Shown here piece by piece: positions 1-64,000 of a stretch of 64,000 bases of DNA (its first letter is position 1; each line of letters starts with the position of its first letter). Where the stretch lies: assembly GCA_016125275.1 (NCBI GenBank), contig WGMB01000003.1, positions 1,529,896 through 1,593,895 of the forward strand, written 5' to 3'. Below the pieces are notes generated by a model. That model saw nothing but the letters and a program-made list of their open reading frames with translations. It was not told the origin of the DNA and made no database searches. The position numbers and the translations under genes are program-made. Origin of the DNA: Acidobacteriota bacterium. GTDB lineage: Bacteria; Acidobacteriota; Terriglobia; Bryobacterales; UBA6623.

Positions 1-1014
1 GAAGCCGAGGTCGGCGACGACGTACAGGGCGAGGACCCCACCGTCAATCGGCTCGAAAGCCGCGCCGCCGAGATCCTCGGCAAGCAGGCCGCCGTCTACG
101 TCCCCTCCGGCACCATGGGCAACCAAGCCGCCATCAAGGCCCACACCCAACCCGGGCAAGAGATCATCTGTGAGGAACGCGCCCACATCATCCTCTACGA
201 GATGGGGATGCCGGCGGCCTTCTCCGGCTGCTTGGTGCGCGCCGTGCCCACGCCGGAAGGGATGCTGCGCTGGCAGGACATCACGCCCCGGCTGCGCCCG
301 GCGAGCGACCACTACCGCGGCACGGCGCTGATCGAGGTCGAAAACACGGTCAACATCGCCGGCGGCCGGGTCTACCCGCTCGAACAGCTCGCCGAGATCG
401 GCCGGGAAGCAAAGGCCGCCGGCGTGAAGGTTCACATGGACGGCGCGCGGGTATTCAACGCCGCCCTGGCTTCGGGCTGCGCCGTGTCGGACATCGCCGC
501 CACGGTGGATTCCATGTGCTTCTGCCTGTCCAAGGGCTTGGGCGCGCCGGTCGGCTCGATCGTGGTCGGGGACAAGGACTTCATCGAGGAAGTGCGGCTG
601 GTCCGCAAGGCCCTCGGCGGCGGCATGAGGCAGGCCGGCGTGATCGCCGCGGCCGGGCTGGTGGCGCTAGAGGAATCTCCGAAGCGCCTGCACGAGGACC
701 ACGAGAACGCGCAATACCTGGCCGGGGAGATCCGCCGGACCGACGGATTGCGTCTCGACCCCGATGTGGTCGAGACGAACATCCTGTTCTTCACCACGCT
801 GCCGGGCCGGATCCCCGGCGCGGAGCTGCGGCTGCGCCTCAAACAGCACGGCGTGCTGGTGAGCGGCGCGGGCGACCGCATCCGTATGGTCACGCACCAG
901 AACGTGGACCGCGCCGGCTGTGTGCGGGCGATCGAGGCGATCCGGGCGGAGCTCGCGCCGGCCGGGGAGTCCCAGGAGCGCCAAGCCCAGCCGGTGGGCG
1001 GCAGCGCCTACTGA
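1..1014 (+). CDS. ltaE: Low-specificity L-threonine aldolase (5' end cut by window edge)
   Basis: PLP enzyme of the threonine aldolase/beta-eliminating lyase family, which cleaves L-threonine or L-allo-threonine to glycine and acetaldehyde in the cytoplasm. The frame is open from base 1, and the first residues read EAEVGDDVQGEDPTVNRLE, the usual N-terminal active-site block, so only a short stretch (about 25 residues) is missing upstream. An ATG at 115 is internal. The PLP lysine lies in CLSKGLGAPVG, about residue 178 of the visible part, preceded by the HMDGARVFNA block that holds the PLP-contacting Asp and Arg. The stop codon overlaps the convergent ACT-domain gene by 7 bases. The family is clear; substrate stereospecificity cannot be read from sequence. 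Confidence 0.93.
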   Translation, partial: EAEVGDDVQGEDPTVNRLESRAAEILGKQAAVYVPSGTMGNQAAIKAHTQPGQEIICEERAHIILYEMGMPAAFSGCLVRAVPTPEGMLRWQDITPRLRPASDHYRGTALIEVENTVNIAGGRVYPLEQLAEIGREAKAAGVKVHMDGARVFNAALASGCAVSDIAATVDSMCFCLSKGLGAPVGSIVVGDKDFIEEVRLVRKALGGGMRQAGVIAAAGLVALEESPKRLHEDHENAQYLAGEIRRTDGLRLDPDVVETNILFFTTLPGRIPGAELRLRLKQHGVLVSGAGDRIRMVTHQNVDRAGCVRAIEAIRAELAPAGESQERQAQPVGGSAY

Positions 1015-1373
1015 GGCTCCTGCCGCTCCAGGATGCGGAGCGCCTCTTCGAACCGCTCCTGCTTGACCAGCAGGTAGTCGGTATCAAAGGTCGAGACCGC
1101 GAACACGCTGATGCCGGCTTGCGCCAGCGGCGCGGTCAGGCCCGCCAGCACGCCGACGAGGGCGAAGTCCAGAGTCCCGGCGACGCACAGGGCGCGCCAG
1201 CCGCGCTCGGCGCGAACCCCTTCGGGTACGCCCGCCGCCGCGCAGACGATCGACAGCTCTTCGGCCGTCCGGGTCACCGCGACCAAAGGTCCGCCGGCGG
1301 CCCAACTAGGGACCGCCTCGTGCGATTCCAGCCGGCACACGGCCAACTCGCCCTCCAGTGGTTGGAGCTTCAT
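1008..1373 (-). CDS. ACT domain-containing protein
   Basis: A 121-residue protein matching small stand-alone ACT-domain proteins. Its C-terminal half (about residues 65-118) shows the ACT pattern: TLDFALVGVLAGLTAPLAQAGISVFAVSTFDTDYLLV. The N-terminal half resembles the first ACT-like domain of the paired-ACT (CASTOR/aspartokinase-like) family. Such proteins usually bind amino acids; the ligand is not known here. Its start overlaps the stop of the upstream M20 peptidase gene (ATGA, 4 bases), so the two are probably translationally coupled. It runs convergently into the threonine aldolase gene with a 7-base overlap. Confidence 0.75.
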   Translation of the reverse strand: MKLQPLEGELAVCRLESHEAVPSWAAGGPLVAVTRTAEELSIVCAAAGVPEGVRAERGWRALCVAGTLDFALVGVLAGLTAPLAQAGISVFAVSTFDTDYLLVKQERFEEALRILERQEPQ

Positions 1374-2758
1374 CGCCCCGACGCCGCAACCTCGACGACC
1401 ACGCCGTACAGCGTCTGCACGTAGTCCTCGAAGGCCTCCACATAGAGGTATTCGTCCTTTCCGTGAATGCCGCCGCCGGGGTCCCAGGCGCCCTTGGCCG
1501 GACCAAAGCCGTAGCTGGGGATGCCGGCCGCCCGCAACTGCGCCGAGTCCGAGGCTCCGGTCGACATGCGAGGCAGCACGACGACGCCGGGGTGGCGTTC
1601 ACCCAGCACCTTCTCGAAGGCCTGGAACACCGGGCTCGACAGCGGCGAGGGCGGGTGCGCCGGCCGCGTCACCGGGTGCGGCACCAAGTCCACCAGCGGC
1701 TCGTCCATCACGGCCTTCAGCCGCGAGAAGAACTCCTCCGGGTCCTCGCCCGGCAGCGCCCGAATATCCACGGTCGCCTCGGCGTCCGCCGGGATGACGT
1801 TCTTCTGGTAGCCGCCGCGCACAATCGTCGGCACGATCGAAGTGCGAATCATCGAGTAGTAGTAGGGGTTGATGGCGCGCAGATCCTCTTGCAGCTCCTC
1901 GCTCACGTCGCCGTCGAGCAGCCGCCGGTAGACCGCGGCTTCGGAGGGCGGCGCCACGCCGGCCAACCGCTCGAAGTACGTGCGGGTGGTCTCGTTGAGC
2001 TCCACTGGGGTCTCGTAGGCCGAGAGCTTCGCGAGCGCGCGCGACAGTGTGACCACCGGGTTGTCCTTCTTGGGCACCGATCCGTGGCCGGAAGTCCCCT
2101 TGGCCCGCAGGTCCATGCGCCGCGGCGTCTTCTCGGCCGTGCCCACTTCAAAGGACGTGAAGCGGAAGCCCCGTTCGAATACCCCGCCGCCGCCTTCGTT
2201 GATGGCGTACTCGGCGTCGATCAGGTCGCGCTTGTTCTCCAGCATCCAGGTGATGCCACTGAGCCCGCCGGCTTCCTCGTCGGCCACGCCCAGGAAGATC
2301 ACATCGCGGTCGAGCTTCACGCCCAGGCGCGCGAGCTGTAGAAGCACGGTCAGCTCAGCGGCGACCACGCTCTTGTCGTCGCCCGCTCCGCGGCCGTAGA
2401 GGATGCCGTCCTTGATGGCGCCACCGAAGGCGTCGAACGACCATTCGCTCGGGTCGACCGTGACGACATCCGTGTGGCCCAGCAGCAGCAAGGGACGCTT
2501 GGCGCCGGAGCCCTTCAGCCGCGCCACGATCGAGGCGCGCTTCTCCGACGGCCCGACGATCACCGAGTCGATGCCGTCGGCCTTCAGCCGGTCGGCCAGA
2601 TACCGCGCGGCCAGGATCTCATTGCCTTCCGGCTGCGAGGTGTCCAGCCGCACCAAATCGACCAGCGTCTGGACCGCTTCGGCCTTCACGGCGGGCCAAT
2701 CGGGCTCCTGGGCGGAGCAGAGAGAGAAAAGTAGCAGCGTCAGCCCGGCGACTCGCAT
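1370..2758 (-). CDS. Secreted M20/M25/M40 family metallopeptidase
   Basis: A 462-residue di-zinc aminoacylase/carboxypeptidase-type hydrolase that probably cleaves peptides or N-acyl amino acids outside the cytoplasm. The first 16 residues are a short signal peptide ending CSAQ. Metal-site motifs are all visible: GHTDVV (His95, Asp97), GRGAGDDKS (bridging Asp about 127) and ADEEAGG (the adjacent Glu161/Glu162 serve as general base and ligand). A typical dimerisation (lid) domain occupies the middle, and a late block STGASDSAQLRAAGIPSYG completes the fold. Length is normal for the family. Its stop overlaps the start of the ACT-domain gene, suggesting a two-gene operon. Confidence 0.88.
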   Translation of the reverse strand: MRVAGLTLLLFSLCSAQEPDWPAVKAEAVQTLVDLVRLDTSQPEGNEILAARYLADRLKADGIDSVIVGPSEKRASIVARLKGSGAKRPLLLLGHTDVVTVDPSEWSFDAFGGAIKDGILYGRGAGDDKSVVAAELTVLLQLARLGVKLDRDVIFLGVADEEAGGLSGITWMLENKRDLIDAEYAINEGGGGVFERGFRFTSFEVGTAEKTPRRMDLRAKGTSGHGSVPKKDNPVVTLSRALAKLSAYETPVELNETTRTYFERLAGVAPPSEAAVYRRLLDGDVSEELQEDLRAINPYYYSMIRTSIVPTIVRGGYQKNVIPADAEATVDIRALPGEDPEEFFSRLKAVMDEPLVDLVPHPVTRPAHPPSPLSSPVFQAFEKVLGERHPGVVVLPRMSTGASDSAQLRAAGIPSYGFGPAKGAWDPGGGIHGKDEYLYVEAFEDYVQTLYGVVVEVAASGR

Positions 2759-2814
2759 CCAACTACGATAGCGGGCCGGATCGGGTTCTCCTAGAGGGGT
2801 CCGATCCGGTTCGA

Positions 2815-3324
2815 CTACAGGAGGGAGCGGATGTAGTTAACGACCTCAGGGCGCATCCAGTTCTCCGGCCCGGGGTACTCGCGCACCACGTAGCCGTCCC
2901 GGTCGATAAGATACGACTCAGGGTACAGATATGTGCCGTACTCGGCGGGAACGTCGCGGAGCGGGTCGCGGACGGTGGGGAAGGTGATGCCGAAGCGCTC
3001 GAGGAAGGCGTCGTAGGCCTGCTTGTCCTCGTCGATGCTGACGCCGAGCACGACCAGGCCTTTGTCACTGAGCTCTTCATGCAGCCGATTCAGAGAAGGA
3101 GTCTCCTGCACGCAGGGTCCGCACCAGGTCGCCCAGAAGTTGAGCAGAACGTACTTGCCGCGGTAGTCTTCGAGCGAAACGCCCTGGCCGCTGTCCGTGG
3201 TCAGCGTAAAGCCCGGAGCGCGGTCGCCGACGTCGACGTTGTGCTTGCGCAGATAGGGTTCGACGCGCCACAGCAGCGCCGCGCCAAGGACGACCGTCAG
3301 GCCCCAGATCGTGATTTCCTTCAT
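2815..3324 (-). CDS. TlpA/ResA-like thiol-disulfide oxidoreductase
   Basis: A 169-residue membrane-anchored thioredoxin-fold protein of the AhpC/TSA-TlpA group, facing the periplasm. One N-terminal hydrophobic segment (residues about 4-20) acts as an uncleaved anchor. The redox site is NFWATWCGPCVQETP with Cys68 and Cys71, followed by GVSIDED and the PESYLID cis-proline-region block. I chose the ATG at 3324; a TTG eight codons upstream is also open but has no better ribosome site. Likely roles are cytochrome c maturation or general disulfide reduction; no neighbour here decides between them. Confidence 0.85.
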   Translation of the reverse strand: MKEITIWGLTVVLGAALLWRVEPYLRKHNVDVGDRAPGFTLTTDSGQGVSLEDYRGKYVLLNFWATWCGPCVQETPSLNRLHEELSDKGLVVLGVSIDEDKQAYDAFLERFGITFPTVRDPLRDVPAEYGTYLYPESYLIDRDGYVVREYPGPENWMRPEVVNYIRSLL

Positions 3325-3381
3325 CGAGCTTGCCACCGCCGTGTACAAATTCTAGTTTGAGTTTTGTCGAGGATCTGATTC

Positions 3382-3816
3382 ATGTTCCTGATCACGCGAA
3401 AGGCCGAGTTCTCGGCTTCGCACCGTCTCGCCCGGCCGGATTGGTCGGCAGAGCAGAACGCCGCCGTGTTCGGCCTCGAAAGCCAGACGCATGGGCACAA
3501 CTACGTCCTCGAAGTCACCGTCGCAGGTCAGGTCGATCCTACCCACGGCATGATCATGGATCTCAAAGAGCTCAAGGATATTATCAACGATGAGGTGGTC
3601 GAGCCGTGGGACCATCGCCATCTCAACCATGAAGCGCCGCCGTTCGACCGCATCGTGCCGACGGCGGAGAACCTCGCCGCCGAGATCTGGCGCCGGCTCG
3701 AACCGAAGATTTCGCGCGACGCCGCTCATCTGCATTCGATCCGTTTGTACGAGACGCCGGATCTGTATGTCGATTTCGCGGGCCCCGGCGCGGTCGATGA
3801 CAAGGAGGGCCGCTGA
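3382..3816 (+). CDS. 6-pyruvoyltetrahydropterin synthase family protein, PTPS-III-like (Cys replaced by Glu)
   Basis: A 144-residue T-fold pterin enzyme. The zinc ligands are present: His14 in SASHRL, and His37/His39 in ESQTHGH. The usual catalytic Cys of QueD/PTPS is absent; the motif is ExxxHGH with Glu33. That signature is described for PTPS-III, which converts dihydroneopterin triphosphate to hydroxymethyldihydropterin and can replace FolB in folate synthesis. The Asp-His pair (WDHRH, Asp77/His78) is kept. It is followed with a 1-base overlap (TGATG) by a Cys-containing paralogue and then by folE, which makes its substrate. A GAGGA ribosome site precedes the ATG. The assignment to PTPS-III is by motif, not by test. 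Confidence 0.82.
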   Translation: MFLITRKAEFSASHRLARPDWSAEQNAAVFGLESQTHGHNYVLEVTVAGQVDPTHGMIMDLKELKDIINDEVVEPWDHRHLNHEAPPFDRIVPTAENLAAEIWRRLEPKISRDAAHLHSIRLYETPDLYVDFAGPGAVDDKEGR

Positions 3817-4235
3817 TGCGCCTGAGCCGCCGATATCAGTTCTGCGCCTCGCACCGCCTGCACCTGGATTCGCTCAGCGGCGATGAAAACCGCGAGCTGT
3901 TCGGCAAGTGCAACAACCCTTACGGCCACGGCCACGACTACATTCTGCACGTGAGCGTCGCCGGAGAGGTCGACCCGGAAACCGGCAGGATCGTCGATCG
4001 CGACGTCCTCGACCGCATCGTGCGCGAAGACGTTCTGCCGCGCATCGACCACAAGGACATGAACGCCGCCGTGCCGGAGTTCCGCGACCTCAACCCCACC
4101 ACCGAGAACCTGGCCAAGGTGATCGGCGACTGGTTGTGCGCCGCCTTCCGCAACCGCCTGCCCGCTGGGCCGCGGCTGAGCGCGATCCGCCTCGAGGAGA
4201 CCGGTCGCAACACGTTCGATCTTTCGATGGAGTAG
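3816..4235 (+). CDS. 6-pyruvoyltetrahydropterin synthase, PTPS-II (eukaryote)-like
   Basis: A 139-residue T-fold enzyme with the full PTPS catalytic set: His13 in CASHRL, Cys32 in [14 protein letters not shown], zinc ligands His38/His40 and Asp78/His79 in RIDHKDMN. The spacing Cx5HGH matches the animal-type PTPS that makes 6-pyruvoyltetrahydropterin from dihydroneopterin triphosphate, rather than the CxxxHGH of QueD. It may therefore feed a tetrahydropterin cofactor; a queuosine role cannot be excluded, but no other que gene is present. It is translationally coupled to the PTPS-III-like gene (TGATG) and sits 2 bases before folE, so the three form one operon. Confidence 0.85.
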
Positions 4236-4237
4236 AA

Positions 4238-4864
4238 ATGCATCATTCTTTGGCTGATTTGGAGCTGGCGGCGAGCGAGAGCGAGAGCGATGGCCCCAAC
4301 CAGCGCATCGTCGAGCTGACACGCGAGCTGCTGACCGAGGTCGGCGAAGACCCCGAGCGCGACGGGCTGCTCAAGACGCCCGAACGCGTCTCGCGAGCGT
4401 GGTCGGACCTGACCTCGGGCTATCGCATGAACGCCAAGGAGCTGCTCAACGACGCCCTGTTCGACGTGACCTACGACGAGATGGTCATCGTCAAGGACAT
4501 CGAGCTGTTCTCGCTGTGCGAGCACCACCTGCTGCCCTTCTACGGCAAGGCGCACGTGGCCTACATCCCGCGCAACAAGGTGATCGGGCTAAGCAAGGTG
4601 GCCCGGCTGGTGGATATGTTCGCCCGCCGGCTGCAGGTGCAGGAGAGGCTGACGCGACAGGTGGCCGACGCCATCCAGGAAGCGATCAACCCGGTCGGCG
4701 TGGGCGTGGTGTGCGAGGCGCGCCACCTGTGCATGATGATGCGCGGCGTGGAGAAGCAGCATTCGGCCACCATCACCAGCGCCATGCTCGGCGACTTCCG
4801 CGACAACCACAAGACGCGCGAGGAGTTCCTGGCCTTGGTGAGCCGCCGCTCGAACGGCGCCTGA
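4238..4864 (+). CDS. folE: GTP cyclohydrolase I
   Basis: A 208-residue enzyme that converts GTP to 7,8-dihydroneopterin triphosphate, the entry step to folate and biopterin. Zinc ligands are visible as Cys94 and His97 in LCEHHLLPF and Cys165 in [11 protein letters not shown]. The GTP-binding blocks [17 protein letters not shown] and KQHSATITS are intact. I chose the ATG at 4238, which has a GGAG site within the last codons of the upstream gene; longer upstream reading in this frame overlaps the PTPS gene and looks non-coding. It is the third gene of the pterin operon and supplies the substrate of both PTPS-family proteins before it. Confidence 0.96.
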
Positions 4865-4876
4865 GCCCAACGGCGT

Positions 4877-5617
4877 TCAGGGCTTCACGACTTCGAGCCA
4901 GGTCTTGGCCATCAGCCCGTGGCCGGCGGCGGTCGGGTGTACGCCGTCGGCGGCCCAGTAGGCGGGCTCGGCGTGCTTGAGGGCGTCATTGAACATCGCC
5001 TGGAAGGGCACCCAGTCGGCGCCGGCGGCCTTGGCGACGCGCTCGGCGGCGGCGCGCCGCTGCTCCATCTCCGGGAACCACGCGTCAGTGACCGCGCCGC
5101 AGCGCAGCACGAACGGCTCACAGACGATGATGCGGGTGTAGGGCATGGCCTTGCGCGTCCGCTCCAGCAGCGCCGCGTACCCCTTCTCGTAGCTCTCCAC
5201 CGTACCGTCGTACTTGCCGTTGAGTTTGTGCCAGATGTCGTTGACGCCAATGAGGATGCTCAGCATGTCGGGCTTGATGTCGAGCGTATCGGCCTGCCAG
5301 CGCGCTTCCAGATCCGGAACCTTGTTGCCGGAGATGCCACGGTTGAACACCCGCAAGCCGTCTTGCGCTCGGCGGGCCAGCAGATGCGCGCCGATGAGCA
5401 GCGGGTAGCCGCGGCCCAGCCCGGCCGAATCATTGGCTGCCGTCCGTTCCCGGTTCCGCCCCGCGTCAGTGATCGAGTCGCCTTGAAACAGCAGCACGCC
5501 GGTGGGCGTGAGCGGCTTCTTGGAGGCGCCGAAGGCCTGCGTGGCGGCTCCGAACAGAGCCGCCGAGCGCATCCATTCGCGCCGGGAAGGAAGGGGCAAT
5601 TCGAGCTTGTTCGGCAT
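4877..5617 (-). CDS. SGNH/GDSL-type hydrolase, Tat-exported
   Basis: A 246-residue esterase/lipase-fold protein. The SGNH blocks are clear: FQGDSITDAG (nucleophile Ser), RGISGNKVPDLEAR (oxyanion Gly/Asn region), GVNDIW (Asn) and DGVHPTAAGH (Asp and His). It is probably an acetyl- or acylesterase on carbohydrate or lipid. The N terminus carries a twin-arginine-like motif SRREWMRSAALFGAA, implying export as a folded protein. I chose the ATG at 5617; a GTG six codons upstream is possible, and neither has a good ribosome site. It converges on folE with a 12-base gap. Confidence 0.85.
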   Translation of the reverse strand: MPNKLELPLPSRREWMRSAALFGAATQAFGASKKPLTPTGVLLFQGDSITDAGRNRERTAANDSAGLGRGYPLLIGAHLLARRAQDGLRVFNRGISGNKVPDLEARWQADTLDIKPDMLSILIGVNDIWHKLNGKYDGTVESYEKGYAALLERTRKAMPYTRIIVCEPFVLRCGAVTDAWFPEMEQRRAAAERVAKAAGADWVPFQAMFNDALKHAEPAYWAADGVHPTAAGHGLMAKTWLEVVKP

Positions 5618-5686
5618 GTCGGCGGTCTCGCGCACGATTACACTAGCACGACCCGCGGCGACGGCGGCGACCGCGCAACCCGCTGC

Positions 5687-5692
5687 TACAAT
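5687..5692 (+). promoter_or_regulatory. Candidate -10 element (TACAAT) of the CPBP protease gene
   Basis: The hexamer TACAAT in the context GCTACAATTTCAGC lies about 40 bases before the ATG at 5734. The same GCTACNNT pattern recurs before many genes in this window. No convincing -35 box is seen. Confidence 0.4.
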
Positions 5693-5733
5693 TTCAGCGT
5701 ACCGGAGCGGCGGACGCGCTCTTCGGCAAACGG

Positions 5734-6633
5734 ATGTGGACCGAAGGCGAATCCGCGACTGCCCTGCGCTGGGCCCACGCCGGCTCCGGCCTGGCTTGGG
5801 CGTTGGTGTTCTACGTCAGCGGCTTCGTCGCCGTGCAGTTGACGGCGTGGATGCTGCGTCCGCTGACCGACGACCGGCTGCTGCTGTCGGCCCTGCCTGT
5901 GGCCGCGGTCGCGTTGCTGCTGAACCTGCTGCTCCCGCTGCCGCTGGGCGTTCGCCGCTGGAGCGGCCTCGGGCTCCACTTCGATCGCGCCGCCTGGTTC
6001 CAGGCCGGACTGGGGCTGCTGCTCAGCGCCGCTCTGGCCGCCGCGGTGGTCGGCGTCCAACTAGCGCTCGGCTTGGTGGAGATCGAGCCGGCCGTCCCCT
6101 CGGATCCGCTCTTCGCGGGACCGCTGGGCGGCCCTGGGCTGGCGGCCGGGTTCTTCGCCGTAGCGGCGGCGGGCGAAGAGCTGGCCTTTCGCGGCTACGG
6201 CTTTCAGCAGCTCGCCCGGGCCTTCACGCCCGCCGGCGCCGCCGTGGCAACGGCCGTCTTCTTCGGCTTCGTGCATGGCGACAATCCGGCGGTCACCGAG
6301 CTCGCCGTCGCTAACACCATCTTGTTCGGGCTGATCTTCGGGCTGGCCCTGGTCTGGTCGCGCTCCTGGTGGCTGCCTTTTGGTCTGCACCTGGGATGGA
6401 ACTTGACATTGGGCCTCCTGGGCGCCCGGATTAGTGGCATTACAATGAAGATATCGTGGCGCGAAATCGTCGTCTTGGACCACAGCGTCTGGGGGGGAGG
6501 TTTCTATGGGCCGGAGGCGAGCCTGCTGGCTACCCTCGGCGCCGCCGCGATGGCGGCGGTGTTGTGGCGGGTCCGGCGGCCGGTCGCCTGCCATTTGATT
6601 TGGAGCGACGCCGCTGATTTGGAGCAACGCTGA
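5734..6633 (+). CDS. CPBP family intramembrane glutamic endopeptidase
   Basis: A 299-residue integral membrane protein with about eight hydrophobic segments. It carries the Abi/CPBP motifs: EELAFRGYGFQQL (motif 1, paired Glu plus Arg), FFGFVHG (motif 2, His) and a third hydrophilic-in-membrane block with His in PFGLHLGWN. The family includes Rce1-type CAAX proteases and bacterial proteins linked to immunity or signalling. The substrate is unknown, and no prenylation gene lies nearby. A TACAAT element sits about 40 bases upstream, so the gene probably has its own promoter. Confidence 0.85.
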   Translation: MWTEGESATALRWAHAGSGLAWALVFYVSGFVAVQLTAWMLRPLTDDRLLLSALPVAAVALLLNLLLPLPLGVRRWSGLGLHFDRAAWFQAGLGLLLSAALAAAVVGVQLALGLVEIEPAVPSDPLFAGPLGGPGLAAGFFAVAAAGEELAFRGYGFQQLARAFTPAGAAVATAVFFGFVHGDNPAVTELAVANTILFGLIFGLALVWSRSWWLPFGLHLGWNLTLGLLGARISGITMKISWREIVVLDHSVWGGGFYGPEASLLATLGAAAMAAVLWRVRRPVACHLIWSDAADLEQR

Positions 6634-6654
6634 GGCGGGCTCGGGAGGTGAGGC

Positions 6655-8516
<1,862 letters not shown>

Positions 8517-8545
8517 CCCGAAGGCGCCCGCTCACGGCAAACAGC

Positions 8546-8576
8546 AACGCCCGGCTTCCGCAAGGAGCCGGGCGTT
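8546..8576 (+). terminator. Hairpin terminator after gap
   Basis: An 11-bp perfect stem (AACGCCCGGCT at 8546-8556 pairs with 8566-8576) with a 9-base loop lies between the convergent gap and GMC oxidoreductase genes. It is followed by a short, T-poor tail (GTCC), so it may act in both directions or need Rho. Confidence 0.7.
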
Positions 8577-8601
8577 GTCCATTTGCGGGTCGGAAGAAGC
8601 C

Positions 8602-10293
8602 CTAGGCCAGCTCGCCCTTCTTGAGGCCGTCCTGAATGTAGTCGCAGGCCCGGCCGGTAATCGCCATCATCGACAAGGTCGGGTTCTGGCAGGCGATCGA
8701 GACGTAGGCGGCGCCGTCGGTCACAAAAAGATTCTTCACATCCCAAGCCTGCGCGTACTGGTTGAGCACGCCCTGCTTGGGGCTGGCGCTCATACGCGCC
8801 GTGCCGACCTCGTGGATGCAGAAGCCGGGCGCAGAGGGAGCGCCGGTCATATGCACGTTCTTGTGGCCGGTGGCTTCGAGCATCTCCGCGGCCTGCTCGC
8901 GAGCGTCGTTCCAGAGCTTGTACTCGTTGTCGCCCCAGGCCATGTGGATCTTGAGCGTGGGGATGCCCCAGGCGTCCTTCTTCTCCGGGTTGATCTCCAC
9001 GCGATTCTCGTAGCGCGGCAGGCACTCGCACCAGGCACCGAAGCTCGTCCGCCAGCGGGCGTTCTTGTGCACGGCCTCCTTATATTGCTTGCCGAAGCCG
9101 GACGCGCCCATGTCGAACTGCGGGCTGCTGCCGCCCTGGAAGCCGTAGCCCCGGATGAAGCCGTTCGTGTGTGTGCGGTCAATGTTGCGGAAGCGCGGGA
9201 TATACATCCCGTTCGGCCGCCGCGGCGGGCCGTTCCACGGCTTCGCCGGCAGGTCGTCCATCTCGCCGGAGGCGCCGCCCTGGAAGATGTGGTCCATCAG
9301 GTAGTGGCCCAGCGCGCCCGAGGAGTTCGCCAGTCCGCCGGGAGCCGAGTTGAGCAGGATGCGGGTGGACTCGAGCGTCGAGGCGCACAGCATCACGACC
9401 TTCGAGCGCAGCTCCTTGATCTCGCGCGTTTGGGCGTCCACGTAGGCGATCCCGGAGGCCCGCCCAGTACGTTTGTCCATCACCACGTGGCTCACCGGCG
9501 CGTCAGGGATGAGCGTGAGGTTGCCGGTGGCCTCGGCCGCCTTCAAGGTCGTGAACGGGCTGGAGTAATACGAGTAGGTGATGCAGCCGTGGTTGCAGGG
9601 CCCGCAGTAGTGGCAGGCGGGCCGGCCGTTGTGGTCCCGCGTGATGATGGCCGTGCGACCGATGGTGGCTACCCGCCCCATCTTGCCCTTCACGCGTTCA
9701 CGAAAGCGCGTCTCCCCGCAGGTGAAGCCCATCGGCGGCAGGAACTCCGAGTCCGGGAGCTGTTCCAGCCCTTCCGGCAGGCCGCTGACGCCGATGTAGC
9801 GCTCGACCTTCTGGTAGTAGGGAATGAGGTCCTTGTACTCGATGGGCCAGTCGATGCCGTAGCCGTCGCGGCTGGCCGCCTTGAGGTCGAGATTGCCCAT
9901 ACGGTAGGATTGCCGGCCCCAGGTCAGCGACCGGCCGCCGACCTTGCGGACGCGGATCCAGCGGAACGGCTTGCCCTTCTCGACTTCATAGGGGTTCTCG
10001 ATGTCGTTGACGAACCACTTGTAGTTGCCCTCCTTGCAACCGGAGGTGAGGCTCTGCATGGGACGCATGCGCTCCATCTCGGGCGAGGAAGGGTTGCTGA
10101 CTTCGCGGTATTTGTAGTCGTACGGCTGGAGGTGCTCGGTGAACTCGCTCTCGCTCACGGTGGAGCCCGCTTCCACGACGGCGACTTTGAGTCCGGCCTC
10201 GCAGAGCTCTTTGGCGGCCCAGCCGCCGGTGCAGCCGGAGCCGACTACGATGACGTCGAAGTCCTGTTTGTCGCGGGCGATGACCTGAAGCAT
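8602..10293 (-). CDS. GMC family oxidoreductase
   Basis: A 563-residue FAD-dependent alcohol/sugar oxidoreductase of the glucose-methanol-choline family. The FAD-binding motif VVGSGCTGGWAAKELCEAG is at residues 15-35, and the C-terminal motif (VTDGAAYVSIACQNPTLSMMAITGRACDYI) contains the second FAD block. Catalytic His residues are likely in HEVGTARM and near the C-terminal block. A cysteine-rich stretch CHYCGPCNHGCITYSY in the middle is typical of the subgroup that pairs with a gluconate dehydrogenase-like small subunit and a cytochrome, but neither partner lies beside it. No signal peptide is visible. A TAGAAT -10 element lies 10 bases before the ATG. Confidence 0.9.
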   Translation of the reverse strand: MLQVIARDKQDFDVIVVGSGCTGGWAAKELCEAGLKVAVVEAGSTVSESEFTEHLQPYDYKYREVSNPSSPEMERMRPMQSLTSGCKEGNYKWFVNDIENPYEVEKGKPFRWIRVRKVGGRSLTWGRQSYRMGNLDLKAASRDGYGIDWPIEYKDLIPYYQKVERYIGVSGLPEGLEQLPDSEFLPPMGFTCGETRFRERVKGKMGRVATIGRTAIITRDHNGRPACHYCGPCNHGCITYSYYSSPFTTLKAAEATGNLTLIPDAPVSHVVMDKRTGRASGIAYVDAQTREIKELRSKVVMLCASTLESTRILLNSAPGGLANSSGALGHYLMDHIFQGGASGEMDDLPAKPWNGPPRRPNGMYIPRFRNIDRTHTNGFIRGYGFQGGSSPQFDMGASGFGKQYKEAVHKNARWRTSFGAWCECLPRYENRVEINPEKKDAWGIPTLKIHMAWGDNEYKLWNDAREQAAEMLEATGHKNVHMTGAPSAPGFCIHEVGTARMSASPKQGVLNQYAQAWDVKNLFVTDGAAYVSIACQNPTLSMMAITGRACDYIQDGLKKGELA

Positions 10294-10302
10294 AGCCCTG
10301 TG

Positions 10303-10308
10303 ATTCTA
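10303..10308 (-). promoter_or_regulatory. Candidate -10 element (TAGAAT) of the GMC oxidoreductase gene
   Basis: Read on the minus strand the sequence is GCTAGAATCACAGGGCT followed by the ATG at 10293. The predicted transcription start falls within a few bases of the start codon, implying a very short leader. Confidence 0.4.
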
Positions 10309-10320
10309 GCAATGTGGCGT

Positions 10321-10348
10321 TTGGGGGCGGCGGGGGATGGCCTACAAT
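10321..10348 (+). promoter_or_regulatory. Candidate promoter of the TIR-domain two-gene unit
   Basis: TTGGGG (10321-10326) and TACAAT (10343-10348) are separated by 16 bases. Transcription would start near 10355, upstream of the ATG at 10367 but downstream of the alternative ATG at 10337, which supports the shorter protein. Confidence 0.4.
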
Positions 10349-10366
10349 GAGGCTGGCGAGACAGCC

Positions 10367-10870
10367 ATGCGAGTCTTCCTGTCCCATCTTCACGACGCGA
10401 CAAGCGGCGAACTGGCATTCGCGGTCAAGGACGCGCTGAAAGGCGTCGGCGTCGAAAGCGTCAGTTGGGAAACCTTTGGCGCCGCCGAGCCCTGGCAAAG
10501 TCAGATCGAGAAGGAGTTGGATCGTTGCGACGCCGTCGTACTGCTGATCGAGGCGGGACAACGGAAGCAGTCGCGGCAGATGGCGGAGTGGACCTACATC
10601 ATCAACGCCGGCTGGAAGAGGCCCGAGCTCCGTCTCTTGCCGGTTCTGTTGGACGGGGCCGTCGCGCCCCGACCCTTCGCGAAGTTGCAGCCCATCGAAG
10701 GCGCCTCATCGGCCCCTCACGCGACCGCGGCGCGGGTCCTCGAAAGCATCGGCCGGTTCGAAATGCTGAAGTCTGCAAGCGAGCTGACCAAGCGGACCCC
10801 GCAGGACCGTCGAGAGTGGCTCGAACGCAGGGCCCTGATTACGCAGCGTATTGCGGCCCTCCCTGACTAG
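10367..10870 (+). CDS. TIR domain-containing protein
   Basis: A 167-residue cytosolic protein whose first about 120 residues look like a bacterial TIR domain. It starts with the box-1-like VFLSHLHD. A Trp-rich alpha-B/beta-C region follows (SVSWETFGAAEPW), then the hydrophobic strand CDAVVLLIEAG, a segment SRQMAEWTYIINAG that could hold the catalytic Glu, and the strand RLLPVLLD. Many bacterial TIR domains hydrolyse NAD+ or make cyclic-ADPR signals in phage defence; activity here is untested. The C-terminal about 45 residues are charged and helical. I chose the ATG at 10367 over 10337 because of the promoter. The stop is 5 bases before a deoxyribosyltransferase-like gene, forming a two-gene unit. 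Confidence 0.72.
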   Translation: MRVFLSHLHDATSGELAFAVKDALKGVGVESVSWETFGAAEPWQSQIEKELDRCDAVVLLIEAGQRKQSRQMAEWTYIINAGWKRPELRLLPVLLDGAVAPRPFAKLQPIEGASSAPHATAARVLESIGRFEMLKSASELTKRTPQDRREWLERRALITQRIAALPD

Positions 10871-10875
10871 AGCAA

Positions 10876-11466
10876 GTGGTCCCCCCGTACGAAGTTTCCG
10901 TCTTCATCAACTGCCCGTTCGATGACGACTTCAACCCATTCCTGGACGCCATCCTGCTCGCTGCGGTGGCATGCGGGTTGGATCCCCGGAGCCCCGATGA
11001 GCTCGGACCGTGGCATCCCAAGCCGCGGCTGGAGAGAATCCAGGACTTGATGAAGGCCTCGAAATACTCCATCCACGACCTGTCGCGGCTACGAGGCGAG
11101 GGTGATGACAACTTCGCTCGGATGAACATGCCGTTCGAGCTAGGGATGGCCCGCGGACTCTGGCTGAGCGACCCGGCCAGGGATATGATCGTCTTAACCG
11201 ATACGACGTATGACCTGCCAGTCGCCCTGTCCGATCTGGGGGGCTTGGACGTCTTGCCCTACGGGTCCGATCCCAGCCTGATGCTGCGCCGCCTGGTGGG
11301 GCAATTCGCGTTCTGGCCGGGCGCCACGGACATCGATCCGAACAGGCTACTCCCCCTCCTGCCGGAGGTCCATGCCGCGAACGGCGCCGTTCGTGAGGAG
11401 TACGAAATGCGACATTGGAAGAAGATGCTCCTCGCGGTCGACGGAATCGTCAAACGGCGCCTCTGA
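10876..11466 (+). CDS. Nucleoside 2-deoxyribosyltransferase-like/TIR-like protein of unknown function
   Basis: A 196-residue protein starting at a GTG 5 bases after the TIR gene. It begins VSVFINCPFDDDF, followed by KYSIHDLSRL and NMPFELGMARGL. That order (beta strand, D(L/T) block, N-x-x-(Y/F)ELG block) parallels the nucleoside 2-deoxyribosyltransferase active-site layout, where an Asp and a Glu act on the N-glycosidic bond. Related small proteins with the INCPFD start occur widely in bacteria, but I know of no assigned function. No signal peptide or membrane segment is seen. Being coupled to a TIR gene, it may act on NAD-derived or nucleoside substrates; this is inference. Confidence 0.6.
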   Translation: MVPPYEVSVFINCPFDDDFNPFLDAILLAAVACGLDPRSPDELGPWHPKPRLERIQDLMKASKYSIHDLSRLRGEGDDNFARMNMPFELGMARGLWLSDPARDMIVLTDTTYDLPVALSDLGGLDVLPYGSDPSLMLRRLVGQFAFWPGATDIDPNRLLPLLPEVHAANGAVREEYEMRHWKKMLLAVDGIVKRRL

Positions 11467-11479
11467 CACTCGCGTCCTG

Positions 11480-11485
11480 TAGAAT
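11480..11485 (+). promoter_or_regulatory. Candidate -10 element (TAGAAT) of the VWFA gene
   Basis: CTGTAGAATGCAT lies 20 bases before the ATG at 11506. It lies too close to the upstream ATG at 11488 for that codon to be the start of an ordinary leadered message. Confidence 0.35.
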
Positions 11486-11505
11486 GCATGGGGAGCCCCG
11501 CATCC

Positions 11506-12519
11506 ATGCGCGCACTGCTTGCAACCCTGATCCTCGTACTGCCGTTGTCCGCCCAGCAAAGCGGCAACATCCAGGTCGACGTCAACGTCGTCAACATCGC
11601 AGTCACGGTCACCGACCAGGACGGCAAGTTCATCGTGGATCTCGACCAAAAGGACTTCAAGATCTACGAAGACGGCAAACCCGTTCAGATTCGGTACTTT
11701 ACGCGGGGCACCGAGGAAGACAAGAAGCCGCCGATCCGAGTCGGCTTTCTGCTCGATCTGAGCAACACCGCGCGCCTCTACTACAAGACCTATCGCGACT
11801 CCATCGGCGATCTGGCCTACCTGATGGTGCCCGAAGGCGGCGACAACGAAGGCTTTCTGCTCGGCTATCACACCGAGGTCGACACCTTGGTCGACTACAC
11901 CAAGGACGCCTACAAGATCGCCAGCCGCATGGAGAAGCTCAAGCACGGCGGCGGCAGCTCGCTGCTCGGCGCGGTGTACATGGCCTGCAGCGACAAGCTG
12001 CTCTCCTCGCCTTACAAGGGAGCTGACGAGCCGCGCAAGTTCATCGTGATCGTGGGCGACGGCCACGACAACGCCAGCAACGTCTCCGTGGAGAGGGCCG
12101 TGCAGGTCTGCCAGCAGCAGCAGGTGACCATCTACGCCGTCAGCACCGAGGCCTGGGGTTTCGAGGAGAAGGAAGAGCGCAACCTGCACATCCTGGCCGA
12201 AGAGACCGGCGGCCTGGTCGTGCAGCCGATGCAGAAGGTCCACAAGGACATCAACGGCTACCTCTCCAAGCCGCAGGACGCCGGCAACTATCAGTACCAA
12301 GTCGGCACCGGCCTCTATGCGCGCGCCCAGCTCGAGGCCCTGTACCGCGGCATCCTCGACGTGGCCGGACAGGTGAAGAGCCAGTACATCATCGGCTATT
12401 CGCCGGCCACGCCGTTCACGGATGAGACCTACCGCAAGGTCGAGGTCAAGGTCGACCTGGGCGAAGCGCCCGTTCAGGTGCACGCGCGTTCCGGTTACTA
12501 TCCGCCGATCGTCGAGTAG
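11506..12519 (+). CDS. VWFA-related Acidobacterial-type secreted protein
   Basis: A 337-residue secreted protein with a signal peptide (RALLATLILVLPLSAQ). It has the arrangement of the VWFA-related family first defined in Solibacter: an N-terminal strand block VNVVNIAVTVTDQDGKFI, the DFKIYEDGKPVQI block, then a von Willebrand A domain. The metal site is degenerate: the first motif reads DLSNT instead of DxSxS, while a later HGGGSSLLGA and VVGDG-like IVIVGDGHDN supply the other loops. The end (SQYIIGYSPATPFTDETYRKVEVKV and HARSGYYP) is typical. It probably mediates protein-protein contacts at the cell surface. I chose ATG 11506 with GGGAG upstream; ATG 11488 is the alternative. Confidence 0.85.
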   Translation: MRALLATLILVLPLSAQQSGNIQVDVNVVNIAVTVTDQDGKFIVDLDQKDFKIYEDGKPVQIRYFTRGTEEDKKPPIRVGFLLDLSNTARLYYKTYRDSIGDLAYLMVPEGGDNEGFLLGYHTEVDTLVDYTKDAYKIASRMEKLKHGGGSSLLGAVYMACSDKLLSSPYKGADEPRKFIVIVGDGHDNASNVSVERAVQVCQQQQVTIYAVSTEAWGFEEKEERNLHILAEETGGLVVQPMQKVHKDINGYLSKPQDAGNYQYQVGTGLYARAQLEALYRGILDVAGQVKSQYIIGYSPATPFTDETYRKVEVKVDLGEAPVQVHARSGYYPPIVE

Positions 12520-12545
12520 CTCGCCGGCTCGTGCGGAACCGCCTC

Positions 12546-14009
12546 CTACGACTTCGGCTGCGCCGCCGCCAGCGACTGGAGCATCTCCAGCAGCTCGGCG
12601 GTGATCTTCCGCGACGCTTCCTTTTCGACCTTGTTCGTGCCGAGCCAAGTCTCGTAGCCGCCCAGCTCGTGCTGTTCGGGCGTCGGCAGGTAGCCTTCGC
12701 CGCCGTTGGCCAGCTCGATGGTGAACGAGCGCTTGAAGGGGCTCTTTTCCTTGATTTCCAGCCCGGTCTCGGTGAAGGTCTCGAACGGGATGGTCGCAAT
12801 GCCGAAGTCGCCGATGCGGATGGCCTGCAGCAGGATGTTCACCGTGTCCGGGCCCTCGTAGAGCTTGATCGCGCGGCCGGCGTAAGGCTTGGCGCGCTTG
12901 GGGAGCTTGGATTCGTCCTCGGCGGCGAACCACTTCTTGGCCTGCTCGTAGCCCTCGGGCGTCGGCTTGCGGCGCTGCAGCGTGATTTCGTGCTGCGTCA
13001 TGTCGAGGGTCGGATGCTCGAGCCAAGAGCTCTGGGCCCAAGCGCCGGCGGCGGCCGTGGCGACGTTCTCGGCCACCTGGCCCATCTTCTCGTAGGGTCC
13101 GACCTTCGCTGACTCGCCCTGGAAGTCGATGTTGTTCACGTCGCCGCTGGTGCCATTGGCCATGATCGCGACGAATCCGTCGCCGGCGCCGAGCTTCTCG
13201 CCCACGCGCCGCGCGAACTCCGCAAAGTAGTCCGCAGAAACGTCGCCGGGGCCCACGCCGCCCACGTAGTGCAGCGAATAGGCGGCCAGCAGGGCCAGCG
13301 GCTTTCCGTCGGCGGACTCGACCGTGATCATCGAGACCTCGGGATCCGTCGCCCCGGCCGGTCGTACCAGATTCGGGCTCTGCCGCGGCGGATTCATCTG
13401 GACCTTGTCGGTGGTTCCGCCGAAGGGATCGGGCGGAATCGTGCCTTCCTTCATGTACCAGCGGCGGTTGTGGAGCTCGTCGGGAACGCTGGCGCTGACC
13501 CGGCCGACGCGCGCGGGCTGGAGCTTCGCGTGAGCCGCTGCGATGGCCTCAGCGATGCGCTCCCGCAGGAACTCGGTGTAGTGTTCGTCATGCGCTTCCA
13601 CTTCCGGCTCGAGCGGCCAGTGCCGCGCCAGCTCCGGCAAGGCCGGCGGCGCCGAGTGGGTGTGCGTGGCCGAAACAAGCATGTTCTCGGCCGGAATGCC
13701 CGTCTTCTTCGAGGCGCGCTGCTTGGCGTCGTCGAGCACTTCGCGGGGGATATAGCAACTGTCGACCACGACCATGGCGATTGTCTTCGAGCCGTCGTCG
13801 AGCACGAGCGCGCGCGCCGAAAGGGGATCGTGCGCCTGCGTCGCCGGACGGTAGTCGAAGTTGCCGATCACCGGGATCGGCCACTCCTGCGGAGTCACAT
13901 CGGCGATCGCCGCGCCGGCCCGCAGAGCGGGGCGGCTGGGGCTGGAACCGCACCCGGCAAGGAGCAGCGCAAAAGCGCTAAAAGCCACGTATATCGTGAA
14001 TCGATTCAT
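12546..14009 (-). CDS. Neutral/alkaline ceramidase-type lipoprotein
   Basis: A 487-residue exported hydrolase of the neutral/alkaline non-lysosomal ceramidase N-terminal family, which contains zinc amidases acting on ceramide-like lipids. The N terminus is a lipoprotein signal (FALLLAGCGSS, Cys about 20), so it is membrane-anchored. Family motifs seen are GAAIADVTPQEWP, SATHTHSAPP (zinc His residues) and IMANGTSGDVNN with the catalytic-region Ser/Gly. It lacks the long C-terminal domain of full-length ceramidases, as is common in bacteria of this group, where many carry out unknown reactions. It is transcribed divergently from the MFS gene. Confidence 0.85.
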   Translation of the reverse strand: MNRFTIYVAFSAFALLLAGCGSSPSRPALRAGAAIADVTPQEWPIPVIGNFDYRPATQAHDPLSARALVLDDGSKTIAMVVVDSCYIPREVLDDAKQRASKKTGIPAENMLVSATHTHSAPPALPELARHWPLEPEVEAHDEHYTEFLRERIAEAIAAAHAKLQPARVGRVSASVPDELHNRRWYMKEGTIPPDPFGGTTDKVQMNPPRQSPNLVRPAGATDPEVSMITVESADGKPLALLAAYSLHYVGGVGPGDVSADYFAEFARRVGEKLGAGDGFVAIMANGTSGDVNNIDFQGESAKVGPYEKMGQVAENVATAAAGAWAQSSWLEHPTLDMTQHEITLQRRKPTPEGYEQAKKWFAAEDESKLPKRAKPYAGRAIKLYEGPDTVNILLQAIRIGDFGIATIPFETFTETGLEIKEKSPFKRSFTIELANGGEGYLPTPEQHELGGYETWLGTNKVEKEASRKITAELLEMLQSLAAAQPKS

Positions 14010-14039
14010 GTTCAGCCCAGCATATAACGAACCGCCGAA

Positions 14040-14070
14040 CCGCGGGCCAACTTTTCTTGGAGGCCCGCGG
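14040..14070. other. Hairpin in the divergent promoter region of the ceramidase and MFS genes
   Basis: CCGCGGGCC (14040-14048) pairs perfectly with 14062-14070, and an inner CCAA/TTGG pair continues the stem. It lies just before the TATAAT element of the MFS gene, so it could be an operator or part of a leader on the minus-strand side. No known regulator site is recognised. Confidence 0.4.
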
Positions 14071-14072
14071 GA

Positions 14073-14078
14073 TATAAT
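14073..14078 (+). promoter_or_regulatory. TATAAT -10 element of the MFS transporter gene
   Basis: A consensus TATAAT lies 10 bases before the ATG at 14089. The transcript should begin within about 5 bases of the start codon, suggesting a leaderless message. Confidence 0.5.
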
Positions 14079-14088
14079 TGCCCCCGCC

Positions 14089-15774
14089 ATGGCCGGACTC
14101 TTCTCCAAGCAGGCGATCATCGCCAAACCGGGATTCAACCGCTGGAAGGCGCCGCCGGCATCGGTGGCGATTCACCTTTGCATCGGTTCGGTCTACGCCT
14201 GGAGCATCTTCAACCCGGCCTTGATCAAGACGCAGGGAGTGGTCGCCAGCGCGCCGGAGGACTGGAGTCTCCGCGAAGTCGTCTGGGTGTTTACGGTGGC
14301 GATCGTCTTTCTGGGGCTGTCGGCGGCCGTGGCCGGCAAGTGGCTGGAGCGCGTGGGTCCGCGGGCGGTAGGCGTGGTGGCCGCCGTGTGCTGGGGCGGA
14401 GGCTTTCTGGTGGGGGCCATCGGAATCTGGGCGCATCAGCTCTGGCTGCTCTACCTGGGCTACGGCGTGATCGGGGGCTGCGGCTTGGGCCTGGGCTATG
14501 TCTCGCCGGTCAGCACGTTGATCAAGTGGTTTCCGGACCGCCGGGGCATGGCTTCCGGCATGGCCATCATGGGCTTTGGCGGCGGCGCGATGATCGGCGC
14601 TCCGCTCAAGGAGTGGCTGATCGGACTGTTCTACAAGGCCCCGCAGTACCTCGGCGCCACCGACTCCGTCGAGCTGGTCACCGAGGGCGGCCGCCGCTTC
14701 GCACGCGTCGCCGGAGAGCTGCGTGAGGTCGTCGTCATCGGAGCGAATGACGTCTCCCAGATGATCGTGCCCGGTCCCGAAGGCGTGTACGTCGCCGGCA
14801 CCGGCGCGGTCGGCGTCGCCGAGACCTTCGTGGTGCTCGGGGTCCTTTACTGCTTGGTGATGCTGCTGGCCGCCTTCTCCTATCGCCTGCCGGCCGAGGG
14901 CTGGAAGCCCGCCGGCTGGACGCCGCCGCCTCCGTCGGAGACCACACGCAAGATGATCAGCCGGCACAACGTGACCGTCGAGCGCGCCATGGGAACCCGG
15001 CAGTTCTACCTGCTCTGGATCGTGCTGTGCTTCAACGTCACGGCCGGAATCGGCGTGCTGGGCGTGGCCAAGACGATGATGACCGAGATCTTCGGCTCGA
15101 GCCTGCCGAACATTGTCGACGCCGGTTTCGCGGCGACCTACGTGCTGATGATCAGCGTGTTCAACATGGTGGGCCGCTTCTTCTGGGCCAGCATTTCGGA
15201 TTGGTTGGGCCGCAAGAACACGTACACGATCTTCTTCGTGCTCGGCGCGGCGCTGTATCTGTCGATCCCCTGGGCGGCGCAGCAGGTCAGCGCCTCGCCG
15301 TCGGTCGTCTGGCTGGTCGTCTTCTACGCGGTGACGATGATCATCTTCACGATGTACGGAGGCGGGTTTGCCACCATCCCGGCCTATCTGGCCGACCTGT
15401 TCGGGGCGTTGTACGTGGGCGCGATCCACGGCCGGCTGCTGACGGCCTGGAGCACGGCGGGCGTGCTGGGGCCGCTGGCGATCACGTCGCTGCGGGAGAA
15501 CGCCGTGGAGAAGGCGTTGCGGGACTTGGCCGCCAAGGCCGACCCGACCCGCTTCGCCGAGCAGTTCGGCGCGCCGATCGGCCAGCTCGAGCAGTTGATT
15601 GCCGAGAAGACCGTGACCATCCCGAAGCTGCTGGAGATCGCGCCGCCCGGCACGGCCGACCCCTCGACGACCCTCTACAACTCGACGATGTACCTGATGG
15701 CCGCCTTGCTGGTGGTGGCGCTGGCGGCGAACCTGATGGTCCGGCCGGTGGACGAAGAGGTCAGCAAGGGGTAG
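14089..15774 (+). CDS. OFA (oxalate/formate antiporter-like) MFS transporter
   Basis: A 561-residue MFS carrier with 12 hydrophobic segments. The start (PPASVAIHLCIGSVYAWSIFNPAL), the loop PVSTLIKWFPDRRGMASGMAIMGFGGGA and FWASISDWLGRKNTY match the OFA family, which exchanges small carboxylates such as oxalate, formate or related anions. Two hydrophilic insertions are notable: about 70 residues in the middle of the N-terminal half (DSVELVTEGGRRFARV and following), and about 60 residues before the last helix. Both are known in acidobacterial/actinobacterial OFA proteins. The start is at ATG 14089; reading further upstream crosses the promoter. Confidence 0.88.
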   Translation: MAGLFSKQAIIAKPGFNRWKAPPASVAIHLCIGSVYAWSIFNPALIKTQGVVASAPEDWSLREVVWVFTVAIVFLGLSAAVAGKWLERVGPRAVGVVAAVCWGGGFLVGAIGIWAHQLWLLYLGYGVIGGCGLGLGYVSPVSTLIKWFPDRRGMASGMAIMGFGGGAMIGAPLKEWLIGLFYKAPQYLGATDSVELVTEGGRRFARVAGELREVVVIGANDVSQMIVPGPEGVYVAGTGAVGVAETFVVLGVLYCLVMLLAAFSYRLPAEGWKPAGWTPPPPSETTRKMISRHNVTVERAMGTRQFYLLWIVLCFNVTAGIGVLGVAKTMMTEIFGSSLPNIVDAGFAATYVLMISVFNMVGRFFWASISDWLGRKNTYTIFFVLGAALYLSIPWAAQQVSASPSVVWLVVFYAVTMIIFTMYGGGFATIPAYLADLFGALYVGAIHGRLLTAWSTAGVLGPLAITSLRENAVEKALRDLAAKADPTRFAEQFGAPIGQLEQLIAEKTVTIPKLLEIAPPGTADPSTTLYNSTMYLMAALLVVALAANLMVRPVDEEVSKG

Positions 15775-15829
15775 AGAAAGAAGTTCGGGCCGTCCCCCAA
15801 GTGCCGCCTCCGGACCAGCCGTTTGGCGC

Positions 15830-15835
15830 TACGAT
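15830..15835 (+). promoter_or_regulatory. Candidate -10 element (TACGAT) of the TfoX-like gene
   Basis: GCTACGATCAGC lies 16 bases before the ATG at 15852 and matches the TACNAT pattern seen before neighbouring genes. Confidence 0.4.
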
Positions 15836-15851
15836 CAGCTCAGCAAACGCC

Positions 15852-16223
15852 ATGAAGTGGAAGAAGGTTCCCGAAGAGCATCGTCAAGCGTTTCTGGCCG
15901 CCCTGCCCGACGAGCCGGACGTGGACCGCAAGCCGATGTTCGGCTGTCCCGCCGCGTTCGTCAACGGCAACCTGTTCGCCGGCGCCCACGAGGACCGCAT
16001 CAACCTTCGCCTCGACGCCGCCACCCGAGAGCAATGCCTTTCCCAAGGCTTTTCGCCCTTCGAGCCGATGGGCCGGACCATGAAGGGATACGCCTGCGTT
16101 CCCTCGGGCTCGGAGACCGACGTCGAGTTTCTCCGCCCGTGGCTGCGCCGGGCATACGAGTTCGGCCGCTCGCTGCCTCCCAAGCCCGTCAAGCCAAAGG
16201 CGACGCCCAAGCCGAAGCGCTGA
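15852..16223 (+). CDS. TfoX N-terminal domain-like protein
   Basis: A 123-residue protein matching the TfoX/Sxy N-terminal domain: the block KPMFGCPAAFVNGNLFAGAHEDRINLRL and the later EPMGRTMKGYACVP. In gamma-proteobacteria Sxy is a competence co-activator with CRP, but these short single-domain homologues are widespread and of unknown function. The C-terminal 15 residues are a Pro/Lys tail (PPKPVKPKATPKPKR) that could bind nucleic acid. It has its own -10 element and is not obviously linked to its neighbours. Confidence 0.78.
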   Translation: MKWKKVPEEHRQAFLAALPDEPDVDRKPMFGCPAAFVNGNLFAGAHEDRINLRLDAATREQCLSQGFSPFEPMGRTMKGYACVPSGSETDVEFLRPWLRRAYEFGRSLPPKPVKPKATPKPKR

Positions 16224-16257
16224 CCGGGCCGGCGGCTCGACACAGCCGCAATCTTGC

Positions 16258-16263
16258 TACGAT
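16258..16263 (+). promoter_or_regulatory. Candidate -10 element (TACGAT) of the sugar dehydrogenase gene
   Basis: TTGCTACGATATCAGC precedes the ATG at 16274 by 10 bases, again giving a near-leaderless transcript. Confidence 0.4.
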
Positions 16264-16273
16264 ATCAGCCGCT

Positions 16274-18094
16274 ATGATGCACCTCCCGCGGCTCCTCGCC
16301 GGGCTCTTTCTCGTCTCCCTGGCCTCCGGGCAGGTCGTCCCGAAGACCGCCGATCAGGTCGCCCGTCCCGCCGGCAAGCTACCCGGCGATCCCAAGATCG
16401 CCCTGGTGAAAGTCGCCGACGGCTTCGTCGACCCCACCAACGTCGCCAACGCCGGCGACGGCTCCGGTCGCATCTTCGTGGTGGAGCGCATCGGCCGGGT
16501 CCGCATCGTCGAAAAGAGCGGCAAGGTCCTGCCGGAGCCCTTTCTGGACCTCACCAACATCAACCCGCTCGGCAACGACGTCCAGACGGGGTTCGTGGAG
16601 CAGGGCCTCTACTCGATCGCCTTCCACCCGGACTTCAAGAAGAACGGCTACTTCTACGTGCACTACGCCTCGCTGCCGTTCAACGGCGACGGCGTGATCG
16701 TGCGCTTCCAGGTGGACAAGAAGAGCCCGAACAAGATGACCGTGGAGCGCACCAACCAGACCGCCAAGGTGCTGCTGCGCATTCCGCAGCCCTACTACAA
16801 CCACAACGGCGGCCAGATCGAGTTCGGCCCCGACGGCTACCTCTACATCGCCTCCGGCGACGGCGGCTGGGAAGGAGACCCCTACGGAGCCGGGCAGGAC
16901 CTGACCTCGCTACTGGGCAAGATCCTGCGCATCGACGTGAACGTCGAGGACGACTCGATCCCCTACAAGATTCCGCCGAGCAACCCCTTCGCGCACGCCG
17001 CCGACGAGCGCCTGATGGTACTGTTCGGCATCACCGAAGAGCAGTTTTCCAAGATCAAGACCCGCGCCCGACCCGAGATCTGGGCCTACGGGGTGCGCAA
17101 CCCCTACGAGTTCTCATTCGACGAGAAGGCCGGCCACCTGTGGATTGCCGATGTCGGCCAGAACCACTGGGAGGAGATCGACTTTCAGCCGGCTTCGTCC
17201 AAGGGCGGCGAGAACTACGGCTGGAACTTCTTGAACGGCACCAAATGCTTTCCGATGACCGGCGCGGACGACAAGTGCGATCAGGTGGGCGTGCTGCCGG
17301 CCGCCGAGTACCCCCACGAGGTCCCCTACCCCGGCGCGGCGCCGCTCAAGGACGGCTGGGGCTGCTCGATTGAAGGTCTGGGCGTCGCCAACTACGGCGG
17401 CATGGATGGCGTGTACCTGGTGGGCGACTGGTGCTCCGGCCGCGTCTTCGGCGTCGGCTGGGACAAGTCTCAGTCGAAGTGGCAGATCCAAGAGATGCTG
17501 CACGCCAATCTGCAGTTCACGGCCGGCGGGTATGACGAGGACGGCAACGTGCTGGCCGTCAACTGCTACTGCTTCTATACCTCCGACAAGGGAGCGTCCG
17601 GCAACCCGCCCGGCGCTCTGTGGCGCGTCGTGCCCGCCGACAAGGTTCCGAAGGGCGCAGAGGTGGCTCGCACCATCCAGGAAGGCGGCGCGGCGCTCGA
17701 GCCGCAGACCGAGGGCGGCCCGATCACCTTCCACCATCCGCTCGACAATCAGCCGCTCGAGCTCAACCTGTTGCCCGGCGACGCCGTCACGCCCGCCGTC
17801 GCCCAGTTCCGCGAGACCGGCAAGAACCCCTACACGGGCCAAGCGGCGGCCATCGCCGCCGGCAAGGACTCCTACCAGAGGTGGTGCGCGGGCTGCCACC
17901 TGGCCGACGGAACCGGCCGCATCGGCTCCAACCTCGTCGACGACGAGATCCGCTACCCGCGCGCCAACACCGACGTCGGCGCCTTCGAGCTGATCTACGC
18001 CGGCGCCAGCGGGGCCATGCAGCCGTTCGGCGACCGCGTCCCGCAGGACGAGATCCTGAAGATCATGGCCTTCATCGAAAGCCTCAAGAAGTAG
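16274..18094 (+). CDS. PQQ-type sugar dehydrogenase with C-terminal cytochrome c domain
   Basis: A 606-residue secreted oxidoreductase. After a signal peptide (LLAGLFLVSLASGQ) comes a six-bladed beta-propeller of the glucose/sorbosone dehydrogenase family. Its blocks are GRIFVVERIGRVRIV, GLYSIAFHPDFKKNGYFYVHY, NHNGGQIEFGPDGYLYIASGDGG, LLGKILRIDVN, WAYGVRNPYEFSFD and ENYGWNFLNG. A haem c domain follows, with Cys538, Cys541 and His542 in the motif CAGCHLADG and Met in the MQPFGD block as possible axial ligand. It likely oxidises aldoses in the periplasm and passes electrons to its own haem. The strong 15-bp hairpin after the stop ends the transcript. Confidence 0.9.
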   Translation: MMHLPRLLAGLFLVSLASGQVVPKTADQVARPAGKLPGDPKIALVKVADGFVDPTNVANAGDGSGRIFVVERIGRVRIVEKSGKVLPEPFLDLTNINPLGNDVQTGFVEQGLYSIAFHPDFKKNGYFYVHYASLPFNGDGVIVRFQVDKKSPNKMTVERTNQTAKVLLRIPQPYYNHNGGQIEFGPDGYLYIASGDGGWEGDPYGAGQDLTSLLGKILRIDVNVEDDSIPYKIPPSNPFAHAADERLMVLFGITEEQFSKIKTRARPEIWAYGVRNPYEFSFDEKAGHLWIADVGQNHWEEIDFQPASSKGGENYGWNFLNGTKCFPMTGADDKCDQVGVLPAAEYPHEVPYPGAAPLKDGWGCSIEGLGVANYGGMDGVYLVGDWCSGRVFGVGWDKSQSKWQIQEMLHANLQFTAGGYDEDGNVLAVNCYCFYTSDKGASGNPPGALWRVVPADKVPKGAEVARTIQEGGAALEPQTEGGPITFHHPLDNQPLELNLLPGDAVTPAVAQFRETGKNPYTGQAAAIAAGKDSYQRWCAGCHLADGTGRIGSNLVDDEIRYPRANTDVGAFELIYAGASGAMQPFGDRVPQDEILKIMAFIESLKK

Positions 18095-18116
18095 CGCATC
18101 AGCGCTTCGCTGGTCC

Positions 18117-18150
18117 GACGATGGCCCGGGGGCAGCCCCGGGCCATCGTC
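18117..18150 (+). terminator. Strong hairpin terminator after the sugar dehydrogenase
   Basis: A perfect 15-bp stem (18117-18131 with 18136-18150) encloses a 4-base GCAG loop, starting 23 bases after the stop. There is no T-tract, so the exact mechanism is unclear. It may also block transcription in the other direction. Confidence 0.7.
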
Positions 18151-18411
18151 CGTCTGGGGGACGCTCCAATTGGCCGAAGTTGAGAACTCAAGCGCCCCAA
18201 ACCAGGGATTCATTTACCCAACAATCTCGGGACACCTAGCGTCCCTTTTCGGACAGAGAGCGTCGCTGCGTTCACCAAACATTGATCCGGCTGACATAGT
18301 TCCGTCATGCGATGAACCCTAGGATGCGAAAAGGAAAGACTTTTCTTTGGCGCATATTTGATTTCTGCGCCATTCTGGCTTTGTCTCGCACCCAACGGAG
18401 GGACTCGCAAC
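18151..18411. other. Intergenic region before the TonB-dependent receptor
   Basis: About 260 bases without a supported gene; a 66-codon frame on the minus strand has no family features or ribosome site. The stretch is less GC-rich than its surroundings. It should hold the promoter of the TonB receptor, but I see no convincing -35/-10 pair. The GGAGGG ribosome site at its end supports the TTG start at 18412. Confidence 0.4.
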
Positions 18412-21400
18412 TTGCTCTACACCATGCGCTTCATTGTTCTGAGCGCCCTGAGCGCCGCCTTGCTGCTTGGTCAGCAGGACGCGCACAAGGGACGCATCGT
18501 CGGTACGGTGGTCGACCCGTCGGGCGCCGTCGTGCCCGGCGCCCACGTGACCGTCACCAGCCAGTCCACCGGCGTCAGCCGCGAAGTGGAAACCAACGGA
18601 GACGGGCGCTACCAGGTGATCGCTCTGGATCCGGACACCTATGAGCTCGTTGCGACGAGCGACGGCTTCGCCCCAGCCACCTTCTCGGGCATCGTCCTGT
18701 CGGTCGGCGGCGCGGTCGACATCCCGGTGCAGTTGCAGGTCCAGGCCACCGACACCGTCGTCACGGTCACGGCCTCGATGATCGACGCCACCCTGCCGAC
18801 GGCCAACAACGTGGTCAACTCCACGGCCATTACGAATCTCCCGATCAACGGACGCCGCTTTCAGGACTTCGCACTCCTCACGCCGACCGTCCAGGTGGAC
18901 CGCCAGCGCGGACAGGTCGCCTTCGTGGGTCAGCGCGGCATCAACTCCAACGTCATGGTTGACGGCACCGACTACAATCAGCCGTTCTTCGGCGGCATCC
19001 GCGGAGGCGAGCGTTCGAACTCGATCATCACCGTGCCGCAGAGCTCGGTGAAGGAGTTTCAGGCCGTCAGCTCCGGCTACACCGCGGAGTACGGTCGCTC
19101 CTCGGGCGGTATGCTCAACGTGCTGACCAAGTCCGGCACGAACCAGCTTCATGGGGACGGTTTCTATCAGATCCGGCATCGCAACTGGGGCAGCGAAGAC
19201 CCCTTCGGCTTCAAGATCCTCGAGACCCTCCAGCAGTTCGGCGGCTCGGCCGGCGGCCCCATCCGCAAGGACAACGCTTTCTGGTTCTTCGCCGTCGAGC
19301 GCCAGGTCGCCGACACACCGCGTCAGGTCTACTTCTCGAATCTGCAGGACGTCGACCCCGCCACCGGCCAGCAGGCCTACGACCACTTCAAGAGCCTCGA
19401 GGAGAGCTTCAAGTCCACCAACGACGCCTGGGCTCTCACGCCCAAGCTGGACTGGTACTTGACGCCCAAGCACTCGCTCACGCTGCGCTACAACTACTCC
19501 ACCGCGCAGGCGGCGAACTCGGTTTCCACGGGCGATCCGCGCGCCGGACGCACCAACTTTGCCGTCAGCGCCAACGGGCAGGAGGGCGACCGCATCCACT
19601 ACGGCACGGCGCAGCTCACCAGCGTGCTGAAGCCGACCATTATCAATGAGCTCCGCTTTACCACCAGCTACGAGGAGCGGCCCCGCACGGCGAACTCCGA
19701 AGCCGCTTCGGTGGAGACCTTCATCGGCAACTACGGCACGCGCAGCTTTCTGCCGACCGTGCAGGACGACAAGCGCATCCAGTTCCAGGACGGTCTGTCG
19801 ATCAACAAGGGCTCGCACTCGGTGAAGCTCGGCGTCGACTACAACTACGTGGACGCCGCGCAGGCCTTCGGATTCAACCAGTTCGGCGACTTCCAGACGC
19901 GCATCAGCAACGCCTCTCGCGTGCTCGACATCCTCACGCCGGGGGGCGCGGTGGCGAACCGCTTCGACGTGCCGCTATCGGAGGCCCGCTACTTCCGGCA
20001 GATCGGCAACCTGGCTACGTCGCTGGGCATTCACCAAGCCGCCCTGTTCGCGCAGGACTTCTGGCAGGTCACCAACAAGCTCAGCCTGAACCTGGGCCTG
20101 CGATGGGAAGGCCAGTACAACCCTACGCCCGACGCCTCCAACGCCAGCCTCACCGACCGCGTGCGCGACGCCGCCCTGCCGCTGGGCAAGGTCGATCCGG
20201 CTTACATCCCCAACGCCACCGACCAGATCATGCCGCGGTTTGGCTTCGCCTACCGCCCGTTTGACGCTAACAAGACCGTCATTCGCGGCAGCGCCGGCAT
20301 CTTCTACGCCTCCACGCCGTTGCTGCTGTTCTCTGACGCCATGAACAACTTCCGTTCGACGCCGGGCAACCTCTCCATCCAGTTGCCGACAACGAACTTC
20401 CCAACCCTCTACCAGCAGTTCCAGGCCAACGGCATCGACCTCAACAGCTACGCCCTGGATCAGTTGCCGGTGTTCTCGATCGAGCAGATCCAGCAGATCG
20501 CCGGCGGTGGCGCCGACCCGTTCGCGGGCGCGGCTCCGCTGACGATCTCGGACAACTACCGGAATCCCCGTTCCACGGTGCTGACCCTCGGCGTGGATCA
20601 CGAGATCTTCGACGGGTTGGTGGCCGGCATACAGTTCCAGAACGTAAACACCTCGAACCTGCAGCGCAACCGCAACTACAACCTGCCCGCGCCGACGTTC
20701 GATCCGGTCCTGCAGATCAACAAGTACTCGCTGAGCAACCGGCCCATCCCGTCGCTCGGCACGGTCACGGTGCGGGAGTCCTCGGCCCGCTCGCTCTATC
20801 GCGGCGTGACGATGTCCGGCAAGTACCGCTTCAACAGCCGCCTGCAGTGGGACGCCTACTACACCTACTCGCAGACCTATTCCGACGACGACAACGAGCG
20901 GTCCTCCAGCGGCTTCAACTACAACGATCCGTTCAACCTGCAGCTCGACTACGGTCCGGCCGCCCAGGACATCCGCCACCAAGTCACCTCGAACGCCGTC
21001 GTACGGCTGCCTTTCGGCATCGAGTGGTCGGGCATCCTGCGCATTACCTCCGGCGCGCCGATCAATCCCGTGGCCGGAACCGACATCAACGGCGACGGCA
21101 ACTCCAGCTTCATCAGCAGCTCCGGCAACACCAGTGACCGAGCGCTGTCGGCCCCCGGCGTCTTCCTAGCGCGCAACTCCTTCCGCAATCGCGGCTTCCA
21201 CAACTTTGACATGCGGGTGATGAAGCGAGTCAACTTCAACGAGAAGATGTACGCGCAGCTCTCGGTGGAGATGTTCAATCTGTTCAACCTCAACAACGTG
21301 GAGTTGCGGGGGACCAACACTGTCTACGGCACGGGGCTGAACCTGACCACCGGCGCGCCGATCGGACCGGCGGCGAACTGGCTGCGGCTGCGGAACGCCG

Positions 21401-21483
21401 ACGGCAGCTTCAATAACTCCAACGGCCAAATCCCCGGAGCGGCCCCGTTCCAGATGCAACTCGGAGCCCGCTTCTTCTTCTGA
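18412..21483 (+). CDS. TonB-dependent receptor with CarboxypepD_reg-like N-terminal domain
   Basis: An outer-membrane protein of about 1023 residues of the Oar-like group common in Acidobacteriota. After a signal peptide (LSALSAALLLGQQ) comes a transthyretin-like domain (GRIVGTVVDPSGAVVPGAHVTV, about residues 30-110). Next are a plug domain (NVVNSTAITNLPINGRRFQDF, VMVDGTDYNQP, SSGGMLNVLTKSGTN) and a long 22-strand barrel. The last residues QMQLGARFFF end in the aromatic residue needed for barrel insertion. It probably imports an oligosaccharide or other large nutrient. I chose a TTG start with GGAGGG 9 bases upstream; ATG 18424 is the alternative. A terminator follows the gene. Confidence 0.9.
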   Translation: MLYTMRFIVLSALSAALLLGQQDAHKGRIVGTVVDPSGAVVPGAHVTVTSQSTGVSREVETNGDGRYQVIALDPDTYELVATSDGFAPATFSGIVLSVGGAVDIPVQLQVQATDTVVTVTASMIDATLPTANNVVNSTAITNLPINGRRFQDFALLTPTVQVDRQRGQVAFVGQRGINSNVMVDGTDYNQPFFGGIRGGERSNSIITVPQSSVKEFQAVSSGYTAEYGRSSGGMLNVLTKSGTNQLHGDGFYQIRHRNWGSEDPFGFKILETLQQFGGSAGGPIRKDNAFWFFAVERQVADTPRQVYFSNLQDVDPATGQQAYDHFKSLEESFKSTNDAWALTPKLDWYLTPKHSLTLRYNYSTAQAANSVSTGDPRAGRTNFAVSANGQEGDRIHYGTAQLTSVLKPTIINELRFTTSYEERPRTANSEAASVETFIGNYGTRSFLPTVQDDKRIQFQDGLSINKGSHSVKLGVDYNYVDAAQAFGFNQFGDFQTRISNASRVLDILTPGGAVANRFDVPLSEARYFRQIGNLATSLGIHQAALFAQDFWQVTNKLSLNLGLRWEGQYNPTPDASNASLTDRVRDAALPLGKVDPAYIPNATDQIMPRFGFAYRPFDANKTVIRGSAGIFYASTPLLLFSDAMNNFRSTPGNLSIQLPTTNFPTLYQQFQANGIDLNSYALDQLPVFSIEQIQQIAGGGADPFAGAAPLTISDNYRNPRSTVLTLGVDHEIFDGLVAGIQFQNVNTSNLQRNRNYNLPAPTFDPVLQINKYSLSNRPIPSLGTVTVRESSARSLYRGVTMSGKYRFNSRLQWDAYYTYSQTYSDDDNERSSSGFNYNDPFNLQLDYGPAAQDIRHQVTSNAVVRLPFGIEWSGILRITSGAPINPVAGTDINGDGNSSFISSSGNTSDRALSAPGVFLARNSFRNRGFHNFDMRVMKRVNFNEKMYAQLSVEMFNLFNLNNVELRGTNTVYGTGLNLTTGAPIGPAANWLRLRNADGSFNNSNGQIPGAAPFQMQLGARFFF

Positions 21484-21502
21484 GGAGAGGCTTCGTGAAC
21501 GC

Positions 21503-21536
21503 AAAGGGCCGGCCGGCATCCGCCGACCGGCCCTTT
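21503..21536 (+). terminator. Rho-independent terminator after the TonB receptor
   Basis: A 14-bp stem with one mismatch (AAAGGGCCGG at 21503-21512 pairs with 21527-21536, and the stem continues inward) ends in TTTT. It sits between convergent genes and could serve both. Confidence 0.75.
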
Positions 21537-21544
21537 TACCGTTT

Positions 21545-21955
21545 CTAGGGTCGGCGGATGCGGCTGAGCGCAGCGGAAGCCGCGCGGGAGACTTCGAGGT
21601 TGTGGCTGTGCCGTAGCTTACCCAGCATTGGCAGGGCCTTGCGGTCTCGTCGCAATCCCAGCGAGTTGATCACGCCAATCAACAGGTCGCCACGCAGTCG
21701 CACCAAGGCTTCCCGCAGGGCCTCGCCCGCCTCGGGGTCCGGCATCGCCTCCAGCGCCGTCCTCGCGTAGTGCGATAGCCGGGGGTCGTCGAGGAGCTTC
21801 CCCAGCGCCGGCGCCGCCTCGGCCTCTCCGACGACAGCCAGCCGCTGACAAGCCTTCGCCTTCTGGAACAGGGAGGACTCCGGGTCCTCGAGCAACCGCA
21901 CCAGCGCATCGCTGGGAAGTTGCAGGATTGGCGCCGCTTCGTAGGTTTCCGGCAT
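21545..21955 (-). CDS. HEAT-repeat-like small protein
   Basis: A 136-residue all-helical protein. Pairs of short helices such as LVRLLEDPESSLFQKAKACQ, APALGKLLDDPRLSHYARTA and KALPMLGKLRHSHNLEVSRA match HEAT/PBS-lyase-type repeats, which act as protein-binding scaffolds. The ATG at 21955 has a GGAGGAG site. It starts 13 bases after the Gfo/Idh oxidoreductase stop, so the two are one operon. HEAT proteins beside Gfo/Idh genes are common in planctomycetes and acidobacteria; the partner is unknown. Confidence 0.72.
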   Translation of the reverse strand: MPETYEAAPILQLPSDALVRLLEDPESSLFQKAKACQRLAVVGEAEAAPALGKLLDDPRLSHYARTALEAMPDPEAGEALREALVRLRGDLLIGVINSLGLRRDRKALPMLGKLRHSHNLEVSRAASAALSRIRRP

Positions 21956-21968
21956 GGTCGGCTCCTCC

Positions 21969-23276
21969 CTACCCCAAACGCCAAGGCTCGCGCAGAGCGC
22001 GCGACCGCATCCGGTTGGCCTCGTCGTCATCCAGGAAGAGGTCCGTTGCCGGATCGAAGCGCAGCGGCCGGCCCACCTGGAAGGCGATGTAGGCGGCGTG
22101 ACACGCGATGTGCGTCTGGCAGGCCGCCAGCGCGTTGGCGCGGGGCTGCCGCCGCGCTTTCACACAGTCCAAGAAATCCCGTACGTGGTACGACGTGGCT
22201 TCGCCGGCGTCCTCGTAGGCCCTAGCCCGCCCGGGCAACGAGGTCTCTACCTTGCCACCGTCGGCCGTTTCAACCCAGCCTTCGTCGCCTTCGAACCGCA
22301 CCGCGCAGCTCCCCAAGGGCAGAAACCCGGAGTCCCGCAAGACGAGCTTCATCCCGTTGGCGTAGACGCACTCGACCGAATAGGGCGTGTCGCCGGCGCC
22401 GGCGTACGGCTCGTAGCTCACCGGCGCGGTCTCGTCGGCGCTGTTCACCCACTGGCACAGGTCGACCGTGTGCGATCCCCACTCGAGGATGCCGCCGCCG
22501 TGGAAGTCGAAGTATCCCCGCCACTTTCCCGCCACGTAGGCCGAATTGTAGGGCCGCCAAGGCGCCGGGCCGAGCCAGCGGTCCCAATCCACGAGTTGCT
22601 TCGCAGGCAAGGGCTCTTCGGGCAGCCAGTCATGGCTGGTCTTGGGCGGCCAGCGATTGCCCGGGCCGACATTGGCGTGCAAGGTATGCACCTTTCCCAG
22701 CCGCCCTTCCTGCGCCAGTTGGACCGCGTAGTTGAAGTTGCTGCCGTTGCGGCGCTGTGTACCGGCCTGGTAGATGCGGCCCAGGCGTTGGAAGGAATCG
22801 GCCAGGGACCGGCTCTGGGCGATCGTCATGGAGCAGGGCTTCTCACAGTAGACGTCCTTGCCCGACTTGGCCGTCAGGATCGACAGCAGCGTGTGCCAGC
22901 GGTCCCCGGTGGCGATGAGCACGGCGTCGATGTCACTGCGTTCCCACAGCTCGAACATGTCCGCGTACTGGGCGCAGTCGGCGTTGCCGTAGTGTTTGTC
23001 GGCCTTGGACTTGATGGCTTCGCGGCGCTCGTCGCGTACGTCGCAGATCGCGCGGAACTGCACGTCCTTCTGAGCCAGGAACGACTCGAGGTCGCGCTCG
23101 CCGCGCCGGCCGATGCCGAGGCCGGCCAGATTGATGCGGTCGCTGGGCGGCGTTGCGCCGGCCAAACCGAGCGCGGAGCTCGGCACGATCATGGGCGCGG
23201 CGACAGCCGCCGCTCCCGCCCGCGCGGCGTCATGAAGGACGCTGCGACGAGTACGAATCCCCGCTTTCGATGACAT
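21969..23276 (-). CDS. Tat-exported Gfo/Idh/MocA family oxidoreductase
   Basis: A 435-residue NAD(P)-dependent oxidoreductase. The N terminus carries a twin-arginine signal (TRRSVLHDAARAGAAAVAAP). The Rossmann domain begins INLAGLGIGRRGERDL, and the diagnostic CEKPCSMT block holds the EKP lysine. A C-terminal alpha/beta domain follows, with WYDWLPEE-like DWLPEEPLP and a GGGILEWGSHTVDLCQW block with the possible catalytic His. Substrates are usually sugars or inositols; here it is unassigned. I chose ATG 23276; a GTG three codons upstream lies too near the GGAGG site. A TACAAT element sits 47 bases upstream. It is co-transcribed with the HEAT-like gene. Confidence 0.88.
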   Translation of the reverse strand: MSSKAGIRTRRSVLHDAARAGAAAVAAPMIVPSSALGLAGATPPSDRINLAGLGIGRRGERDLESFLAQKDVQFRAICDVRDERREAIKSKADKHYGNADCAQYADMFELWERSDIDAVLIATGDRWHTLLSILTAKSGKDVYCEKPCSMTIAQSRSLADSFQRLGRIYQAGTQRRNGSNFNYAVQLAQEGRLGKVHTLHANVGPGNRWPPKTSHDWLPEEPLPAKQLVDWDRWLGPAPWRPYNSAYVAGKWRGYFDFHGGGILEWGSHTVDLCQWVNSADETAPVSYEPYAGAGDTPYSVECVYANGMKLVLRDSGFLPLGSCAVRFEGDEGWVETADGGKVETSLPGRARAYEDAGEATSYHVRDFLDCVKARRQPRANALAACQTHIACHAAYIAFQVGRPLRFDPATDLFLDDDEANRMRSRALREPWRLG

Positions 23277-23322
23277 GGACGCCACCGCCTCCTCGGGTTT
23301 CGAACACCCTACTCCCGGGGAG

Positions 23323-23328
23323 ATTGTA
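23323..23328 (-). promoter_or_regulatory. Candidate -10 element (TACAAT) of the Gfo/Idh operon
   Basis: On the minus strand GCTACAATCTCC lies 47 bases before the ATG at 23276, giving a leader of about 40 bases that contains the GGAGG site. Confidence 0.4.
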
Positions 23329-23380
23329 GCGTCAAATCGGGTTCCTTGGGGAGGGGCCCGCCCTGCATTTCAGGTCCGTA

Positions 23381-25048
23381 TCAATCGGCGGCGTAGCGCG
23401 CGTCGCCGCGGCCCACCGCCAACCCCACGGCCACCGCGACCACGCAACCGATGACGTTGAACCACAGGAACGTAATGCTGGTGTAGACACTGGCGTAGGC
23501 CACCGCCGCCAGTCCGGCGAGCATGCCCGCAAAGGCGCCGTTCGCGCTCACCTTCCACGGGCCGAACGCCAGCACGAACACTCCCAGCATCGAGCCGTAG
23601 AAGAGCGATCCGACGAAGTTGACGGCTTCGATCAGCGATCCCAGGCGATCGCCGTAGCCGGCGAAGATCGTGGCGTAAAGGCCCCAGAACGCCGTGGCCG
23701 CTCGTGCGGCCCAGGCGTAGTGCGCTTCGCCGGCCCCGGGCCGCAGGTAGCGCTCGTAGTGGTCCACCACGGTCGCCGTCGCCAGCGAGTTGAGCTCGGC
23801 CGAGATGGTCGACATCGCCGCCGCGAACACCGCCGCGATGATCAACCCCACCAGGCCGGGAGGCAGGTGCCGGGTGACGAAGGTGAGGAAGATGTAGTTT
23901 GTATCGTTGTAGGCGTCTCCCGTCGCCTGCTCAGCCAGCGCGCCGGCCTCGGTGCGGATCTGCTGGAGACTCGCGTCGGCCTCTCGAAACGCTTTCGCCG
24001 AGGGCGCGCCAGGCGCATCCAGGTAGGCGCGAGCGGCTTGCCGGCGTCGATCGAACGCCTCGCCGTAACGTCCTTCGAGGGCGCTCAGCTCCGGCCCGCG
24101 CGATTGGGAAGCGACCGTGGCGGCCGCTTCGTTGAACAGCAGCGGCGGTTGGACGAACAAGTAGAACGCAAACACCAGCGCGCCCGTGGTCAGGATCACG
24201 AACTGTAAGGGGACCTTGACCACGGCGTTGAACAGCAGGCTGAAACGGCTGTGGGTGAGGCTCTGCGCTGTGAGGTACCGCTGCACCTGCGATTGGTCGG
24301 TGCCGAAGTAGGCCAGGGCCAGAAAGGTTCCGCCGATCAGCCCGGACCACAGGGTGTAGCGATCGTTCCAGTCGAAGTGCGTCTCGACCGCCCGCATCTT
24401 GCCGACTTCGCCGGCCAGTGTGAGCGCGTCGCCCAGCCCTACGTCTTCGGGCAGCCCCATCCACGCCGCCAGGAAGGCCGCTACGATGCCGAGCAGCATC
24501 ACCAGCATCTGCTGGGCGTCCGTCCACATGACGGCCTTGATGCCGCCGATGACGGTGTAGGCGACCACCAGCAGCCCCATCGCGGCGATCGTTGTCGATT
24601 CGGTCCATCCCAGGATGGTGGACAGCACGATCGCCGGCGCGTAAAGCGCCAGCCCCACGCCCAGGCCCCTTTGGATGAGGAAGATCAGGCTGGCCAGGGT
24701 GCGCGTCTTCGTATCGAAGCGCTTCTCCAGGTATTCGTAGGCCGTGTAGACGCCGCTGGCATGGAACTTCGGCGCGGCGTAGGCGCAGATGACCACCATG
24801 GCAATGGGCAGCCCGAAGTAGAACTGGACGAAGCGTACGCCGTCGGAATAGCCCTGCCCGGTGGTTCCGATGAAGGTGATGGCGCTGGCCTGCGTGGCCA
24901 TGATCGAGAGCCCGATCACCCACCAGCGCATCGAGCGGCCCGCGAGCATGTAGTCTCGCGTGTCTCGGCCGCCGCGAGCCTTGTAGAGTCCGTAGCCCAC
25001 GATCCCGACGACCGAGGCCAGCAACACGAGCCAATCGATCGCGCTCAT
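23381..25048 (-). CDS. Sodium:solute symporter (SSS family)
   Basis: A 555-residue integral membrane carrier with about 13 hydrophobic segments. Family signatures include GRSMRWWVIGLSIMATQASAITFIG (helix 1 region with the sodium-site residues), YLEKRFDTKTRTLASL and AAVFAAAMSTISAELNSLATATVVD (the conserved helix 8 Ser/Thr sodium motif). A hydrophilic insert of about 80 residues (QSRGPELSALEGRY and following) lies before helix 8. Neighbours suggest transport of a sugar, sialic acid or related compound, but this is not shown. Its ATG overlaps the stop of a 44-codon membrane-protein gene (ATGA), indicating coupling. Confidence 0.9.
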   Translation of the reverse strand: MSAIDWLVLLASVVGIVGYGLYKARGGRDTRDYMLAGRSMRWWVIGLSIMATQASAITFIGTTGQGYSDGVRFVQFYFGLPIAMVVICAYAAPKFHASGVYTAYEYLEKRFDTKTRTLASLIFLIQRGLGVGLALYAPAIVLSTILGWTESTTIAAMGLLVVAYTVIGGIKAVMWTDAQQMLVMLLGIVAAFLAAWMGLPEDVGLGDALTLAGEVGKMRAVETHFDWNDRYTLWSGLIGGTFLALAYFGTDQSQVQRYLTAQSLTHSRFSLLFNAVVKVPLQFVILTTGALVFAFYLFVQPPLLFNEAAATVASQSRGPELSALEGRYGEAFDRRRQAARAYLDAPGAPSAKAFREADASLQQIRTEAGALAEQATGDAYNDTNYIFLTFVTRHLPPGLVGLIIAAVFAAAMSTISAELNSLATATVVDHYERYLRPGAGEAHYAWAARAATAFWGLYATIFAGYGDRLGSLIEAVNFVGSLFYGSMLGVFVLAFGPWKVSANGAFAGMLAGLAAVAYASVYTSITFLWFNVIGCVVAVAVGLAVGRGDARYAAD

Positions 25049-25179
25049 GGCGTGGGCCGGAACCAAGCGGTGACGAAACAGAGCGCCGCGATCCAGAGGG
25101 TCAGATTGACCAGGACGACCAGATAGATCCTGTTCCAGGTTCCCAGGAAGGGAGGCCGGTCCGGCGCGACGGGGGGCAT
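25045..25179 (-). CDS. Small single-span membrane protein coupled to the SSS symporter
   Basis: A 44-residue frame from ATG 25179 to a TGA that overlaps the symporter start by 4 bases (ATGA). It reads MPPVAPDRPPFLGTWNRIYL followed by a hydrophobic span of about 20 residues and the tail AWFRPTP. The FLGTWNRIY entry and single helix recall short accessory proteins seen beside SSS symporters in other phyla. A TACACT -10 element lies 9 bases upstream. It may assist folding or gating of the carrier; this is inference. Confidence comes from the overlap, promoter and clear membrane helix. Confidence 0.7.
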   Translation of the reverse strand: MPPVAPDRPPFLGTWNRIYLVVLVNLTLWIAALCFVTAWFRPTP

Positions 25180-25188
25180 GGAAGCTGC

Positions 25189-25194
25189 AGTGTA
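25189..25194 (-). promoter_or_regulatory. Candidate -10 element (TACACT) of the small membrane protein/symporter operon
   Basis: On the minus strand TTGCTACACTGCAGC ends 5 bases before the ATG at 25179. It has the same CTACNNTNCAGC shape as other promoters in the window. Confidence 0.4.
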
Positions 25195-25201
25195 GCAAGT
25201 G

Positions 25202-25231
25202 GGGGCGCCGGACCGTCTGGCCCGGCGCCCC
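25202..25231 (-). terminator. Hairpin terminator after the 1160-residue repeat protein
   Basis: A 10-bp perfect stem (GGGGCGCCGG at 25202-25211 with 25222-25231) lies 21 bases past the stop of the minus-strand gene. There is no T-run, so it is a structural candidate only. Confidence 0.55.
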
Positions 25232-25252
25232 TGGTTTGCCGCTGGATCGCCG

Positions 25253-28200
25253 CTACTGCGGGCAGCGGACCGGAAGCGTCGACTGTGGACTCGTGGAGTC
25301 TCCGATCCGCAGATTCAAGGGCCGTAGACCGCAGCGAGAGTCGATCGGCACCGTGAAGTTGATCTGGTAGAGGCCCAGGAAACCCGGCGCGTACCCGGAG
25401 AACAGCACCGGAGCTCCCTTGTTGTCGACGCCCACGATCGTGGGCAACGTGGCCACCGACGGCGGGATCGGGCCCGGCGCTCCTGTTTGGCCCGCCGGGT
25501 TGAGCCGTCCCACGCCGGTGGCGAACAGCGCCAGCGCCTCGCCGTGCGCCGCGGCGTTGTCGGGCGTCACCAGCGAACCGTCAGCGTGGATGACCGCCCC
25601 CACCGTTCCGCCTTGCTGCAACCCGATCTCGAAGATTCCGGGCTGCGCCAGGAACACCGGGACGCCGCTGATGGTCGCCCGGCTGCCGTTGTTCTCCACC
25701 TCGATGGTGGTTGTCTGGCCCGGCGAGAGCTCGAACGGCGCCTGCAGGTTGATCTGCTCCGGAGGCCCGGAGCTGAAGTTCAGCAGCGGCGCCGGGATGC
25801 CTCCGATACGCACTTGGGTGCCGTTGAAAGAGGTCTGCCCGCCGGCGTTTCGAATGCCCACCACGCCTTCCATCAATCCCGTACCGAAGAGCGAAATGAT
25901 GCTGCCTGGTACGATGCCCGGTTCGTACGTGGCCGCGTTGACCACTCCGGCCGCCTCGATCACCGGCGTGCGGCCGACGACGTTGAGCAGGAAGCTGGTC
26001 GCCAGCTGCCCACCGATGGAGGCCGTGATGCTGACCGTCTGTGCGAGTTGTGCCGGCGTCGCGCCCTCTTCGCCGAGGCCGGGAAGGTTCAGCAGTTCCA
26101 CCCTCACGCCGGCAAGGCCCTCGATGTTGGTGGGCATCTGAACCGGGTTGCCGGGGGCGCTGCCGCTGGTCGGGTGCAGCCGCACCGACGGCGGTCCCGA
26201 GAAGGTCACAATCGCACCGGCGGCGGGCGCGTTGTCGAGCTCATTGACCCGCACGGTCAAGGGCTCGGACAGGACGCCCGTTGTGATCGTCTGGTTCTGA
26301 CCGGAGACCGTGGAGATGGACGCGGGCTCGGGCGGCAAGGAGGTCACGGTGAAGTTGGCCTGCAACGATCCGATGGCCGCGACGATGCGGACCGAGCCCG
26401 GGGTTTGGCCGAACTGCACGACCGCGTTGGAGCCGCCGGCGTCATTGGTGGCGGTGATCGTGGCGTCGCCGGAGGCAACCCGCCAGCTCACTTCCGGGAA
26501 CGGCACGGGCGCGCCCGACTCATTGATCACGACCACGCGCAGCGGCGTGGGAAGCGGGTTCGAGATCTTGCCCACCTGGCCGTCGCCGCTCTTGACCAGC
26601 TCGGCCGGTTGGCCGCCGGTGGCGGTAATGGTGTAGAAGATCTCGGGCAGGCCGGGCGTGCTGGAACGCATACGCACCACGGCCGTGCCGGCGTTGGGCC
26701 CGACGGTGACGCCCACGGTCCCCGTTGCGCGCAATTGTACGGTCGCGCGGCGCTTCTCGATGATGAGCGGCGGTCCGGAGATCTGGTCGATCTCTACCGT
26801 GATGGGGTTGTCTGGGCGCCCCTGGGTATCCGACGCCATGCGAAACGTCAGTGGCTCCGGCAGCGGCGAGCCCGTCGTGGCGCTTTGGCCATCGCCGCTC
26901 AGCTTGGTGAGCTGGATGCGCGACCCGCCGCGGGCGACGCTGAAGTTGAAACTTTCGGTCGTCAGCGAAATGCCGAGCTCCTGCTGGTATGTCGGGATGG
27001 TGGCAGTGAGCACGCCGTCCGCGTACAACTGCTGACTCAGCGGGCTGAAGCGGTTGCCCGTGCATTTCACGGTGACGAATCCGTCGGGGTCGACCGGAAG
27101 GGCGAAACTACTGCAACTGGCGAAGAACCAACCGAATACGACCTCCGTTCCGGACGGGAGCGGTTGTCCCTTGTCGTCGGTGGCCAGGAAGACATAGGGC
27201 AGCGGGAACGGCTCGTTCTCGCGGCCCACCTGATAGTTGCCCGAAACCTTGATGAGGCCGGCCGCGCGGATGATGTTCAGCGTGAACAGCGCCGAATCAA
27301 CGCCCGGAGCGGTCGCGGAGATCGTGATCGGCTCGATCGACTCGATCGGGTTGCCCGCGTCGTCCAACGGCGGATCGCCGTTCAGGTTGTCGCCGTTGAG
27401 CATGTCCTGTGGCGGCACGGTGATGATCGCCGTGGCGATGCCCCGCTGGTTGGTGATCGCTGGCTGGGCGGGCTCGATCTGCAGGCCGACCGCCGCCGGA
27501 TCCTCGAAGAAGACCGGTACGCCGGGTACGGGCGATCCGTTGGCGTCGGTGACCTTCACGCTGAAGGGCGTGGGCAGCAGCGTATCCGGCGGAAAGAACT
27601 GATTGTTACCGCCGTTGATGCTGATGGCGGCGGGCGGCTTCGAGCTGGGTCCGAAGACCAGCGCGTGACCCGAGGGCGCGATCGGCGTCAGGATGGAGCC
27701 CTCGACCTGGTTGTTCTGGGTGTTGATCTTCAGCAGCCGCGCATCGGTGAGGGAACTCGCGTAGAGGTACTGCCCGTTGGGCGACAGCGAGATGTCCCGG
27801 ACGTTCTGACCGAAGGACAGTGGGGTGACTGTCGGGTTTGGCGTGGCCGTGAAGTCGACCAACTGCAGGGACATGGTGGCGACGTCGATGGCGTAGCCTT
27901 GCTGGTTGTTCAGGACGACCACCTTGCTGAGCTCGTTCGTGCCAATAGCGCCGATGTTCTGCGCCACGCCCGAGCTCAGGTCGATGAGCTGCGCCGTGTT
28001 GTTGGGCGCGATGCCGCGGCTCTGTACCACGACCTTGCTGCTGTCCGGCAGTACCGTCAGGGTGGCGTTCACCAGCGCGAAGTTGCCGGCGATCATATCC
28101 GCCGAAGCGAGGTCTCGAGTCCGAAACTGCCGCACGCCGTCGGTGGTGACGGCCAGGAGCCTGGAGTTGCTGGCGGTCAAAGCGATCGAGGCGCTGTTGT

Positions 28201-28735
28201 GCGAACTGACGCTCGTCAGCAGCGACAGGTTGGTGAGGTCGACGACGGCGATCTGATTCCCGCTGGCGGTGAGCGCATAGGCCCGGCGCGAGGTGTCGTC
28301 GACCAGGATCTGAGTCGGCGCGCCTTCGACTGTGATGGTCTTGACCAGCTTGTCGGTGGTCGTGTCGATCACCTGGACGTCCGCTGCGGCGACCAACAGG
28401 TATTTGCCGTCCGGGGTGAGGACGCCGTCGGAGGGACCAGCTGGCAGGTTGACCGTGGTCAGCGTCTTGAGGGTCGACGCGTTGACCACCACGACCGACG
28501 ATGTCGAGCGCTGCGTGATGATGTAGTACTTGCTCCCGTCAAGCGATTGCTCCACCTTGAAGGCGCTCGATGGGGCGTCGATCGCGCCTCGCTCCGCCAG
28601 TGTGTCGGCATCCAACGCGGTCAGGACATTGCTGTTCCCGAAGGGAAACAGAATGACGCGATCAACTGCAAAGGATGGCACGCCTACGGCGAGGGCGATC
28701 GCCAGTGCTAGGGCGACCGTACGGATCCGATTCAT
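25253..28735 (-). CDS. Very large secreted protein: beta-propeller, Ig-like repeats and Solibacter-type C-terminal domain
   Basis: A 1160-residue secreted protein with a signal peptide (ALALAIALAVGVPSFA). Residues about 25-365 are YncE-like propeller repeats (SLDGSKYYIITQRS, TPDGKYLLVAAADVQVID, SPNGQYLYASSLTD). Residues about 375-900 hold four to five Ig-like (Big_1/invasin-type) domains, each opened by a phrase such as PLPTPLRVVV or PLPEPLTFRM. The last about 220 residues (AATYEPGIVPGSIISLFGTGL, INLQAPFELSPGQ, ATGVGRLNP, GLYQINFTVP) match the C-terminal domain first described from Solibacter. It is probably a surface or extracellular binding protein. The ATG has GGGAGAG upstream; a TATCCT -10 element lies about 57 bases before it. 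Confidence 0.85.
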   Translation of the reverse strand: MNRIRTVALALAIALAVGVPSFAVDRVILFPFGNSNVLTALDADTLAERGAIDAPSSAFKVEQSLDGSKYYIITQRSTSSVVVVNASTLKTLTTVNLPAGPSDGVLTPDGKYLLVAAADVQVIDTTTDKLVKTITVEGAPTQILVDDTSRRAYALTASGNQIAVVDLTNLSLLTSVSSHNSASIALTASNSRLLAVTTDGVRQFRTRDLASADMIAGNFALVNATLTVLPDSSKVVVQSRGIAPNNTAQLIDLSSGVAQNIGAIGTNELSKVVVLNNQQGYAIDVATMSLQLVDFTATPNPTVTPLSFGQNVRDISLSPNGQYLYASSLTDARLLKINTQNNQVEGSILTPIAPSGHALVFGPSSKPPAAISINGGNNQFFPPDTLLPTPFSVKVTDANGSPVPGVPVFFEDPAAVGLQIEPAQPAITNQRGIATAIITVPPQDMLNGDNLNGDPPLDDAGNPIESIEPITISATAPGVDSALFTLNIIRAAGLIKVSGNYQVGRENEPFPLPYVFLATDDKGQPLPSGTEVVFGWFFASCSSFALPVDPDGFVTVKCTGNRFSPLSQQLYADGVLTATIPTYQQELGISLTTESFNFSVARGGSRIQLTKLSGDGQSATTGSPLPEPLTFRMASDTQGRPDNPITVEIDQISGPPLIIEKRRATVQLRATGTVGVTVGPNAGTAVVRMRSSTPGLPEIFYTITATGGQPAELVKSGDGQVGKISNPLPTPLRVVVINESGAPVPFPEVSWRVASGDATITATNDAGGSNAVVQFGQTPGSVRIVAAIGSLQANFTVTSLPPEPASISTVSGQNQTITTGVLSEPLTVRVNELDNAPAAGAIVTFSGPPSVRLHPTSGSAPGNPVQMPTNIEGLAGVRVELLNLPGLGEEGATPAQLAQTVSITASIGGQLATSFLLNVVGRTPVIEAAGVVNAATYEPGIVPGSIISLFGTGLMEGVVGIRNAGGQTSFNGTQVRIGGIPAPLLNFSSGPPEQINLQAPFELSPGQTTTIEVENNGSRATISGVPVFLAQPGIFEIGLQQGGTVGAVIHADGSLVTPDNAAAHGEALALFATGVGRLNPAGQTGAPGPIPPSVATLPTIVGVDNKGAPVLFSGYAPGFLGLYQINFTVPIDSRCGLRPLNLRIGDSTSPQSTLPVRCPQ

Positions 28736-28859
28736 CTAGAACTTCTCTCCCAGGGACGCGGGTAGATGGGGCGGGCGAGCGGGCTTCGACTAGGATACCA
28801 GCTTCGCGGTGAAACGCGAAGTGTCGAAGCGGACACGGGCGTCGGGGAGGGGAAAGAAA

Positions 28860-28883
28860 GAGGGGGCTCTTTCGAGCCCCCTC
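28860..28883 (-). terminator. Rho-independent terminator after the second secreted paralogue
   Basis: A perfect 10-bp stem (28860-28869 with 28874-28883) and a 4-base loop, followed on the minus strand by TTTCTTTCCCC, lie 28 bases after the stop at 28912. Confidence 0.85.
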
Positions 28884-28911
28884 AGTTTGTCCGTAGTTGG
28901 TCCGGAAAGCG

Positions 28912-30732
28912 CTAGTGGTTGAGCGCTTCGCCGAAGGTGTGCAGCGCCGGGGCGCTCACGATGCCCGTACCGTCGGCGGGAACGCCGGCGAGACGGCCGC
29001 TGGTGGTCACCGGGATGACCAGAGCCAAGTAGCCCTGGGCCAGAGCCGGGATGCCGCCGAAGCCATCGGTGATGAAGGCGAAGCCGTGGCCGTACTGGAA
29101 TTCGCAGACCGCAATGATGTAGCCCTGGAACTCCGGAGCGCCGGCGATGCCCTGCAGCGGGTTGCCGCCCGACAGCGTGTAGATCAGCTGCTCGCCGCCC
29201 GCGATGACCGTCGAGGTCTGCGGAGCCGGAGCCGCGCCGCCGCCGGTGGTGGAACCGTGATAGTGAATATCACAGGTGCCAGCCTGCGGGTCGGTGCCGA
29301 GCCAATCCTCCGAGGTGTTCGAGATCGCCATACCGGTGTCGAAGCCGGCCTGGTTGGTCACGAACGGGAAGAGCAGCGTCGTCGTGCAGCGAATGATCGA
29401 CACGATGGTGTCGGGGTCTCCGCCGGTGTCGATGAAGCGCGGCTCAGGCTCGGAAGCGCTGGCCGTGGTCACCGTGCTGAGCGGAGCGAACGTGGCCGAA
29501 ACCTGGCCGCTGCCCACCGCCGGCAGATCGTTGGTGGTGTCAGCAACCCAGCTGACCGAGATCGGCACCGTGATCGCTTCCACCGCGAACGGGTTGGAGT
29601 CGGTGATCTCGTAGACCACGTAGCCGAAACCGCCCGAGAGGGTCACGCTGACCGTGCCGGCCGCGGTGCTGACTAGACCGCCAGCGCCGTTGCTGTTCGC
29701 GCCGGTCACCACGCCCATCTCGAGCTGGTCTCCGGTCGTCGCCGTGCCGGCGCTGCCCGTGGTCGCGGTGTAGAAGCGCGGCACGGAGATCTTCACACCC
29801 TGCGGGATGTTGAAGAAGCGGATCAGGAAGCGGGTCGCCTGCGAGGCGCCGCCGCCATTGTTCGAACCGGGCGCGTAGTAGCCCGACTCCCACTGGGTGT
29901 TGCCCGGCGAGTAGGTCGGAACGCCGAGGGTCTTGAACGCGGTCGCGAAACCTTCGTTCAGCTTGATGGCCGTGGCGCCGTCGGTGTCAATGCACTGCAG
30001 GCCGACCAGCGGGGTGCCCGGGGTCACGATCAGGCCCAGGATCGGAATCGCAACGTTGAGCACGTTGTTCGTCACCGAGAAGGTCGTGGGACCGGTGATG
30101 GAGACGAACGCGGTGATCTGCGTCGACGGGAACGTGGCCGTTTCCGGCACGCCGAGCTGGGAGGCGTTGCCGCGCATCGAGGTGATGCGAAGCGTGGTCG
30201 TGAACGGATAGCAGCCGCCGTCGGAGCAGTCGGCGTCGCCGGTGCCGTTGATCGCGCTACCAGGAACAGGGAACGCAACCCGGTTCCACTCCAGGCGGTT
30301 GTTGGCCGCCAAGGTGCCGAACTGGGGATCCTGCACGTTCGGATCAAACGCGCCGCAGCTGACAAACGTCGAGCCCAGCGGAGAGGGCGAGGTGCAGTTG
30401 TTCTCGTTCAGGATCAGAACGGCGTCGGAGACGTTGGTGCCCGCGCCGAAGTTGATGTTGTTGGTCACGTTGACGTTCAGCGAGACGCTGACGTTGGTGA
30501 CGATCACGTTGCGCGACGGGTCGCCCGCGTTGTTCGGGGGCGGAACGTTCTGACAGGTCAGGACGATGTCGCCCACCAGCTCTGCGATGCCCTCAGCGCG
30601 CACCACCGGCGGAACGGCGGTCGCTTGGCAGGTTACGAATCCCAGGGTCTGAGACGGGATCTGCGCGAAAGCCGCGGTCGCCGCCATCATCACCAACAGG
30701 AGCGCAATCGAGCCTTTCTTCAAAGCTTCCAT
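28912..30732 (-). CDS. Secreted protein of unknown function, tandem paralogue B
   Basis: A 606-residue exported protein with a signal peptide (IALLLVMMAATAAFAQ). I do not recognise a Pfam-type family. It is rich in Thr, Ser, Asn and Gly and predicted mostly beta. It opens with a domain containing AEGIAELVGDIVLTC and VSLNVNVTNNINFGAGTN. It ends with a conserved Cys-containing block: CTTTLLFPFVTNQAGFDTG, GTCDIHYHG, CEFQYGHGFAFITDGFGG and GYLALVIPV. The gene 3' to it on the map (30820-32565) encodes a close paralogue. GAGGAG precedes the ATG at 30732 and a strong terminator follows. The product is probably an abundant cell-surface or extracellular protein. Confidence 0.7.
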   Translation of the reverse strand: MEALKKGSIALLLVMMAATAAFAQIPSQTLGFVTCQATAVPPVVRAEGIAELVGDIVLTCQNVPPPNNAGDPSRNVIVTNVSVSLNVNVTNNINFGAGTNVSDAVLILNENNCTSPSPLGSTFVSCGAFDPNVQDPQFGTLAANNRLEWNRVAFPVPGSAINGTGDADCSDGGCYPFTTTLRITSMRGNASQLGVPETATFPSTQITAFVSITGPTTFSVTNNVLNVAIPILGLIVTPGTPLVGLQCIDTDGATAIKLNEGFATAFKTLGVPTYSPGNTQWESGYYAPGSNNGGGASQATRFLIRFFNIPQGVKISVPRFYTATTGSAGTATTGDQLEMGVVTGANSNGAGGLVSTAAGTVSVTLSGGFGYVVYEITDSNPFAVEAITVPISVSWVADTTNDLPAVGSGQVSATFAPLSTVTTASASEPEPRFIDTGGDPDTIVSIIRCTTTLLFPFVTNQAGFDTGMAISNTSEDWLGTDPQAGTCDIHYHGSTTGGGAAPAPQTSTVIAGGEQLIYTLSGGNPLQGIAGAPEFQGYIIAVCEFQYGHGFAFITDGFGGIPALAQGYLALVIPVTTSGRLAGVPADGTGIVSAPALHTFGEALNH

Positions 30733-30783
30733 TGTGTTAGCTCTCCTCAAGTCCACAAATCGTAGATCGATATCTCTTGGAAC

Positions 30784-30806
30784 GGGGAAGGCCCGAAGGC
30801 CTCCCC
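30784..30806 (-). terminator. Hairpin between the two secreted paralogues
   Basis: On the minus strand this reads AGGCC-TTCG-GGCCT, with flanking GGGG/CCCC pairs around a one-base bulge. The UUCG tetraloop makes it very stable. It lacks a T-run and could instead be a processing or stability element between co-transcribed genes. Confidence 0.45.
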
Positions 30807-30819
30807 GCCCCTGTTTCTC

Positions 30820-32565
30820 TTAGTGCGACAGGCTCTCGCCCAGGCGGTGCAGGTTCGGCACGCCGGGGACGCGCTCACCCGAATCATCCACCGGAATGAC
30901 CAGCGCCAGGTAGCCCTGGGCCAACGCCGGGATACCACCGAAACCATCGGTGATGAAGGCGAAGCCGTGGCCGTACTGGAACTCGCAAACCGCGATGACA
31001 TAGCCCTGGAACTCAGGAGCGCCCGCAATGTTCTGCAGAGCGTTGCCGCCCGACAGCGTGAAGATCAGCTGCTCGCCGCCCGCGATGACCGTGGAGGTCT
31101 GCGGAGCCGGCGCAGCGCCGCCGCCGGTCGTGGCGCCGTGATAGTGAATATCACAGGTGCCAGCCTGCGGATCAGTGCCCAACCAGTCCTGCGAGGTGTT
31201 CGAGATCGCCATACCGGTGTCGAAGCCGGCCTGGTTGGTCACGAACGGGAACAGCAGGGTGGTCGTGCAGCGGATGATGCTGACGAACGTGTCGGGGTCT
31301 CCCGTGTTGTCGAGGAAGCGCGGTTCCGGCGCGGCGTTGCTCGCCACCACAATCGTGCTGAGCGGAGCGAACGAGGCCGAAACCTGACCGGTGCCAATCG
31401 CCGGCAGATCATTGGTCGTATCGGCGACCCAAGAGACGCCGATCGGGATCGTGATGGACTCGAGACGGAACGGATCGTCGTCGATGACCTCATAGGTCAC
31501 CGAACCAAAACCGCCCGACAGACCCACAGTCAGAGTGTCGCTGGCGCTGGTCATCGCACCGCCGGCGCCGTTGGAATCCGCACCGGCCACCTGAACGATC
31601 CACAGGGCGTCGCCGTCAAGAGCGGCCGTGCCGTTGTTGATCGCCTTCGGAACCGTCACCTTCACACCCTGAGGAATGTTGAAGAAGCGAATCAGGAAGC
31701 GAGTTCCCTGCGAAGCGCCGCCGCCGTTGTTCGAACCCGGAGCATAGTAACCCGATTCCCACTGGGTGTTGCCCGGTTGATACGTCGGCACGCCGAGCGT
31801 CTTGAACGCGGTCGCGAAACCCTCGGTCAGCTTGAGCGACGTGGCGGTGGTCGTGTCGAGGCACTGCAGGCCCGTCACGATCTTGCCAGGCGTCACGATG
31901 AGGCCGAGGATCGGCACCGCAACGTTGAGAACGTTGTTGGTCACCGAAATGGTCGTCGGACCCGTGATCGACACGAAGGCCGTGATCTGGGTCGACGGGA
32001 AGGTGGCCGCGTCCGGCACGCCCAACTGAGAGGCGTTGCCGCGCATCGAGGTGATGCGGACGGTGGTCACCTGCGGGTTCGGATCGAAGCCGGGACGGGC
32101 GGCGCCGGGAACCGGGAAGGCGGTCTTGTTCCACTCCAACCGGTTGTTGGCGGCCAGAACGCCGAACTGCGGATCCTGGTACTGCGCGTACGGCGCGCCG
32201 CACGACGTGTAGGTGGCGCCCACCGACGACGGCGCGGTGCAGTTGTTCTCGTTGATGACCAAAACGGCGTCAGACACGTTCGTGCCGGCGCCGAAATTGA
32301 TGTTGTTGGTGACGTTGACGTTCAACGACACGCTGATATTGACGAGGAAATCGACGCCCGGGGCAAACGGGGCCGAATTCGTCGTCACGCAGGCCAATAC
32401 GACATCGCCGACCAGCTCCGCAATACCCTCGGCGCGAACAACCGGGGGAACCGCAGTAGCTGTGCAGGTCACCAGACCCGTCGGCTGAGCCTGAGCCATG
32501 CCAGCGCTGAAGACCATCAAGGTCATCAGAGCGAGGAGCATGGCCGACTTCTTCATGGCTACCAT
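30820..32565 (-). CDS. Secreted protein of unknown function, tandem paralogue A
   Basis: A 581-residue exported protein with a signal peptide (AMLLALMTLMVFSAGMAQAQ). By eye, most of its sequence after the signal peptide is the same as paralogue B or conservatively changed. It shares the AEGIAELVGD opening, TSMRGNASQLGVP, TQWESGYYAPGSNNGGGASQ and the C-terminal CDIHYHG and QYGHGFAFITDGFGG blocks. Differences cluster in short loops, for example around the Cys-containing insert SDGGCYPF that is present only in B. The ATG at 32565 has AAGGAG 8 bases upstream. A promoter candidate lies about 120 bases upstream. Function unknown. Confidence 0.7.
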   Translation of the reverse strand: MVAMKKSAMLLALMTLMVFSAGMAQAQPTGLVTCTATAVPPVVRAEGIAELVGDVVLACVTTNSAPFAPGVDFLVNISVSLNVNVTNNINFGAGTNVSDAVLVINENNCTAPSSVGATYTSCGAPYAQYQDPQFGVLAANNRLEWNKTAFPVPGAARPGFDPNPQVTTVRITSMRGNASQLGVPDAATFPSTQITAFVSITGPTTISVTNNVLNVAVPILGLIVTPGKIVTGLQCLDTTTATSLKLTEGFATAFKTLGVPTYQPGNTQWESGYYAPGSNNGGGASQGTRFLIRFFNIPQGVKVTVPKAINNGTAALDGDALWIVQVAGADSNGAGGAMTSASDTLTVGLSGGFGSVTYEVIDDDPFRLESITIPIGVSWVADTTNDLPAIGTGQVSASFAPLSTIVVASNAAPEPRFLDNTGDPDTFVSIIRCTTTLLFPFVTNQAGFDTGMAISNTSQDWLGTDPQAGTCDIHYHGATTGGGAAPAPQTSTVIAGGEQLIFTLSGGNALQNIAGAPEFQGYVIAVCEFQYGHGFAFITDGFGGIPALAQGYLALVIPVDDSGERVPGVPNLHRLGESLSH

Positions 32566-32686
32566 TTCACTCTCCTTCTCCCACAAGATCGGAATCACGT
32601 ACAACGGCGAATCGTCGCCGTCGCTTTTCGAAAACTCGTCGACTTCGCCTACCTTGGCGTTGTCACGAACCACACGGACAGCCCCC

Positions 32687-32716
32687 AGTATAGAACAGCC
32701 GATTCGGCGGCCACAA
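32687..32716 (-). promoter_or_regulatory. Candidate promoter of the secreted paralogue pair
   Basis: On the minus strand TTGTGG (32711-32716) and TATACT (32687-32692) are 18 bases apart. Transcription would start near 32680, giving a leader of about 115 bases before the ATG at 32565. The rest of 32566-32908 holds no gene that I can support. Confidence 0.45.
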
Positions 32717-32908
32717 CGGGCTCGGCCGACTCGGTCGTCGCCTCCCTGGGGACATTGATTCTAGATTGGTGCAACCCAACCTGGACCCTCTGATTCCCAC
32801 GCCTGGCCGTCTGGACGGCATAAGACGCTTCACAAGGGAATACCACGCGGCAAATCGAGAAGTCAACAGCGTTTCGGGCTGTTTTTCTCGGAACCCGTCG
32901 CAAACGGG

Positions 32909-35041
32909 TCAGCGCATCAGCCGTTGCAGGCCGCGCATCCTGGTCTTGAGCTCCTCGCTGGTCGTGACCATTTCGGTTTCGTCATAGATCACGCGCGGAG
33001 TCAGGAGGATGATCAGCTCAGTGCGAGCCCGATTGACGGACTTTACGCCGAAGGCTGCACCCAGGATGGGAATCTTGTTCAGGTAAGGCACGCCGGACTG
33101 ATTGAAGAGGTTGCTCTCCTGGATGATGCCGCCGATTGCGATGGTATCGCCGTCGTTGACGGTGATCTGGGTCTTGACGTTGCGGCGGTCGATCGAAGGT
33201 GAGGCGATGGGCCCGGTGGCGCCTTGCGGCGAGCTCACCTCTTGATCCACCTGCATCGTGACAATGCCGGAGGCGTTCACCCGCGCGGTGATGGAGAGCG
33301 TGACGCCGGTCTGGACGTTCTGGATCGTGTTGGTGAACAGCGACGAGCCGTCCTGCTGGGTCCCGCCGGCGACCGCTTGCGAGGCCAGCGTCGGAATGGA
33401 CTGGCCCACGGTAATGGTGGCGGCGATGTTATCGGTGGCGACCACCGACGGCGCGGAGATCACCTTGGTCTTGCCTTCGGTTTGCTGCGCTTCCAGCACG
33501 GCGCTGAGCTCCCGCGCATTGCCTACCAAGGCGCCGATGGTCAGCCCGAGGCCGGAACTTCCGCTGCTGCCCGTGAGCTTACGCTGGCCGCCGGTATTGG
33601 CCGCCCCTCGGTTGCGCAGAAAGGCGTTGACGCCCGCCGACAGGAGGCCCGTCAGGGTCACCTCATACACCTTGGCGTCGATGAGCACTTGTCGCGGCGG
33701 AAAGTCGAGCTGCTGGAGCGTTCGCTGGATGACCTCCCATTCCTGCTGGGTGGCCTGCACGACGATCAGGTTGTTCACGAAGTCCGGCACGATCCGGATG
33801 CCGCGCTCCTGGGTCGTCGATGCGCTCGACTCCCCGAGCGTGGAGCCGGTCTCGTCGGTCGCCGCCGGGGGCGCGACCTGCGGGCCGCCGTAAGCGCCGC
33901 CGGGCAGGCGAATGATGCCGCCGCCCATGCCCATCCCCATGCCGCCGCCGTATCCTCCTCCGCCATAACCGCCCATGCCGCCGCCGAAGGCTCCGAACCC
34001 GCCTCCCATTCCTCCGCCCATGCCGCCATAGCCGCCCATGCCGCCGCCGAAGCTCGGGCCGTAGGCGCTGCCATACCCGCCCCCGCCGTAGCCGCCGTAC
34101 CCGCCGCCGCCATAGCCGCCGCCGTAGCCGCCGCCATAGCCGCCGTAGCCGTAGCCTCCCCCGCCGTAGAGCTGCATCAGCGTGCCGGCCAGGTTGCCGG
34201 CGTAGCCGTACTGCACGCGGTAGACGAAGTTCTGCACGCCGCCCACGGTCACCGCGTTGTCGAGCTTCTCGATCCACTTCTCCACCTCGTCGAGGGCCTT
34301 GGGCGAAGAGCTGACGGCCAATACGGCGTTGATGCGCTCGAGCGGCACGAACTGGATGGCGCCGCCGCCCTCTTTGTCCTCACTGAAAGCGGAATAGATC
34401 TTCTCGAGCTCCTTGGAAACGGTGCTGGCGAGGCTGTTCTTGATCTCGATCAGCCGCATGCGCTGGCTGGCCATCTCCGGGGTGTCGAACAAGCCCACCA
34501 GTTCCATCGTCCGCTTCATATTGCGGGCGTTGTCGAGCAGCAGTAGGGTATTGGCCTGCGGCACCACCGAATACTGCCCACCGCGGCCCAGGAACGGCGT
34601 GAGGACTTCGGCCAGATCGCGGGCGCTCATGTAGTTGAGCCGCACCGCGCTCAGGGTCATTTCCTCGCCTTCGGGCAAGGGTTCCTCGCCGGCGATGCGC
34701 GGCGAGATCGGCGCCTGGGCCACAGCCTGCGACGGAACGATGTGATAGACCTCGCCGATCTTGACCGCCGCCGCGTTGTTCATCCGCAGGATCGATTCGA
34801 GCAGCGGAAACAGGTCGGGCTCCTGCAGCTCGCCGTAGGTATTGATCGTGACCGTACCGTCGGGCACCGCCGGGTCGATCGTGTAGTTCAGATTCAAGCG
34901 CCGCGCGACGACGTCGATCAGCTCGAACATGCTCGCATCGCGAAAGTTGCGAAACGACACCGGCGCCTGCGCGGACGACGGCGGCGCGGTCAGCGAGAGG
35001 ACAACGGCGAGGAGAGTCAGGCGAATCAGACGGTGCGACAT
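32909..35041 (-). CDS. gspD: Type II secretion system secretin GspD with a Gly/Tyr/Met-rich insert
   Basis: A 710-residue outer-membrane secretin that forms the exit channel of the type II system. A signal peptide (residues 1-24) is followed by N0/N1-like domains (FELIDVVARRLNLNYTIDP, LNYMSARDLAEVLTPFLG), an N2 domain (FVPLERINAVLAVSSS), an N3-like segment and the secretin core. The core includes VLIDAKVYEVTL, ISAPSVVATDN and DGDTIAIGGIIQES, and it ends in PILGAAFGVKSVNRARTELIILLTPRVI. Between N2 and N3 is an insert of about 80 residues (about 293-375) made almost only of Gly, Tyr and Met, which is unusual. It is the last gene of the operon; no pilotin lies beside it. Confidence 0.93.
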   Translation of the reverse strand: MSHRLIRLTLLAVVLSLTAPPSSAQAPVSFRNFRDASMFELIDVVARRLNLNYTIDPAVPDGTVTINTYGELQEPDLFPLLESILRMNNAAAVKIGEVYHIVPSQAVAQAPISPRIAGEEPLPEGEEMTLSAVRLNYMSARDLAEVLTPFLGRGGQYSVVPQANTLLLLDNARNMKRTMELVGLFDTPEMASQRMRLIEIKNSLASTVSKELEKIYSAFSEDKEGGGAIQFVPLERINAVLAVSSSPKALDEVEKWIEKLDNAVTVGGVQNFVYRVQYGYAGNLAGTLMQLYGGGGYGYGGYGGGYGGGYGGGGYGGYGGGGYGSAYGPSFGGGMGGYGGMGGGMGGGFGAFGGGMGGYGGGGYGGGMGMGMGGGIIRLPGGAYGGPQVAPPAATDETGSTLGESSASTTQERGIRIVPDFVNNLIVVQATQQEWEVIQRTLQQLDFPPRQVLIDAKVYEVTLTGLLSAGVNAFLRNRGAANTGGQRKLTGSSGSSGLGLTIGALVGNARELSAVLEAQQTEGKTKVISAPSVVATDNIAATITVGQSIPTLASQAVAGGTQQDGSSLFTNTIQNVQTGVTLSITARVNASGIVTMQVDQEVSSPQGATGPIASPSIDRRNVKTQITVNDGDTIAIGGIIQESNLFNQSGVPYLNKIPILGAAFGVKSVNRARTELIILLTPRVIYDETEMVTTSEELKTRMRGLQRLMR
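33917..34165 (-). repeat. Low-complexity (GGY/GGM)n coding repeat inside gspD
   Basis: This stretch consists of degenerate copies of GGCGGCTAC-like codons encoding Gly-Gly-Tyr, then Gly-Gly-Met. The periodicity is 9-12 bases, and the run probably grew by slippage. It is a protein-level repeat, not a CRISPR or intergenic element. Confidence 0.8.
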
Positions 35042-35084
35042 GAATTGGTTCCGAGCGGTCTCAGGGAGTTTCAGCACGGCGGCG

Positions 35085-35534
35085 CTACGGACGCGGCGTG
35101 ATGATCATCGGCTTGGCCTTGGGCGCGGGCTTGGCGGCCGGCTCGATCGCAGCCGGCGCAGCGGCCGGAGCGGACGCCTCCACGGACGTTTCCGCGGCGG
35201 GCGCAGGGGCGGCCGCGGCCTGGCTCTCTTCCAGCAGTTGTTTCTCCGCCGGCGAGAGCTCCGTCATCTTGCGCTTCCAGCTCTGCACGCCGAACGGCGT
35301 CTGGCGGCGGAAGGTCGCCACGCCGTTGGCTACCTGCACATCCACCGTCGGCGCGGCGCGCTTGGTCGGCTGCGGCCTGGGCTCGGGGGCGTGCTTCTTC
35401 ACCGGGCCGAACGGGGTCTGCACGGTCTCGCCCTCGGCCTGGGCGGCCGGAGCCTTCTTGTCTGCGTCGGTCGGCGGGGCCGCCGCGACCAGCGGCCCGA
35501 GCATCAGGGTCAGAATCAACAGGGTCTTCGTCAT
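35085..35534 (-). CDS. Small secreted protein with TPFG motifs in the type II secretion operon
   Basis: A 149-residue exported protein with a signal peptide (LLILTLMLGPLVAAAPP). It has two copies of a short motif, TPFGPVKK and TPFGVQSWKRK, separated by a predicted strand region VDVQVANGVATF. The C-terminal about 45 residues are an Ala/Pro-rich tail that probably crosses the cell wall or is disordered. The neighbouring gspC-like protein ends with the same motif (TPFGSQSWW). AAGGAG precedes the ATG at 35534. I do not know a family. Its position between gspC-like and gspD suggests an accessory that touches the secretin. Confidence 0.6.
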   Translation of the reverse strand: MTKTLLILTLMLGPLVAAAPPTDADKKAPAAQAEGETVQTPFGPVKKHAPEPRPQPTKRAAPTVDVQVANGVATFRRQTPFGVQSWKRKMTELSPAEKQLLEESQAAAAPAPAAETSVEASAPAAAPAAIEPAAKPAPKAKPMIITPRP

Positions 35535-35563
35535 CGGAATCTCTCCTTGGCTGCCGGGCGCTG

Positions 35564-36331
35564 CTACTTCTGTTTCGTCTCCCACCAGGACTGCGAGCCG
35601 AACGGCGTCTTCCGCACGCGCTTGACGTAGCCCTTGAACTCGGTCCCATCGGGCGTGGAATCCTTCGGGTCTGCGGCAAACACGCCGGGCCGCAGCTCCT
35701 TGCCGATGTTGTACTGCCCGCCGACGGTCTGCGGAGCCGGCTGCGTCATGTTCGCGTTCGGCGGCGGCGTCGCGGGTTGTCCGGGCTTGGGCGGCGTCCG
35801 CCGGTTGTTTGCCTTCTTCGGCTGACCGGGCTCCGGCTGCCCTCCTTCGCCGGTCAGCTCGTCTTGCGCCACCACGATCTGCTGATCCTTCCAGGCCAGC
35901 TTCACGCGGCCGTCTTCGGCCAAGCCTTGGAAGGTGAAATCGCCCACCTTCTCGCCAATGCCGATCCAGGCCGGATCGGAGGCGTTCGACGGCGCCATCA
36001 GCGCCAGTGGCCCGTCGCCGAAATCGACCAACCCGGAGTACAGCGGCAGTGCCGGACGCTGCTCCACCACCGGCTCGGCCACCACGACCTCGACGATGGG
36101 GTTGCGGTCCTTGACGAACAGCAGCCGGTCGACGATCGGCATGTAGGCGGCGGGCCGCAGAGCCGCCGCGGCGGCCGCGGCCGGATAGTCCGGAGCCGGA
36201 GCCTCCCCGGCGTACTTCTCCAGCCGGCTGAACCGCGCGTCGGCCTCGAGAACGCGCTTATAGAGCTCGGCCGCGCCGAGAATCAGCGTTCCCGCCAACA
36301 GGGCGTTCAGCAACAGCAGCTTGCGCTTCAT
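35564..36331 (-). CDS. GspC-like inner-membrane component
   Basis: A 255-residue bitopic protein: an N-terminal membrane helix (LLLLNALLAGTLILGAAELY), an Ala/Pro linker, then a periplasmic beta domain (LPLYSGLVDFGDGPLALMAP, IGIGEKVGDFTFQGLAEDGRVKLAW) resembling the homology region of GspC, which links the inner-membrane platform to the secretin. A Pro-rich linker and a C-terminal TPFGSQSWWETKQK motif follow. Its start overlaps the gspM stop (ATGA). The assignment rests on topology, domain appearance and operon position, so the symbol is withheld. Confidence 0.65.
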   Translation of the reverse strand: MKRKLLLLNALLAGTLILGAAELYKRVLEADARFSRLEKYAGEAPAPDYPAAAAAAALRPAAYMPIVDRLLFVKDRNPIVEVVVAEPVVEQRPALPLYSGLVDFGDGPLALMAPSNASDPAWIGIGEKVGDFTFQGLAEDGRVKLAWKDQQIVVAQDELTGEGGQPEPGQPKKANNRRTPPKPGQPATPPPNANMTQPAPQTVGGQYNIGKELRPGVFAADPKDSTPDGTEFKGYVKRVRKTPFGSQSWWETKQK

Positions 36332-36933
36332 GGGCTCACGCCTCCTTCCAGAGCTTGGGCCCGCTTGAGCAGATCCGGCGTACGCTCGGCCGGCAAGTAG
36401 CCCGCCACGGTCATCTGCACCTTCAGCGACTTCACTTCCGCATTGCCGGGCCGCACCCGCAGGTCGCGTGTGGTCAGAAGCTGGGGCGCGTTGGCGACCG
36501 CCGCCAGCAGGTTCACCAGTTGCTCGACGCCGCAGGTAAAGTCCACCACCAGCGGCACTTGTGCGTAGTCCTTCTCTTCGAGCGAAACGGTTCCGAAGCG
36601 CGACGACTCCATCGCCACTCCCTCGGCCGTCAGCAGATCACCCACCAGCGAGCGCATCTCGGCTTGCGCCAGAGAGGCGTCGGCCGAGCTCAGCAGGCGG
36701 CTCTCCCAGCTCTCCAGCTCCCGCAGAGCGGCGGCCAGCTCGGCCTCCCGCAGGGGCCGCTGCTTGGCTTCGAGCTGCGCCACGGCCAGCCGTTGCTCGA
36801 GGGCGTCGATCTCTCCCGCCCCGGCCGTCACACCCGAGCCCGCGCCGGGCGTAAACACGTCGAGCTGCAGCAAGGCGAACAGCGCCAGCGCGCCGCCCAG
36901 AATCGTGAGGGCCCGTTTGTCGCGGCTCTCCAC
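36328..36933 (-). CDS. gspM: GspM-like type II secretion protein
   Basis: A 201-residue bitopic inner-membrane protein. It starts at a GTG (36933) that shares a base with the gspL stop (TAGTG), with GGAGG 9 bases upstream. A single N-terminal helix (ALTILGGALALFALLQLDVF) is followed by a coiled-coil stretch (IDALEQRLAVAQLEAKQRPLREAELAAALREL) and a ferredoxin-like domain (VPLVVDFTCGVEQLVNLLAAV) as in GspM/PilO. It should bind GspL and stabilise the platform. Its stop overlaps the start of the gspC-like gene. Confidence 0.75.
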   Translation of the reverse strand: MESRDKRALTILGGALALFALLQLDVFTPGAGSGVTAGAGEIDALEQRLAVAQLEAKQRPLREAELAAALRELESWESRLLSSADASLAQAEMRSLVGDLLTAEGVAMESSRFGTVSLEEKDYAQVPLVVDFTCGVEQLVNLLAAVANAPQLLTTRDLRVRPGNAEVKSLKVQMTVAGYLPAERTPDLLKRAQALEGGVSP

Positions 36934-38501
36934 TACTGAGCCTCCTCGGCCGCAGGGGCGGCGGCGGGCTCGGCTCCCGCTGGCTGCGCAGCTTCGGGTG
37001 CAGCAGGCGCGGGCGCTTGCGCTGCGGGCGGCTGCGCGGGGGACGGTTGCGGGTTCGCGGCAGCCGGAGCGCCGCCAGGACCGGCCGGGGCGGCGGGAGC
37101 TGTCGGCGCCCTGCGCTCGGCGGCAATCTGAAAACCCTCGCCGGTTTCGAGCTTGCGCAGCGACGTGGTGAAGCGAGCCTTCTCGAGCCGTCCCGACTCG
37201 TTGAGCGTCTTGAGCAGATCGGCCGCCGCCTGAGCCTCGCCGTTGAGCTGCACGCCCTCGTCGCCGATTTGTAGCTGCGTCAGCCAAGCCGAGTTGGGCA
37301 GCTTCTCCGACAGCTCGCTAAAAATCTCCAGGTCGCGCTGCGTCCGCCGGCCCAGCCCGCGCAGGATCTCCAATTTCCGCTGCGCATCCTCGGCGCTCAT
37401 CTTGGCGTTGCGCACCAGCGCGACCGTCTCCTCATACTTGGCGATGCGTTGCTGCAGAGCCTCGGCGTAAGCTCCATCCTGAATCCACGGCCGAATCAGA
37501 AAGCCCGCCCCGAGCAGCAACAGCAGAAACAGCAGCGCGGCCGTCGGCGCCAAGCGCCAGCGCGAATCCTTGGAGCGCCGCTCGACCGGCAACAAATTCG
37601 CCCGCCAACCCACGCCCGGGCAGGCCGCCTCGAGAGCCACGGCCAGCCCCCGCAGGTCTTCTCGCAGCCGGAACTCCTCGGGAGCCGCCAAAGGCGCCGG
37701 AAACAGCTCCTCCACCGCTCGCGGCTCGAGCGCCGGCGACGTCTGCGCCAGCTCCTCCGCGGCCGCGGACGCCTCCGGGCCGAACACGGCCAGCCCGACC
37801 GCGGCATCCGGCGCTACCCGCAAGTCCGACAAGACCAACTGCAGGACGCGCGACGGCGGCGCCGAGCGCAACGGAAACTCGGCGGTCAGCAACGGACGCG
37901 CCGCACTCTCCCCATATATAAGGAGTGCATCGGACTCGGCGTCGACCGCCAACAGCGGCTGCTTGGGCGCCTCCGGCCGCATCCGCAGAGCCGCGTAGAG
38001 GGTAGCCTCGCTGACCGTGAAGGCGGAAACAGCCACGCCGGCTTCCTGGAACAGGTCAGCCCAGGCGTCCACCTTCTCGCGAGGCGCGATCGCGACCGCC
38101 ATCGTCGTGGGGCGGTCCTTGCCCGTCTCGCCCAGCGCCGCGTGCGCGAAGCAGACCTCCACGTCGCCGTAAGGGTGCAGGCCGTCGAGCTGATACCGCA
38201 CCGCCGCCGCCCGCTCTTTCTCCGGCATCGGGGGCAGCCGCAACTGGCGCACCACCAGCTCCTTGCGCGGCAAGCAGACCGTGGCCGCCAAGTGCCCCAG
38301 CGCGTGCTCGTTCAAAAAGGCCTGGTAGCGACGGCCCCACTCGGCCGCCGGAATCTCGCGAAAGCCCTCGATGCGCAGCGAGCCCAGCACCGTCACGCCC
38401 GCCGGACGCGACTTGATCGCGACGGCCAGCAGATCCTCGCCGCGGATCTCCAGCCCCACGCCCGCGCCGAAGCGCTTCCAAAGATCGAGCAATCCAGCCA
38501 T
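36933..38501 (-). CDS. gspL: GspL/PilM-PilN-like type II secretion protein
   Basis: A 522-residue protein. Residues about 1-360 form an actin-like cytoplasmic domain of the PilM/GspL type (GVGLEIRGEDLLAVAIKS, LPRKELVVRQLRLPPMPEKERAAAVRYQLDGLHPY) that recruits the ATPase. A membrane helix (AALLFLLLLLGAGFL) is followed by a coiled coil and a PilN-like periplasmic ferredoxin fold (LPNSAWLTQLQIGDEGVQLNGEAQ). A Pro/Ala-rich tail of about 65 residues ends the protein, an extension I would not expect in ordinary GspL. The ATG is at 38501, 7 bases after the gspK stop. Confidence 0.82.
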   Translation of the reverse strand: MAGLLDLWKRFGAGVGLEIRGEDLLAVAIKSRPAGVTVLGSLRIEGFREIPAAEWGRRYQAFLNEHALGHLAATVCLPRKELVVRQLRLPPMPEKERAAAVRYQLDGLHPYGDVEVCFAHAALGETGKDRPTTMAVAIAPREKVDAWADLFQEAGVAVSAFTVSEATLYAALRMRPEAPKQPLLAVDAESDALLIYGESAARPLLTAEFPLRSAPPSRVLQLVLSDLRVAPDAAVGLAVFGPEASAAAEELAQTSPALEPRAVEELFPAPLAAPEEFRLREDLRGLAVALEAACPGVGWRANLLPVERRSKDSRWRLAPTAALLFLLLLLGAGFLIRPWIQDGAYAEALQQRIAKYEETVALVRNAKMSAEDAQRKLEILRGLGRRTQRDLEIFSELSEKLPNSAWLTQLQIGDEGVQLNGEAQAAADLLKTLNESGRLEKARFTTSLRKLETGEGFQIAAERRAPTAPAAPAGPGGAPAAANPQPSPAQPPAAQAPAPAAPEAAQPAGAEPAAAPAAEEAQ

Positions 38502-38508
38502 GGAGTTC

Positions 38509-39510
38509 TTAGAAGGCCGTCTCGCGCCAGCGCACGATGCGGATCGGGTCGGGACCGCCGACGGCCCCGTTTTCCACCAGCGCGGCCACGGTGCGCTTGG
38601 CGGCGCCGGACCGCAACGTCGCCGTCGCGCGCAGGGTGAAGGCCGTCGAGCCGCCGCCCAGACCGAGCCGGATGGGCCCGCTGAACGAGCCCAGGCCCGG
38701 CATGCCGTTGTCGTCGGGCCGCAGTGGGCGCACTCGCCGAATCTCTTCGATCGCGGCGATCTCATTGGGCGACATTCCCGCCGCCGCCAGCACTTCGCGC
38801 GAGGCGTAACCGACGCTGATTACGCCCGAGCCGCGCGTCGTCAGGCTCTCCGACAAGCCGCGGAAACGGACCAAGCCTCCGTCATCGTTGGTGCGGAAGC
38901 CGCCGTAGAACAGGTCGGGCGTGAGATCAGGCAGGGTCAAGAGCTCTTCCAACTCCTGGATAGACGTGGCTTGCGGCCGAAAAGTCGAGTCGGGCGACGC
39001 ATTTTCCGTCTGCGCGGCGAGCTCGGCCGGCGTCAGCCCATAGGCGATCAAGCCCCGTCGGCGCTGCTCTCTGTATTCGACGATGCGGGCCGCCAAAGCG
39101 ACCGCCCGGCCCGGGTCGAGCCCGCCGGCCGCCATCACGGAAGCAAGGGCCTCCGGCGTCGCCTGATTCACGTCGAGCTTGCCGCTCTCTCCGATGATCT
39201 CGACCTCGACGACGCCGGTGGGGAAATCAAACCGCATCCAACGCTGGCCGATCTCAAAGCCCTGGCTCGGCTTTTCGGGATCGCGGGGCCGGGCAATGCG
39301 CCGCATGGCCGCCTCCACGCCGCCCTGCGCCAAGTAGTAGGCCCGGGCGGAGTCGATCTCGAGGGCAGCCCGGTCGAGCTCGGCGCGCACGGTCCTCGAC
39401 AGCGCAAACGCGATGGCCGTCATCGCCACGGCCAGCCATAGCACGGCCAGCAAGGCGCCGCCGCGCCGGCCGCTCCCTCGCTTCGAGTCGCTGTGCCGCG
39501 TCGACGTCAC
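38509..39510 (-). CDS. gspK: Minor pseudopilin GspK
   Basis: A 333-residue minor pseudopilin that caps the pseudopilus tip. The N-terminal leader and hydrophobic helix (RGGALLAVLWLAVAMTAIAFAL) precede a large alpha domain with the general-secretion-K repeats LDVNQATPEALASVMAAGG and MSPNEIAAIEEIR, helix-hairpin-helix-like segments typical of GspK. The start is a GTG at 39510 overlapping the gspJ stop (GTGA). The cleavage-site Glu5 is not obvious, as is normal for GspK proteins. Confidence 0.85.
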   Translation of the reverse strand: MTSTRHSDSKRGSGRRGGALLAVLWLAVAMTAIAFALSRTVRAELDRAALEIDSARAYYLAQGGVEAAMRRIARPRDPEKPSQGFEIGQRWMRFDFPTGVVEVEIIGESGKLDVNQATPEALASVMAAGGLDPGRAVALAARIVEYREQRRRGLIAYGLTPAELAAQTENASPDSTFRPQATSIQELEELLTLPDLTPDLFYGGFRTNDDGGLVRFRGLSESLTTRGSGVISVGYASREVLAAAGMSPNEIAAIEEIRRVRPLRPDDNGMPGLGSFSGPIRLGLGGGSTAFTLRATATLRSGAAKRTVAALVENGAVGGPDPIRIVRWRETAF

Positions 39511-40358
39511 GGCATCACCAGCATCGTGCCGCCACGCGGGTTCGGGACCTCGATCGCCCGCGGGTCGATCTGCGGCTGTGCGCCGTAGCCGGCCGGCGGC
39601 GCGTAGCGCGCCCGCACCTGCGCCACGATCGTCACCGGCTGCAAACGGGCCTCGGGCTTGTTCGGCTCGAGCTCGATGCGCACCGCGGAAGGAATCTGTT
39701 GGATGTCGTCCCACACCGTGCGCCACTCGGCGGGCTGCCCCGGGACCCTCGGCTCCCTGAGGTAGGCGAAGGTGCAGCGCGCCAACTGGTCGGCCACAAT
39801 CAACGAATCGGCGCGCGGCGTCACCGGCGCGAACAGAATGCGCGGCCGCTCGCCCACGCGGTCCAAGCCCACCGCAAAGCGGCCCACGCTCAAGCCGCCG
39901 CGAAAGGGAGACTCCGTCAGGATCAGTCGCAGCCCGTTGCTGGCGCTCTGCACGTTCAGCTCCACGATCTGGAGTTGGCCGCGCGCGCCGGCCGCCAGCG
40001 AATACGAGCTTACAAAGCGCATCTGGTCCGGCTCGCCGTCGAAGAACGGCGCCTGCGGCGCTCCGGTGGAAGGCGGCGCCTGGGCGAGCACCGGAACCAT
40101 GCCGGCGAACTGCGCGTGCAGCAGGTGGTTCGAGTTGGCGATCTTGCGGTCGAGCGTCAGCCGTTCCCGAGCGTCCCGCCAGGAGCCGGCGCTCATCTGC
40201 AGCGCCATCACGATGCCGGCCGACAGCAGCCCCAGCAGGCTGACGGCGACCAGAACCTCGATCAGGGTCAGGCCGGCTTCCGCGGAGGCGAGCCGCGCGC
40301 CGCGAGCCGCGGGCCGGGCGTGGCTCGGCGTTGTCAACTTGCGCTCCTCACGGCTCAC
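39507..40358 (-). CDS. gspJ: Minor pseudopilin GspJ
   Basis: A 283-residue minor pseudopilin. The prepilin site is EAG-LTLIEVLVAVSLLGLL with Glu5 of the mature protein. It is preceded by a 29-residue leader that is long for the family; part of that leader is read through a 7-base-period repeat. The mature part shows the GspJ/GspW-like beta block (DQMRFVSSYSLAAGARGQLQIVEL and LARCTFAYLREP). The GTG start at 40358 overlaps the gspI stop (GTGA). Confidence 0.85.
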   Translation of the reverse strand: MSREERKLTTPSHARPAARGARLASAEAGLTLIEVLVAVSLLGLLSAGIVMALQMSAGSWRDARERLTLDRKIANSNHLLHAQFAGMVPVLAQAPPSTGAPQAPFFDGEPDQMRFVSSYSLAAGARGQLQIVELNVQSASNGLRLILTESPFRGGLSVGRFAVGLDRVGERPRILFAPVTPRADSLIVADQLARCTFAYLREPRVPGQPAEWRTVWDDIQQIPSAVRIELEPNKPEARLQPVTIVAQVRARYAPPAGYGAQPQIDPRAIEVPNPRGGTMLVMP

Positions 40359-40375
40359 CGCTCACGAATCCTCAC
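40347..40375. repeat. 7-base-period repeat at the gspI/gspJ junction
   Basis: Units CTCACGG, CTCACCG and CTCACGA follow each other exactly every 7 bases, then a displaced CTCAC. The array covers the end of gspI and the start codon of gspJ. Confidence 0.65.
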
Positions 40376-40807
40376 CCGGCGGTAGCCGTCCATCGTGACG
40401 GTCTTGCGTTGGCCGTCCGCCCGCCACCAAACCGTCAGCGCCACGCGCACCAGCATGCTCGCGCCGACCTGAGCCCCGCCCGGAACCTCCCAGGGCTCGA
40501 TCAGGGCTTCCCAGCCCGACGTCCCGTCGAACTCGCCGCCCAGCCGCTCGCCCACCGGCAGGGGCTCCATCGTCAGCAAGGCGTCCATCTGCGTCTTCGC
40601 CTGCATCGCCGCGCGGTCATACTGCCGCACGCGCGCGGCGTTGCCTAGCGACTGGCTGACCAACGAGAGCAACCCGACCACCGCGATGCCCATCAGCGCC
40701 GTCGCCACGATCACCTCGAGCAAGGTGAACCCCGCCGTCTCTCTCGGTAGAGCCGGACATTCTTGTCCGGCACCCGGGGCGCGTCGGCTCCGAACCAGCC
40801 TACTCAC
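40355..40807 (-). CDS. gspI: Minor pseudopilin GspI
   Basis: A 150-residue minor pseudopilin. The prepilin site is TAG-FTLLEVIVATALMGIAVVGLL after a 26-residue leader; part of the leader is encoded by a GGACA/TGTCC palindrome. The short beta domain ends VTMDGYRRVRIRER. It starts at a GTG (40807) overlapping the last 8 bases of gspH. With GspJ and GspK it should form the pseudopilus tip complex. Confidence 0.85.
   Translation of the reverse strand: MSRLVRSRRAPGAGQECPALPRETAGFTLLEVIVATALMGIAVVGLLSLVSQSLGNAARVRQYDRAAMQAKTQMDALLTMEPLPVGERLGGEFDGTSGWEALIEPWEVPGGAQVGASMLVRVALTVWWRADGQRKTVTMDGYRRVRIRER
40752..40771. repeat. REP-like palindrome inside the gspI leader
   Basis: GCCGGACA-TTCT-TGTCCGGC is a perfect 8-bp stem with a 4-base loop. 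It lies in coding sequence for the gspI prepilin leader, which makes a simple terminator role unlikely. Similar palindromes, from memory, occur interspersed in related genomes. Confidence 0.55.
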
Positions 40808-41336
40808 CGCTGCGCTCCGGCCCGTCGACCTCTTCCGGCACGCCAGTCAACAGGTTGACCCGCAGCCCGGAGCGTCCGCCGGAGTCCGCCTCCAAGAACA
40901 GCTCGAACTGCGGCGACGGCGTCCCGGGATAGAGCAGATAGCTCTGCGCCTGCTTGAGCCCCGCGATGTGGATCGAGGCGTCGAGCCGCAGAGCGTCCTT
41001 CCAGCCCGTCTCCGCGCCCAAGGCCCTCACCTCGTTCGCCTTGGGGTCCACGGTCACCTGCACGACCTCTTGAAAACGGTCCGCCCGCTGCCGAGCCGCC
41101 GCCCAAAAAGCCCCGGCGCGCGAGACGGATGTTTTCAGACGGATGCCGTCGAGTCCCGAGGTCACATTCGGATAAGCGATCCCCAGCATCAGGCCCACGA
41201 TCGCCATCACGATCAGCAACTCGATGAGCGAAAGCCCGGCAGTGGCGGGGAGCCGGGAACCGGCAACGCTGAACCGTGGGCGCCCGCGGTCTGCGGTCGA
41301 CGGTTCCCGGTTCACGGCTAACGCTTCACGACTCAC
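40800..41336 (-). CDS. gspH: Minor pseudopilin GspH
   Basis: A 178-residue minor pseudopilin. The site is TAG-LSLIELLIVMAIVGLMLGIA, with mature Glu5, after a 34-residue leader, far longer than the usual 6-20. The leader (starting MSREALAVNREPSTADRG) is encoded by a 7-base-period repeat array rather than by ordinary sequence. The mature domain has SRAGAFWAAARQRADRF and a GspH/FimT-like beta region. It starts at a GTG at 41336. A shorter internal start cannot be excluded but I see no ribosome site for one. Confidence 0.82.
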   Translation of the reverse strand: MSREALAVNREPSTADRGRPRFSVAGSRLPATAGLSLIELLIVMAIVGLMLGIAYPNVTSGLDGIRLKTSVSRAGAFWAAARQRADRFQEVVQVTVDPKANEVRALGAETGWKDALRLDASIHIAGLKQAQSYLLYPGTPSPQFELFLEADSGGRSGLRVNLLTGVPEEVDGPERSGE

Positions 41337-41342
41337 GAACCC
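41287..41342. repeat. Eight-unit 7-base-period repeat over the gspG/gspH junction
   Basis: Units run CGGTCTG, CGGTCGA, CGGTTCC, CGGTTCA, CGGCTAA, CGCTTCA, CGACTCA, CGAACCC with an exact 7-base step. The array encodes the N terminus of GspH and reaches the end of gspG. A looser related stretch (41246-41286) lies beside it. Confidence 0.75.
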
Positions 41343-41747
41343 TCACTGCCAACTCGTCACGTCGGTATTCACGCCTTCCCCGCCCGGCTCGCCATCGGCG
41401 CCGTAGCTGAGCACGTCCGGCTCGGAGCCGTGCTCGCCCGGAAAGCGATAGACGTAGGCGTTCTGCCAAGGGTCCAGCGGAATGTCCTTGTCCAAATAAG
41501 GCCGCACGGATTGCAGACCCTCTTCCTGATTCGGAAAGCGCCCGTGCTCGATATTGAAGCGCTGCAACGCCGCCTTGAGCGACTCGATCTGCGTCTTGGC
41601 CGCGGTCTGTCGGCCCTGATCCAATGCCGGCGCCAATTTCTGATACGCCACCGCCGAAAACAACGCGATGATCGTAATCACCACGAGCATTTCGATCAGC
41701 GTAATACCGGCGTCTCGGCGGTTTCTTCTAGTCCTTCGCATCGTCAT
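41343..41747 (-). CDS. gspG: Major pseudopilin GspG
   Basis: A 134-residue major pseudopilin, the shaft subunit of the type II pseudopilus. The prepilin site is DAG-ITLIEMLVVITIIALFSAVAYQKL with mature Glu5. The C-terminal DPWQNAYVYRFPGEHGSEPDVLSYGADGEPGG contains the calcium-binding loop typical of GspG. I chose ATG 41747 with GGTGGGGA upstream; an upstream GTG at 41780 overlaps the gspF stop in the GTGA style of this operon and is a real alternative. Confidence 0.93.
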   Translation of the reverse strand: MTMRRTRRNRRDAGITLIEMLVVITIIALFSAVAYQKLAPALDQGRQTAAKTQIESLKAALQRFNIEHGRFPNQEEGLQSVRPYLDKDIPLDPWQNAYVYRFPGEHGSEPDVLSYGADGEPGGEGVNTDVTSWQ

Positions 41748-41776
41748 TCTTCCCCACCCGTCGGATTCCCAACCAG

Positions 41777-42985
41777 TCACATTCCCAATTGATTGATGCT
41801 CGTAATTGCCAGCATCACACTCAAAATCATAGCGCCGACGACGACTCCCAGGACCAGGATCACGATCGGCTCGAACAAGGCTGTAAAGCGCTTGATCGCC
41901 TCGCGGGTGTCTTTCTCATAGATGTCGGCCATGCGGTGGAACATCTCGTCGAGCCGCCCTGTCTCCTCGCCCACCGTCAGCAAGTGGCCGGCCAGCGACG
42001 GGAATACGCCCGCCTTCTTGATGGGACCGGCGACGCCTTCGCCGCGTTTGACCCCTTTGATCACGACGTCGAGCGCGTTCGAAAGGACTTTGTTCGCCAA
42101 AATTCCTTTCGTAATCGTGATCGCCTGCACCAGCGGCACCGTGTTCGCCACCAGCGTCCCCATGGCGCGGGCGAAGCGCGACACGTCTGCCTTGAGCAGC
42201 GCCTGGCCGAGCACGGGAATCTTCAGCCGAAAGGCGTCCCACTTCAAGCGCCCTTCCGGCGTGCGCGTCCAAGTCCGCAAAGCCGCGGCCCCGGCCGCCA
42301 GAAGCACGATGACGGGGACGCCCCAGGTCTGCACCAAGCTGCTGATGGTGAGCAGGATCTCCATCGGCAGCGGCATCGGAATGTTCGACGACGTAAACGC
42401 TTCGGCAAAACGCGGAATCACGAACCGCAGCAGGATGAAGATCGAGATCGAGCCGACGGTGACCAGCAGCGCCGGATAGGTCAGCGAGCTGATGATGTAG
42501 CCGCGCAGCTCGTCGCGCTGGCGCTCGAACTCGGCCAGCCGGTCCATCACCACCGGCAGCGACCCGGAGACCTCGCCGGCCCGGACCATGTTGACGTAGA
42601 GCTCGGAAAAAACCTCCGGATGCCCGGCCAGGGTGTCGCCGAAGGACCGGCCGCCGCGCAAGGTGCGCTGCAGGTCCTGGACGACGGTCTTGAAGCGCGC
42701 CTGCTCGGTGAGCTCGGAGGTGATCTCGAGCGCGCGGTCGAGCGGCACGCCGGCGTTGAGCAGGGTGGCGACTTCCTGGGTGAAGTGCAGGACGTCGGAA
42801 GCCTTGGCCTTCTTCTTGCCCCCGAAGCTCAGCTCGAACGAGCGCTGCTTCTCCGCCCCGACGAAAACGGGAGTGAGCCCTTGACGGCGCAGCTCGCGGA
42901 CGGCGGCGCGGTCGTCGTCGACGACGAGCGTGCCGGCCCGGGTGCGGCCGTCGGTCGCTAGCGCTTTGTAGTGAAAGGTTGCCAT
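41777..42985 (-). CDS. gspF: Type II secretion inner-membrane platform protein GspF
   Basis: A 402-residue polytopic protein with two GspF repeats, each with a cytoplasmic helical bundle and hydrophobic segments. Blocks seen are FHYKALATDGRTRAGTLV at the start, LLNAGVPLDRALEIT, LRGGRSFGDTL, YVNMVRAGEVSG, the second-copy FARAMGTLVANTVPLVQAI and LLTVGEETGRLDEMFHRMADIYE, and the C-terminal FEPIVILVLGVVVGAMILSVML. It starts just after the broken four-helix-bundle gene, with no obvious ribosome site, suggesting reading-through from upstream. Confidence 0.95.
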   Translation of the reverse strand: MATFHYKALATDGRTRAGTLVVDDDRAAVRELRRQGLTPVFVGAEKQRSFELSFGGKKKAKASDVLHFTQEVATLLNAGVPLDRALEITSELTEQARFKTVVQDLQRTLRGGRSFGDTLAGHPEVFSELYVNMVRAGEVSGSLPVVMDRLAEFERQRDELRGYIISSLTYPALLVTVGSISIFILLRFVIPRFAEAFTSSNIPMPLPMEILLTISSLVQTWGVPVIVLLAAGAAALRTWTRTPEGRLKWDAFRLKIPVLGQALLKADVSRFARAMGTLVANTVPLVQAITITKGILANKVLSNALDVVIKGVKRGEGVAGPIKKAGVFPSLAGHLLTVGEETGRLDEMFHRMADIYEKDTREAIKRFTALFEPIVILVLGVVVGAMILSVMLAITSINQLGM

Positions 42986-42987
42986 GT

Positions 42988-43373
42988 CTAGACCGTTGAC
43001 GGCGGACGGTTGATCCGTTGACCGAGGTAGGACTGCAGCCCGCCGAGCATCTGTCCGACTCGACCGGCAAGAGTTTGTAGCCCCCGACTACGTCCGGTTG
43101 GGCATATCCGAGGTCAAGGGTGAGCATGAGAAGACATTTCACTTCCTGCAAAGACCCATCTGCAATGCGCGCAAATCGGAGCATCTCCCCTTCAGAGCGT
43201 CGCCCAAAGCCCTCGGCTAAGTTCGCTTCGATGGATACGGCGGCCCGCCGAATCTGGCTGGTCATACCAAACAGCTCATCCTTGGGAAACGCCTTCGTCA
43301 CTCGGTAAACCGCGAGCGTCAACTGGTGCGCCGCCTTCCAGGCGTCCAGATCCTCGAAGGATCGGATGTTCAT
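42988..43373 (-). pseudogene. Frameshifted S23/IVP-type four-helix-bundle protein gene inside the type II operon
   Basis: From ATG 43373 the frame encodes MNIRSFEDLDAWKAAHQLTL, VYRVTKAFPKDELFGMTSQI and RRAAVSIEANLAEGFGRRSE, the hallmarks of the 23S-intervening-sequence (S23, Avd-related) four-helix-bundle family. After GYAQPD the in-frame reading becomes meaningless, while the frame one base off continues with TLAGRVGQMLGGLQSYLGQR and stops at 42988-42990. So about one base has been lost near 43085-43100. Expected length is about 125 residues. It could be a pseudogene, a sequencing error or programmed frameshifting. Arrays of a 7-base repeat flank it in inverted orientation. Confidence 0.65.
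42993..43021. repeat. 7-base-period repeat, left flank of the four-helix-bundle gene
   Basis: Units CCGTTGA, CGGCGGA, CGGTTGA, one extra T, then CCGTTGA. Read in reverse complement, it resembles the right-flank array, including the odd base at the same place. It also encodes the C terminus of the four-helix-bundle gene. Confidence 0.7.
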
Positions 43374-43386
43374 CGTCGCTCTCTGT

Positions 43387-43422
43387 CGGTCAACGGTTCA
43401 CGGATCAACCGTCTACGGCTCA
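43387..43422. repeat. 7-base-period repeat, right flank of the four-helix-bundle gene
   Basis: Units CGGTCAA, CGGTTCA, CGGATCA, one extra A, CCGTCTA, CGGCTCA. It runs from the upstream region of the four-helix-bundle gene into the stop codon of gspE. Confidence 0.7.
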
Positions 43423-45117
43423 AAACTCCTGCGTCACCCGCACCACCTCTTCCACCGTCGTCACACCCTTCTCGATCTTCATCCAGCCGTCTTCCCGCAA
43501 GCTCCGCATCCCATTCCGCCGCGCCGCGTCCGTCAGCACGCCCGCGTCGGAATTCTTCATCACCAGCCCGCGAATCTCCTCGTTGAGCTCCATCAGCTCA
43601 AAGATTCCCTGCCGGCCGCGATAGCCCGTCCCGCGGCAGTTCTCGCAGCCCGCGCCGCGAAACGTCCGAATTCGCCGCCCTTCCGGGTTGATCACGTCGT
43701 CGCTCGCGATCCGGCACTCCGAACAGATCAGCCGCACCAGCCGCTGCGCCAGGACACCGACCACCGACGACGTGATCAGGTACGGCTCCACGCCCATGTC
43801 CGTCAGCCGAGTCACGGCGCTGGGGGCGTCGTTGGTGTGCAGCGTCGAATAGACGAAGTGGCCCGTCAGCGCCGAGCGGATCGCGATGTCCGCCGTCTCC
43901 CGGTCACGAATCTCGCCCACCATGATCACGTCCGGATCCTGGCGGACGATGTGCCGCAACCCGGCCGAAAACGTCAGCCCGATCGTCGAGTTGACGTGGA
44001 TCTGGTTGATCCCGTCCATCTGGTACTCGACCGGGTCCTCGATCGTGATGATCTTCTTGTCCGCCGTGTTGATGCGCTTCAACGCCGAGTACAGCGTGGT
44101 CGATTTGCCCGAGCCCGTCGGCCCCGTCACCAGAAAAATCCCGTGCGGCAGCGTCGTATAGAACTCCATCCGCCGCAGCATCACGTCGTCGAAGCCCAGC
44201 CGCCCCAGCTCGTAGAAATCCGTCGCCGAGCGGTCGAGCAGGCGCATCACGACCGATTCGCCATAGAGCGTCGGCAAGGTCGAGACGCGCAAGTCGACCT
44301 CATGCCCCATCACCTTGATCTTGATGCGGCCGTCTTGCGGCAGCCGCCGCTCGGCGATGTTCAGCCGCGCCATCAGCTTCAGGCGCGAGGTGATCGCCGC
44401 GCGCAGCTCACGGGCCGGCGGCTCCTGCTCCTGCAACACGCCGTCCACGCGGAAGCGGATGCGGAACTCCTTCTCGAACGGCTCCACGTGGATGTCCGAC
44501 GAGCGTGTGTCGAGCGCCCGGGCGATCATCGCGTTGACGTAGCGGATGACCGGCGCCTCGCTCGCCATGTCCCGCAGGTGCTCGATCTCCGCCGCGTCGT
44601 CGCCGCCGGCAAAGCCGAACTCGTCGTCGTCCTTCTTCTCTTCCGCCCCAAAAAAGCGGTCGATCGCGTCGAGGATGTCGGTCTCGGCCGCCAGCGCCGT
44701 CTGCACGTCGCAGCCGGAGAAGCGCCGGATCGTCGAAATCGTCTCGAAGTCCAGCGGGTCGGTCATCGCCACCCACAGCACGTCGCCTTCCTGCGCCAGC
44801 GGCAGGAACTGGAACTGGCGCATCGTGCGCGGCAGAATGCCCTCGATCTCAGGGACGATCTCGGGGAAGCGATCGGCCGTCAAAAACTCGATCTCGAGCT
44901 GCTCGGCCAGCGTCGTCAGCACCTCGCGCGGCGCCACGAAGCCCAAGTCGATCAGAATGCGGCCGATCCGGTCGCCGCGTTCGCGCTGCAGCTCGAGCGC
45001 CTTCTCCAAATCGTCGGCGTCGAGCGCACCCTTGGCGATCAGCCGCTCGCCCAACCGCCCGCGCAACCGCGGGTCGACCGCTCGACTCTTCCCTGTGCTG
45101 CTATTGACCTCAGCCAT
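43420..45117 (-). CDS. gspE: Type II secretion ATPase GspE
   Basis: A 565-residue cytoplasmic AAA-like ATPase that drives pseudopilus assembly. An N-terminal MshEN-like domain (about 20-160: GALDADDLEKALELQRERGD, TMRQFQFLPLAQEGDVLWVAM) is followed by the core: Walker A GPTGSGKST at 332-340, Asp box (IEDPVEYQMDGINQIHVN), Walker B (DPDVIMVGEIRDRETA) and His box (GHFVYSTLHTNDAPSA). A tetracysteine zinc motif (CSEC, later CENC) is near 480-515. It is the first gsp gene after three regulatory/unknown genes; its stop lies in a repeat array next to the broken four-helix-bundle gene. Confidence 0.96.
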   Translation of the reverse strand: MAEVNSSTGKSRAVDPRLRGRLGERLIAKGALDADDLEKALELQRERGDRIGRILIDLGFVAPREVLTTLAEQLEIEFLTADRFPEIVPEIEGILPRTMRQFQFLPLAQEGDVLWVAMTDPLDFETISTIRRFSGCDVQTALAAETDILDAIDRFFGAEEKKDDDEFGFAGGDDAAEIEHLRDMASEAPVIRYVNAMIARALDTRSSDIHVEPFEKEFRIRFRVDGVLQEQEPPARELRAAITSRLKLMARLNIAERRLPQDGRIKIKVMGHEVDLRVSTLPTLYGESVVMRLLDRSATDFYELGRLGFDDVMLRRMEFYTTLPHGIFLVTGPTGSGKSTTLYSALKRINTADKKIITIEDPVEYQMDGINQIHVNSTIGLTFSAGLRHIVRQDPDVIMVGEIRDRETADIAIRSALTGHFVYSTLHTNDAPSAVTRLTDMGVEPYLITSSVVGVLAQRLVRLICSECRIASDDVINPEGRRIRTFRGAGCENCRGTGYRGRQGIFELMELNEEIRGLVMKNSDAGVLTDAARRNGMRSLREDGWMKIEKGVTTVEEVVRVTQEF

Positions 45118-45146
45118 TCGTCGTTCCTCGAGTCCGCAACGGCTCG

Positions 45147-45701
45147 TTAGAAATACCGCAGCCCGATGCGCTGCTTCAGGTCCGCCACGGTCAGTCCTCC
45201 GGCGCGCGCCTGGTCCAGCGCCGTTCGCGTCGCCGCCGCCACCAACTGGCGCGGCAGTCCGCTGAGATCTTCCCAGTTGAAGTGGAACAGCGAGATCGCC
45301 AACGCCACCTTCTCGCCCACGTCCAACGCCGTCAGCTTGGCCGACTCTTCCACCAGAATCGCCCGCGCCTCGGCCTCGAGGTTCTCCAGCCGCTGCCTCT
45401 TACGCATGTTGAGCTGTTGCTTCTCGGCGTCTGAATAAGACTGCCGGAAGGGGTTGAGCGCCGCCGCCGGGTACAGGTTCACCTCCAGGGTGAAGACCGC
45501 CCCGTAGCCGTCGAGGTAAGCGCCGCGCGTGGAACCGAGCTGCATGATCGGCTGCGAGTCGGTGCGGATCTCGCTCAGGCGATGGTCGATGGCGCGTTCG
45601 ACTTCGGCGATCTGCAGACGCAGCTTCTGCGATGACGGGTCGACCTCGGCGGCGGGCAGCGTCGCCAGCCCCAGCAGCATCACACAGAGCAGCCGCTTCA
45701 T
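45147..45701 (-). CDS. Secreted protein of unknown function upstream of the type II operon
   Basis: A 184-residue exported protein with a signal peptide (LLCVMLLGLATLPAAE). The body is helical with some strands (DSQPIMQLGSTRGAYLDGYGAVFTLEVNLYP). I do not recognise a family. Its start overlaps the stop of the anti-sigma gene (ATGA), and gspE begins 29 bases later, so it belongs to the regulator end of the operon. A periplasmic sensor or assembly factor would fit, but this is inference. Confidence 0.55.
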   Translation of the reverse strand: MKRLLCVMLLGLATLPAAEVDPSSQKLRLQIAEVERAIDHRLSEIRTDSQPIMQLGSTRGAYLDGYGAVFTLEVNLYPAAALNPFRQSYSDAEKQQLNMRKRQRLENLEAEARAILVEESAKLTALDVGEKVALAISLFHFNWEDLSGLPRQLVAAATRTALDQARAGGLTVADLKQRIGLRYF

Positions 45702-46348
45702 CGCGCCACCGCCACCTGGGTCAGCTCCTTGAACAGCTTGTCGTAATTGCCTTGCACGATGCGCAAGCCGCTGAGCATGTCTTCCTGCGCGGCCTGAATG
45801 TCGCCCTTGAGCTCCGCGCGGGTCTCGGCGGAAGCGGTCCGCACCATCTCTTCCGCCGCTTGCCGCTGGCGAGCCTCGCTGGCCGCCGCCACTTCCTCGA
45901 ACAGCGCCCGTACCCGCGCCTCGTCCAGCGCCGGCTGCGGCTGGGGGACGACGACCGGAGTCGGCTCGACGGCCGTCGGCGCCGGACCAAACGCCACCGT
46001 CCAGCCGTCCGCCGCAACCGTCAGGCGCGGCTCGGTCGCCCACAGCCCGACGAACAGCACCGCCAGCAAGGCGGACATCCCCAGCGCGAACCGGGGCCCG
46101 TCCAGCCGCAGCCAGCGCAGCGCCCGGGCCGCCAGGGACGGCTCGAAAATCTTGTCGGAGACAAAGGCGATCCGCCGCGGCGGCTCCTCGGCCGGCAACG
46201 CCTTCACCGCCTCGCAGGTCATCCGCAGCCGGCTCAGCTCTTCCCTCGCGGCCGGCTCGGCGGCCAGATACGACTCCACATCCGCCCGCTCGACGGCCGT
46301 GAGCTCATCGAACAGGTAGTCGCGCAAATCGTGCGGAGCTTGCTTCAT
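45698..46348 (-). CDS. Anti-sigma factor-like membrane protein
   Basis: A 216-residue bitopic protein. The N-terminal about 65 residues resemble an anti-sigma domain (LRDYLFDELTAVERADVESYLAAEPAAREELSRLRMTCEAVKAL), although the classical HxxxCxxC zinc motif is missing. One helix (FALGMSALLAVLFVGLWAT) is followed by a periplasmic coiled-coil region. It begins 2 bases after the ECF sigma stop. By position and domain layout it should hold the sigma factor inactive at the membrane. Confidence 0.7.
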   Translation of the reverse strand: MKQAPHDLRDYLFDELTAVERADVESYLAAEPAAREELSRLRMTCEAVKALPAEEPPRRIAFVSDKIFEPSLAARALRWLRLDGPRFALGMSALLAVLFVGLWATEPRLTVAADGWTVAFGPAPTAVEPTPVVVPQPQPALDEARVRALFEEVAAASEARQRQAAEEMVRTASAETRAELKGDIQAAQEDMLSGLRIVQGNYDKLFKELTQVAVAR

Positions 46349-46350
46349 CG

Positions 46351-46917
46351 TCAGTTCCCCCCGGCCTTCACGCCTTGCGGCTCCAAATGACGCCGCATCG
46401 CTTCCAGACCCGCGTAGACTCGCGATTTGACCGTCGACACCGGACAGGCGGTGATCTCGGCGATCTCCTCGAACTTGAACCCTTCGTGCACCTTCAACAC
46501 CACGGCCTCTCTCTGTTCGGGCGGCAGAGCGTCGAGCACCTGCCGGACGATCAACGACGTCTCCGCGCCCGGCGCCTTCGGAGCGGCCGGCGCCGTCCGC
46601 GCATGGGCCGCCTCCAAGTCGTCCTCGTCGCTCAGCGGAAGCCTGCCCTTTCGCAGCTCCGACATCGCCTGGTTGTGTGCGATTCGGAACAGCCACTGCG
46701 GAAAGCGCTCGATGTCGTCGAGCCGCGCCAAGCCGCGATACGCCTTCAGGAACGTCTCCTGCGCCAAGTCCAACGCATCCTCCCGGTCGCCGACCAGGCG
46801 CACCAGGTAGGTGAAGACGCGCCTCTCCCAACGCGACACCAGCACGTTGAAGGCGTCCACGTCGCCGCGGCGGGCCTTCTGAATCAGGTCGCGATCTTCA
46901 ACTTCGCGAAAGATCAC
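46351..46917 (-). CDS. ECF-family RNA polymerase sigma factor
   Basis: A 188-residue sigma factor of the extracytoplasmic function group. Region 2 is seen in FNVLVSRWERRVFTYLVRLVGDREDALDLAQETFLKAYRGL and FPQWLFRIAHNQAMSELRK; region 4 in LDALPPEQREAVVLKVHEGFKFEEIAEITACPVSTVKSRVYAGLEAMRRHL (helix-turn-helix). The start is a GTG at 46917. The adjoining anti-sigma gene and the type II secretion genes on the same strand suggest control of secretion, but the target promoter cannot be seen directly. Confidence 0.9.
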   Translation of the reverse strand: MIFREVEDRDLIQKARRGDVDAFNVLVSRWERRVFTYLVRLVGDREDALDLAQETFLKAYRGLARLDDIERFPQWLFRIAHNQAMSELRKGRLPLSDEDDLEAAHARTAPAAPKAPGAETSLIVRQVLDALPPEQREAVVLKVHEGFKFEEIAEITACPVSTVKSRVYAGLEAMRRHLEPQGVKAGGN

Positions 46918-46980
46918 TCGGCGTCTCGTTCCAGCACTTCGAGAAGACGCGCGCGGCGCCCAAAAAGACGACCGCGGCGG

Positions 46981-47030
46981 GCCGGCCGTCTGGAGCGGGG
47001 TCTCCGGACCGCCGGCAGTTCTTTTATTTT
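46981..47030 (+). terminator. Rho-independent terminator, first of three
   Basis: A 15-bp stem with one mismatch and one wobble (46981-46995 with 47002-47016) is followed by TTCTTTTATTTT. Its transcript would have to start within or before the divergent sigma-factor gene start. Confidence 0.7.
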
Positions 47031-47104
47031 GAACGACTTGGACGAACCGGCCAAGTTCCTCAAAAATATTTTCGCCGCCACGCCGAAAAAAACGCGGCCT
47101 GCTG

Positions 47105-47212
47105 CGTCCTACCTAGTGAAGGCATCAAGACGACGAACTGCCATCTGCTTCTCCTTTAGAACCCACAAGAGACCTCGCCGGGAGCTCCCACCTCCCGGCG
47201 CTTTTTCTTTTT
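47105..47212 (+). ncRNA. Candidate small RNA, copy 1
   Basis: A region of about 105 bases ending in a strong terminator. It shares with copy 2 the blocks CNTACCNAGTGAA(G/A)GCA, GAACTGCC, GCTTCTCC and CCACAAGA in the same order. The 9-bp terminator stem (47176-47184 with 47192-47200) encloses CTCCCAC next to CTCC, giving CACCTCC near the loop; the tail is TTTTTCTTTTT. A start near 47105 is a guess. No open frame of note lies inside. Not matched to any family I can name. Confidence 0.4.
47176..47212 (+). terminator. Rho-independent terminator of RNA candidate 1
   Basis: A 9-bp GC stem, 7-base loop and a T-tail of two five-T runs split by one C. This is the clearest terminator in the region. 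Confidence 0.85.
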
Positions 47213-47288
47213 GCGGTCCTCGGGCGGCCCCTCCTACATTCGTCAGAGAAAGTTTTTCGCCTGGCGCCGTAAGAGCCAGGGTGTCATC

Positions 47289-47403
47289 CGTCTTACCAAG
47301 TGAAAGCAGATCCGGTTGGACATCCGAAACTGCCTTCGCTTCTCCAAAATCCAACAAGAACGGCTTTGGCGCGGGACTCCACACCTCCCGCGCCTTTTGT
47401 TTT
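47289..47403 (+). ncRNA. Candidate small RNA, copy 2
   Basis: A second unit, 184 bases downstream of copy 1 by alignment of the conserved opening block (17 of 20 bases the same). It keeps GAAACTGCC, GCTTCTCC and CAACAAGA and ends in a terminator whose loop contains CACACCTCC. Copies differ in the terminator stem but keep its length, suggesting conserved structure. Function unknown; it could also be a leader of wzm that is attenuated. Confidence 0.4.
47368..47403 (+). terminator. Rho-independent terminator of RNA candidate 2
   Basis: GGCGCGGGA (47368-47376) pairs with 47386-47394, with a 9-base loop, followed by TTTTGTTTT. It lies 31 bases before the wzm ATG. Confidence 0.85.
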
Positions 47404-47420
47404 GGCCCCCAGGTCTCTGC

Positions 47421-47426
47421 TAGATT
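47421..47426 (+). promoter_or_regulatory. Candidate -10 element (TAGATT) of wzm
   Basis: CTGCTAGATTCGGCTCG precedes the ATG at 47434 by only 7 bases, directly after the last terminator. The message would be nearly leaderless. Confidence 0.35.
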
Positions 47427-47433
47427 CGGCTCG

Positions 47434-48249
47434 ATGCCCTGGCCTCGACCGCCCGGATACTTTTTCGTCCAGAACTTGGTCCGCGGGCGGAGCCTGATCT
47501 TCCAGCTCGTGCGCCGTGACTTCCACCAGCGCTACGTCGGCTCGATCGTCGGCTGGGTCTGGGGCGTCATCCATCCGCTCACCCTGTTGGCCGTCTACAC
47601 CTTCGTCTTCGAGCACGCCCTGGGCGTCCGCCTGCCGCCGGAAGAGGTGACCGACAACTATCCTCTGTTTCTGATGGCCGGCATGCTGCCCTGGATGCTC
47701 TTTGCCGAAACCCTACAGCGCTCGGCGACGGCCCTGCCCGAATACTCGAACCTCATCAAGAAGAGCGTCTTCCCCAGCGAGATCATCCCGCTCAGCATCT
47801 TTCTGTCCGGGTTGGCGAGCCACCTGCTGGCCCTGGTGCTACTGGTCTTCGCCACCGGCTTCTGGGCCGGCGAGTGGAGCGCGGCGCTGTGGGTGCTGCC
47901 GTTCTACCTGGCTCTGCTCGGCCTGCTGAGCCTGGGGTTCTCGTGGATCCTGGCCTCGCTGAACGTCTACCTGCGCGACACCGCCCAGGTGTTGGCGGTC
48001 GCCATGACGGCCTGGTTCTGGCTCACGCCGATCTTTCTGTCCGAAACCCGCCTCTCCGAGTTGATCCCCGGCGTAGTCGACTGGAACCCTCTGACCTACT
48101 TCGTGCGCGGCTACCGCATGGCGATCCTCGGCGGCCAGGCGCCGGCGCCGCTCGATCTGCTGATCCTCGCCGCGTTCGGCGTGGGAATCTTCCTGGTCGG
48201 CGGACTCTTCTTCCGCCAGACCAAGCGCGGCTTCGCGGACGTGTTGTGA
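47434..48249 (+). CDS. wzm: ABC-2 type polysaccharide export permease (Wzm/TagG-like)
   Basis: A 271-residue inner-membrane permease with six hydrophobic segments. The N-terminal LIFQLVRRDFHQRYVGSIVGWVWGVIHPL amphipathic helix, PLFLMAGMLPWMLFAETLQR and the C-terminal NPLTYFVRGYR and FRQTKRGFADVL are typical of O-antigen/teichoic acid exporters. It should pair with the Wzt ATPase encoded at 49805-51109, but a sulfatase gene lies between them, whereas wzm-wzt pairs are usually adjacent. Start at ATG 47434. Confidence 0.88.
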   Translation: MPWPRPPGYFFVQNLVRGRSLIFQLVRRDFHQRYVGSIVGWVWGVIHPLTLLAVYTFVFEHALGVRLPPEEVTDNYPLFLMAGMLPWMLFAETLQRSATALPEYSNLIKKSVFPSEIIPLSIFLSGLASHLLALVLLVFATGFWAGEWSAALWVLPFYLALLGLLSLGFSWILASLNVYLRDTAQVLAVAMTAWFWLTPIFLSETRLSELIPGVVDWNPLTYFVRGYRMAILGGQAPAPLDLLILAAFGVGIFLVGGLFFRQTKRGFADVL

Positions 48250-48259
48250 AACGGCAGAC

Positions 48260-48293
48260 AGTGAGCAGTGAACAGTGAGCGGTGAACAGTGGT
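48260..48293. repeat. 7-base-period repeat at the wzm/sulfatase junction
   Basis: Units AGTGAGC, AGTGAAC, AGTGAGC, GGTGAAC, AGTG step exactly 7 bases. The GTG start of the sulfatase (48289) lies in the last unit. Confidence 0.75.
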
Positions 48294-49716
48294 GAAGAAA
48301 GCGCAAGCCCAACTCCTTCGGTCAACCGTCCGCCGGTCAACGGTCCAAGCGTCGGCGGTCACCCTCCTCCTTGCCTTCACCCTGCTCGCCCCCGGCTCCT
48401 TCGCCGCCGAGCGACCCAACGTCATCCTGCTGCTGGCCGACGATCTCGGCTGGGGAGACCTGGGCGTCTATGGCGGCCGCTCCACGCTCACCCCCAACCT
48501 CGACGCGCTCGCCGCCCACGGCACGCGCCTCGTCAACTACTACTCGACCTCGGCGGTCTGCACGCCCGCTCGAGCCAGTCTGCTGACCGGCCGCTACCCG
48601 CTGCGCTTGGGCATCACCAAACACTTTCCGGACGACGAGAGCCACCTGCCGGCGGAATCGGTCACCATCGCCGAGCTGCTCCAAGCCGCCGGCTACCGCA
48701 CCGGCCACGTCGGCAAGTGGCACCTCGGCGGCCTGCACCAGAAGCACATCGACGACCGTGCGCATTCCATTCCCGGGCCGCATGAGCACGGCTTCGAGGA
48801 ATACCTGACGCAGCTCGAAGATCCGCCGGTCCGGGTTCCGCTCGGCCGCGAGAACCGCATGTACCGCGACGGCGGCAAGCACCTGGTGCGCAACGACGAG
48901 AACGTCCCGCCCGACCCTCGCTACTACACCGACATCAACGGCGACGAAGCCATCCGCCTAGTCGAGAAATTCCACGGCGAAGGCAAGCCGTTCTTCCTGA
49001 ACCTCTGGTGGCTCGTGCCGCACAAGCCCTACGAGCCGGCGCCCGAACCCTTCTTCGGGATGTACGAGGGCTGGGCCGACGGCGACCAGCGCAAGTTCCG
49101 CTCGATGCTCAGCCACATGGACCACAAGGTCGGCGAGCTCGTCGCCAAGCTCGAAGAGCTGGGCATCGCCGACAACACGCTGATCGTCTTCACCTCGGAC
49201 AACGGCGGCGCCTACGAGGCTGACATCGGTCCCTGGAAAGGCGGCAAGACGGACCTGCACGGCGGCGGCGTGCGGGTTCCGTACATCGCGGTCTGGCCCG
49301 GGAAGATCCCGGCGGGCGTGGTGAGCCGGGAGGTCGCCAACCACAACGACCTGCTGCCGACCTTCTGCGCCGCCGCCGGCGTCGAGCCGCCCGCCGAGAT
49401 CGACGGCCTGAACCTGCTGCCGCACCTCACTGACGGCGCGCCGGTGCTGGGCCGCGGCCCCATCTTCTGGCAAATGGATTTGTACAAGTCGATCCAGCGT
49501 CACTATCCCAAGCCCGAGCCCTACGCCACCGAAGCCGTGCAGGAAGGCCGCTGGAAGCTGCTCTCCCGCGACGGCAAGCCGGTGGAGCTGTTCGACATCG
49601 ACGCCGACCCGCAAGAGCGCGACAACCTGCTGCCGGACTTCCCCGAGGTCGCAGGGCGGCTGAGCCGTCAAGTCAAGGCCTTCTTGGCCGAACCGAGAAT
49701 GAGCCCGCTGCCCTAA
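48289..49716 (+). CDS. Secreted arylsulfatase-family sulfatase
   Basis: A 475-residue sulfatase of the alkaline phosphatase superfamily. Active-site blocks: NVILLLADDLGWGDLG (metal Asp pair), CTPARASLLTGRYPLR with Cys91 that is converted to formylglycine (CxPxR), TGHVGKWHLGG (Lys/His) and FTSDNGGAYE (metal Asp/Asn). It probably removes sulfate esters from polysaccharides. The signal peptide (VTLLLAFTLLAPGSFAA) is preceded by about 20 residues (AQAQLLRSTVRRSTVQASA) read through repeat DNA. The start is a GTG at 48289 in a repeat unit; no better start is seen. It separates wzm from wzt. Confidence 0.88.
   Translation: MVKKAQAQLLRSTVRRSTVQASAVTLLLAFTLLAPGSFAAERPNVILLLADDLGWGDLGVYGGRSTLTPNLDALAAHGTRLVNYYSTSAVCTPARASLLTGRYPLRLGITKHFPDDESHLPAESVTIAELLQAAGYRTGHVGKWHLGGLHQKHIDDRAHSIPGPHEHGFEEYLTQLEDPPVRVPLGRENRMYRDGGKHLVRNDENVPPDPRYYTDINGDEAIRLVEKFHGEGKPFFLNLWWLVPHKPYEPAPEPFFGMYEGWADGDQRKFRSMLSHMDHKVGELVAKLEELGIADNTLIVFTSDNGGAYEADIGPWKGGKTDLHGGGVRVPYIAVWPGKIPAGVVSREVANHNDLLPTFCAAAGVEPPAEIDGLNLLPHLTDGAPVLGRGPIFWQMDLYKSIQRHYPKPEPYATEAVQEGRWKLLSRDGKPVELFDIDADPQERDNLLPDFPEVAGRLSRQVKAFLAEPRMSPLP
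48319..48361. repeat. 7/8-base-period repeat inside the sulfatase N terminus
   Basis: Units CGGTCAA, CCGTCCG, CCGGTCAA, CGGTCCA, AGCGTCGG, CGGTCAC: mostly 7 bases, some 8. It encodes the positively charged start of the sulfatase signal sequence. Confidence 0.65.
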
Positions 49717-49786
49717 CCGGGGCAATCGCCCGCGCGCCTGCCCGCGGCTCGCCATCGACCACGTAACTCGCCCTCGCCAAACGGTT

Positions 49787-49792
49787 TACACT
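49787..49792 (+). promoter_or_regulatory. Candidate -10 element (TACACT) of wzt
   Basis: GGTTTACACTGG lies 12 bases before the ATG at 49805, giving wzt a likely promoter of its own after the sulfatase gene. Confidence 0.4.
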
Positions 49793-49804
49793 GGAATTTC
49801 GCGG

Positions 49805-51109
49805 ATGTCCTCTCCCGCCGTAGCCTTTCGGTCGGTCTCCAAGAGCTACCCGATCTACCAGAATCCGGCCGATCGCCTCAAGGAGATCCTGACCTTCCAC
49901 CGCCTCAAGCGCCACCAGGACCACTGGGCCCTGCGGGACGTCTCCTTCGAAGTCGGCCGCGGCGAAGTCTTCTGCCTGGTTGGCGAAAACGGCTCCGGCA
50001 AAAGCACTTCGCTGCAACTGGCCGCGCAGATCTTTCCGCCCAGCGCCGGCCAAGTGGAGATCAACGGCCGCGTCTCGGCGCTGCTCGAGCTCGGCGCCGG
50101 CTTCAACCCCGAATTCTCCGGCCGCGACAACGTCTTCTTGAGCGGCACGGTGCTGGGGCTGTCGACCGCCGAGATCACCCGCCGCTACGAGGCCATCGAA
50201 CAGTTCGCGGAGATCGGCGACTTCATCAATCAGCCCGTCAAGACCTACTCCTCCGGCATGCTCGTGCGGCTGGCCTTCGCCGTCGCCATCAACGTGGAGC
50301 CCGAGGTGCTGCTGGTGGACGAAGCGCTCGCGGTCGGCGACTTCTACTTCCGCCAGCGCTGCATGCGGCAGGTGCACGAGCTGCGCAAGCGCGGCGTGAC
50401 GATCCTGTTCGTCTCGCACGCCATGGCCGACGTGAAGGCGCTGGGAACGCAGTGCCTATGGCTCGAGAACGGCCGCATGGTGGAGCTCGGCCCGCCCGAC
50501 CGCGTCGTCAGCAAGTACCTGGCCCGGATGACCGAAAAGGACGCCGCCTACCTGGACCGTCGAGGCTCCGCCGCCGCGCCGCCCCGCGCGTCCGTCATCG
50601 CGCCCGAGGTCGTGGAGCGCATCCCTAACATCGACCACCGCCACGGCGACGGCGGCGCAGAGATCCTGGGCGTGGCCGCCCTCGACGCCTCCGGCCGCGA
50701 GCTCGCCATGCTCGAACCACACGCGCCGCTCACCTTGCGCATCAGCGTCCGCGCCAAACGAGCCCTGGAGGCGCCCAACGTCGGCTTCATGCTCCGCAAC
50801 CACATGGGCATCGACTTCGCCGGCTCCAACACCGCCCGCGAGGGCGTGGAGCTGCCCCCCATGCAGCCAGGCGACATCACCACCGTCGACTTCCACCTTG
50901 ACCTGCCGGAGCTCTATCCCGGAAACTTCTCTTTCTCGCCCGCCGTCGCCGACGGCGACGAGATCTCCTACGTCATGTGCGACTGGATCGATAACGCCCT
51001 GGCGCTGCCGATGGCGCACCGCGGCAAGCAGATCTACGGCTACATCCACCTGCCCTGCCGCATCGCCGTCAACCGCCGCCTGGCGGAGTCGGTTCTCGTG
51101 CCCGAATGA
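49805..51109 (+). CDS. wzt: ABC transporter ATPase with C-terminal Wzt-type domain
   Basis: A 434-residue ATPase that powers polysaccharide export with the Wzm permease. The nucleotide-binding domain has Walker A GENGSGKST (about 60-68), the signature YSSGMLVRLAFAVA and Walker B EVLLVDEALAVGD. Residues about 270-430 form a Wzt C-terminal beta-sandwich (GDGGAEILGVAALDASGREL, EAPNVGFMLRNHMGIDFAGSNT, FSPAVADGDE) that recognises the modified end of the glycan. Its stop overlaps the start of the glycosyltransferase gene (ATGA). The C-terminal domain suggests that chain termination is sensed. Confidence 0.92.
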   Translation: MSSPAVAFRSVSKSYPIYQNPADRLKEILTFHRLKRHQDHWALRDVSFEVGRGEVFCLVGENGSGKSTSLQLAAQIFPPSAGQVEINGRVSALLELGAGFNPEFSGRDNVFLSGTVLGLSTAEITRRYEAIEQFAEIGDFINQPVKTYSSGMLVRLAFAVAINVEPEVLLVDEALAVGDFYFRQRCMRQVHELRKRGVTILFVSHAMADVKALGTQCLWLENGRMVELGPPDRVVSKYLARMTEKDAAYLDRRGSAAAPPRASVIAPEVVERIPNIDHRHGDGGAEILGVAALDASGRELAMLEPHAPLTLRISVRAKRALEAPNVGFMLRNHMGIDFAGSNTAREGVELPPMQPGDITTVDFHLDLPELYPGNFSFSPAVADGDEISYVMCDWIDNALALPMAHRGKQIYGYIHLPCRIAVNRRLAESVLVPE

Positions 51110-53448
51110 AAGCCTTGTTGAAGGCGCTGCTGGAGGCGCTGTTTGCGCTGCTGGTCGCGCCGTGGCTTCTGCTGCTGGCGCTGGCCGTCCTGTGGCTGGC
51201 CGACCTGATCGCGCTCCTGCTGCCCAAGAAGCCCCCGGCCGACGAGCCGATCCAAGGACGGGCCGCCAGCGTTGTCATCCCCACCTGGAACGGCCGCCAC
51301 CACCTGGAAGCCAACCTCGCCTCGGTGGTCGAAGCCATGGCCGGCCACCCCGACAACGAAGTGATCGTCGTCGAGAACGGCTCCGACGACGGCACGGTCG
51401 AGTATTTGCGGCAAGCCTTCCCCACCGTCCGCGTCCTCGACCTCGACGAGAACCTGGGCTTCGGCGGCGGCTCGAACCTGGGCTTCCGCGAAGCCAAGAA
51501 CGACATCGTCGTCCTGCTCAACAACGACATGCGGGTGGAGCCGGATTTCTTGGCCCCTCTGCTGGAAGGCTTCGACGACCCGCAGGTCTTCGCCGTCACC
51601 GCGCAGATCTTCTTCTCCGACCCGACCCGCCGCCGCGAAGAGACCGGCCTCACCCACGGCCGCTGGACCGCCCGCGGCCTCGAGCTGGGCCACGCCATCG
51701 ACGACAAGGTCGACCGCCTCTTCCCGGCCTTTTACGCCGGCGGCGGCTCGAGCGCCTACGACCGCCGCAAGTTCCTCGAAATCGGCGGCTTCGACGCCTT
51801 GCTCCGTCCCTTCTACTACGAAGACTCCGACGTGAGCTTCATGGCCTGGAAGCGGGGCTGGAAGGTGCTGTATGCGCCGGGCAGCGTCGTCTACCACGAG
51901 CACCGCGGCACCATCGGCAAGAAGTTCACCGCCCGCTACGTGGAGCGGGTGATCGACAAGAACCGCCTGCTGTTCGTGTGGAAGAACATCCACGGTCCAC
52001 ACCGGCTGATCCAGCACACGGTCTGGGTCTGGGCCTCCATCCTGCTGCATGCGGCGCTCGGCCCCAGCCCGCTGCGTCCGGACGGCGTGAGCATCCTCAT
52101 GGCCTGCCGGCAACTGCTCGAAGCCTGCGGGGCGCGCCTGCGGGCTCGCCGCCTGGCGACAGTCGGCGACGGAGAAGCCTTCCGGCGCCACCAGGGCGGC
52201 TATTTCCGCGACCGCTTCGCCGCGCTTCCCGCCCGGCCGGAGCCGCTCAACATCCTGTTCGTCTCGCCCTACTCCATCGAGCCTCCGGTGCACGGCGGCG
52301 CGGTCTTCATGAACCAGACCGTTCGGCGGCTGGCCTCGCTGGTGCGCCTGCACCTGTTCTGCTTGGTGGACGAGCCGCGCGAGCTAGCTCCCAATCAGGC
52401 CCTCGACGCCGTCTGCGCGAGCGTGGAAGTCGCCGTGCGCCGCAACGGGCCATCCACCGACGCGGCCGTGATGCGGCCCCACGCCGCCGAGCATTTCTGG
52501 GACCGCGACGTCGAGTGGAAGCTGCACCGCACGATCTACCTCGAAGGCATTGACGCTCTGCAGCTCGAGTACACCCAGCTCGCCATCTACGCCGCCGACT
52601 TCCGGCGCATCGGAACCTTCCTGTTCGAGCACGACATCTACTTCCAGTCCGTGCTGCGAGCCCTGCGCGGGACCACGAGTTGGACCCTGCGCCAGCGCTA
52701 CCTGTTCGAGTACCTGCGCGCGCTGCGCTTTGAGCGTCGCGCCCTGCGGCGCTTCGACTCCATCCAGGTCTGCACCTCCGTCAACCGCCGCTACCTGGAG
52801 AGCTTCGCCTGGAACGCGCCGCCCATCGAGGACGGCCTGCGCGCGGGCATCGACGTCTCCCGCTACGAGTTCCGCGACGAGGGCCGCGAGCCCGACACCG
52901 TGCTCTTCGTCGGCAACTTTCGGCATCCGCCGAATCGCGAGGCGCTCGACTGGTTTCTCGAAGGCTCCTGGCCCCTGGTCCGCGAGCGCCGCCCGCAGGC
53001 TCGCTTGCTGGTAGTGGGCGCACAAGCTCCCAAGGACTTCGCCGCCGACCTCGACGGCCGGCCGGGCGTCGAGTACCTGGGCGCCGCCGACGACATTCGT
53101 GAACCCCTGGGGCGCTACAGCGTCTTCGTCGCCCCCATCCGCACCGGCTCCGGCGTGCGGGTGAAGCTGCTGGAAGCCTTTGCCGCGGGCACCCCGGCGG
53201 TCGCCACGCGACTCGGCGCAGAGGGCCTGGCCGAGGAAAGCGGCGCGATCCTCGAATTGGCCGACGACCCGGCCGCCTTTGCCGACCGCACCGCGGCCCT
53301 GCTCGAAGACGCGGCAGGAGCGCGCCAGCTCGCCCGGCGAGCCCGAGAAAACGTAGAGCAGCACTGGGACATGGCCGTCATCACCCGGCGCCTGGCTGAG
53401 CGCTACCGCGAAGTGGTCGAGGCCAAGCGGCGCGAGCCGTCCGGGTAG
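51106..53448 (+). CDS. Fused GT2-GT4 glycosyltransferase
   Basis: A 780-residue bifunctional enzyme. After a hydrophobic N-terminal segment (LLLLALAVLWLADLIALLL) comes a GT2 domain (about 50-320): SVVIPTWNGRHHLEANL, VIVVENGSDDGTVEYL, NLGFGGGSNLGF and the donor/metal motif LLNNDMRVEPDF. From about residue 380 comes a GT-B fold (NILFVSPYSIEPPVHGGAVFM, TVLFVGNFRHPPNREALDWF, GVEYLGAADDIREPLGRYSVFVAPIRTGSGVRVKLLEAFAAGTPAVATRLGAEGL). Both activities probably build the glycan exported by Wzm/Wzt. It is translationally coupled to wzt (ATGA). Confidence 0.88.
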   Translation: MKALLKALLEALFALLVAPWLLLLALAVLWLADLIALLLPKKPPADEPIQGRAASVVIPTWNGRHHLEANLASVVEAMAGHPDNEVIVVENGSDDGTVEYLRQAFPTVRVLDLDENLGFGGGSNLGFREAKNDIVVLLNNDMRVEPDFLAPLLEGFDDPQVFAVTAQIFFSDPTRRREETGLTHGRWTARGLELGHAIDDKVDRLFPAFYAGGGSSAYDRRKFLEIGGFDALLRPFYYEDSDVSFMAWKRGWKVLYAPGSVVYHEHRGTIGKKFTARYVERVIDKNRLLFVWKNIHGPHRLIQHTVWVWASILLHAALGPSPLRPDGVSILMACRQLLEACGARLRARRLATVGDGEAFRRHQGGYFRDRFAALPARPEPLNILFVSPYSIEPPVHGGAVFMNQTVRRLASLVRLHLFCLVDEPRELAPNQALDAVCASVEVAVRRNGPSTDAAVMRPHAAEHFWDRDVEWKLHRTIYLEGIDALQLEYTQLAIYAADFRRIGTFLFEHDIYFQSVLRALRGTTSWTLRQRYLFEYLRALRFERRALRRFDSIQVCTSVNRRYLESFAWNAPPIEDGLRAGIDVSRYEFRDEGREPDTVLFVGNFRHPPNREALDWFLEGSWPLVRERRPQARLLVVGAQAPKDFAADLDGRPGVEYLGAADDIREPLGRYSVFVAPIRTGSGVRVKLLEAFAAGTPAVATRLGAEGLAEESGAILELADDPAAFADRTAALLEDAAGARQLARRARENVEQHWDMAVITRRLAERYREVVEAKRREPSG

Positions 53449-53466
53449 CAGCTCACAAAGGCCGCC

Positions 53467-54228
53467 TTAGCGCAGCAGATCCCGCACCAGGGGCGCCTGG
53501 CGCTTGCTCACCGTCAGCTCCAGGCCGTTGGTCAGCGTCAGCAGCCAGCGCTGGCTGCTCAGGCTCGCCATCTTGCGAATGCGGTCCGTGTTGACCAGGG
53601 CGCCGCGGTGGACGCGCTGAAACTGCGACCCGGCCAGTTTCTCGTCCAGCGCCTGCAATGTCTGCGTCGCCAAGTACTTGCGCTCGGCGGTCAAGATCCA
53701 CACCAGCTCGCCTTCGGCCTGGAAAGCGAACACCTCGTCCAGATCGAGCAGGTGGAACTCCTGTCCGCGCCGTCCCACGATCTTCTGCCGCCGCTGATTC
53801 GGGCCGGTCTCGGCCGCGTTGAGCGTCCTGGCGACCTTCTCGGCGCTCTCCAGCGGGCTGCGCCGGGCCTCGCGGGCCCTCTCGAGCGCCTGGCCCAGCC
53901 GCGCTCCCGCGATCGGCTTGAGCAGGTAATCCACCGCGCCGACCTCGAACGCCCGGAGCGCGTGTTCGCTGTAAGCGGTCACGAACACCACCGCCGGCAG
54001 CGGGCCGCGAATCTTGCGCAGCACCTCGAAGCCGTCCATCACCGGCATCTGGATGTCCAGGAACACCAGGTCCGGCGCCAACTCGTCGATGCGCTCCACC
54101 GCCTGGGCGCCGTTCTCGGCCTCGCCCACCAGATCCACGCCCTGCGCCTCGCACAGCTCTTCGCTGAGAACCGAACGAGCTACGGGCTCGTCGTCCACGA
54201 TCAAAGTACGCAGCAGCTTTCTCGACAT
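53467..54228 (-). CDS. LytTR-family response regulator
   Basis: A 253-residue two-component regulator. The receiver domain (residues about 5-120) has the acidic pair VDDE, phospho-acceptor Asp58 in VFLDIQMPVMDGFEVL, the Thr in VVFVTAYSEHA and Lys in DYLLKPI. A LytTR DNA-binding domain follows (FHLLDLDEVFAFQAEGELVWILTAERKYL, FQRVHRGALVNTDRIRKM, LELTVSKRQAPLVRDLL). I chose ATG 54228, with GGAG upstream, over a GTG 37 codons earlier. It is divergent from a LytS-like kinase gene that should phosphorylate it. Confidence 0.9.
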   Translation of the reverse strand: MSRKLLRTLIVDDEPVARSVLSEELCEAQGVDLVGEAENGAQAVERIDELAPDLVFLDIQMPVMDGFEVLRKIRGPLPAVVFVTAYSEHALRAFEVGAVDYLLKPIAGARLGQALERAREARRSPLESAEKVARTLNAAETGPNQRRQKIVGRRGQEFHLLDLDEVFAFQAEGELVWILTAERKYLATQTLQALDEKLAGSQFQRVHRGALVNTDRIRKMASLSSQRWLLTLTNGLELTVSKRQAPLVRDLLR

Positions 54229-54377
54229 GCCGGAGCTCCGACTCTTAGTGTCCGGGGTGTGTTCGGCGAGAGGCCAGCGGAATCCGACGAGCGGGCGCAC
54301 AACGCCGGCCGGCGGGCGATCCCGCCCGGTGCGCCACACGTGGTCTAAGTTAACAGAGACAGCTCGAGCCTCCTCGG

Positions 54378-56285
54378 ATGCATTCGGCGATTCATTTTCC
54401 CGTCCTGATCAACGTGCTGGGGCACGTGGCGGGCACGGCCGCCTTCGGCGCTTTGCTGGCGCTGCTGGTGCGCGCGGCGCTGCGCGATCCGGCCGGCAGC
54501 GCCCGCGCCCCGTTGGCCGCGGCGGGGTTGGCGCTGTTCTGGAACTTGGGTTCCCTGGCCGTGCTGCTGTCGCCCCAAGGCGGCGCCGTCGCCGAAGCCG
54601 TGGCGTCGCTGAGCTTCGCCGTGCTGAGCCTGTTGCCCGGCGTGCTGCTCGACCTCGCCTTGGGCCGCGAGCATCGGTGGCTGCGCACCGGTGGCTACCT
54701 GGTGAGCGCCACCGCCGCGCTGGCCCATCTGGCGGAAGCCTTCGGTCTGCCGTGGGGCTCGCACGAGCTCGGGCTCAACCTCATCACCTACGGCTTCGGC
54801 GCGCTGGCGGTCCTGGCGGCGATCCTGCTGGCTCGTGGTCGCGGGGCGGACCGCGGCGCCAGTATGCGCACGCTGGCCGCCATGTCTCTGTTCCTGCTGG
54901 CCGCCTCGTTCGTGCACTTCGGCGTCGACCACGGGCCGGCGTCCTGGACCCATGAGCTGCTGCTGCACCACGCCGGCATTCCGCTGGCGCTGTTCGTACT
55001 GCTGCAGGACTATCGCTTCCTTCTGCTCGACGTCTTCGTGCGCCTGCTCGGCGCGGCCCTGCTGGCGGCCTGCCTGGCCACGGGCCTGCTGGCGGCGGCG
55101 CAGGCGCTGGGTCTGGTCCGCCTGGACCGCGCCGCCGCCATCCCCCTGGCCGCCTTTCTCACCCTGACCACGGCCGCCATTGTGGCCTTCCCCTGGGTCC
55201 TCGACCGTCTGCGCGGCTGGGTCCAGGGAGCGCTGTTCCGGCGCCGGCAGGTCGCCGGGGCCATCGACGAGCTACGGCTGCTGCGGCCCCGCGACGAAGA
55301 CGACTTTCTCGAGCAACTCGCCCACGTGACCGCCGCCTTCGTGCAGGCAAAGCGCAGGCTCCTGCTCGAATCGAGCCGCCTCGAGGAGCCGCCGGGACGG
55401 GCTTCCCTGCGCGCCCACGCGCTCGACCGCAGCGGCGCCCCCGCCGCCCGCTGGGCCGAGGTCGCCGTCCCCATCCGCGTCGGCGTCGGACGCTACCGCA
55501 CCCTCCTGCTGGGCCCTCGCGAGGGAGGCCGGCGCTATCTGAGCGAGGACTTGGCGGACCTCGATCAGCTCGCCCTCGAAGCCGCCTCCCAGCTCGAACG
55601 GCTGCGGCGCGAGGAGCAGCACCGGCTGCTGGCCGAAGCCGAGCTCGGCGCCCTGCGCGCGCAGATCAATCCGCACTTCCTGTTCAACTCGCTCAACGCC
55701 CTCTACGGCCTCATCCCCCGTTCGGCCGCCGACGCCCGCTCCACCCTGCTGAACCTGGCGGACATCTTTCGCTACTCCCTGCAGGGACGCAACCAGTACG
55801 TCTCGCTGGCCCAGGAGCTACAGATCGTTGACGCCTATCTGCAAATCGAGCGGCTGCGGCTGGGCTCCCGGCTCGACGCCCGCATCGACCTCGACGAAGC
55901 CGCCCGAGGCTTCCAGATTCCGGCGCTGTCGATCCAGCCGCTGGTCGAAAACGCCGTCAAGCACGGCGTCAGCGGCAAGCCCGAAGGCGGCTCCGTCCTC
56001 GTTTCCGCCCGGCTGGAGGACGGCTCGCTCGTCGTGGATGTGATCGACGACGGCGTCGGCTTCGAAGCCAAACCCCAGCGCGCGCAGGCCGAGCGCACGC
56101 CGCCGGAACCGGCCGGCGGCCACGGCCTGCACAACGTCCGCCGCCGTCTCGAGCTCTGCTATGGCGACCGCGCCGACCTCGAAATCGCCTCCTCCTCGGC
56201 CGGCGCTCGCGTCCGCGTCCGAGTTTCTCCGCACAGGCCCGCGGGCGTTTCCGCCGAAACCGAGCTGGCCCGTCCCGCATCCTGA
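54378..56285 (+). CDS. LytS-like sensor histidine kinase
   Basis: A 635-residue membrane sensor. The N-terminal about 300 residues hold 8 or so hydrophobic segments (7TM-like sensor). They are followed by a GAF-like region (about 300-410) and the His_kinase/HATPase pair. The phosphorylated His433 lies in LRAQINPHFLFNSLNALYG, and the N box QPLVENAVKHG and G box DDGVGFEA are clear. This arrangement matches LytS/YehU-type kinases with LytTR partners; the regulator gene is divergent and 149 bases away. The signal sensed is unknown. Confidence 0.9.
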   Translation: MHSAIHFPVLINVLGHVAGTAAFGALLALLVRAALRDPAGSARAPLAAAGLALFWNLGSLAVLLSPQGGAVAEAVASLSFAVLSLLPGVLLDLALGREHRWLRTGGYLVSATAALAHLAEAFGLPWGSHELGLNLITYGFGALAVLAAILLARGRGADRGASMRTLAAMSLFLLAASFVHFGVDHGPASWTHELLLHHAGIPLALFVLLQDYRFLLLDVFVRLLGAALLAACLATGLLAAAQALGLVRLDRAAAIPLAAFLTLTTAAIVAFPWVLDRLRGWVQGALFRRRQVAGAIDELRLLRPRDEDDFLEQLAHVTAAFVQAKRRLLLESSRLEEPPGRASLRAHALDRSGAPAARWAEVAVPIRVGVGRYRTLLLGPREGGRRYLSEDLADLDQLALEAASQLERLRREEQHRLLAEAELGALRAQINPHFLFNSLNALYGLIPRSAADARSTLLNLADIFRYSLQGRNQYVSLAQELQIVDAYLQIERLRLGSRLDARIDLDEAARGFQIPALSIQPLVENAVKHGVSGKPEGGSVLVSARLEDGSLVVDVIDDGVGFEAKPQRAQAERTPPEPAGGHGLHNVRRRLELCYGDRADLEIASSSAGARVRVRVSPHRPAGVSAETELARPAS

Positions 56286-56323
56286 GATGCACGAGAAAGC
56301 TGCCGTCCGGCTCGCGGCGACCT

Positions 56324-56329
56324 TAAAAT
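56324..56329 (+). promoter_or_regulatory. Candidate -10 element (TAAAAT) of the unknown secreted protein gene
   Basis: CCTTAAAATGTATGTC overlaps the first possible ATG at 56328 and lies 7 bases before the ATG at 56337. The transcript would start at the second ATG, supporting that start and a leaderless message. Confidence 0.4.
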
Positions 56330-56336
56330 GTATGTC

Positions 56337-57851
56337 ATGAGACCCTGGCGCCCCGTGGGCCTGCTCCTGCTACCCCTCGCCCTTTTCGCGCAGAATCCCA
56401 CGCTCACCGAGATCGTATTGCGAGCCGATCCCGAAGCGCAGGTGCGCCCGCTCGAGACCCTGCCGCTGCAGGTGCTCGCCTACGGCAAGGTCGACGGCGG
56501 CGCTGACCGTGTCCGCATGGAGCTCGGCGGCGCCCAATGGACCGCGCCCGAAGGCGGCGGCTGGCTCTCCAAGCCCTTCCGCTTCCAAGGCGCCGAGAAC
56601 GAAAACTTCTACCAGCCGCCCGACAAGGGCTTCGCGTCGAAAATCTTCCGCGAGGCCACCAGCCGCTTTCTATTGCAGGACACAGCGCTCTACACGGCCC
56701 CCGAGAAGGAAGGCACCTATCGGATCCAGGCCTCGCTCGAAGGCAAGACCGCCACACTCGATGTCGTGGTCTCCTCCAAGGCTCCCTCGCGCAAGCCCGC
56801 CGAGATTCGATCCTTCAGCGCCGAACAGCCCTCGCAAGACCCCTACCGTTCCCTGGTCGAACACTGGTCGCCCTTCCTCGCCCAAGAAACTTGGTTCGAG
56901 CCCAAGGCCGACTACCTCGCCCGCTTCGACCTCGACGGCGACTGGTCCGGCGAAAACAACTGGGAGAACGCGCCGGTCGGCTCCTCCCAGGCCTACGTCT
57001 ACTACGCCGTCATGGAGACGGACACGCACTGGTTCCTCATCTACAACTTCTTCCATCCCCGCGACTACTCCGACAAATGCATCGCCGGCAGTTGCCATGA
57101 GAACGACAACGAGGGGCTGATCCTGACCGTCCGCAAGACCGGCGCGCCGTTCGGCCGCCTGGAGGCCATGGAGACCCTGGCACACAACAACGTTTACTCC
57201 TACGTGGACGACGCCCCCATCCACAACGGCGAGCACAATGTCGACGGAGCCATCGACTACGTCTACGGCTCCCACCCGGCCGCCTTCATCGAGTCCGGCG
57301 GCCACGGCGTCTACGGCGGCTCCGGCTCCCACTCGCGCTACTCGGTGCGCGACGACGCCTTCAGCGCCGGCCCCGGCGTCAGCTACATCTACAAAGGCGT
57401 GGCCGAGCGCCCCAAGCATGCCAACGACCGGATGGTGGGTTACGAGCTGTTGCCCATCTGGGATCAGTGGTGGCTGCGCGCCCAGGAAGGCTCCGGCCGC
57501 CAAGACCGCACCTTCGACGCTTACTACCGCTACGTCCCGGCCGGCGGCCGTCCGCTGACGCGCTACCAGGAGATCGCCGGCTCGTTCTGGGGCCGCACCG
57601 AAAGCGAGAACAAGGCCAAGCCGTTCTGGGGCTGGCATGACAACCGCACCCGCAAGAAGGGCGTGCTGGCGACGGGGCAGTGGGGCCTGGATCCCGCCTA
57701 CGCGGTCTCCCGAGATCTGCGGTTCGAGGAGCCCGTCTCCACCCAGTACATCTTCAATCCATACCTGGGCATCGGAGCGCCCTCCGCGGCGCCGACAGCG
57801 CCTGTGGTTGGCGGCGCCATCCTGACCGGCGTCGCCGGCAGTCAGCAGTAG
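56337..57851 (+). CDS. Secreted protein of unknown function
   Basis: A 504-residue protein with a signal peptide (LLLLPLALFAQN). The N-terminal about 150 residues are a beta domain (IVLRADPEAQVRPLETLPLQVLAYGKVDGG). The C-terminal about 330 residues contain a Trp/Tyr/His-rich block: YVYYAVMETDTHWFLIYNFFHPRDYSD, CHENDNEGLILTVRK and MVGYELLPIWDQWW. A distant likeness to Vps62-type proteins (HWF..YxFFHPxD and HENDxEG) is possible but not sure. Conserved His, Asp and Glu residues could bind a metal. I chose ATG 56337. It converges on the NRPS gene and is probably a separate unit. Confidence 0.6.
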   Translation: MRPWRPVGLLLLPLALFAQNPTLTEIVLRADPEAQVRPLETLPLQVLAYGKVDGGADRVRMELGGAQWTAPEGGGWLSKPFRFQGAENENFYQPPDKGFASKIFREATSRFLLQDTALYTAPEKEGTYRIQASLEGKTATLDVVVSSKAPSRKPAEIRSFSAEQPSQDPYRSLVEHWSPFLAQETWFEPKADYLARFDLDGDWSGENNWENAPVGSSQAYVYYAVMETDTHWFLIYNFFHPRDYSDKCIAGSCHENDNEGLILTVRKTGAPFGRLEAMETLAHNNVYSYVDDAPIHNGEHNVDGAIDYVYGSHPAAFIESGGHGVYGGSGSHSRYSVRDDAFSAGPGVSYIYKGVAERPKHANDRMVGYELLPIWDQWWLRAQEGSGRQDRTFDAYYRYVPAGGRPLTRYQEIAGSFWGRTESENKAKPFWGWHDNRTRKKGVLATGQWGLDPAYAVSRDLRFEEPVSTQYIFNPYLGIGAPSAAPTAPVVGGAILTGVAGSQQ

Positions 57852-57856
57852 CCGCC

Positions 57857-60800
57857 TCAGTCGCCGACGGCGGTGGCGGCCGCCGCCAGCGGCTCCACCT
57901 TGGTGCGCAGGCCGGCCTGTGCCGTGTAGCGCTGGACCGTGCGGTAGGCCGAGGCCCGCAGCGGAACGCCTTCGCGCAGATTGCGCTCCCGAGCCCGCAT
58001 CTCCGGCTCGCCCGGCGTGAGAATCTCGGTCGCGCCGGCCGCCAGAGCCCCGCTCTTGGTCTGCTCGATCATCCGGTCCACCCGCGCCCGGAACTCCTCG
58101 GTCGACCCGAACAGCTCCGGATCGATGGCGATCATCAGGTGACCCAGATCCAGACCGCCCGGCCGCGGATCGCCCCGGTGCCCTTCGTGATCCCAGCAGA
58201 ACCCGGCGCCGGTCAGCACGCCGGCCAGGCCCTCCATCGCCAGCGCCAGCCCGTAGCCCTTGTGCCCGCCGATCGGCATCCCCAAGCCCTCGGCCAGATC
58301 GGCTAGGTCCGTGGAGGGCCGCCCCTGGGCGTCGAGAATCCAGCCCTGCTCCAGCGGCTTGCCCTCGGCCAGGCGCAGCCCAATCTTGCCGCGCGGCGCC
58401 GCGCTCAAGGCGATGTCGAGCACGATCGGGTGACGCCGCGCCGCCGGCAGCCCCACCGCGATCGGATTGTTGCCGAACGTCGGAGTCGTGCCGCCCGTCG
58501 GCGCCAGGATCAGCGGCCCGTTGGTGGTGCAAACGCCTACCAACCCCTCGCGGGCGGCCATCCACACGTAGTGGCCGGCGGCCCCGAAGTGATTCGACCG
58601 CCGCACGCCCGCCAAGCACACGCCCGACTCCCGGGCCTTGCGGATCGCCGTCTCCATGGCCACCGTGGCCGCCCACTGCCCCGGAGCGTTGTCAGCGTCG
58701 AACAAGACGTTCACGGCCGTCTCACGCACCACGCGGATGCGCGACCGGGGATTCAGAACACCGGCAGCCAGGCGGCGCGCGTAGCGCGGGATGTCGGCGA
58801 TATTGTGCGTCGGCTGTCCGCGCAGGCTCGACTCGAGCTGCACCTCGGTCACGATGGCGGCGCCGGCGGGGTCCAGCCCGGCGCGCTCCAGGGCCTCCCG
58901 GCCCCAGGCTCGCAGGCTCTCGGCGCTCACCCGCACGGGAGCCTCCTCCTCGTCCGCCGCCGCCTCCTCACCGCCCTCGGCCGAGAGCTTCACGGCCCGA
59001 GCCAGCCCACCGACCGTCTGATGAAGGAACAGGTCCGCCAGCCGAATCTCCAGGCCCTCTTCCCGCGCCCTGGTCACGATCTGGACGCTGCGAACCGAAT
59101 CGCCTCCCAAATCGAAGAAGTTGTCGTCCAGGCCGACGCGCCCCACCCGCAGGACCTCGCGCCAAATCTCGGCCAGAATCCGCGCGACCGCCTCTTCAGA
59201 CTCGGCCGGCTCGGGTTCGCCCGCCCCGCCGCGCCGGCTGAGCGTCGGCAAGCTCGCGCTCTGCTCGGCCAGGGCCACCCGCACCACCTTGCCGCTCGAC
59301 GTGCGGGGCAGATCCTCGCGCACGGCGATCGCCGCCGGTACGAGATGGCCGGGCAGCCGCTCTTCCAGAAAGCGCCGGCACCGCCCCGGCAGCGAGCCCG
59401 CGTCGACGCCCGGCGCGGGGACGACGAAGGCGGCCAAGCGAGCAGGTTCGGCGGCGGCATCCAGCGTCACGGCGGCCTCGGCCACCAGCGGCGATTCCAG
59501 CAAAGCCGCCTCGATCTCCCCCGGCTCCACCCGATAGCCCCGAATCTTGATCTGCTCGTCGAGCCGTCCGCCGAACTCCAGCGCGCCGCCCGGCAAAAAT
59601 CGCACACGGTCCCCGGTCCGGTACCAGCGTTGGCCGCCGTGCGTGGCGAACCGTTCCGCCGTCCGCTCCGCGTCTCCCAGATAGCCCTGGCTCACGCCTG
59701 AGCCGCCCACCCAGAGCTCTCCGAAGCTTCCCGCGGGGGCCCTCCCTCCCGCCGCGTCCAGCACACGCACGCGGGCGCCGGCGATCGGCCGGCCCAGGGG
59801 AACGACGCTCCCGCCGCCGGGCTCCGCGGGAAGCGGAAAAGTCGTCACGATGCCGGTCGTCTCGGTCTGTCCGTACAGGTTCACCCAGCTCCCAGGCAGC
59901 CCCAGCGCGCGCCATTCCTCGACCAGCGCCCACGGTAGCGGCTCGCTGGCGGAAAGCAGCAGGCGCAGGCGATTCTCCAGCAGGGCCGCGCGGCGGTCGG
60001 GCCGCAGCGCCTGCAACGCCCGCAAGCAGCTCCGCCAGTACGAGGGCGCCAGGTCCGCCACCGTGACCCTCGCCTCCAGAATCAACCGGAACAGCGCCTC
60101 CTGGTCCCGAACCTGCTCCCGCGAGGCGACGACAACGCAGGAGCCCGCCGTCAGCGGCGCGACGAGCTGGCGCATCGCCGACGAAAACGTCAGCGCCGCC
60201 GTGTGCAGGTAGCGATCGGTCGCCGCGAGGCCGAGCGCAGCCGTCAGTGCCTGCGCGTAGCAACCCAGGTTCGCGTGGGTCACGCGCACGCCCTTGGGCC
60301 GGCCGGTCGTGCCCGAGGTATAGATGACGTAGGCCGTCTCCTCCGGCCGCGTCCGCAGCCCGGGATTCTCCTCCGGCCCCTCCGCAGCGTCCAGCGACTC
60401 CAGCGTGACGACCGCCGGCGCCGAGCGGCCATTCCGCAGCGCCGCCTCCAGGCGTGGCGCCAGCCGCTCCGGCGCGAGGATGAGGCTGACGCCGGCGTCG
60501 GCCGCCAGGTAGGCCAGCCGCTCCGGCGGGTCGCAGGGCTCCAGTGGCACGCAGCCGTAGCCGGCCTTCCACACGGCCAGCGCCCCCGCCGCCATCTCGC
60601 GCGTGCGCGGCAGACACAAACCGATCAGCCTCTCCTCGCCCGACGCTCCTGCACCCCGACGTAGCAAGGCGTGAGCCCAACGGTTCGCGCGCCGGTTGAG
60701 CTCTCCGTAGCTCCACGTCCCCTCGCCGTCTTCCGCCGCCGGGGCCCCGTCCGCCAAGGCGGCTCTCTGCTCAAAAAGCTCGTGCGCCAAACACACCGGC

Positions 60801-63800
60801 GGAGCCGGCGCACCCCGGCCCCAGACCTCTTCCACCAGCCGCCTCTCGGCCCTATCGGCCACGGGCAACTCGGAGAGCCGCCGCGACGCATCGGCCACCG
60901 CTCCTCGCAGCAACGCCTCATAGCGCGCCGCGAAGCGGTCGACCGTCGCGGCGTCGAACAGGTCCTCGTTGTACTGCCAGACGGCTTCGAGGCCTCCCGT
61001 CGTCGGCGTCAGGTAGAGCGTCAGATCGAACTTTGCGCCGCCCCCCTGGGTCGCCAGCGGCCGGGCGCTCAGCTCCGGCCCGAACGGCGGCGCCGCGCCC
61101 GCAACCCCTCCGGCGTGGCTCTGGAAGGCGAACATTGCCTGGAAAACCGGCGTCCGGCTCGGATCGCGAACCGGATGCAAGGCTTCGACCACCTTTTCAA
61201 ACGGCGTCTCCGCCCACTCGAACGCCCCGAGAGCGACCTCCTTGACGCGCTCGACGAGCTCCCGGAAGGGCGGATCGTCGTCCAGGCGCGTGCGCAGCGC
61301 CAGCGTATTGGCAAAGCAGCCGATCAGCCGCTCGACGTCGGCCGACGGGCGGTTGGCGACGGGCGTCCCGACCACGATGTCCTGCTGCCCCGTCAGGCGG
61401 CCCAGCAGCGCCTGGAAGGCCGCCAGCGCCGTCATGTAGAGCGTTGCCCCGCTTTCGGCCGCCAGCCGCGCCAAGCCCTCGACCGTCTCGGACGCAATCA
61501 CCGAGCGGCGGCGCGCCCCGCGGGCGGTCTGCAGCGCCGGACGCGGCCGGTCGGTCGGCAGCTCGAGCGCCGGCGGAGCGTCCCGCAAGCGATCGCAAAA
61601 GTAGGCCACGCCGTGCTCGATCGCACCGCCCTCCAGACGGGCCCGCTCGGCGCGAACCCAGTCGGTAAAGCGTCCCCGCGGCCTCGGCGGCGGCTCCCGC
61701 CGCCCCAGCGCGGCTGCATAGAGCGCGGCCAGCTCCGCGTGCAACACATCGACCGACCAGCCGTCAGAGACGATGTGGTGCATCGTCATCAGCAGCGCGT
61801 GGTCCTCCGGCCCCAGCCGCAGCAGGCGCACCCGCAACAGCGGAGGCCGCTCCAGCTCGAAGGGCCGGCGCGCCTCTTCGTCGGCCATCCGCTGCGCCGC
61901 AACCTCTCGCCCGGCCTCCGGTAGCCCCGTCAGGTCCGCGCTCTCCAGCCGGAGCTCGCTCCCGTCGCGCGCCTCCTGTACCGGCTCGTCGCCCTCCAAC
62001 CAAAACGCCATACGCAGCGGCTCATGGCGCTCCAACACCTGCCGCAGGGCGGTCTCCAGTGCATCGCGGTCCAGCGGCCCGGTCAGCCGCAGGGACGCCG
62101 CGACGTTGTACGCCGGGCTGCCGCCCTCGAAGCGATCCAGGAACCACAGGCTCCGCTGCCCCCAGGAGAGCGGACACGGCCCGGCGGCCGACCGGACAGG
62201 CGCTGCGACCGCGTCGGAGGAGCCGGCCCCTTCCAGCGCCACGGCCATCTCCCGGAGCGTGGGACGGTCGAAAAACCGAGCCAGGGGCAGCTCCGCACGA
62301 AGCTCCTGCCGCAGGCGCGCCGCCACCCGAGCCGCGGCCAGCGAGTGCCCGCCCAGCGCGAAAAAGTTGTCGTCCCGACGCGGCGCTTCGCAGCCCAGAA
62401 CCTCCATCCAGAGCGCCGCCAAGCGCAACTCGGCCGGAGTCGCGGGCCCCTGCGGCGGCGCCTCCCGGCTCGCCAGCCGTCGCACCAGTTCCGCCACGTC
62501 CACCTTGCCGGTCGGCCCCAGCGGCATCTTGTCCACGACCAGGATCTGCTGCGGCGTCTTGGAGGCTGACAGCCGCTCCGCCGCCCAGGCCCGGACGGAC
62601 GGCAGTTGTGATTCGGCGGCGCCCGGGCCAACCGACTCGTCCAACACGACGGCGGCGGCTACGTTCTCGCCGAGCGTCGCATGCGGCGCGGCGAACACCG
62701 CGGCCTCCCGCACGGCCGGATGCCCCAGTAGCGTCTCCTCCACCTCGCGAGGAGAGATCTTCTCCCCGCCCCGATTGATCACTCTCTTGCGGCGGCCGGT
62801 CACGAACAGATAGCCGTCCTCGTCCAGATGGCCCAGGTCTCCGGTGCGCAGCCAGCCGCCGCGCAGCGCCCGGGCCGTGGCCGCGGGGTCGTTGGCATAG
62901 CCGGCCGCCACGTTCGCCCCGCGAATCGCAATCTCGCCCGTCCAGCCCGGCGGAAGCTCCGCGCCCGCCTCGCCGAGAATCGCGATCTCCGGCCCCGCCG
63001 CCCGGCCCGCGGAGCCGGGCTTCCGCCGCGTCGGCGGTAGGCGATTGCTGGCGACCTGCGGGGCGGCCTCGGTCAATCCATAGGCCTCCAGCAAGGGAGC
63101 CCGCAAGACCTCCTCCAACTCGGCCAGCAGCGTCGGCGGCATCGGCGCCGACGCCGACCGCGCCAGTCGCAGCTTCGTCCGCTCGGCGAGCTCCGGGCGT
63201 CGCCGCAGCTCCTCCAGCATCATCCGGTGGATTGCCGGCGCCGCCGAATACCAGCTCGGCTCCGCCTCCGCCAACAGCTCCGCCAAACGGTCCGCTCCGG
63301 CGTCCTCCGGGCAGACGACGGACGCGCCCGCCGTCAGCGAGGCGAAGATCGTGCTCAGCCCGTGGATGTGAAACAGCGGCATCGCCGTCAGCGAGCGGTC
63401 CGCGGCGGTCAGCTCCAGGGCGTCCCGGATGCTCTCGGCGGCGGCGGTGAGATTGGCTTGGGTCAGCAGCACCAGGCGGGGCCGAGACTCCGTCCCCGAG
63501 GTGTACAGCGCCAGCGCCGCGTCATGCGGTTCCAGCAACCCGCCGGACGCCGGCTCCGCGGACTTGGCGCCGGCCAGCCGAAACGCCCCCGGCGCGCCCC
63601 CGTCCCCAACCGCCTCCAGCACGGCCAAGCCCAGCGCGCGGGCCGCCGCCACGACGCCGCCCGTTTCGCCCGGCCTCACCAGGACGGCCCGAGCGCCCAG
63701 CTCCCGCAGGCAAGCTTCAGCCTCGGCCGCCGGCTGCAGACGATACAGCGGCGCGCAGACCGCCGCGGACGAAACCCCCAGCGCTGCCAGCGCAAGCTCC

Positions 63801-64000
63801 GGCCCATCCGGCAGCGCTACGGCCACACAGTCGGAGCCGCCGACGCCGAAACCGCGTAGCTCCCGCGCCAGGACCCCGATCCAATCCCTCAGCTCCCCGT
63901 AGCACAGCGCCTCGCCTCGCTCGGAGAGCAGGAATGGCGCGTGGGGGGCCGCCTCGGCGTACTGCTCGATCCAGCGATGCAAACATTCCAAGATGTTCAC
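57857..64000 (-). CDS. Nonribosomal peptide synthetase A-PCP-C-A-PCP with terminal Ldh_2 oxidoreductase domain
   Basis: A synthetase of at least 2047 residues starting at or beyond the window edge (a GTG lies exactly at 64000). Domains: A1 about 1-510, resembling oxalyl-CoA-synthetase/Pcs60-type ligases (MPLFHIHGL, PSWYSAAPAIHRMMLEE); PCP1 with Ser553 (ALGGHSLAAA); C about 610-1045 with HHIVSDG at 741-747 (LCL-like); A2 about 1070-1575 (YVIYTSGTTGRPKGV, KIRGYRVEPGEIE); PCP2 with Ser1635 (DLGGDSVRSV). Residues about 1690-2040 match the Ldh_2 malate/lactate/ureidoglycolate dehydrogenase family (LRGQPTHNI with His1732, RSNHFGAAGHY, FGNNPIAVGLP, GHKGYGLAL). No thioesterase or reductase domain is present. 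Product unknown. Confidence 0.85.
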   Translation of the reverse strand: MNILECLHRWIEQYAEAAPHAPFLLSERGEALCYGELRDWIGVLARELRGFGVGGSDCVAVALPDGPELALAALGVSSAAVCAPLYRLQPAAEAEACLRELGARAVLVRPGETGGVVAAARALGLAVLEAVGDGGAPGAFRLAGAKSAEPASGGLLEPHDAALALYTSGTESRPRLVLLTQANLTAAAESIRDALELTAADRSLTAMPLFHIHGLSTIFASLTAGASVVCPEDAGADRLAELLAEAEPSWYSAAPAIHRMMLEELRRRPELAERTKLRLARSASAPMPPTLLAELEEVLRAPLLEAYGLTEAAPQVASNRLPPTRRKPGSAGRAAGPEIAILGEAGAELPPGWTGEIAIRGANVAAGYANDPAATARALRGGWLRTGDLGHLDEDGYLFVTGRRKRVINRGGEKISPREVEETLLGHPAVREAAVFAAPHATLGENVAAAVVLDESVGPGAAESQLPSVRAWAAERLSASKTPQQILVVDKMPLGPTGKVDVAELVRRLASREAPPQGPATPAELRLAALWMEVLGCEAPRRDDNFFALGGHSLAAARVAARLRQELRAELPLARFFDRPTLREMAVALEGAGSSDAVAAPVRSAAGPCPLSWGQRSLWFLDRFEGGSPAYNVAASLRLTGPLDRDALETALRQVLERHEPLRMAFWLEGDEPVQEARDGSELRLESADLTGLPEAGREVAAQRMADEEARRPFELERPPLLRVRLLRLGPEDHALLMTMHHIVSDGWSVDVLHAELAALYAAALGRREPPPRPRGRFTDWVRAERARLEGGAIEHGVAYFCDRLRDAPPALELPTDRPRPALQTARGARRRSVIASETVEGLARLAAESGATLYMTALAAFQALLGRLTGQQDIVVGTPVANRPSADVERLIGCFANTLALRTRLDDDPPFRELVERVKEVALGAFEWAETPFEKVVEALHPVRDPSRTPVFQAMFAFQSHAGGVAGAAPPFGPELSARPLATQGGGAKFDLTLYLTPTTGGLEAVWQYNEDLFDAATVDRFAARYEALLRGAVADASRRLSELPVADRAERRLVEEVWGRGAPAPPVCLAHELFEQRAALADGAPAAEDGEGTWSYGELNRRANRWAHALLRRGAGASGEERLIGLCLPRTREMAAGALAVWKAGYGCVPLEPCDPPERLAYLAADAGVSLILAPERLAPRLEAALRNGRSAPAVVTLESLDAAEGPEENPGLRTRPEETAYVIYTSGTTGRPKGVRVTHANLGCYAQALTAALGLAATDRYLHTAALTFSSAMRQLVAPLTAGSCVVVASREQVRDQEALFRLILEARVTVADLAPSYWRSCLRALQALRPDRRAALLENRLRLLLSASEPLPWALVEEWRALGLPGSWVNLYGQTETTGIVTTFPLPAEPGGGSVVPLGRPIAGARVRVLDAAGGRAPAGSFGELWVGGSGVSQGYLGDAERTAERFATHGGQRWYRTGDRVRFLPGGALEFGGRLDEQIKIRGYRVEPGEIEAALLESPLVAEAAVTLDAAAEPARLAAFVVPAPGVDAGSLPGRCRRFLEERLPGHLVPAAIAVREDLPRTSSGKVVRVALAEQSASLPTLSRRGGAGEPEPAESEEAVARILAEIWREVLRVGRVGLDDNFFDLGGDSVRSVQIVTRAREEGLEIRLADLFLHQTVGGLARAVKLSAEGGEEAAADEEEAPVRVSAESLRAWGREALERAGLDPAGAAIVTEVQLESSLRGQPTHNIADIPRYARRLAAGVLNPRSRIRVVRETAVNVLFDADNAPGQWAATVAMETAIRKARESGVCLAGVRRSNHFGAAGHYVWMAAREGLVGVCTTNGPLILAPTGGTTPTFGNNPIAVGLPAARRHPIVLDIALSAAPRGKIGLRLAEGKPLEQGWILDAQGRPSTDLADLAEGLGMPIGGHKGYGLALAMEGLAGVLTGAGFCWDHEGHRGDPRPGGLDLGHLMIAIDPELFGSTEEFRARVDRMIEQTKSGALAAGATEILTPGEPEMRARERNLREGVPLRASAYRTVQRYTAQAGLRTKVEPLAAAATAVGD

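Follow-up and report, generated by a model that had tools for sequence, protein, structure and literature searches.

S23-family genes and inverted arrays of seven-base repeats: from one type II secretion operon to an association across bacteria

Introduction

In one Acidobacteriota genome, the genes gspE and gspF of a type II secretion operon are separated by a small cassette, made of a gene of the S23/IVP family and a short array of seven-base repeats at each of its ends. Is this arrangement peculiar to one operon, or do S23 genes and heptamer arrays belong together? The cassette lies in a stretch of 64,000 nucleotides (contig WGMB01000003.1), here called the window, and an original prediction made from its letters alone had described it as a small mobile or repeat-linked unit. 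S23/IVP proteins have solved structures and, to our knowledge, no established function.

Reports exist on S23 genes and on heptamer repeats, and one covers both for a single element. In the intervening sequence (IVS) of the Coxiella burnetii 23S rRNA, two or three tandem GACAGAT heptamers, depending on the strain, precede an S23 ORF, and the first of them opens with the RNase III site; the ORF is decaying and the protein probably not expressed, and the accessible part of that paper ties the heptamers to this one element and does not generalise them (PMC4990558). In a survey with SPADE, heptamers were the most abundant intergenic period, and its accessible text states that their function is without a clear clue (PMC6344855). 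Translational regulation was proposed for TAACTGA repeats (MacGregor, 2015; PMC4679880, in the portion available), and 70 and 75 convergent pairs of GGGAATC arrays are given for two Xanthomonas genomes in the available portion of PMC4692102. S23 is unmentioned in the main text of the last two papers, and PMC6344855 contains neither '23S' nor 'four helix'.

Results

The cassette between gspE and gspF

On the minus strand, the gspE stop codon (43420-43422) and the gspF start (42983-42985) enclose 434 nt that lie outside any 23S rRNA gene (Table 1). For the gene with its start at 43373, the match to PF05635 (23S_rRNA_IVP) scores 109 bits (1.6e-31, cut-off 33.8) and that to TIGR02436 98 bits (cut-off 24), which bears out its original assignment to the S23/IVP family. 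The best NCBIfam models of the neighbours are TIGR02533 gspE (613 bits, slightly below the cut-off of 630) and TIGR02120 GspF (372 bits, below the cut-off of 424). The original prediction needs a correction here: as sequenced the gene is not intact, for it is S23-like to about residue 98, changes frame near a five-base homopolymer (43081-43085), and resumes in another frame with an S23-like tail that stops at 42989-42991. With the homopolymer so close, either the lesion is genuine or the sequence contains an error at this point. The final codons and the stop fall within the 3' array.

The two arrays are related in inverted orientation, as had been predicted: 18 of 20 aligned columns are identical, the local score is 15 versus 7 for the direct comparison, and an eight-base step can be read inside both. 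Like 23S rRNA IVS, the cassette has inverted repeats at its ends with an S23 ORF between them. In the predicted RNA fold, the 3' array pairs with the 5' array and closes the unit. An exceptional fold energy was considered and rejected, since the window copy is ordinary (z -1.0, with 15 of 100 shuffles equally good); a second copy in the genome, L001, has z -2.1. In Pfam, PF05635 is the sole match of the window copy, which has no Y1 (HUH) transposase domain, and a family search of the unit gave no transposase match.

Table 1. Features of the cassette, its neighbours and further arrays in the window
Feature	Coordinates	Strand	Basis or remark
S23 cassette, gspE stop to gspF start	42986..43419	-	434-nt gap
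5' heptamer array GCCGTAG ACGGTTG ATCCGTG AACCGTT GACCG	43387..43419	-	right after gspE stop codon
S23/IVP gene (four-helix bundle) with altered frame	42989..43373	-	PF05635 109 bits; three-frame reading
3' heptamer array, inverted relative of 5' array	42986..43024	-	alignment
gspE, type II secretion ATPase, upstream neighbour	43420..45117	-	T2SSE 467 bits
gspF, downstream neighbour	41777..42985	-	T2SSF 178 bits
Gene-less convergent heptamer array pair	48259..48346	.	first array 18/18; second: tandem repeat, sequence, pattern match
Possible solo heptamer array	40347..40367	-	17/18, at junction of two ORFs

The gene-less convergent pair in the window combines two dialects, of the CAGTGAG and CCGTTGA types, and is preceded by an ORF that we take to be ABC-transporter permease-like. 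The possible solo array was found at a threshold of 17/18, at which 464 kb contained 7 real matches and 3 in shuffled sequence; the two ORFs that meet there presumably have prepilin-like starts.

A second copy and scattered arrays in the host genome

The host genome (G000, 7.55 Mb in 20 contigs) holds two matches to PF05635. L001, the second of these, keeps an open frame throughout and is bounded by inverted CCGTGAA/CCGTGAG-dialect arrays (inverted score 22.5); it lies between two genes that we take, from their sequences, to be a PilB/GspE type ATPase gene and a pilM-like gene. At no more than 57% likeness, the two S23 copies give no sign of a recent burst. Both have secretion or pilus type genes as neighbours, and a reverse transcriptase is not an immediate neighbour of either; of the two reverse transcriptase matches in this genome, the one with a listed place is on contig C8.

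A 3-heptamer pattern has 139 overlapping matches in G000 versus 0 for the reversed pattern. Places were listed for the first 100 of these, and 15 stretches around the listed sites comprise solo arrays, gene-less convergent pairs and one S23 unit. As the genome has two S23 genes and its other arrays stand without one, the link goes from the S23 gene to arrays and not the reverse, which is also the case in REP-RAYT systems. By the original prediction, repeats scattered without connection to such genes would have spoken against it: the arrays of G000 other than those beside its two S23 genes are indeed without one, but both S23 genes carry inverted arrays. G000 has three Y1 loci, each of about 3.3 kb, and no period-7 array is seen in them. 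Long CAGTGAG arrays were seen at two contig ends (L193, 3804-3936, at the end of C5; L207, 5-137, at the start of C6), which suggests that heptamer arrays break the assembly.

Empty, filled and eroded sites in relatives

The gspE-gspF junction was surveyed in 41 genomes (G000 and 40 relatives). GspF matched within the applied limit in 31 of them, and of the 30 loci retrieved, 26 (our own and 25 relatives) had a resolved gspE next to gspF and 4 did not. The gap measures -1 to 9 nt in 17 of the 25 relatives and 29-55 nt in 4. The comparison of junctions that had been proposed thus finds the site mostly empty, and otherwise filled, eroded or differently filled. In G004, from another genus of the same family, it is occupied by an uninterrupted S23 gene of 123 aa between inverted TCGTGAT-type arrays. 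The inserts in G003 and G005 are homologous to that of G004 (64% identity; scores 69 and 44.5, shuffled maxima 21 and 15.5) and are read, from these alignments, as probable eroded S23 copies. The window insert aligns above shuffles with the insert of G004, and not with those of G003 and G005. In the closest relative by GspE (G001, 89%; locus L056), this place is taken by a transposase gene of the IS200/IS605 type together with inverted AGCCCAGGGC palindromes, so the junction accepts different small elements.

Because the junction is also filled in G004 and eroded in G003 and G005, the window copy may be an inherited insertion rather than a fresh one. The window S23 groups with L001, with support that is not firm (99/62 in the large tree, 90/64 in the small one) and with G004 adjoining; a tree uniting the window and G004 proteins is not rejected (p-AU 0.46). 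These trees would fit an old insertion between gspE and gspF from which a copy later arose at another site, and they would also fit insertions that occurred separately. The relatives with empty sites are too diverged for defining a target-site duplication.

For the L001 site, the pilM-like gene was found in 38 relatives, of which 19 were fetched and read. None of these 19 has an S23 gene there (the gaps are too short or, in the three relatives with longer ones, there is no PF05635 place); the gap is 7-35 nt in 16, including the closest relative (29 nt), and 227-285 nt in L233, L236 and L240, where the starts are estimated and the value for L240 is probably too high. Elsewhere in the order, operon junctions that look the same hold an S23 gene in more than one genome (L089/L094, L102/L103/L107 and L105/L111); by eye we take them to be nuo, lysS-lolC and murG junctions.

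Flanks of S23 loci across bacteria

The flanks were then compared over 110 loci, composed of the best 80 of 571 confirmed candidates from a contig scan and 30 loci (best places) from G000 and its relatives. According to the record titles, the set covers Acidobacteriota, Bacteroidota, Chloroflexota, Verrucomicrobiota, Cyanobacteriota, Pseudomonadota, Planctomycetota, Nitrospirota, Spirochaetota and Patescibacteria. On each side 150 nt were analysed; at least 16 of 21 comparisons defined a period-7 array, and a score of at least 12 defined inverted similarity.

In this set, including the best 80 of 571, a period-7 array is present on at least one side of 77 of the 110 loci and on both sides of 26, versus 41 and 2 of 1099 control window pairs drawn from the same loci. 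The arrays are upstream in 62 cases (63 if L126, removed for an N in its upstream flank, is kept) and downstream in 41, and any other period from 4 to 12 occurs at 0-5 of these 110 loci per side (best 80 of 571 included). The background frequency of period 7 is 59/3300 in random single windows, and 22/332 and 18/297 in the flanks of other long ORFs. Inverted similarity between the flanks is found at 76 of 108 loci, again with the best 80 of 571 and after two loci had been dropped as too short, in comparison with 20/1099 control pairs and 3.9% of swapped partners; direct similarity occurs at 13 of these 108. After thinning of the same collection (best 80 of 571 plus 30) to below 70% protein identity, 62/86 loci have an array and 58/85 inverted flanks. 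Neither feature is present at 19 of the 110 loci, best 80 of 571 included.

Plasmids give a similar picture. Twelve of 36 plasmid records with an S23 match were analysed (11 cyanobacterial and 1 from Azospirillum; L214 and L220 look like the same arrangement), and a period-7 array on at least one side was found in 11/12 and inverted similarity in 10/12 (swapped partners 9%). The arrays of L216 are direct and not inverted, L212 has no inverted similarity, L213 has an eight-base period, and L218 and L222 also reach 16 at period 6 or 8. The search for a recurrent association, which the original prediction had called for, therefore returned one both in the 110-locus set and on plasmids, and that S23 genes are associated with heptamer arrays is practically certain. 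Several plasmid S23 genes lie inside operons, cas operons among them; on cyanobacterial plasmids (L213, L216, L217) the orders cas10 - S23 - cmr3 and, in two genera, cas6 - S23 - cas4 were noted.

Orientation bias as a sign of insertion at the RNA level was rejected, as it is near background: with genes called by a simple longest-ORF rule, 63 of 100 S23 genes are co-oriented with both neighbours, versus 56% of 113 control triples. In a weak test, exact matches to three conserved rRNA motifs were found at 0 of the 110 loci (including the best 80 of 571), and a phage collection gave no match to the L001 protein.

The heptamer core and its co-variation with the protein

The heptamer sequence varies from locus to locus. 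A core, RTNAG on the upstream strand, was framed on the first 30 loci and checked on 65 later heptamers. Outside the framing set it is complete in 25/65, as against 0/65 in reverse orientation and 9.5% of shuffles.

Protein and heptamer distances are correlated (Mantel rho 0.30, 85 loci with L126 included). Restricted to pairs between phyla, with phylum labels set by hand and L126 removed, rho is 0.28 (2742 pairs, 83 loci), a value that 0/999 within-phylum shuffles of the heptamers reach (maximum 0.178) and that a GC correction leaves at 0.28. The S23 tree mixes phyla. As a gene and its flanks travelling together would also give co-variation, this result supports a unit of matched parts and is compatible with recognition without being proof of it.

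Arrays and S23 genes in the genomes of the order

Among 150 genomes of the host order, RTNAG x4 arrays are present in 37, PF05635 above the cut-off in 41, and both in 23, which corresponds to an odds ratio of 8.7 and a p-value of 2e-7; since the genomes are related and not independent, this and the following co-occurrence p-values are optimistic. When PF05635 matches at E 0.001 or better are counted (54 genomes), the odds ratio is 5.1 (p 5e-5). When arrays beside S23 genes are discounted, on places compared by eye, 22 genomes retain both (OR 7.9, p 7e-7); the single array of G099 adjoins its S23 gene. In one array-positive genome, G002, the reversed-pattern control is positive as well, and leaving it out gives an odds ratio of 9.4. 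It is among the 14 of the 37 array genomes in which no S23 gene exceeds the cut-off.

Scattered arrays also resemble the S23 array of their own genome more than those of other genomes, with a mean distance of 1.97 versus 2.90 (permutation p 0.0002). This comparison used 13 of 16 genomes, three with weak arrays of their own having been dropped, and scattered arrays picked from listings; G096 and G047 are plain exceptions.

Two candidate mobilisers were tried in the 150 genomes and rejected. Reverse transcriptase (PF00078) is tied neither to arrays (OR 1.3, p 0.56) nor to S23 (p 0.18). The Y1 transposase is weakly tied to arrays (OR 2.8, p 0.039), and the Y1 loci of G000 are without them. With no tie for the first and a weak one for the second, no mobiliser was identified.

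The S23 protein

The model of the L001 protein consists of four long helices (pLDDT 95.5) and superimposes on 2gsc, Xanthomonas campestris XCC0516, with a TM-score of 0.93; it also matches 2rld. The genome that encodes XCC0516 is reported to contain 186 GGGAATC arrays. The similarity of the L001 model to Avd (4dwl chain D, TM 0.78; also the DGR ribonucleoprotein 8ub7) and, in sequence, a match to bAvd that is weak (20 bits, cut-off 40) agree with the relation to Avd that had been proposed and that is already in print in the accessible part of PMC10053308. At E up to 10, PF05635 and the weak bAvd match are the only Pfam matches of L001, with no Y1 (HUH) transposase among them.

In 111 sequences, including the best 80 of 571, residues W12, Y23, F29, P30, E33, Q40, R43, N51, E54, G55, S74 and E77 are at least 97% conserved, and the median net charge is +3 (same 111, best 80 of 571 included). 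The dN/dS ratio is 0.05-0.18 in 13 of the 17 S23 pairs tried, which indicates purifying selection and a protein in use in those lineages. Saturation prevented a ratio for L087-L098, L139-L185 and L155-L173, the last of which has probably lost codon register; the value of 1.78 for L149-L165 was set aside, as non-synonymous change at 0.72 of sites points to the same fault.

Discussion

Among the known systems closest to these units are three kinds of element. The Coxiella IVS, from what can be gathered in the available part of PMC4990558, is like the window unit in its length of about 430 nt, its S23 ORF, its complementary stem-forming ends and its heptamers, and differs in lying inside rRNA, whereas the window unit lies between two protein genes of an operon. 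By this analogy, it fits the class of S23 genes with heptamer arrays. RAYT genes are always found between inverted REPs, with which they apparently co-evolve and whose abundance they predict (PMC2817692, in the part accessible). As far as that part allows a comparison, S23 units share with them a small gene between inverted repeats (inverted flanks at 76/108 loci, with the best 80 of 571), repeats spread through the genome (G000), co-variation of gene and repeat, and repeats that are commoner where the gene is present. Judged on the same portion, RAYT is a Y1 tyrosine transposase, whereas S23 is a four-helix bundle in which no transposase domain was found, and REPs are palindromic, whereas the S23 repeats are 7-base tandem arrays, and not every S23 locus has them inverted on its two sides. 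The Avd protein of diversity-generating retroelements, to the extent that the available source describes it, has its fold in common with the L001 protein, and the S23 genes of G000 have no adjoining reverse transcriptase.

Our preferred reading, which we hold to be probable though by no means secure, is that S23 recognises its own heptamer array, and that the unit together with the scattered arrays makes up a selfish system of the REP-RAYT kind, to which the rRNA IVS also belong. The unit would be an S23 (PF05635) gene between inverted 7-base arrays, compact, selfish or mobile-like, and bacteria-wide. The Avd-like bundle would most likely recognise the cognate array as nucleic acid, and such recognition would protect, spread or express the unit. 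Gene-less arrays of the same dialect would be its non-autonomous relatives. Because pairing between the arrays is possible in RNA, a transcript can contain the unit in the form of a closed stem, as with the 23S rRNA IVS. No strand-breaking or copying enzyme is encoded in the unit, and one would have to be supplied by the host or by another element. The description as a mobile or repeat-linked unit stands as regards insertion and recurrent association, which together with co-variation are what the data show; the window copy is possibly an inherited insertion, and it is mobility and the binding of arrays by S23 that we infer.

Three other explanations compete with this reading, to very different degrees. 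That the window arrangement is a local accident, its repeats unlinked to S23 genes, would suit a genome with two S23 genes and other arrays without S23; it is contradicted by the inverted flanking arrays at both of these genes, by most of the 110 loci (including the best 80 of 571) and by 11/12 plasmid loci, and appears extremely improbable. It is easier to conceive that the arrays are spread by another enzyme (an IS200-like TnpA or a reverse transcriptase) or by slippage, and that S23 is a captured passenger. The unit contains no catalytic gene, G001 has an IS200/IS605 transposase with inverted palindromes at the same junction, and Y1_Tnp and arrays weakly co-occur. Co-variation with the repeat across phyla, however, is not what one would expect of a gene captured by chance, nor would such a gene be expected to predict arrays at other places in its genome, and the three Y1 loci of G000 are devoid of period-7 arrays; we regard this explanation as rather improbable.

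More weight is due to the idea that S23 is a post-transcriptional regulator in the service of the host, with the arrays as its RNA binding sites close to where genes start and end, those of its own gene autoregulatory, and nothing selfish or mobile involved. Purifying selection on S23 and the intergenic position of the arrays speak for it, as does the translational regulation proposed for TAACTGA (PMC4679880, in its accessible portion), the reverse complement of which fits the RTNAG core. For such a regulator, the patchy occurrence of S23 (above the cut-off in 41/150 genomes of the order) counts against the idea, and eroded copies and empty sites, the mixing of phyla in the S23 tree and the entry of S23 into unrelated operons, cas among them, would all be atypical, so that we consider it unlikely, if the most serious of the three.

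In a wider and more tentative version of the preferred reading, which may well prove too broad, the commonest intergenic tandem repeats of prokaryotes would be largely the footprint of one class of S23-specified elements, with a dialect for each S23 lineage, the rRNA IVS as members, and a REP-RAYT-like organisation in which a non-catalytic protein takes the part of the transposase. The link between S23 and heptamers joins an unexplained protein family to unexplained bacterial seven-base repeats, and both questions become testable by one binding assay. It gives a concrete protein-repeat code to decipher, heptamer dialect against protein, offers an origin for the intervening sequences of 23S rRNA, and provides a possible cellular context for Avd-like proteins. 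What appears to be new here is the link as a bacteria-wide class; the single Coxiella element and the relation of PF05635 to Avd were known already. No general link between S23 and heptamer arrays was found in the open-access literature, the scope of our search, outside which lie most subscription papers and all preprints. Going by the accessible portions of the heptamer reports, the published repeats and the S23 arrays are alike in being intergenic 7-base arrays, and those of Xanthomonas often form convergent pairs. One of the GGGAATC-bearing Xanthomonas species is also the source of the S23 structure 2gsc.
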